Under the pieces are notes generated by a model that saw only the letters and a program-made list of their open reading frames with translations, ran no database searches and was not told the DNA's origin. The translations under genes were made by a program, and so were the position numbers. Source: Cyanobacteriota bacterium (GTDB taxonomy: Bacteria; Cyanobacteriota; Cyanobacteriia; PCC-6307; Cyanobiaceae). Taken from it: a stretch of 20,249 nucleotides of DNA. This document shows positions 1 to 20,249 of this stretch, one piece after another (position 1 is the first letter of the stretch; every line of letters starts with the position of its first letter). The DNA lies in contig CANHSW010000009.1 of assembly GCA_947463165.1 (NCBI GenBank), forward strand, positions 1 to 20,249, in the 5' to 3' direction.

Positions 1-1
1 C

Positions 2-97
2 GGAGATGCCCAAGGCTTTTCTGGTGCTGGCGCTGCGGCCCAGCTTGCCAGGGCCATCCTGGAGCTGCGGCCCGGCGACCAAGCTGGCCCCAGCTGA
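2..97 (+). CDS. C-terminal end of an unidentified protein (partial)
   Basis: The window opens inside an open frame that reads 31 residues and stops with TGA. The visible tail begins GDAQGFSGAGAAAQLARAIL and ends RPGDQAGPS. It is alanine- and glycine-rich with a helical look, as in the last helix of a cytosolic enzyme, possibly an oxidoreductase, but I cannot name the family from this fragment. It converges on the minus-strand secreted-protein gene that ends at 104, leaving only 6 bp between the two stops. The start lies outside the window. Confidence rests on the clean open frame at the edge and on GC-rich codon use like the other genes here. Confidence 0.45.
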   Translation, partial: GDAQGFSGAGAAAQLARAILELRPGDQAGPS

Positions 98-103
98 CAG
101 GAT

Positions 104-700
104 TTACATGGCGGAGAAGACATGGCTGGTCAGTTGCGCCTGGCCATAAGTGCCGGTGAGCCGGTCAGCGATGCTGAAGGCCAGCACAGGCGCTGCGCCT
201 AGGCGCGCAATGGTCAGCTTGGCTTGACTGGAGCCAACAATTGCCCTGGCAGGGGCTCGGGAAGCTGCTCGGGCAGTGGCACCATGAGTGGCGCCATGAA
301 TGGCACAAATCTCAACTTGATGACCAATAGCATAATTACCAAAGAAGGTTACGTCAGAGCTGTCTTCGTTGAGCTCTAATTTAAGCCCATTATCAAGGCC
401 AAGAAACACCTGCTTGCCCTGCTGACTACGCGGATCGATTGCCAGCATATCGACATGACGAACAGCTTGACCAAATTCTCGCTTCGCCACTGTCGTTTTC
501 AGGCATGGGCTCGGAACGGTGGCGATCGGAGTTGCTAGAGCTGAACCATTTAGCGTCAAACTTGCGGCGATGGCGGCTGCGACTGCAATTGCGGCTGTAG
601 CTGTAGCTGTAGCTGTAGATACGACTTTGGTTGTAGCTGAGGATATGGTTGTAGCTGAGGATATGGCTGAGGCTGTAGTACGGGAGCTGCGCTGAATCAT
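104..700 (-). CDS. Secreted hypothetical protein with repeat-expanded signal peptide
   Basis: A 198-residue protein of unknown function, probably exported. The N-terminus is rich in Ser, Thr and Ala, followed by an alanine-rich hydrophobic stretch (about residues 33-55) that ends in a plausible signal peptidase site (GSALA, then TP). The mature part has two cysteines, a region around FLGLDNGLKLELNEDSSD and an Ala/Arg-rich patch (GATHGATARAASRAPARA) that also looks repeat-derived. No catalytic motif was recognised. The ATG at 698-700 has no good ribosome site, so the start is uncertain. The DNA for residues 8-36 is made of 6-bp and 18-bp tandem repeats (see the repeat entry), so the leader length probably varies between strains. 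Confidence 0.6.
   Translation of the reverse strand: MIQRSSRTTASAISSATTISSATTKVVSTATATATAAIAVAAAIAASLTLNGSALATPIATVPSPCLKTTVAKREFGQAVRHVDMLAIDPRSQQGKQVFLGLDNGLKLELNEDSSDVTFFGNYAIGHQVEICAIHGATHGATARAASRAPARAIVGSSQAKLTIARLGAAPVLAFSIADRLTGTYGQAQLTSHVFSAM
594..680. repeat. 6-bp and 18-bp tandem repeats inside a signal-peptide coding region
   Basis: Four copies of gctgta occupy 594-617. They are followed by two exact copies of the 18-mer ggttgtagctgaggatat at 629-646 and 647-664, and then a degenerate piece. All units are multiples of 3 bp, so copy-number change keeps the frame of the minus-strand secreted protein. In protein they give the ATATAT and SSATT runs of the leader. Confidence 0.9.
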
Positions 701-866
701 CCGCTGCTATGCCGGTGCGGCAATGCTTCACGTTAGGTCGGGTTTGGCCGCTGCGGTTGAAGGCTGTTGCTGCCAAGGGCCAGCTCCGCTTGAGGGCTGT
801 TGCCGCCAGGGGAAATCCGCCAAGCCAAAGCGCAGTTCAACTGGCGCCGCAAAGGCTGGTGGTTGA

Positions 867-915
867 TTGATCGCAGCCCCTGGGCAGAAGCAGGTTGCCC
901 AGGGGCTGCGATCAA
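867..915. terminator. Perfect 20-bp inverted repeat, putative terminator hairpin after tRNA-Thr
   Basis: Arms 867-886 and 896-915 are exact reverse complements (left arm ttgatcgcagcccctgggca) around a 9-nt loop. The stem is GC-rich and begins 6 nt past the 3' end of the minus-strand tRNA-Thr, as a terminator for the luxR-type/tRNA transcript would. No T tract follows on either strand, so a classic Rho-independent terminator is not proven. A processing signal or a small mobile palindrome are alternatives. Confidence 0.55.
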
Positions 916-921
916 GTTGGA

Positions 922-993
922 AGCCGGCTAACGGATTTGAACCGATGGCCTTCGCTTTACAAAAGCGCTGCTCTACCACTGAGCTAAGCCGGC
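922..993 (-). tRNA. trnT: tRNA-Thr (anticodon UGU)
   Basis: The minus strand reads a complete 72-nt cloverleaf. The acceptor stem is GCCGGCT paired with AGCCGGC, the D arm GCTC-AGTGGTA-GAGC, the anticodon loop TTTGTAA (anticodon TGT, reading ACA), and the T arm contains GGTTCAAATCC. The discriminator base is T. The genome does not encode the 3' CCA, which would be added afterwards. The outermost anticodon-stem pair is a G-A mismatch. It lies 18 bp downstream of the LuxR-type gene on the same strand and may share its transcript. Confidence 0.95.
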
Positions 994-1011
994 GTGGGTC
1001 TCTCGACCTGC

Positions 1012-1269
1012 TCAACACTTTATCGCTGTGCCAGATCCCAAGGCCCAGAGCAGCAGTTGGCTCCTGCTGCGACATTGGGTTTTGGCCAGCAGATGGGACA
1101 CATGGCTCTCCACCGTTCGAGGGCTGAGCACCAGGGCGGCGGCAATGGCCTTGTTGCTAAGGCCCAGGATCAGCTGATCGAGCACTCGCTGCTCGGCGGG
1201 TGTTAGCGGTGCCAGGGCGGCATTGAGTAGTGCCATGCGGAGGTTCTCGACTGTCCCCAGGGTTCCCAC
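1012..1269 (-). CDS. Small LuxR/GerE-type helix-turn-helix protein
   Basis: An 85-residue protein that is almost entirely a LuxR/NarL-type DNA-binding domain. It has LTPAEQRVLDQLILGLSNK (helices 1-2), then the recognition region LSPRTVESHVSHLLAKTQCRS, which matches the family pattern of S-x-x-T-V-x-x-H. There is no receiver or ligand-binding domain, so it is a stand-alone HTH of unknown input. I chose the GTG start because AGGA lies about 5 nt before it; the ATG at residue 12 has no such site. It follows minE by 123 bp and precedes tRNA-Thr. Family assignment is firm; the target genes are unknown. Confidence 0.85.
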   Translation of the reverse strand: MGTLGTVENLRMALLNAALAPLTPAEQRVLDQLILGLSNKAIAAALVLSPRTVESHVSHLLAKTQCRSRSQLLLWALGSGTAIKC

Positions 1270-1392
1270 GCTTTCCTGCCCCCTCAGCCCCCTGGGCGGG
1301 GCGGCGCCCTGAGGGATGGGCCAGCGAGCATCGGCTCCAGATCCGCTCCAGGCCTGGGTTGATCGCTGCTGCTGCCAGCTGGCAGCTCGGGT

Positions 1393-1722
1393 TCAGCTGG
1401 CTCGTCTCAGCGGATCTGCTGTCGATTGGTCGCTATCGCCCAGGCCAGGGATAAGGGGCAGCGAGCGGGCGCGCTTGATCGGCAAGTTGGCCACCAGGGC
1501 CGTCACCCGATCTTCCGTTTCCAGGCTCACCTCGCCTTCCTCCACGTCGATTTCCACGTAGCGGCTCACCACTTCGAGAATTTCCTGCCGCATCCGCTGC
1601 AGCAGTTCTGGGTTGAGATCGCTGCGGTCGTGGGCAAGAACCAGCTGCAGGCGTTGTTTTGCCGTCTCACCGCTGGCCTGCTCACGCCTCAACAGCCGGT
1701 TGATCAAATCGCGCAGGGTCAT
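1393..1722 (-). CDS. minE: Cell division topological specificity factor MinE
   Basis: A 109-residue MinE. It activates the ATPase of membrane-bound MinD and displaces MinCD, driving the Min pattern that confines FtsZ to mid-cell. The N-terminal anti-MinCD segment (about residues 2-30, [30 protein letters not shown]) is followed by the topological-specificity domain ([20 protein letters not shown], then [17 protein letters not shown]). The last 22 or so residues, after NLPIKRAR, are an extra Ser/Pro-rich tail. It begins 5 bp after the minD stop, in the usual minD-minE order, so the two are surely co-transcribed. Confidence 0.95.
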
Positions 1723-1727
1723 GGCCG

Positions 1728-2552
1728 TCAGAACAGATTTTTAGAAATCAGCCGGCCGAGCTTTGCCCGCAATCCGGAGCGTTCCTTGCTGGGATCGACC
1801 AGAGGTACATCTTCGCCGCACAGCCGCCGCGCCACGTTGATGTAGGCCCGGGCGGCGGGGGAACCAGCGCCGTGGCCCTCGAGGGTGAGCGGTTCGCCGC
1901 GGTTGGTGCTCACGATCACCTGTTCGTCTTCCAAGACCAGGCCCAGCAGGGGCAAGGCCAGGATGTCGGTAACGTCCTGCACCGAGAGCATTTCCTGGTT
2001 GGCCATCATCTTTGGCCTCACCCGGTTGAGCACCAGCTGAATCGGCTGGATCCCCTGGCTGTTGAGCAGTCCGATCACCCGGTCGGCGTCCCGCACCGCC
2101 GACAACTCCGGAGTGGTCACCACTATCGCCTCCTCAGCGGCGGCGGCGGCGTTGCGAAAGCCGCCCTCAACGCCGGCGGGGCAGTCGATCAGCACGTAAT
2201 CGCTCTGCTGGCCCACCTGGGCGGCGATCGTCTTCATGTCCTCCGGCTTGAGCCAATCGAGCATGCGGGGATTGCCCGCCGGCAACAGCGCCAAGTTTGG
2301 TTCCTGCTTGTGCTTCACCAGGGCCTGCTCCAGACGGCAGCTGCCGGCCAGCACCTCCTGGGCCGTGTAAACGATGCGGTTCTCCAGACCCAGCAATAGG
2401 TCCAAATTGCGCAGCCCAAAGTCGGCATCGATCACGGCCGTACGAGCCCCCTGGCGGGCCAGGGCGATCCCCAAATTGGCGGTTAGCGTCGTTTTACCAA
2501 CGCCCCCCTTGCCGGAGCAGATCAAAATGGTGCGGGCGGACGTGGCGTTCAC
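1728..2552 (-). CDS. minD: Septum site-determining ATPase MinD
   Basis: A 274-residue ParA/MinD-family ATPase that recruits MinC to the inner membrane and is cycled by MinE. The deviant Walker A motif [15 protein letters not shown] is at residues 14-28, the switch region follows as [18 protein letters not shown], and [13 protein letters not shown] is Walker B. The C-terminal [16 protein letters not shown] is the amphipathic membrane-targeting helix. The start is GTG (2550-2552), which gives the usual short leader before [12 protein letters not shown]. It sits directly before minE but is separated from minC by 401 bp, an unusual gap that holds AT-rich DNA. Confidence 0.97.
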
Positions 2553-2953
2553 GGCAAGGGTTGGAGTGGAGGCAGGTTAGGCCCAAACTCTTTTGCCCCG
2601 CACCGCTTGCCGCTGGGGCTGCGGGGCTGGGCTTTTCAGGCTGGGCATCTGGCCCGGGCTTTTCGGCTGGCTAGAACGAGAACAGTGGGCTCCCCCCAAC
2701 AATTGACACACAATGATGATCATTATTTTTTACTCGATATCTACGCTCTTTTATTTTGACATGATTCAAACCATCTATCTGATTCTATATTGCGGTCATT
2801 GGCGACACAAAAGGGCGAATTAGACCGTCAATATTGCCACGAATGGTCATGAAGCCACCCATAGCCATATCGAGAATGTGTATATCTTGCGATAGCTAAG
2901 GCCGTTCCAAGGCTGACTGGCGCAGCAGCTGCCAAGGCAGCGGCTTGATCGCT
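2553..2953. other. minC-minD intergenic region with AT-rich island
   Basis: 401 bp without a convincing gene. The minD-proximal part (2580-2690) is GC-rich. From about 2700 to 2890 composition drops sharply: 2701-2760 has 17 G/C of 60 by hand count, and 2701-2880 is about 38%. The island holds a Fur-box-like palindrome and a TTGACA element (separate entry). It also has a 27-residue minus-strand open frame (2785-2868, MAMGGFMTIRGNIDGLIRPF...) with no ribosome site. It may be the minDE promoter region, a small RNA locus or a remnant of inserted DNA. Confidence 0.5.
2703..2727 (+). promoter_or_regulatory. Putative promoter element (TTGACA) with Fur-box-like palindrome
   Basis: TTGACA at 2703-2708 is an exact -35 consensus on the + strand. 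TATTTT at 2724-2729 or TTTACT at 2728-2733 could serve as the -10, though spacing (15 or 19) is not ideal. Overlapping the spacer, CACAATGATGATCATTATT (2709-2727) matches 15 of 19 positions of the E. coli Fur consensus, with perfect 6-bp half-sites AATGAT/ATCATT around one base. Orientation is unresolved: it could control a + strand transcript or minDE on the minus strand. Confidence 0.4.
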
Positions 2954-3700
2954 TCAGCCCAGCGGCCAGCTGGGGCTGGCCGGATCAATGCGGATGGCAC
3001 CGGCGCTCAAGCTGGCCTGCTCGGCGAGCCCTGGCGGCGGGGCTTCCTGGGGGCCCCGGGCGATCACATCGGCGATGCGCAGCTGTAGGGGCTGGAGCCC
3101 CATGGCCACGATTCGCGCCCCCTGGTCGCCGTGACAGCCGGCATGGGCAACCCCCCGCAGTCGGCCCCAAACCAGCACGTGACCCCCGGCACTCAACCGA
3201 GCGCCGGGATTGACATCCCCCAACACCAACAGAGATCCAGCGGCTTCGATGTGATCTCCCGAACGCACCGTGCCTCGATGCAGCGTCAACTGCTGGTGGA
3301 CAGGGCTGCCTTGACTTGGCTGACTTGACTGACTTGGCTGACTTGTTAAGTCGAGTTGCGCGGCTTGCTCAGCTCGCTCAACCTGCAAGTGGTGGGGAGA
3401 AATCCATTCCAAACCGAGGGCCGCCGCCGCCACCCGGGTGAGCGGATCGGCGGCCGCCACCGTGATCGGCCCCAGCTCTGCCTCGGCCAGCCGCGAGCTG
3501 ATGGCGGCCAGACAACTGGCCCCCAAACGCCGCTGGCCGCATTCCAGCCTTAGGGCCCCAACGGCGCTGCGGCGGGCCTGCAGCTCCGCGTCCCCCAGCA
3601 GCTGACGCACCAGTTCGAGCGGATCGCCCGCCTGGTCGGGCAGCAGCAATCGATGGGGGGAGCCACTGCCTGCCGCAGCTAGAACAAGTTGGGCATTCAT
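2954..3700 (-). CDS. minC: Septum site-determining protein MinC
   Basis: A 248-residue MinC, the FtsZ antagonist that works with MinD. The C-terminal beta-helix domain is clear (about residues 140-220): LHRGTVRSGDHIEAAGSLL, VLGDVNPGARLSAGGHVLVW, GRLRGVAHAG and ARIVAMGLQPLQLRIAD are the family blocks for MinD binding and dimerisation. The N-terminal FtsZ-inhibiting half is divergent. The two are joined by a Ser/Gln/Pro linker (SQPSQSSQPSQGSP) encoded by 9-bp repeats at 3313-3348. The ATG overlaps the HD-gene stop as ATGA, implying coupled translation with the ctpA-HD operon rather than with minD. Confidence 0.93.
   Translation of the reverse strand: MNAQLVLAAAGSGSPHRLLLPDQAGDPLELVRQLLGDAELQARRSAVGALRLECGQRRLGASCLAAISSRLAEAELGPITVAAADPLTRVAAAALGLEWISPHHLQVERAEQAAQLDLTSQPSQSSQPSQGSPVHQQLTLHRGTVRSGDHIEAAGSLLVLGDVNPGARLSAGGHVLVWGRLRGVAHAGCHGDQGARIVAMGLQPLQLRIADVIARGPQEAPPPGLAEQASLSAGAIRIDPASPSWPLG
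3313..3348. repeat. 9-bp tandem repeat encoding the MinC interdomain linker
   Basis: Four 9-bp units, gacttggct / gacttgact / gacttggct / gacttgtta, form an 18-bp higher-order duplication. In frame on the minus strand they encode the Ser-Gln-Pro-rich linker of MinC. Copy change would alter only linker length. Confidence 0.85.
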
Positions 3701-4959
3701 GGGCTTGGGGGGCCGAGCTCGGCAAGCCGCAACCTAAGGGCTGTGCTCACCTCCGACGGGTGGATCAGCCAGGCCAATTCGGTCGCTTCGGTGAGGCTGC
3801 GCACCAGGGCCGAGCGCTGTTCCAGGGCCTGGAGGTCGTGGCCGTTCCAAAGCCTCAGGCCGCCCTTGTAGGGGTGATAGCCGCGATTTTGACGCTGTTG
3901 CAACCCACAGCAGCGCTCGGCGGCCAAGCCGGCAGCATTGCTGAGGCGCTGGGCAAGGGCCAGCAATTCCAGGCGTTGGCCGGCATCTAGCTGGCTCACA
4001 TCGGTGGCCTTGAGTAGCCGCCGATTCAACAACCTGGCACAGGGTTCGGCCAGTTCCTCCGGCCCAGCTTCCATCCAGCGCATCAGGTGGTAGCCGGTGC
4101 GAATGTCGTCGTTGGCCAAAAAGCTGTTCAGATCTAGCGGCTCGCTCTGCCACAGCCAGCGGGCCATCACCGCATCGGCCTCCACCAGCCGCGGCCCCAG
4201 CCGGCGGGCGGTACTGATGGCCTGGCTCAATAGCCAATTGCAAACCACGTTGAGCCTGTGGTTATAGACACTGCGGTACATCAAATCCCGCACCACCAGA
4301 TAGTGCTCCACTGCCATCAGCCCCTTGGGATGGATGGCCAGGCCACCGTCGGGGGCGATGGTCAAAGCGGCCAGGATCCGCTCCAGATCCAAACGGCCGT
4401 AGCTGGTGCCGGTGCTGTAGCTATCGCGCAGCAGGTAGTCGAGTCGATCGCAGTCCAGTTGGCTGCTAACCAGAGACTTGATGGCGCTGCTGGGATATTG
4501 GCCATGTTCCAGCAGATCTGCCACTGCGGCGGCGCTGCCGGGCGCCGTGGCCTCCAGCCGATCGCGCAGGTCTGGAAACTCCCGAATTAGCCGGCCCGAC
4601 CACTGCTCATGCCGCAGCCCATACATCTCTTCTCCGGTATGGCTCAAGGGCCCATGGCCCAGGTCGTGCAGTAGCGCAGCGGCATAGAGCAGGCTGCGGT
4701 GCTGATCAAGATCGGGGCTGTGGCGCAGCAGCTGCCCCAGGGCGAGCCGCGCCAGATGCAACACCCCCAGGGAATGGGTGAAGCGACTCGACTCCGCCCC
4801 GTGGAAGGTCAAAAATGCCGGCCCGAGTTGACGGATGCGCCGCAGCCGCTGGAAGGGGGCCGTGTCGATCAGATCGATGGCCAGGGCCTCGGCCGGATCC
4901 TGGGGATCCAGGCGGATGGCGCCATGCAGGGGGTCGTGGTAAGTGCGGGGCTGGATCAC
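3697..4959 (-). CDS. HD-domain phosphohydrolase (SAMHD1/dGTPase-like)
   Basis: A 420-residue metal-dependent HD phosphohydrolase, probably acting on a nucleotide; the substrate is unproven. The metal-binding signature is complete: H in SSRFTHSLGVLHLARLA, the HD pair in AALLHDLGHGPLSHTGE, and the distal Asp in LDCDRLDYLLRDSY, the spacing of SAMHD1-like proteins. The N-terminal YHDPLHGAI and the RLRRIRQLGPAFLTFHGA block are also typical. The GTG start overlaps the ctpA stop (GTGA) and its own stop overlaps the minC start (ATGA), so all three are translationally coupled. No transmembrane segment. Family assignment is strong; whether it is a true dNTPase is inference. Confidence 0.9.
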   Translation of the reverse strand: MIQPRTYHDPLHGAIRLDPQDPAEALAIDLIDTAPFQRLRRIRQLGPAFLTFHGAESSRFTHSLGVLHLARLALGQLLRHSPDLDQHRSLLYAAALLHDLGHGPLSHTGEEMYGLRHEQWSGRLIREFPDLRDRLEATAPGSAAAVADLLEHGQYPSSAIKSLVSSQLDCDRLDYLLRDSYSTGTSYGRLDLERILAALTIAPDGGLAIHPKGLMAVEHYLVVRDLMYRSVYNHRLNVVCNWLLSQAISTARRLGPRLVEADAVMARWLWQSEPLDLNSFLANDDIRTGYHLMRWMEAGPEELAEPCARLLNRRLLKATDVSQLDAGQRLELLALAQRLSNAAGLAAERCCGLQQRQNRGYHPYKGGLRLWNGHDLQALEQRSALVRSLTEATELAWLIHPSEVSTALRLRLAELGPPSP

Positions 4960-6215
4960 GGCTGAGCTGAACTGGCGATCCCCTGCTCCAGCAGGCTGAC
5001 GCAGCTTGTCAGGGCCTGCTCCAACCAGCTGTCGTGATCGCCGCCGGGATTGAGCGGTTCAGGAGCCGCCAGCAACAGATCGGGTTCAATGCCCAGATTT
5101 TGGATATCGCGGCCGCTGGGGGTGATGTATCTGGCCACTGTTACCGCCAGGCCACTGCCATCGCCGAGCGGAATCAGGGTTTGGATCAGCCCCTTGCCGA
5201 AGGTGCGGCTGCCCAGTAGGTCACTGCGGCCGTTGTCCTGCAGGGCGCCGGCCAAGATTTCGCTGGCACTGGCGGTGCCGCCATTCACCAGGGTGAGCAT
5301 CGGGCCGCCATAGAGCTGGTCAACGCCGGCCTGCAGCGGGGTCCTGAGGCCTTCACGGTTTTCGGTTTCCACGATTGGTTGGCGATCGAGGAAGGCATTG
5401 GCCACCGCCAAGCCGGCATTCACCAGGCCGCCGGAGTTGTTGCGCAAATCCAAAACCAAGGCCTCGATATTGGCGAATTCACTGCCCTGCAGGGCCAGGC
5501 GCACCTGCTCCGGCACGGGCTCAGCAAATTGGGTGATGCGCAGATAACCGAGCAGATGGCCCTGCTGGCGGATTGTCTTGCTGCGCACTGGCTGCAGGCT
5601 GACGCTGCGCCTTTGCAATTCCAGCTCCCGCCGCCGGCCATTGGGCTCCTCAAACATCAGCAGCACGCGGCTGCCCTCTTGGCCCCGCAGCTCGTTGGCG
5701 GTGCCCTCCAAGCCCAGGGTGTGGGTGTCGATGCCGTTCACCGCCAATACGGCGGTGCCACTGACAATGCCCGCCTCGGCGGCGGGAGAACCCTCCAGGG
5801 GGGCGATCACCACGACTTGCTCGTCGGCGCTGCGCAGGGCGAGCTGCAGACCCACGCCCGTAACAGTGCCCTTGGTGTTGGCCATCAAGCTGCCGTAGTC
5901 GGCGGGGCGCAGCAGGTGGGTATAGGGATCACCCAGGGGGGCCAGCATGCTGTCGATGGCGTCGTAGGCATCGCCGGAACTGCTGATCGGCCGCTCCAGG
6001 GTCTTTTGGCGCAGCCGCTTCCAATGCACTGCATCGAAGCGTTGCGGATCCACGTAGCTCTGATTCACCAGCCGCCAGGCCTCCACAACTATTTGCTGGG
6101 CATCGCTGAGGGCGGCAGCGGGCGAGGCCAGCCCCAGCCAGAGGCCGAAACCCCAGACCAGCAGGGCAAAGCAGGGATTTGGCAGGAGTCGGCGAAAGGG
6201 GCGCGGGGCGCTCAC
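4956..6215 (-). CDS. ctpA: Carboxyl-terminal processing protease CtpA (S41 family)
   Basis: A 419-residue lumenal or periplasmic serine protease that, by family knowledge, trims the C-terminal extension of the photosystem II D1 precursor so the manganese cluster can assemble. The signal peptide is at residues 1-36 (hydrophobic FALLVWGFGLWLGLASPAAA, then LSD). A PDZ domain follows (VTGVGLQLALRSADEQVVVI ... GSPAAEAGI ... AVLAVNGID), then the S41 core with the nucleophile in NGGTASASEILAGALQDNGR and the Lys of GSRTFGKGLIQT. The start is GTG at 6213-6215. It is transcribed away from petB with about 49 bp between the starts, and heads the ctpA-HD-minC operon. Confidence 0.94.
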   Translation of the reverse strand: MSAPRPFRRLLPNPCFALLVWGFGLWLGLASPAAALSDAQQIVVEAWRLVNQSYVDPQRFDAVHWKRLRQKTLERPISSSGDAYDAIDSMLAPLGDPYTHLLRPADYGSLMANTKGTVTGVGLQLALRSADEQVVVIAPLEGSPAAEAGIVSGTAVLAVNGIDTHTLGLEGTANELRGQEGSRVLLMFEEPNGRRRELELQRRSVSLQPVRSKTIRQQGHLLGYLRITQFAEPVPEQVRLALQGSEFANIEALVLDLRNNSGGLVNAGLAVANAFLDRQPIVETENREGLRTPLQAGVDQLYGGPMLTLVNGGTASASEILAGALQDNGRSDLLGSRTFGKGLIQTLIPLGDGSGLAVTVARYITPSGRDIQNLGIEPDLLLAAPEPLNPGGDHDSWLEQALTSCVSLLEQGIASSAQP

Positions 6216-6264
6216 AGGCGGTCATCACTATCGGTAGACTTTGGCAACTGACATTTCGTGCTGC

Positions 6265-6939
6265 ATGGCGAATTCCTCTCCTGCCGGAAAGTCGTCCCCT
6301 GTGTACGACTGGTTCCAGGAGCGCCTGGAGCTTCAAGCGATCGCCGATGACATCTCGGCAAAGTACGTGCCACCGCACGTAAACATTTTTTATTGCCTTG
6401 GCGGCATCACCTTGGTGTGCTTCCTGATCCAGTTCGCCACTGGATTCGCAATGACATTTTATTACAAGCCCACCGTGGCTGAGGCCTACGCCTCTGTCCA
6501 GTACCTGATGAGCGATGTCAGCTTTGGCTGGCTGATTCGTTCAGTGCACCGCTGGAGCGCCTCGATGATGGTGCTGATGCTGATCCTGCACGTTTTCCGC
6601 GTGTATCTCACCGGCGGTTTCAAGAGCCCTCGCGAGCTCACCTGGGTTACCGGCGTAACCATGGCGGTGATCACGGTTTCTTTTGGTGTAACCGGCTATT
6701 CGCTGCCTTGGGATCAAGTGGGCTATTGGGCAGTCAAAATTGTGAGCGGTGTTCCCGCAGCCCTGCCCGTGGTGGGTGACTTCATGGTGGAACTGCTCCG
6801 CGGTGGCGAAAGTGTGGGCCAATCCACCCTCACCCGCTTCTACAGCCTGCACACCTTCGTGATGCCCTGGCTGCTGGCGGTATTCATGCTCATCCACTTT
6901 CTGATGATCCGCAAGCAGGGCATTTCTGGTCCTTTGTGA
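6265..6939 (+). CDS. petB: Cytochrome b6 of the cytochrome b6f complex
   Basis: A 224-residue thylakoid membrane protein of four helices. It carries hemes bL, bH and ci and moves electrons between plastoquinol sites. The heme-ligand histidines lie in [20 protein letters not shown] and in [20 protein letters not shown]. Cys of [10 protein letters not shown] is the heme-ci attachment residue. I chose the ATG at 6265, which gives the conserved MANSSP start; an upstream TTG would add eight unrelated residues. The N-terminus reads [17 protein letters not shown], where close relatives have [11 protein letters not shown], so six residues seem to be inserted as a duplicated SSP. It is followed by petD after 104 bp. 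Confidence 0.97.
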
Positions 6940-7043
6940 TCAGGTGATCGATCATCTCTGTGATTGCCCAGTTAACTTCTATTTAGCCTTTTGGCTATCT
7001 AGAATTTAGTTACTACCCTGAGAACACCCTCCTAAGGCCTGCC

Positions 7044-7526
7044 ATGCACATCCTCAAAAAGCCAGACCTCACCGATCCAGCCCTGCGTGCCAAGTTGGCA
7101 AAGGGCATGGGACATAACTATTACGGTGAGCCCGCCTGGCCCAACGATCTGCTTTACATGTTCCCTGTGGTGATCCTGGGAACCATTGGTTGCATTGTCG
7201 GCCTTTCCGTGCTGGATCCAGCCATGCTGGCCGACAAAGCTGATCCCTTTGCCACACCTCTGGAAATTCTGCCCGAGTGGTATCTATATCCAGTTTTCCA
7301 GATCCTCAGGGTTGTTCCAAATAAACTGCTGGGTATTGCCCTGCAGACCATGGTTCCCCTGGGCCTGATGCTGGTTCCCTTCATCGAAAGTTTTAATAAG
7401 TTTCAAAATCCCTTCCGCCGCCCGGTGGCAATGGCCGTATTCTTATTCGGCACCTTTTTCACCATTTACCTGGGCATTGGCGCTGCCCTGCCGATCGACA
7501 AGTCACTCACCCTGGGCCTGTTCTGA
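7044..7526 (+). CDS. petD: Cytochrome b6f complex subunit IV
   Basis: A 160-residue subunit IV with three transmembrane helices. With cytochrome b6 it forms the quinol-oxidising core of the b6f complex in the thylakoid. The conserved PEWY motif of the Qo site is present ([14 protein letters not shown]), as are the N-terminal [15 protein letters not shown] and the block [17 protein letters not shown]. Length equals that of other cyanobacterial petD. It follows petB on the same strand and ends in a strong terminator 28 bp downstream, so petB-petD is one operon. Confidence 0.98.
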
Positions 7527-7554
7527 TTTTTAATTAAGCTATTTTGCCTAATCT

Positions 7555-7580
7555 GCCGCGGCTTCGGTCGCGGCTTTTTT
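7555..7580 (+). terminator. Rho-independent terminator of petBD
   Basis: Stem GCCGCG (7555-7560) pairs with CGCGGC (7569-7574), extended by a G-T and a C-G pair closing a TTCG tetraloop (7563-7566), and is followed by six Ts (7575-7580). The cUUCGg loop is an extra-stable form. It lies 28 bp after the petD stop and faces the convergent invertase gene. Confidence 0.93.
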
Positions 7581-7606
7581 GTGCCTAGAAAGTTCTGAAA
7601 ATGGTT

Positions 7607-9058
7607 CTAGGGCTTTTCTTCCAGGTCCAAGAGGCTTACATCTTCAGGCTTCACGCGTAAGAAGTGATGCAACAATAAAAAGCCCACGATAGTCCAGGTT
7701 TGATAGGTGCGAGCCTGCTGGCCCACCCAGGTGCCGGTGGGCCCATCGAAATACTCAGCCCATTGCTGGCGCGGCAGTTGGTTTAGCTGACTCCAGTAAC
7801 ACTCCTCCACCATCGCCTTCATCTGACCCATCAGCAGCAGGTCGGCGGAAGGGTTGCGTTGCTCGTGCAGCAGCACCGCCCCGCCGAGATACCAGAGCAG
7901 ACTGGGCCAGTGCCCACCATTGTGGTAACTCCAGGGCCAGTTCTTGGGATCGGAGCCGGTCTTGTTGCTCCATTCCGCCTGGTCCATTGGTGGGTGGCAG
8001 ATACGCATGGGCATCTGGGCCATCAGGTGATCGCGGTTGTGCAGCACCAGGCGGAACAGGGCCCGCTGCTGCGGTGCGGTGAGTAGACCAAACAGGCAGG
8101 CCAGGGAGTTGCCCAGGCTGTAGAAACGAAAATCAGGACGACCGGTACGCATGTTGCCGATCAGATAGCCGCCCCGATTATCCAGCCAGTCCTGCAGCCA
8201 AGGAGGAATAACCTGGGGTTGCACATTGAATTCATTCTCGTGTTGATGCTCGCCATACTGCTCGGTAGGTCGTCTCCGCAAAACCTGCAAAGTTTTACTG
8301 GTAACCCAGTAGTGCTTTAACAAATAAGAGCGTAAATCATGCAGCCATTGATGGGTGAGTACCAGCCGTTGATCCAGTAGCCGACTCTGCTGTTGTTGCT
8401 TTGCGAGCTCCATTAACTGGGAGCAACAGCGCAGGCAACCGAATAGCAGCACCTCCACCTCTAGCGGTGCCCCCCAGACATCCATCGGACGATCAATCAT
8501 GAAGGAGCAGTCGGGCACAAACAACACTGGCGTGCCTTCGAAGGTGGGGTGCAGCACCAGATCCAGCAGCAGCTGCACCCCCCGCTGCACTTTCTGACTG
8601 GTGCCGAAACTAATGTCTCGGCTGTGTTTCACATAAAGCCAGCAGAGCACAGGCCACCAAAGGCTGGCGTCCACGGAGGTAATCCGGCCAATGGAACGCT
8701 GGCCATAATCGGCTAGTAGATGGCCATCTTCCTCCACGAAACTAGTGGGAAAAACACCGCGAGTTTGGTAGCTACTGCTCTGTAGCTCCAGGCAAACTGT
8801 GAGAAAATTGCGCACAATTTCGGTGCGCCCTTGCAGCAGCAAGTAGAGCATTACTGGCACGTTATCGCGCAGAAACACCTCGCCATAGTTGGCCGCCGAG
8901 CTGCGGCGGGGATGTTCCAGGGCCGCCACCGAACCCACCAACTGGCCACGAACCCGGATCAAGGTGCGTTCGAACAGTTCCTGGGCAGTGCAGAGCACTG
9001 ATTCCTCCCGGGAGCTGGGCCTAACCCGCAATTGCTCCTGGCTGAATTGCCGTGCCAT
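7607..9058 (-). CDS. Neutral/alkaline invertase (GH100)
   Basis: A 483-residue cytosolic sucrose hydrolase giving glucose and fructose. GH100 landmarks include SVAALEHPRR, NYGEVFLRDNVPVMLYLLL, TRGVFPTSFVEE, LADYGQRSIGRITSVDASLW, HPTFEGTPVLFVPDCSFMID, RPMDVWGAPLEVEVLLFGCL and the C-terminal WPWSYHNGGHWPSLLWYLGG. No signal peptide is present. The open frame extends to a GTG at 9115, but I prefer ATG 9058 because CAGGGAG lies 8 nt before it (9067-9073) and relatives begin at a similar point. It converges on petBD. Sucrose is an osmolyte and reserve in these cyanobacteria, so the enzyme likely acts in its turnover. Confidence 0.93.
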   Translation of the reverse strand: MARQFSQEQLRVRPSSREESVLCTAQELFERTLIRVRGQLVGSVAALEHPRRSSAANYGEVFLRDNVPVMLYLLLQGRTEIVRNFLTVCLELQSSSYQTRGVFPTSFVEEDGHLLADYGQRSIGRITSVDASLWWPVLCWLYVKHSRDISFGTSQKVQRGVQLLLDLVLHPTFEGTPVLFVPDCSFMIDRPMDVWGAPLEVEVLLFGCLRCCSQLMELAKQQQQSRLLDQRLVLTHQWLHDLRSYLLKHYWVTSKTLQVLRRRPTEQYGEHQHENEFNVQPQVIPPWLQDWLDNRGGYLIGNMRTGRPDFRFYSLGNSLACLFGLLTAPQQRALFRLVLHNRDHLMAQMPMRICHPPMDQAEWSNKTGSDPKNWPWSYHNGGHWPSLLWYLGGAVLLHEQRNPSADLLLMGQMKAMVEECYWSQLNQLPRQQWAEYFDGPTGTWVGQQARTYQTWTIVGFLLLHHFLRVKPEDVSLLDLEEKP

Positions 9059-9146
9059 CGCCGCCGCTCCCTGAAAAGGCGCAAGCGCCAAATAGAGCGT
9101 AGGCAGGGTTTCCACAGCCGTCAGTGAACTGGCTGGCCTAGCGCAG

Positions 9147-9191
9147 GCGAGCTGTGAACTGGCGAGCTGTGAACCGGTGAGCTGTGAACTG
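9147..9191. repeat. 15-bp minisatellite upstream of the invertase gene
   Basis: Three near-identical 15-bp units: gcgagctgtgaactg (9147-9161), gcgagctgtgaaccg (9162-9176) and gtgagctgtgaactg (9177-9191). They are flanked by decayed copies (gaactggctgg near 9126, and atgtgctgagactg after). The array lies 90-130 bp before the invertase start. Confidence 0.85.
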
Positions 9192-9943
9192 ATGTGCTGA
9201 GACTGGCTAGCTGATTATTCGGACCCGGCCGCTGGCATGGGCCATAGGGCTGCTGCGCCGCAGCGTTGAATCGGGCTGAGTCGCAAATTGGCAATCGTGG
9301 TGCTGATGATATACGGCGATTAGCACTACACCACCACAGCTAATTTTGCTGGCAATCCCTGGTTCCTGGTCATGCAGGGTCTGGCTGACCTGCGGGTCAA
9401 CCGACAGCCAAAACCAAGCCACTGCCAATAGCTGTCAAGCGACGGGAAAACTGACCCAGCTCCGAGCCGCTCCGGAAGCTCGTAAGCGGGGCTTTTCCGC
9501 CTGGGCTGGGCCGGCGGATGGCTGCCGGCAGGAGCCGGCGGGTGGGCTGCCCCAGGAATACGATCCAAAACCCCATCCCAGCGGCGCGGCCGCAGGACCC
9601 AGGTGATCGCCATCCCACCAATCACCGCTGCGGCGATGGAACACCGGCTGCAGCGGCTGTGCCGAGTTGCCTGCAGCCATGGAGCAAAGCCACTACGGCC
9701 TGCGCATCAGTGCCCACCAGGGCCTGCTGGACAGCGCCTTGCCAACTAGTTTTGCTAGAAGCCAAACCCTGGTGGTTAAGCGACTGGATCAGCTGCTGGA
9801 GCGAGAGCGGCAGCTGGCTGAGCCCTGGCACCGCCGCGGCCTAGCAGCCATAAGTTGTCGCAGGGCAGCCGGGCAATCTGGAGCATGCTGCAGCAATCAG
9901 GAAGTGAGCCCACCAACAAAAACTGCAACATGGAGCTGCGCCA
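9192..9943. other. No confident gene; possible decayed minus-strand gene
   Basis: About 750 bp with short broken frames on both strands. The best coding-like piece is minus 9622-9831 (69 residues containing LPLSLQQLIQSLNHQGLASS and AVVALLHGCRQL), with a helical pattern and GC-rich codons. It stops abruptly, and the other minus frames then read as Pro/Gly-rich text to 9397-9435 and a 73-residue frame at 9207-9428. One explanation is a pseudogene with frameshifts; another is plain spacer. No family was recognised and no promoter or terminator is evident. Confidence 0.3.
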
Positions 9944-9973
9944 ATGTTATTCATTCTACCTAGCTGGTTAGCC

Positions 9974-10570
9974 ATGGCAATCACAGCACGACCTCCAGGC
10001 ACAAGAGTCAAGGCTAAGATCAAGCATAAACAATTTACCACCACCTGGCCTCCTATTTTAATACTGAGCGCGGCAGTCTTGGCGCTAACTCAGCCAAGCA
10101 ACAGCATTGCCGACACACAAAACATAGATTTTGGCCGCTATAGCGAGAGATTAGCGCGCTGCAAGGTGAGCACCAACGGCACAGGCAAACCCTTACGACC
10201 CTGCGAGCAATTACGCATTCAGCAGCATCTAGACGGCCTCATAAGCGTACGCTTTAGCTTAGGCGACACCGGCCGTTATGGCAACGAGGATATAGTTTTC
10301 GCGGGGGTGGTGAGTAAAGGCAGTCAATCAATGGTCTGCGGTAGCGATGGCCGCTGCAAGCCTCGTCTTCCCTTAATTCTGGAAGTAAATGCAATCTCCA
10401 CAGCCATTTTTGACGGCAACGGCCGAGCCCTAACCCTGCCACTGGGCCTGGTGGCCCGCGGCAGCTGCCGCATTGAGCCCCTGCGAGCCCAGTGCCAAGC
10501 CACCGCATTGGATGGCGCCTCCTGGAGAGCCGATGGCTATTTTCCAGTTATGCCACCTCCTGCCAGCTAA
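9974..10570 (+). CDS. Secreted cysteine-containing hypothetical protein
   Basis: A 198-residue protein from ATG 9974 (the frame is also open to an ATG at 9944). A basic N-terminus (RPPGTRVKAKIKHKQ) leads into a hydrophobic helix (WPPILILSAAVLALTQ) and a likely cleavage site after NSIA, typical of export. The mature part has six cysteines in three close pairs (RCKVSTNGTGKPLRPC, CGSDGRC, CRIEPLRAQC), which suggests disulfides outside the cytoplasm. The rest is beta-like with an alternating pattern. Family unknown. Its codons are less GC-rich than the housekeeping genes in this window, in keeping with an accessory stretch. Confidence 0.65.
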   Translation: MAITARPPGTRVKAKIKHKQFTTTWPPILILSAAVLALTQPSNSIADTQNIDFGRYSERLARCKVSTNGTGKPLRPCEQLRIQQHLDGLISVRFSLGDTGRYGNEDIVFAGVVSKGSQSMVCGSDGRCKPRLPLILEVNAISTAIFDGNGRALTLPLGLVARGSCRIEPLRAQCQATALDGASWRADGYFPVMPPPAS

Positions 10571-10860
10571 GAGCCGCCAGACAAACAATCACGCACTCAC
10601 TAAAATGCATGAAAAGCATAAACTTTCCATGCAGAGGGGCCCCAAGGAGGATGGAAGAGGAGTAGGTTCGCCGCAGTGGGGAGCATTTTTAGGGGTCTCA
10701 GCCATGAGAGTGCGCCTCGAAGAACTGCCCCTTTGACTGCCACTAGTCAAGCTTAACCGAGTCGTAGCAACGCTTCTCGCCTGATGAGATCGGTGGGATA
10801 TGCGATTTGTCTAGGTGCCCTAAAATCCTTAGACCAATTACCCTTGGGGGAGAGAACCAG
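10571..10860. other. Intergenic region before the MBL-fold gene
   Basis: 290 bp. It holds an imperfect hairpin (10607-10616 with 10623-10632, one mismatch, 6-nt loop) about 36 bp after the secreted-protein stop, without a T tract. A short open frame of 43 codons from ATG 10605 has no ribosome site and is not called. The last 60 bp supply the ribosome-binding site of the next gene. Confidence 0.4.
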
Positions 10861-11703
10861 GTGCTGCAGGTCAAATTCTATGGTGTCCGAGGGTCCATCT
10901 CAGTGTCTGGCCCCAACTACATAGAATTCGGCGGCAACACAACTTGCATTCAGATAATGGCCTCTGATAGCCAGCGAATTGGCATTATTGATGCAGGCAC
11001 TGGAATCAGAAAACTAGGCCAAGACTTTCTGAGGATGCAGACCGATCAGACCGAAATATTTATTGCATTTTCTCATTTTCACTGGGATCACATTCAGGGT
11101 TTCCCCTTCTTCGCTCCAGCCTACAACCCAAAATTTAACATCAAAATTCTAGCCAAGGGAGGAAGCCGTGAATACAAAGGATTAAGAGATATTTTTGCAG
11201 CACAAATGCAAGACACATTCTTTCCTGTGTCCTTGGATGAGATGGGTGCCAGATTTGATTTTCTGCTACTTAATAACAACAGCCAGCTTTTTACGCCGCC
11301 TGATGGCATACCTGTCAGAATCACCGCTGTGAGGCACAACCATCCAGGAGGCGCCTACAGCTACAGGTATGACCGCGATGGTCACTCAGTGGTGATCTGC
11401 ACAGACATTGAACATGGCCAGGCAATCGATGAAAACATCGTCGCCCTGGCACGCAATGCCGATATCCTTATCCACGATGGTAACTATACCAGCAACGAGC
11501 TACTCTCCAGGCGGGGCTGGGGGCATAGCAGTTATGAGCAGGCAGCCGAAGTGGCCATTAGAGCCAACGCAAAGCAACTCGTGATCACCCATCATGACCC
11601 CGATCACGACGACGATTTTCTTAGAATGACTGAGAAACGCTGCAGAGAGATAGTTCCTAATTCCATATTTGCACGCGAAGGAATGGTGCTCTCCACTAAG
11701 TAA
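10861..11703 (+). CDS. MBL-fold metallo-hydrolase
   Basis: A 280-residue metallo-beta-lactamase-fold hydrolase of the phosphodiesterase/RNase Z-like branch. It opens with LQVKFYGVRGSISVSGP and YIEFGGNTTCIQI, then IIDAGTGIRKLGQ, typical of this family. Zinc ligands are in HFHWDH (the HxHxDH motif), in AVRHNHPGG, in the Asp of ICTDIEH and in ITHHDPDHDD. The substrate is unknown; relatives cleave cyclic nucleotides or phosphodiesters or are fused to signalling domains. I chose GTG 10861 because GGGGGAG lies 8 nt before it; a TTG at 10807 is also in frame. The gene is AT-richer than its neighbours, with codons such as ATA, TTA and AGA, which suggests recent transfer. Confidence 0.88.
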   Translation: MLQVKFYGVRGSISVSGPNYIEFGGNTTCIQIMASDSQRIGIIDAGTGIRKLGQDFLRMQTDQTEIFIAFSHFHWDHIQGFPFFAPAYNPKFNIKILAKGGSREYKGLRDIFAAQMQDTFFPVSLDEMGARFDFLLLNNNSQLFTPPDGIPVRITAVRHNHPGGAYSYRYDRDGHSVVICTDIEHGQAIDENIVALARNADILIHDGNYTSNELLSRRGWGHSSYEQAAEVAIRANAKQLVITHHDPDHDDDFLRMTEKRCREIVPNSIFAREGMVLSTK

Positions 11704-11730
11704 TTCCGGCCTTACTCCAGGGCAAGCTTG

Positions 11731-11828
11731 ATCACAGGCTTCATCGCAAGTTTCATCGGCAAGTTTCATCGGCAAGTTTCATCGGCAAGCTTCATCGGCA
11801 AGCTTCATCGGCAAGCTTCATCGGCAAG
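11731..11828. repeat. 13-bp minisatellite (six perfect units)
   Basis: Six contiguous 13-bp units run from 11747 to 11824: three of caagtttcatcgg followed by three of caagcttcatcgg. A decayed copy precedes them (11731-11746) and a partial caag follows. The clean T-to-C block shows that copies spread by local duplication. The array lies 27 bp after the MBL gene stop, between that gene and the convergent glutathione reductase. Confidence 0.95.
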
Positions 11829-11910
11829 CCTAGTAGATAGCTAGATGTCTTTATGCATGGTTCGGCAAAACATGGCGCCCTGGAGCAATAGAACTCCAGC
11901 CACGCCCGTC

Positions 11911-11996
11911 GGCCAACTAATGCCAGACTCGCCAACTAACACCGGCCCCACCAAGTAAACCCGGCCCAGCCAACTAAGACAGGCCCCGCAAACTAA
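11911..11996. repeat. 19-bp tandem repeat overlapping the gor stop codon
   Basis: Four units of 19 bp (11921-11939, 11940-11958, 11959-11977, 11978-11996) and a partial one (11911-11920), all ending in aactaa or aagtaa with a ggcccc-like middle. The last unit contains the stop codon of glutathione reductase (CTA on the + strand, 11993-11995), so the array appears to have grown from the 3' end of that gene. On the minus strand each unit starts TTAGTTGGC or similar. Confidence 0.85.
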
Positions 11997-13354
11997 TTCG
12001 GCATGGTCACAAATTCTTCGGCTACGGAGGGATGCAGGGCCATGGTGCGATCGAAATCTGCCTTGGTGGCGCCCATGCCGATGGCGATGGCGGCCATTTG
12101 AATAATTTCGGCGGCATGGTCGCCCACCATGTGGCAACCCACCACCTTGCCGCCAGTTGTTTCCACGATCAGCTTCAGCAGCACCTTGGGATCGCGCTTT
12201 GGTAGCGCCTGGTGCATAGGCCGGAAGCGGGCTCTGTGCACCTTGATCCCATCTAGGCCATAAAGAGCTATGGCCTGTTCTTCCGTGAGGCCCACGCTGG
12301 CCAATTCCGGCTGGGAGAAAACTGCGGCGGCCACCAGGTTGTGGTTCACCTGGCGCGGTTTCTGGCCGTAGATGCTGTCGGCCATAGCTCTCCCCTCGTC
12401 TACTGCCACCGGCGTCAGACAAATGCGGTCGGTTACATCGCCCACCGCATAGATGTGGGCGATATTGGTGCGCTGGTCGCCATCCACCGGGATCCGATCG
12501 CCCTCCACCGCCACGCCTGCGGCTTCCAGCTCCAGCCCCTCCAGGAAGGGCCGCCGACCGGTGGCCAACAGCACGCCGCAGCCGCTGATCGGCTCGCCGC
12601 TTTCGCTGCTCACCACCAGGTTGTCTGGGCTGGTGCCACCGATGCCAAGTTGGCTCTGGCCAAAGCGGATCTCGATGCCGGCGGCCTCCATGCCCTCCTG
12701 CACCGCCCGGCTGGCCTCGCGATCAAAACCCCGCAGCAGGTGATCGCCGCGCACCAGTTGGGTCACCTTTACGCCCAATCCCTGCAGGATGCAGGCGAAT
12801 TCACAGGCGATGAAGCCCGCCCCCACGATCGCCACCGCCGCCGGCAGCGACTCCAGCAGGAAGATGTCGTCGCTCACCCAGGCCAGTTCGGCGCCGGGGA
12901 TGGCGGGGCGCTGGGGCCGGCCCCCCACCGCAATCAGCAGCCGATCGGCCGTCAGTTCGCGGCTAGCGCCATCGGCCGAGCGCACCCGCAGGCTGTGGCT
13001 ACCACTAAAACTGCCCCAGCCCCGCACCAGCTCCACGCCAGCCTTTTCTAAAAAGCCGATATGCAGATTGTTCAGCCGATCCACCTCGGCGCGCACGTTG
13101 GCCAGCAGGGTGGCCCCGTCATGGCGATAGCCGTCTAGTTGCCAGCCGTAGCTGGCGGCATCGGCCAGCAGGTGCCGGTAGGCGGAGCCATACACCAACA
13201 ATTTTTTGGGCACGCAACCGCGGATCACGCAGGTGCCCCCCACCCGGTCGCCCTCCACAATCGCCACCCGGGCGCCGTAGCTGGCGGCCCGCTTGGCCGC
13301 CGCCAGCCCGCCGGAGCCGGCGCCGAGCACGATCAAATCGAAGTGGTCGTCCAT
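11993..13354 (-). CDS. gor: Glutathione reductase (NADPH)
   Basis: A 453-residue FAD flavoenzyme that regenerates reduced glutathione with NADPH in the cytosol, part of peroxide and redox defence. The FAD-binding GAGSGGLAAAKRAASYG is near the N-terminus. The redox disulfide is GGTCVIRGCVPKKLLVYG (the CVIRGC of glutathione reductases). The NADPH-binding motif is VGAGFIACEFACIL, the second FAD motif NIAHIYAVGDVTDR, and the C-terminal catalytic His lies in MALHPSVAEEFVTM. The frame is open 79 codons further, but ATG 13354 gives the standard N-terminus MDDHFDLIVLGAGSGG. It is divergent from the TPMT-like gene with 63 bp between the starts. Confidence 0.96.
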   Translation of the reverse strand: MDDHFDLIVLGAGSGGLAAAKRAASYGARVAIVEGDRVGGTCVIRGCVPKKLLVYGSAYRHLLADAASYGWQLDGYRHDGATLLANVRAEVDRLNNLHIGFLEKAGVELVRGWGSFSGSHSLRVRSADGASRELTADRLLIAVGGRPQRPAIPGAELAWVSDDIFLLESLPAAVAIVGAGFIACEFACILQGLGVKVTQLVRGDHLLRGFDREASRAVQEGMEAAGIEIRFGQSQLGIGGTSPDNLVVSSESGEPISGCGVLLATGRRPFLEGLELEAAGVAVEGDRIPVDGDQRTNIAHIYAVGDVTDRICLTPVAVDEGRAMADSIYGQKPRQVNHNLVAAAVFSQPELASVGLTEEQAIALYGLDGIKVHRARFRPMHQALPKRDPKVLLKLIVETTGGKVVGCHMVGDHAAEIIQMAAIAIGMGATKADFDRTMALHPSVAEEFVTMPN

Positions 13355-13417
13355 GGAACAGATGCTGCGGGGGTGGGGGCATGCTGGCCGAGGATCTAAT
13401 CCCTCGCCTTGCTTGCC

Positions 13418-14047
13418 ATGGCTTCCGGCGGCTCCGGGGCTGCGGCCTTCTGGGACCAGCGCTACCGCGATGGCAGCGATGGCTGGGAGTTGGGCCGGCC
13501 CGCCCCGCCCCTGCAACGCTTTTTGCAGGCAGACCGCCGCGCCCCCCAGCCCCCCGGGCTGGTGCTGGTGCCCGGTTGTGGACGGGGGCATGAGGCCGCC
13601 CTATTGGCCGCTGGCGGCTTCCAAGCGGTGGGACTGGATTTCAGCGAAGAAGCCCTGGCAGAGGCCCGTCGGCTCCATGGCGATAGTGGCGCCCAGCTGC
13701 GCTGGCTGCAGGCCGATCTGCTGGATCGCCAGGCCCTGGCAGCCGAAGGCCTGGGGGCTGGCAGCCTCAACGGCGTGCTTGAGCACACCTGTTTCTGCGC
13801 CATCGATCCGGCCCAGCGCGATGCCTATCTGGCCCAGCTGCACCACCTGCTCAAACCCAACGGCTGGCTGCTGGGCCTGTTCTGGTGTCACCGCCGCCAG
13901 GGGGGGCCGCCCTATGGCAGCGATCCGCAGCAGCTGCACCAGCAGCTTTCTGGTGCCGGATTTGTACCAGAGCTGTGGGAGCCAGCCCGGGGATCGTTGC
14001 AGAGCCGAGAGGATGAATGGCTGGCACTTTGGCGGCGCGCCCCATGA
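13418..14047 (+). CDS. TPMT-family SAM-dependent methyltransferase
   Basis: A 209-residue class I methyltransferase of the thiopurine S-methyltransferase family. AAFWDQRYRDGSDGWELGRP at the N-terminus is the family hallmark. The SAM-binding motif I is VLVPGCGRGHEAALLA, the acidic strand-2 end is VGLDFSEEAL, and LEHTCFCAIDP and LLGLFWCHRRQGGPPYGSDP also match TPMT-like bacterial proteins. Substrates in bacteria include thiols and selenium or tellurium compounds; the one here is unknown. ATG 13418 gives a short leader; a TTG nine bases upstream is less likely. Its TGA overlaps the next start as ATGA, so the two form an operon. Confidence 0.87.
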   Translation: MASGGSGAAAFWDQRYRDGSDGWELGRPAPPLQRFLQADRRAPQPPGLVLVPGCGRGHEAALLAAGGFQAVGLDFSEEALAEARRLHGDSGAQLRWLQADLLDRQALAAEGLGAGSLNGVLEHTCFCAIDPAQRDAYLAQLHHLLKPNGWLLGLFWCHRRQGGPPYGSDPQQLHQQLSGAGFVPELWEPARGSLQSREDEWLALWRRAP

Positions 14048-14604
14048 GCTCATCGCTGGCCGACCAGCTGACCGAACAGCTGACTAAACAACTGGCCCAG
14101 TGGGGATTCAGTTGGCGGGGCCTGGGCGATAACCGCCACGGCGAGTGGTGGCTGATCGGCCAGCTGTCGCTGATCGCCCTCCACCTGCTGCCACCCCTGC
14201 CAGCCCCCGCCAGCTTTGGGATCGTCTGGCCGCTGGCTATGCAGCTGCTGGGCTGGAGCACTTTTGCCCTAGGACTGCTGCTGGCGAGCCAGGCGCTGTT
14301 CAATCTCGGGCCCAGCCTCACGCCCCTGCCGCAACCGATGACCGGCGCGGCCCTGATCACCAGCGGCGCCTACGGCCGCTGCCGCCATCCGCTCTATCAG
14401 GCGCTCCTGCTGTGCTCCCTGGGCACAGTGCTGGCCCTGGGCAGCCTGTTGCACCTGGCCCTGCTGCTCGCCCTGGCTGTACTGCTCAGCGGCAAGGCCG
14501 GCCGGGAAGAAAAATGCCTGCTGCAGATCCATGCCAACTACAGCGCCTATCGCGCCACTACCCCGGCGATCATTCCCTGGCTTCCCGGTCTTGATTGGCG
14601 CTGA
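14044..14604 (+). CDS. Membrane methyltransferase-like protein (isoprenylcysteine carboxyl methyltransferase type)
   Basis: A 186-residue integral membrane protein. Hydrophobic helices lie at about residues 38-55, 60-85 and a paired segment near 118-145 (LLLCSLGTVLALGSLLHLALLLALAVLL). The signature is in the loop and C-terminal region: GAALITSGAYGRCRHPLYQALLL, then REEKCLLQIHANYSAYRATTP, the RHPxY and E-E-x-x-L-x-x-x-F/Y-Y patterns of ICMT/PEMT-like methyltransferases, which bind SAM at the membrane face. The start overlaps the upstream stop (ATGA), so it is translated with the TPMT-like gene. Its substrate is unknown. Confidence 0.8.
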   Translation: MSSSLADQLTEQLTKQLAQWGFSWRGLGDNRHGEWWLIGQLSLIALHLLPPLPAPASFGIVWPLAMQLLGWSTFALGLLLASQALFNLGPSLTPLPQPMTGAALITSGAYGRCRHPLYQALLLCSLGTVLALGSLLHLALLLALAVLLSGKAGREEKCLLQIHANYSAYRATTPAIIPWLPGLDWR

Positions 14605-14700
14605 CAGATCAAGCCCATCGGAGCGGCCAGCATCACCTGCCCGGCCGACATCCCTGACGGCGGGCGCCGAGCCGAGAAGTGGAGGCAGCAGGTTTCAGCG

Positions 14701-14812
14701 CTATCGCCCCAGCGGGCTGCCATTGAGCATGCTGGCGCTGAGCAGGCGGGCCTTGAGCCGATTGCCCCTAGAGACCAGTGCCCTGGAAAACAATGCCCTA
14801 GAGACCAGTGCC
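14701..14812 (-). pseudogene. Out-of-frame continuation of the pentapeptide-repeat gene
   Basis: Past the TAG, another minus-strand frame reads in the same five-residue register: ALVSR, ALFSR, ALVSR, GNRLK, ARLLS, ASMLN, GSPLG, then Arg and a TAG at 14701-14703. Small residues (A/G) recur at the same position of each pentad, as in the body of the protein. This suggests that the original C-terminus lay here and was cut off by an indel near 14812-14820, at the edge of the 15-bp repeats. It is inference from pattern only. Confidence 0.4.
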
Positions 14813-14820
14813 CTAGAGCC
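14761..14820. repeat. 15-bp tandem repeats at the 3' end of the pentapeptide gene
   Basis: Four 15-bp units on the minus strand (ggctctagggcactg, gtctctagggcattg, ttttccagggcactg, gtctctaggggcaat) span 14820 down to 14761. The unit equals five codons, as in pentapeptide-repeat DNA. The first unit contains the stop TAG of the pentapeptide gene. In the shifted frame the array reads RALVS RALFS RALVS. Confidence 0.85.
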
Positions 14821-15448
14821 GGGCTCCCTCCATCCAGCAGCCGTCGAGCTGGCAGTCCGCCAGATCACAGCCCCGCAAATCCGCCTGCCGCAGGTCGGCG
14901 TTGCGCAGATCGGTGGCGTAGAGGCAGGCGCCCCGCAGGTCGGCACCGGGCAGCTGCGCTCCCTGCAACAGGGCAAAGCTCAGATCTGCCCCCTGAAAAT
15001 CGGCCCCTCCTAGATCGGTGAGTTGATCGAGACCGCTGCGGAAGTCGGCCTCCACCAGCCGGGCTTCCCGCCAGTGGCTGCCGGCGGCCACCACCCCCCG
15101 CAGGCAGGTGCGATGCAGCAGGGCACCGCTGAAATCAGCGCCCTGGAGCCGGGAGCCGCTGAGATCGGCCCCATGCCAAAAAGAGCGCTTGGCCTGGGCC
15201 CCCGACAGGTCGGCGCCCCAGAGCAGGGCCTGCTGGAAGCCGCAGCTCTCCAGGTTGGCCTGGCGCAGGCTTGCCCGCCCAAAACGCGCCTCTTTGAAGC
15301 AGCTGCCGTGCAGATCGCAGTCGCTGAGATCCAGATCCACGCCGTCGAGATCGCCGAGTCTCAGCCCCGGGAAGTGGCGTCGCCCCTCGGCCAGGGCCGC
15401 CCGCAGCCCCCTCAGGTCGAGGGGCTGATGCCGGTGGTCGCTGGCCAT
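14813..15448 (-). CDS. Pentapeptide-repeat protein
   Basis: A 211-residue protein. After about 30 residues it consists mostly of A(D/N)LxX-like pentapeptides, for example ADLSGSRLQGADFSGALLHR and ADLRNADLRQADLRGCDLAD, which predict a right-handed quadrilateral beta-helix. A region around residues 115-145 (RGVVAAGSHWREARLVEADF, LDQLTDLGG) interrupts the solenoid. There is no signal peptide, so it is probably cytosolic. Biochemical role unknown; such proteins act as structural or protein-binding modules. The ATG shares one base with the ArsR-gene stop (TGATG), so the two are coupled. It stops at TAG 14813, but pentapeptide-like sequence goes on in another frame to 14701, suggesting a 3' frameshift truncation. 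Confidence 0.88.
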   Translation of the reverse strand: MASDHRHQPLDLRGLRAALAEGRRHFPGLRLGDLDGVDLDLSDCDLHGSCFKEARFGRASLRQANLESCGFQQALLWGADLSGAQAKRSFWHGADLSGSRLQGADFSGALLHRTCLRGVVAAGSHWREARLVEADFRSGLDQLTDLGGADFQGADLSFALLQGAQLPGADLRGACLYATDLRNADLRQADLRGCDLADCQLDGCWMEGARL

Positions 15449-15753
15449 CAGAAGATGGCGGCGAGGGCGTCCAGCTGCTGACGGCGCCCGTCGAGCATCA
15501 GCTTTTCGGCCTTGGCCAACAGTTTGAACACGCCCTTGTCGATCACTTCGTAGAACACCAGGCTGCCTTCCGGTTGACGCTTCACCACCCCGGCGATGGT
15601 GAGCATTTTGAGGTGCTTGGAAACCAGGGCCTGGCTGAGGCCGGTCTTCTCCACCACGGCGGTCACGTTCAGGGCGCCGCCGCGCAGGGCCTCCAGCACC
15701 GCCAACCGGTTCGGCTCTGAGAACACTTTCAAATATTCGGCCAGGGCTTCCAT
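15448..15753 (-). CDS. ArsR-family winged-helix transcriptional regulator
   Basis: A 101-residue ArsR/SmtB-type repressor-like protein. LAEYLKVFSEPNRLAVLEAL is the classic first helix block, followed by the winged helix-turn-helix (NVTAVVEKTGLSQALVSKHL) and the wing (GVVKRQPEGSLVFYEVID). It has no cysteine at all and lacks the ELCVCDL metal site, so it is not a thiol- or metal-cysteine sensor of the ArsR/SmtB type. The frame is open well upstream, but only ATG 15753 gives a family-sized protein; the Pro/Ser-rich extension is not credible. It is divergent from the acsF-heme oxygenase-hemN cluster and coupled to the pentapeptide gene, which makes control of that cluster plausible. Confidence 0.88.
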   Translation of the reverse strand: MEALAEYLKVFSEPNRLAVLEALRGGALNVTAVVEKTGLSQALVSKHLKMLTIAGVVKRQPEGSLVFYEVIDKGVFKLLAKAEKLMLDGRRQQLDALAAIF

Positions 15754-16262
15754 GGACGGGGGTATGGACGGGGGCATGGATAGGCAGGGGAAGGGAGAGG
15801 AGCTGGGGCTGGGGCTGGCGGTGCGGCTGGAGCTGCTGGGCAGCGAGGCGAGCGGTGGATGGCGACCGGGCGGCGCGGCTGGGGTGAGGGGGCGAGGAGA
15901 CAAGGCAGAGAGCTGCTTGGCGGCGGGCGGTGAGACAGGCGGTGGGGTGGTGAGGCGGTGAGGCGAGCAGCTGCTTAGCGGAGCGATGGGTGGCGGCTTG
16001 GCGGCGGGCAGCGAGGTAGCGAGGCGACCCGGCGGCAACAGGGGAAGTTTATCGCGATTGAATGGCGCTAGGCCATCTTGAGGATCTCGTATCATCACGA
16101 TGTCGTTATGACACAGAACCGTGGTCCCTTGGTCGACAACTCCCCCTCGTCGCCGCTGGCGCCCTGTCCGCCCGCTGGTCTGGCGTCACCAATGCCTCCC
16201 CTGGCCAGCTCCACCCGCCGCTGAGGCGCCTGTCGCCGAGCAATCCCCTCGCCCTGCCCCCC
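15754..16262. promoter_or_regulatory. Divergent intergenic region between the ArsR-type gene and the cyclase gene
   Basis: 509 bp without a gene. From 15754 to about 16030 the + strand is G-rich and built from imperfect gaggcggtg/gcggcg-type repeats, a low-complexity spacer. The stretch 16050-16120 is less GC-rich and holds TATCAT (16090-16095), a possible -10, and the dyad TGTCGTTATGACA (16101-16113). The remaining 145 bp are C-rich and may be the untranslated leader of the cyclase mRNA. Confidence 0.5.
16096..16113. promoter_or_regulatory. Putative operator upstream of the cyclase gene
   Basis: CACGATGTCGTTAT (16096-16109) matches a second site before the heme oxygenase gene at 11 of 14 positions, with an identical TCGTTAT core. 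The core lies in a dyad, TGTC-gttat-GACA (16101-16113). Being in the divergent region next to the ArsR-type gene, it is a candidate binding site for that regulator. No footprint or known consensus supports this yet. Confidence 0.35.
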
Positions 16263-16997
16263 ATGACCCCTGCCAGCACCCCTATCAGCGCCCCGGCCCA
16301 CGTCCCGGCCAACCCTGCCGCCCCGCACCTGCGGGAAGACCTGCTCGCCCCGCGCTTCTACACCACTGAGATCGACAAGGCCGCCCGCACCTACCTCGAC
16401 CTGGAGCGGCCCGCCTTTGAGGCGATGCTCGGCGAGATGGAGGCCGACTACAACCGCGATCACTTCGATCGCCAGGCGCCCCTGGCTCGGTGGCAGGCCC
16501 TCTCGCCTGGGGAGAAGCAGGCCTACGAGAGCTATCTGGTGCGTTCCTGCGTGTCGGAATTCTCGGGTTTCCTGCTGTTCAAAGAGCTCTCCCGCCGCCT
16601 GTTCCAGGCCCAACGGCAGGAGCTGGGAAGACTGTTCCAATTGATGGCCCGCGATGAGGCCCGCCATGCCGGCTTCCTCAACCGGGCCCTGGTGGCCGAG
16701 GGCATCAGCATCGATCTGCCCAGCCTGAGCAGCAAGCGCCCGGTGATCTGGTTCCCGCTGAGCTGGGTGCTCTATTCAGTATATCTCTCCGAGAAGATCG
16801 GCTACTGGCGCTACATCCTGATCGATCGGCATCTCAAGGCCCATCCAGAGAATGCCTTCGCGCCGCTATTCGATTTCTTTGAACCCTGGTGTCAGGACGA
16901 AAATCGCCACGGCGACATCTTCAATCTGCTGATCCGCTGCTGGCCCCAACTAAAGCGCGGGCTGCGCGGTCGGTTACTCAGTCGCTTCTTTCTGTGA
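16263..16997 (+). CDS. acsF: Mg-protoporphyrin IX monomethyl ester oxidative cyclase, N-terminal two thirds (in-frame stop)
   Basis: The diiron, oxygen-dependent cyclase forms the fifth ring of chlorophyll at the membrane. The product here is 244 residues. The diiron ligands are visible in MARDEARHAGFLNRAL and WCQDENRHGDIFNLLIR, and REDLLAPRFYTTEIDKAART and LVRSCVSEFSGFLLFKELSR are family blocks. The frame stops at TGA 16995-16997 after LLSRFFL, but homology continues in the same frame to 17339. With that part the gene has 359 codons including the final stop, the normal AcsF length. ATG 16263 gives the usual start region. The partnership with heme oxygenase and hemN points to the low-oxygen paralogue (ChlAII). 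As written, the product lacks its C-terminal third and may be inactive. Confidence 0.85.
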   Translation: MTPASTPISAPAHVPANPAAPHLREDLLAPRFYTTEIDKAARTYLDLERPAFEAMLGEMEADYNRDHFDRQAPLARWQALSPGEKQAYESYLVRSCVSEFSGFLLFKELSRRLFQAQRQELGRLFQLMARDEARHAGFLNRALVAEGISIDLPSLSSKRPVIWFPLSWVLYSVYLSEKIGYWRYILIDRHLKAHPENAFAPLFDFFEPWCQDENRHGDIFNLLIRCWPQLKRGLRGRLLSRFFL

Positions 16998-17339
16998 AGC
17001 GTATTCCTCACCCACAGCCTCACGGTGGGTGAGCGGGGAAATTTCTACCGGATTCTCGGCATGGATCCGGCCAGCTTTGATGCGGAAGTGATCCGCCAGA
17101 CCAACCGCACCGCCGGCCGCGCCTTTCCCTGGGTATTCGATCTCGACAGCAGCCGCTACCTGGCCCTGCGCGATCAAATCGTGAATACCTTCCGGGCGAT
17201 TCAGGCCGCAGGAGCCACCGGCCAGGGCCTGCGCAAATTTGGCTTGCAGTTGCGCTTTGGCGCTCTGCTGCTGCGCCAGTTCAGCCAGCCGATGCGGCCG
17301 GGCCACCAGGCCAGCGGCGCTGCCGGAGCCGTGGCATGA
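16998..17339 (+). pseudogene. acsF: C-terminal third of the oxidative cyclase, after an in-frame TGA
   Basis: Directly after TGA 16995-16997 the same frame reads SVFLTHSLTVGERGNFYRIL, then GMDPASFDAEVIRQTNRTAGRAFPW and FDLDSSRYLALRDQIVNTF. This corresponds to the AcsF C-terminal region (SVFATMYLND..., FYASIGLD..., IRKTNENAGRVFP in relatives, from memory). No frameshift is needed; one codon is a stop. A GTG at 17025 could allow a restart but has no good ribosome site. Its TGA overlaps the next ATG (17336) as ATGA. The segment is well preserved, so the nonsense change is recent, read through, or a sequence error. Confidence 0.8.
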
Positions 17340-17614
17340 CCACCTTCCCCCGAGAGCGAATCGACTGCCGCTGGGCCAGCAACTGCAGCGTCCACAGCCG
17401 TATCAACGCCCTGGGGATCGGGGGCGAGAGGCTGGCTGATCGGCATTTCGGGCGGCTGGCAGCCCTGTCAGCCGGCGATTGGGCGGAGCTAGCCGCTGGG
17501 CCGGCTTGGAGCCAGCGGAGGCAGGGAGACAGGCTGCGGAGACGCACTCGGCCCGCTGCCACCGAAACGCGAGACGCAGAGACGCAGAGAAATGGCAACC
17601 GCAAGACTGCATAA
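17336..17614 (+). CDS. Small hypothetical ORF between cyclase and heme oxygenase
   Basis: A 92-codon frame whose ATG overlaps the cyclase stop (ATGA), which favours coupled translation. The first 60 residues (RIDCRWASNCSVHSRINALG, ERLADRHFGRLAALSAGDWA) look protein-like. The last 30 are Arg/Thr-rich low complexity running into a GAGACGCA repeat, so the 3' end may be decayed. No family recognised. It could instead be non-coding spacer. Confidence 0.35.
   Translation: MTTFPRERIDCRWASNCSVHSRINALGIGGERLADRHFGRLAALSAGDWAELAAGPAWSQRRQGDRLRRRTRPAATETRDAETQRNGNRKTA
17571..17592. repeat. Short GAGACGCA direct repeat
   Basis: Two exact 8-bp units (17571-17578, 17579-17586) followed by gagaaa. The pattern resembles dispersed cgcagagacgcagag-type intergenic repeats found in many unrelated bacteria. 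It lies 30 bp before the putative operator and promoter region of the heme oxygenase gene. Confidence 0.5.
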
Positions 17615-17630
17615 CACAGTATCGTTATAC
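17611..17630. promoter_or_regulatory. Putative operator/promoter upstream of heme oxygenase
   Basis: CACAGTATCGTTAT (17615-17628) repeats the motif found before the cyclase gene, with 11 of 14 positions identical. Its core lies in the dyad GTAT-cgtt-ATAC (17619-17630). A wider inverted pair ATAAC (17611-17615)/GTTAT (17624-17628) is also present. The site is 38 bp before the heme oxygenase ATG, so that gene may have its own promoter under the same control. Confidence 0.35.
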
Positions 17631-17667
17631 CGTGAATAAACTCCACTCCCCGATCGCCGCTCTCGCC

Positions 17668-18366
17668 ATGTCCACCCCCGTGACCATCGCTCCCAGCGCT
17701 TCCATCTCAGATCAAGCCTCTGCCGACGACGGGGTTCGCCGCCACGGCCTCGGCCCGCGGTTGCGCCGCCTGCATGGCCGCATCGGCAAGGCGCACCACC
17801 AGGCGGAGGGCATGGCCTTCCCCCGCTCCCTGCTGGCAGGCGAGGCCACGCCACTGCAACTGGCGGCCTTGATCCGCGCCCTGGCCCCCGCCTATGCCCT
17901 GTTGGAGGAACGGGCTCCAGGGCTGGCCTCGGCCCTGGGCGCCCATCAAATCCCCTGGGCGGTCCTGGCCCGGCGCCCGGCACTGGATCGCGATTGCGCC
18001 CGCCTGGCGGCGCTTCCGGCCACGCCCCCCTCGGCGGCCGCCGCCGCCTGGCTGGAGCGGCTGGAAGGCCTGGCCCGGCAAGCCCCCCACCGCTTGCTGG
18101 CCCACGTCTACGTGCGCTACGGCGGCGACCTCTCCGGCGGCCAGCAGCTGGCGCAGCGGGCCGGCGCCATCCTGGCGGCCCACGGTTTGCCCGCTCTCGA
18201 TTTTTGGCTGTTCTCGGCGCCGATCGCCGAACTCAAGCAGCAGCTCCACGACGGCTACGAAGCCCTGGAGCTCTCCGACGCCGAGGAGGAGCAGCTGCTG
18301 GCCGAGAGCGAGGTCGCCTTCCACGCCACCCAAAAGTTGCTGGCGGAACTGGCCCAGCTCAGCTGA
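17668..18366 (+). CDS. ho2: Heme oxygenase
   Basis: A 232-residue soluble enzyme that opens heme to biliverdin, CO and iron with ferredoxin electrons, the first step to phycobilins. The proximal heme-ligand histidine lies in RIGKAHHQAEGMAFPRSLLA. The distal-helix signature is AHVYVRYGGDLSGGQQLAQR (GDLSGG). The C-terminal half keeps the family pattern (FWLFSAPIAELKQQLHDGYE, then ESEVAFHATQKLLAELAQL). It is clearly divergent from the main cyanobacterial HO1, and its place between cyclase and hemN suggests the HO2 type expressed at low oxygen; the symbol rests on this context. ATG 17668 gives normal length; the frame upstream is spacer. Confidence 0.87.
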   Translation: MSTPVTIAPSASISDQASADDGVRRHGLGPRLRRLHGRIGKAHHQAEGMAFPRSLLAGEATPLQLAALIRALAPAYALLEERAPGLASALGAHQIPWAVLARRPALDRDCARLAALPATPPSAAAAAWLERLEGLARQAPHRLLAHVYVRYGGDLSGGQQLAQRAGAILAAHGLPALDFWLFSAPIAELKQQLHDGYEALELSDAEEEQLLAESEVAFHATQKLLAELAQLS

Positions 18367-18391
18367 TCTCCAGCCATTCGTTGCACTGATT

Positions 18392-18473
18392 TTTCGTTGC
18401 CCCGGTATTTCAGTGCCCCCCGGGATTTCGTTGCCCAGGGGTTTAGTTGCCCCGGGGTTTCGCTGCCCTGTTG
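18392..18473. repeat. 16-18 bp tandem repeats between heme oxygenase and hemN
   Basis: Five imperfect units starting tttcgttgcccc: 18392-18407, 18408-18425, 18426-18441, 18442-18457 and 18458-18473. They are followed by a short tctctgtcgct duplication. They fill the 160-bp gap between the heme oxygenase stop and the hemN start and can form GC-rich hairpins, so they may affect read-through into hemN. Confidence 0.8.
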
Positions 18474-18526
18474 TCGTCTCTCTGTCGCTTCTCTGTCGTT
18501 TTCCTTCCAGCTCGCCGCCAAGTTCG

Positions 18527-19879
18527 ATGTCCGTTACCCCCGCCAGCCATCCCGCCTGCCTGGAGCTGCTGCTCAAGTACGACAAGCCCGTTCCCCGCTA
18601 CACCAGCTTCCCCACAGCCGCCGCCTTCCACGACGGCGTAGGCCCTGACGATCTGGCGGCCCAGCTGGGCCGCCCCACCAAGGCGCCGCTGTCGCTCTAC
18701 TTGCACTTGCCCTTCTGCCGTAATGCCTGCTGGTACTGCGGTTGCAACCGCATCACCACCCAGGCCGGCTCAAAAGTGGTGGTCCCCTACCTGGAGGCCC
18801 TGGCCAAGGAGCTGGCTTTGGTGGAGCGGGCGTCGGGCAACAAGCGCAGCCTGGCGCAGCTGCACTGGGGTGGTGGCACCCCCAACTACCTCACCTCGGC
18901 TGAAATGGCCCAGCTGTGGGGCCAAATCGAAAGCCACTTCGATCTGGCCAGCGATCTGGAGGCCTCGATCGAGCTGAATCCAGAATTTCTCAGCCGCGAC
19001 GGGGTTCTCAGCCTGCGGCGGCTGGGCTTCAACCGCGTCAGCTTCGGCATCCAGGACGCCGATCCCGATGTGCAGGCGGCCGTGAACCGGGTGGTGCCAG
19101 CCGAACAGCTGCGGCGGGTGATGGATTGGCTGCGGCAGGCCGACTTCGCCTCGGTGAACGTGGATCTGATCTGCGGTTTGCCCCGCCAGACCCCCGAGCG
19201 CTTCGCCGCCACCCTGGAGCTGGTGCAGCAGCTGCAGCCCGATCGCATCGCCCTGTTCTCCTTCGCCTACCTGCCGGAGCAGTTACCGCTGCAGCGCAAG
19301 ATCGCCGCCGCGGACCTGCCCGACCAGCCCCAGCGGCTGCTGATGTTGCAGGACGCCCAGCGCCGCCTCTCGGCCGGCGGCTACGACGCCATCGGCATGG
19401 ACCACTACGCCCTGCGGGGAGATGCCCTGGCCGAGGCGGCCCGGCAGGGCACCCTGCACCGCAACTTCCAGGGGTACACCACCGGCGGCGAGCTGGAGCT
19501 GCTGGGCGTGGGGGTGTCGGCCATCAGCCAGTTCCCCAATCTGTTCAGCCAGAACCTGCGACAGCTCAAGGCCTACGTACAAGCCCTGGAGGCGGGGCGG
19601 CTGCCGGTGGAGCGGGGCCTGGTGGTGAGCGACCCGGAGCTGCTGGAGCGCCGCTCGATCATCCGCAACTTGATGTGCCGCTTTCAGGAGCAGGTGGATC
19701 CGCTGCGGTTCGCCACCGAGTGGCTCGACCTGCAGGCACTGGAGGCCGATGGGCTGGTGAAACTCCAGGTGGGCGGCGAGATCTTTGTTACCGACCAGGG
19801 CCGTTGGCTGATCCGCACGATCGCCTCGCTGTTCGATCCCGCCCAGCGGCTACGGGCCTCCGGTTCGCGGCTGGTGTGA
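18527..19879 (+). CDS. hemN: Oxygen-independent coproporphyrinogen III dehydrogenase HemN
   Basis: A 450-residue radical-SAM enzyme that makes protoporphyrinogen IX from coproporphyrinogen III without oxygen, feeding heme and chlorophyll under micro-oxic conditions. The cluster motif is YLHLPFCRNACWYCGCNRIT; CxxxCxxC followed by GCN marks true HemN rather than HemW. LHWGGGTPNYL, IELNPEF, RVSFGIQDADPDVQAAVNR, VNVDLICGLPRQTPE and the late HRNFQGYTT and RNLMCRF blocks complete the match. ATG 18527 gives the family's MSVTPASHPACLELLLKYDK-like start and full length; the 211-codon open extension upstream overlaps heme oxygenase in another frame and is not real. Confidence 0.95.
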   Translation: MSVTPASHPACLELLLKYDKPVPRYTSFPTAAAFHDGVGPDDLAAQLGRPTKAPLSLYLHLPFCRNACWYCGCNRITTQAGSKVVVPYLEALAKELALVERASGNKRSLAQLHWGGGTPNYLTSAEMAQLWGQIESHFDLASDLEASIELNPEFLSRDGVLSLRRLGFNRVSFGIQDADPDVQAAVNRVVPAEQLRRVMDWLRQADFASVNVDLICGLPRQTPERFAATLELVQQLQPDRIALFSFAYLPEQLPLQRKIAAADLPDQPQRLLMLQDAQRRLSAGGYDAIGMDHYALRGDALAEAARQGTLHRNFQGYTTGGELELLGVGVSAISQFPNLFSQNLRQLKAYVQALEAGRLPVERGLVVSDPELLERRSIIRNLMCRFQEQVDPLRFATEWLDLQALEADGLVKLQVGGEIFVTDQGRWLIRTIASLFDPAQRLRASGSRLV

Positions 19880-19895
19880 GGCCAGACCAACGAAA

Positions 19896-19924
19896 AAGCC
19901 GCCGATCTCCAGGGACAGGCGGCT
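19896..19924 (-). terminator. Terminator of the cpcB transcript
   Basis: On the minus strand AGCCGCC (19918-19924) and GGCGGCT (19897-19903) form a 7-bp stem with a 14-nt loop, followed by TTTTT (19892-19896 as A's on the + strand). This fits a Rho-independent terminator for minus-strand transcripts coming from cpcB; the stem may also help end hemN transcription from the other side. Confidence 0.8.
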
Positions 19925-19985
19925 GATAAACACAGGCTGCTACTAAGAATTAGCTGCTAGTCAAAACTGGGGGCCCCTCAGAACT

Positions 19986-20015
19986 GGAGCCCTGGATAGT
20001 TCAGCTCAGGGCTCC
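19986..20015. other. 8-bp inverted repeat 3' of cpcB
   Basis: GGAGCCCT (19986-19993) and AGGGCTCC (20008-20015) are perfect complements around a 14-nt loop, 18 bp after the cpcB stop. There is no T tract. It could act as an mRNA-stabilising hairpin ahead of the terminator, common for highly expressed phycobiliprotein transcripts (inference). Confidence 0.5.
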
Positions 20016-20032
20016 GGAGCGGGATGAACTGA

Positions 20033-20249
20033 TCAGCCGACAGCGGCGGCAGCGCGATCGAAGTAGGTGCCGATTTCGCTGATCAGGGCGGAGCAATCGC
20101 CGGGGGTGATGCCGTTGCGATCGTTGGCGATCGAGATAGCGGCATCCTTCATCTTGCGCACGCCTTCAGCCACGGAAGCGCCGGGCACGCCCAGGGCCAG
20201 GTAGGTCTCCCGCAGGCCGTTCAGGCAGCGGTCTTCCAGCACAGAAGCA
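20033..20249 (-). CDS. cpcB: C-phycocyanin beta subunit, C-terminal part
   Basis: The last 71 residues of a phycobiliprotein beta chain, a light-harvesting component of the phycobilisome rod. It reads [20 protein letters not shown] and ends [14 protein letters not shown]. The Cys of [15 protein letters not shown] is the second bilin-attachment site (Cys-153 type), and the Cys of LEDRCLNGL is conserved across beta chains. Both sequence and loop length fit phycocyanin better than phycoerythrin beta, whose equivalent loop is longer. The start is outside the window. Unlike standard cpcBA operons, no cpcA follows: the gene is succeeded by hairpins and a terminator. Confidence 0.93.

Follow-up and report, generated by a model that had tools for sequence, protein, structure and literature searches.

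The acsF2 gene of a Cyanobiaceae bacterium, encoding the low-oxygen form of an oxidative cyclase, is interrupted by a single in-frame TGA, and we consider it likely that this stop is a real and recent nonsense mutation that arose during the loss of an accessory acsF2-(ado2)-ho2-hemN cluster. The gene lies in a stretch of 20,249 nucleotides (the window), which belongs to a draft genome (G000) of 2.27 Mb that is divided among 332 contigs and is 77.7% complete. We read the stop as part of a cluster loss because it is accompanied by features that can be seen directly: the adjoining gene is eroded to a stub, open paralogues including an open acsF1 exist elsewhere in the genome, a genus-mate (G001) has an empty site, and acsF2 is decayed in two other genera. 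More specifically, the TGA at codon 245 would have arisen recently in a dispensable cyclase paralogue, and the neighbouring paralogue of the aldehyde-deformylating oxygenase (ADO) would also have been reduced to a stub through deletion. The ho2 and hemN genes are still open and may still be expressed, and the need for the cluster in the habitat of this organism would be low. Features are listed in Table 1.

Table 1. Coordinates of the features discussed, with the evidence for each.
Feature	Position	Strand	Evidence or remark
Stretch missing from the empty site of G001	14633..19892		Borders accurate to within a few bases
Pentapeptide-repeat protein next to the regulator	14813..15448	-	PF00805
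Divergent ArsR/SmtB-family regulator	15448..16098	-	NF033788, PF01022
Candidate operator in front of acsF2, an imperfect 16-base palindrome	16094..16109	+	ATCACGATGTCGTTAT
acsF2 (acsFII/chlAII-type oxidative cyclase), interrupted	16263..17339	+	TIGR02029 and NF010172 above cut-off when read through
N-terminal piece that would be made, 244 codons	16263..16997	+	Rubrerythrin-type domain (residues 92-223) retained, as are both D-E-x-R-H stretches
In-frame TGA, codon 245, within predicted helix 233-258	16995..16997	+	Translation, model, Trp in relatives
104-codon frame from GTG, earlier restart candidate, judged no gene	17025..17339	+	
Remnant (~52 codons) of the ADO paralogue ado2, other ~175 codons gone	17336..17491	+	blastp to L044 and L034
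ho2-type heme oxygenase, open frame	17668..18366	+	PF01126; in relatives, encoded after the acsF2 region
hemN, oxygen-independent coproporphyrinogen III oxidase, open frame	18527..19879	+	TIGR00538 462.3 bits, cut-off 324.95

Translated as a whole, the acsF2 frame runs for 244 codons to the TGA and for another 113 codons to its terminal TGA (17337-17339), with no second internal stop and no frameshift over its full length. A preliminary description made from the letters of the DNA had already proposed a single frame broken solely at codon 245, with AcsF sequence running on unshifted beyond the break, and both points are borne out by the translation and by a profile search, where the match of the read-through protein to TIGR02029 (AcsF) reaches 345.8 bits (cut-off 192.5). 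Because the matched residues (22-321) span both sides of the TGA, the two flanks belong to one AcsF. Judged by this match, the conserved sequence past the stop is no chance resemblance, and by homology the gene is a Mg-protoporphyrin monomethyl ester oxidative cyclase, in its low-oxygen paralogous form. The read-through protein is 74-83% identical to its counterparts in 52 of 57 named relatives (L034-L090, which include Cyanobium, Synechococcus and Vulcanococcus) and 68-73% identical to the remaining five; no solved structure matched it by sequence at E 0.001. The earlier statement that the gene has exactly the normal length holds, with the reservation that this length falls within a C-terminal tail that varies. 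What the window copy lacks is an uninterrupted frame to the natural AcsF C-terminus.

The stop is not shared by relatives. In tblastn alignments, residue 245 is tryptophan in all 57 named close relatives, in 29 of the 29 unnamed family relatives for which loci were returned (L005-L033) and in 23 of 23 Prochlorococcus-like rows (L091-L113), giving 109 rows altogether from named and unnamed sets that overlap in part; it is leucine in the acsF1 paralogues of both the window genome and G001. A TGA at codon 245 was found in no other genome among these 109 partly overlapping rows, and the window copy therefore carries a mark of a pseudogene, a disabling lesion absent from the orthologues. The comparison with sister genomes suggested in the preliminary description also speaks to natural termination after FFL, which we rejected: every other acsF2 row in these alignments has tryptophan at this residue, with all 57 named relatives reading on, and the acsF1 rows have leucine. 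A conserved TGA site was rejected as well. A search of the family found some AcsF match in 277 of 300 genomes and, among the matches listed, marked several rows as containing one TGA or one TAA. In those of these rows that were fetched, the stop preceded the start, coincided with the natural end or fell outside the region aligned by tblastn. The exceptions were G249 and G262, whose acsF2 copies are broken at positions other than codon 245.

Structural modelling suggests what the stop would do to the enzyme. An AlphaFold2 model of AcsF2 based on a 21-row alignment (mean pLDDT 80.3, pTM 0.80) places residue 245 inside helix 233-258; in the model the TGA removes the remainder of this helix together with helices 260-264, 269-284, 299-319 and 322-340, and the block pLDDT of the helices beyond the stop is mostly 87-97. 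Sixteen columns that are invariant in all 21 AcsF rows, acsF1 included, also fall beyond it. Because translation would end within a helix and the last third of the enzyme would be missing, AcsF2 from the TGA allele is very probably inactive, and a working enzyme is unlikely despite the retained Rubrerythrin-type domain.

The context of the gene corresponds to a described system. A low-oxygen chlAII(acsFII)-ho2-hemN cluster has been reported in Synechocystis 6803, Synechococcus 7002 and Leptolyngbya boryana; according to the review concerned, the aerobic enzymes are ubiquitous, the low-oxygen set is absent from about half of 37 tabulated species, and some strains are named as having the cluster without chlR (PMC4500134). 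As in the ChlR-regulated cluster of Synechocystis 6803 and Synechococcus 7002 described in the same review, the three enzymes of the window stand in the identical order and are paralogous to the constitutive chlAI/ho1/hemF set, and as in Synechococcus 7002 a regulator gene lies just upstream in the opposite direction (PMC4500134). The window cluster differs from the known one in the premature stop in acsF2 and in its adjacent regulator, which is of the ArsR/SmtB family, unlike the MarR-type ChlR of that account; furthermore, whereas Synechococcus 7002 is described there as carrying the desaturase gene desF after hemN, many relatives of the window have an ADO paralogue near acsF2 (PMC4500134).

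The separate constitutive set is present in the window genome. A search for a second intact acsF, proposed in the preliminary description, returned an open acsF1 of 387 codons (G000:C81), and the genome also holds hemF (G000:C299) and a heme oxygenase that is ho1-like by a 34% match only (G000:C259). With these three genes at hand, the organism should survive in air without AcsF2, and it can presumably make chlorophyll with the open acsF1.

Damage extends to the gene next to acsF2. The ado2 remnant matches locus L044 by blastp at E 2e-8 (44% over 52 residues) and locus L034 at 61% over 33 residues; searched alone, it matched no family profile. The ado2 copies of L034 and L042 score 229.6 and 231.1 bits against TIGR04059 (cut-off 222.65), and an ADO-family gene lies within ~2.2 kb of acsF2 in 39 of the 57 named relatives, on the opposite strand in L066 and L069 and as a 46-residue match only in L075. 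The spacing between acsF2 and ho2 is 328 bases in the window compared to ~1.1 kb in L034. A deletion has cut the ado2 of the window to a stub, an event that does not depend on any single base call, although a misassembly could in principle mimic such a deletion. A missing ado2 alone need not mean decay, since 18 of the 57 relatives have no ado2 match (four of these hold ~1 kb or less after acsF2).

Relatives of the window genome show the cluster missing or further decayed. The genus-mate G001 (89% complete) is 86-94% identical to the window contig over the three longest stretches, and its contig C6 joins a match to window positions 14568-14632 directly to a match to 19893-20076; the left-border match covers only ~65 bases, with different sequence beyond. 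G001 has no acsF2, hemN or ho2 of the cluster kind, only paralogues at 43% identity or less. Read from this junction, C6 is an empty site for the whole cluster, including the regulator and the pentapeptide gene. Taken alone, the empty site shows that the cluster is absent, which is compatible with loss as well as with gain. Loss rather than recent gain in the genus is favoured because the cluster is widespread in the family and because another genome, G002, keeps the pentapeptide gene and the regulator beside the same upstream genes as the window. The G002 contig ends at the regulator, so that the lack in this genome of hemN and ho2 of the cluster kind, together with a partial match of acsF1 type only, is uninformative.

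As read from their sequences, the low-oxygen cluster has decayed in at least two other lineages, G249 and G262, which represent two other genera. In G249 (99% complete), acsF2 is stopped at residue 88, carries an insertion after residue 247 and shifts frame near residue 276; the last 79 residues of hemN come next. In G262, acsF2 is present from residue 51 onwards and is stopped at residue 214, where the sequence is garbled; pieces of ado (55 residues) and hemN (45 residues) lie near the contig end, and the edge of contig C38 holds another short fragment resembling acsF2 (91% over 43 residues). Both genomes retain the regulator and carry an open acsF1-type gene. The window looks like an early stage of this decay. 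A single nonsense mutation, a neighbouring deletion, an open paralogue and an empty site in a relative are also what is seen in ordinary bacterial pseudogenes of accessory clusters, from which the window case differs in nothing essential.

Whether the stop is real depends on one base. An error of base calling, assembly or strain mixture, with acsF2 in fact intact, is in our judgement improbable, though it deserves serious weight: the genome is an incomplete draft in many contigs, the remainder of acsF2 is well preserved, and a single wrong base would be enough. Among near-invariant columns, 3 of 194 are changed in acsF2 (rank 9 of 58 rows). The corresponding figures are 3 of 78 for ho2, 5 of 209 for hemN, 1 of 56 for the regulator, 2 of 74 for the pentapeptide gene and, with only 18 rows, 14 of 261 for a gor-like gene. 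The stop aside, odd substitutions are not in excess in acsF2 when compared with ho2 or hemN, and we rejected relaxed selection in this gene. The relaxed constraint that pseudogenes show in their remaining sequence is absent, as expected if the lesion is very recent; the mutation, if real, would therefore be recent, and an unrelaxed acsF2 fits a wrong base call equally well. As a control for sequence errors, we took 739 open reading frames of at least 150 codons from 60 stretches of G001 (750,426 bases) and aligned them at 50% identity or more to 20 stretches of G000, out of 332 contigs, plus the window (368,303 bases in all). The resulting 64 alignments (59,235 bases) contained three in-frame stops on the G000 side and the reverse comparison (65 alignments) none, an imbalance in favour of error. 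Inspected by eye, one of the three stops precedes the conserved start of a glycosyltransferase-like frame, and the other two fall in frames that overlap longer opposite ones (365 and 373 codons). None of the 64 alignments, not all of which are genes, is a clear broken gene, which speaks against error and bounds its rate only loosely. Given the large deletion in the adjoining gene and the decayed copies in relatives, real loss is likely. Among the options that the preliminary description had offered, a recent nonsense mutation in an unneeded low-oxygen paralogue is the one that gains support, from acsF1, the ado2 stub, the empty site and the decay elsewhere.

The remaining options keep a function for the interrupted gene. 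Leaky UGA decoding usually inserts tryptophan, the residue found at position 245 in relatives, and the frame is intact on the far side; UGA might accordingly be read through, either as tryptophan by near-cognate tRNA-Trp or by regulated suppression, so that some full-length AcsF2 is made. We regard such a functional UGA as extremely unlikely. A recent mutation would keep the frame in any case, the TGA is seen in none of the relatives' rows, and TGA also terminates ho2, hemN and acsF2 itself, the ends of ho2 and hemN agreeing with their L042 homologues, which bears out the view of the preliminary description that TGA is not reassigned. In G000 (77.7% complete), SelB (TIGR00475) and tRNA-Sec (RF01852) gave sub-threshold matches only, presumably other GTPases and tRNAs, and the site corresponds to tryptophan rather than to selenocysteine or cysteine; the window bears no sign, at the level of sequence, of TGA reassignment or selenocysteine. 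Regulated read-through, as first suggested, finds no support in these results. A related variant, in which UGA is tolerated and read as tryptophan at a low level, leaving AcsF2 attenuated rather than dead and ho2 and hemN still in use at low oxygen, also appears very unlikely. We give almost no credence to a two-piece enzyme made of the N-terminal 244 residues and a C-terminal piece restarted at GTG 17025. Both frames are present, but the break falls within the modelled helix 233-258, the stop occurs in the window row alone with tryptophan in the relatives, and no purine-rich site was found by eye before the GTG.

With a recent nonsense mutation as the preferred reading, the window would capture a picocyanobacterial cluster for chlorophyll, heme and bilin synthesis at low oxygen at an apparent early step of its loss, relatives showing an empty site and remnants in more advanced decay. 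The break in acsF2 looks like ordinary gene loss, and no mechanism is changed by it. Decay of acsF2 could help to infer which lineages have abandoned low-oxygen habitats; it also cautions that a draft genome containing acsF2 need not possess the function.

The second ADO gene linked to acsF2 (for example L034:4634-5311 and L042:5056-5787) is worth following. In 36 of 39 rows it is 36-44% identical to the canonical ADO of the window genome, which is open at G000:C50, and the five E and H positions tested are kept in 36-38 of the 39. By analogy with DesF and DesC, it may be a low-oxygen isoform of ADO. We found no literature pairing ADO with chlAII or with microoxic conditions and, among the titles listed, none on a broken acsF2 or an acsF2-linked ADO. 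Many relatives also encode, between ado2 and ho2 and on the opposite strand, a protein of ~110-120 residues (for example L034:5308-5673 (-)) that matches nothing in NCBIfam or Pfam and has no convincing tblastn match in the window (best E 0.033).

The regulator scores 68.1 bits against NF033788 (cut-off 55) and 35.3 against PF01022 (cut-off 22), and its MarR_2 score of 24.1 is below the cut-off of 27. Because the family matches begin only near residue 117-129 of the frame, the true start is probably near 15753. An ArsR/SmtB-type regulator adjoins acsF2 in 51 of the 57 named relatives. The palindrome in front of acsF2, a motif derived from the window itself, recurs at the upstream side of the gene with zero to two mismatches in 20 of 57 relatives, compared to none of 57 control stretches taken from within acsF2, which makes it a candidate operator of the ArsR-type regulator. 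The ho2 frame has no NCBIfam match. Between ho2 and hemN, short near-repeats of the type TTGCCCCGGGGTTTCG are visible by eye at 18380-18470.
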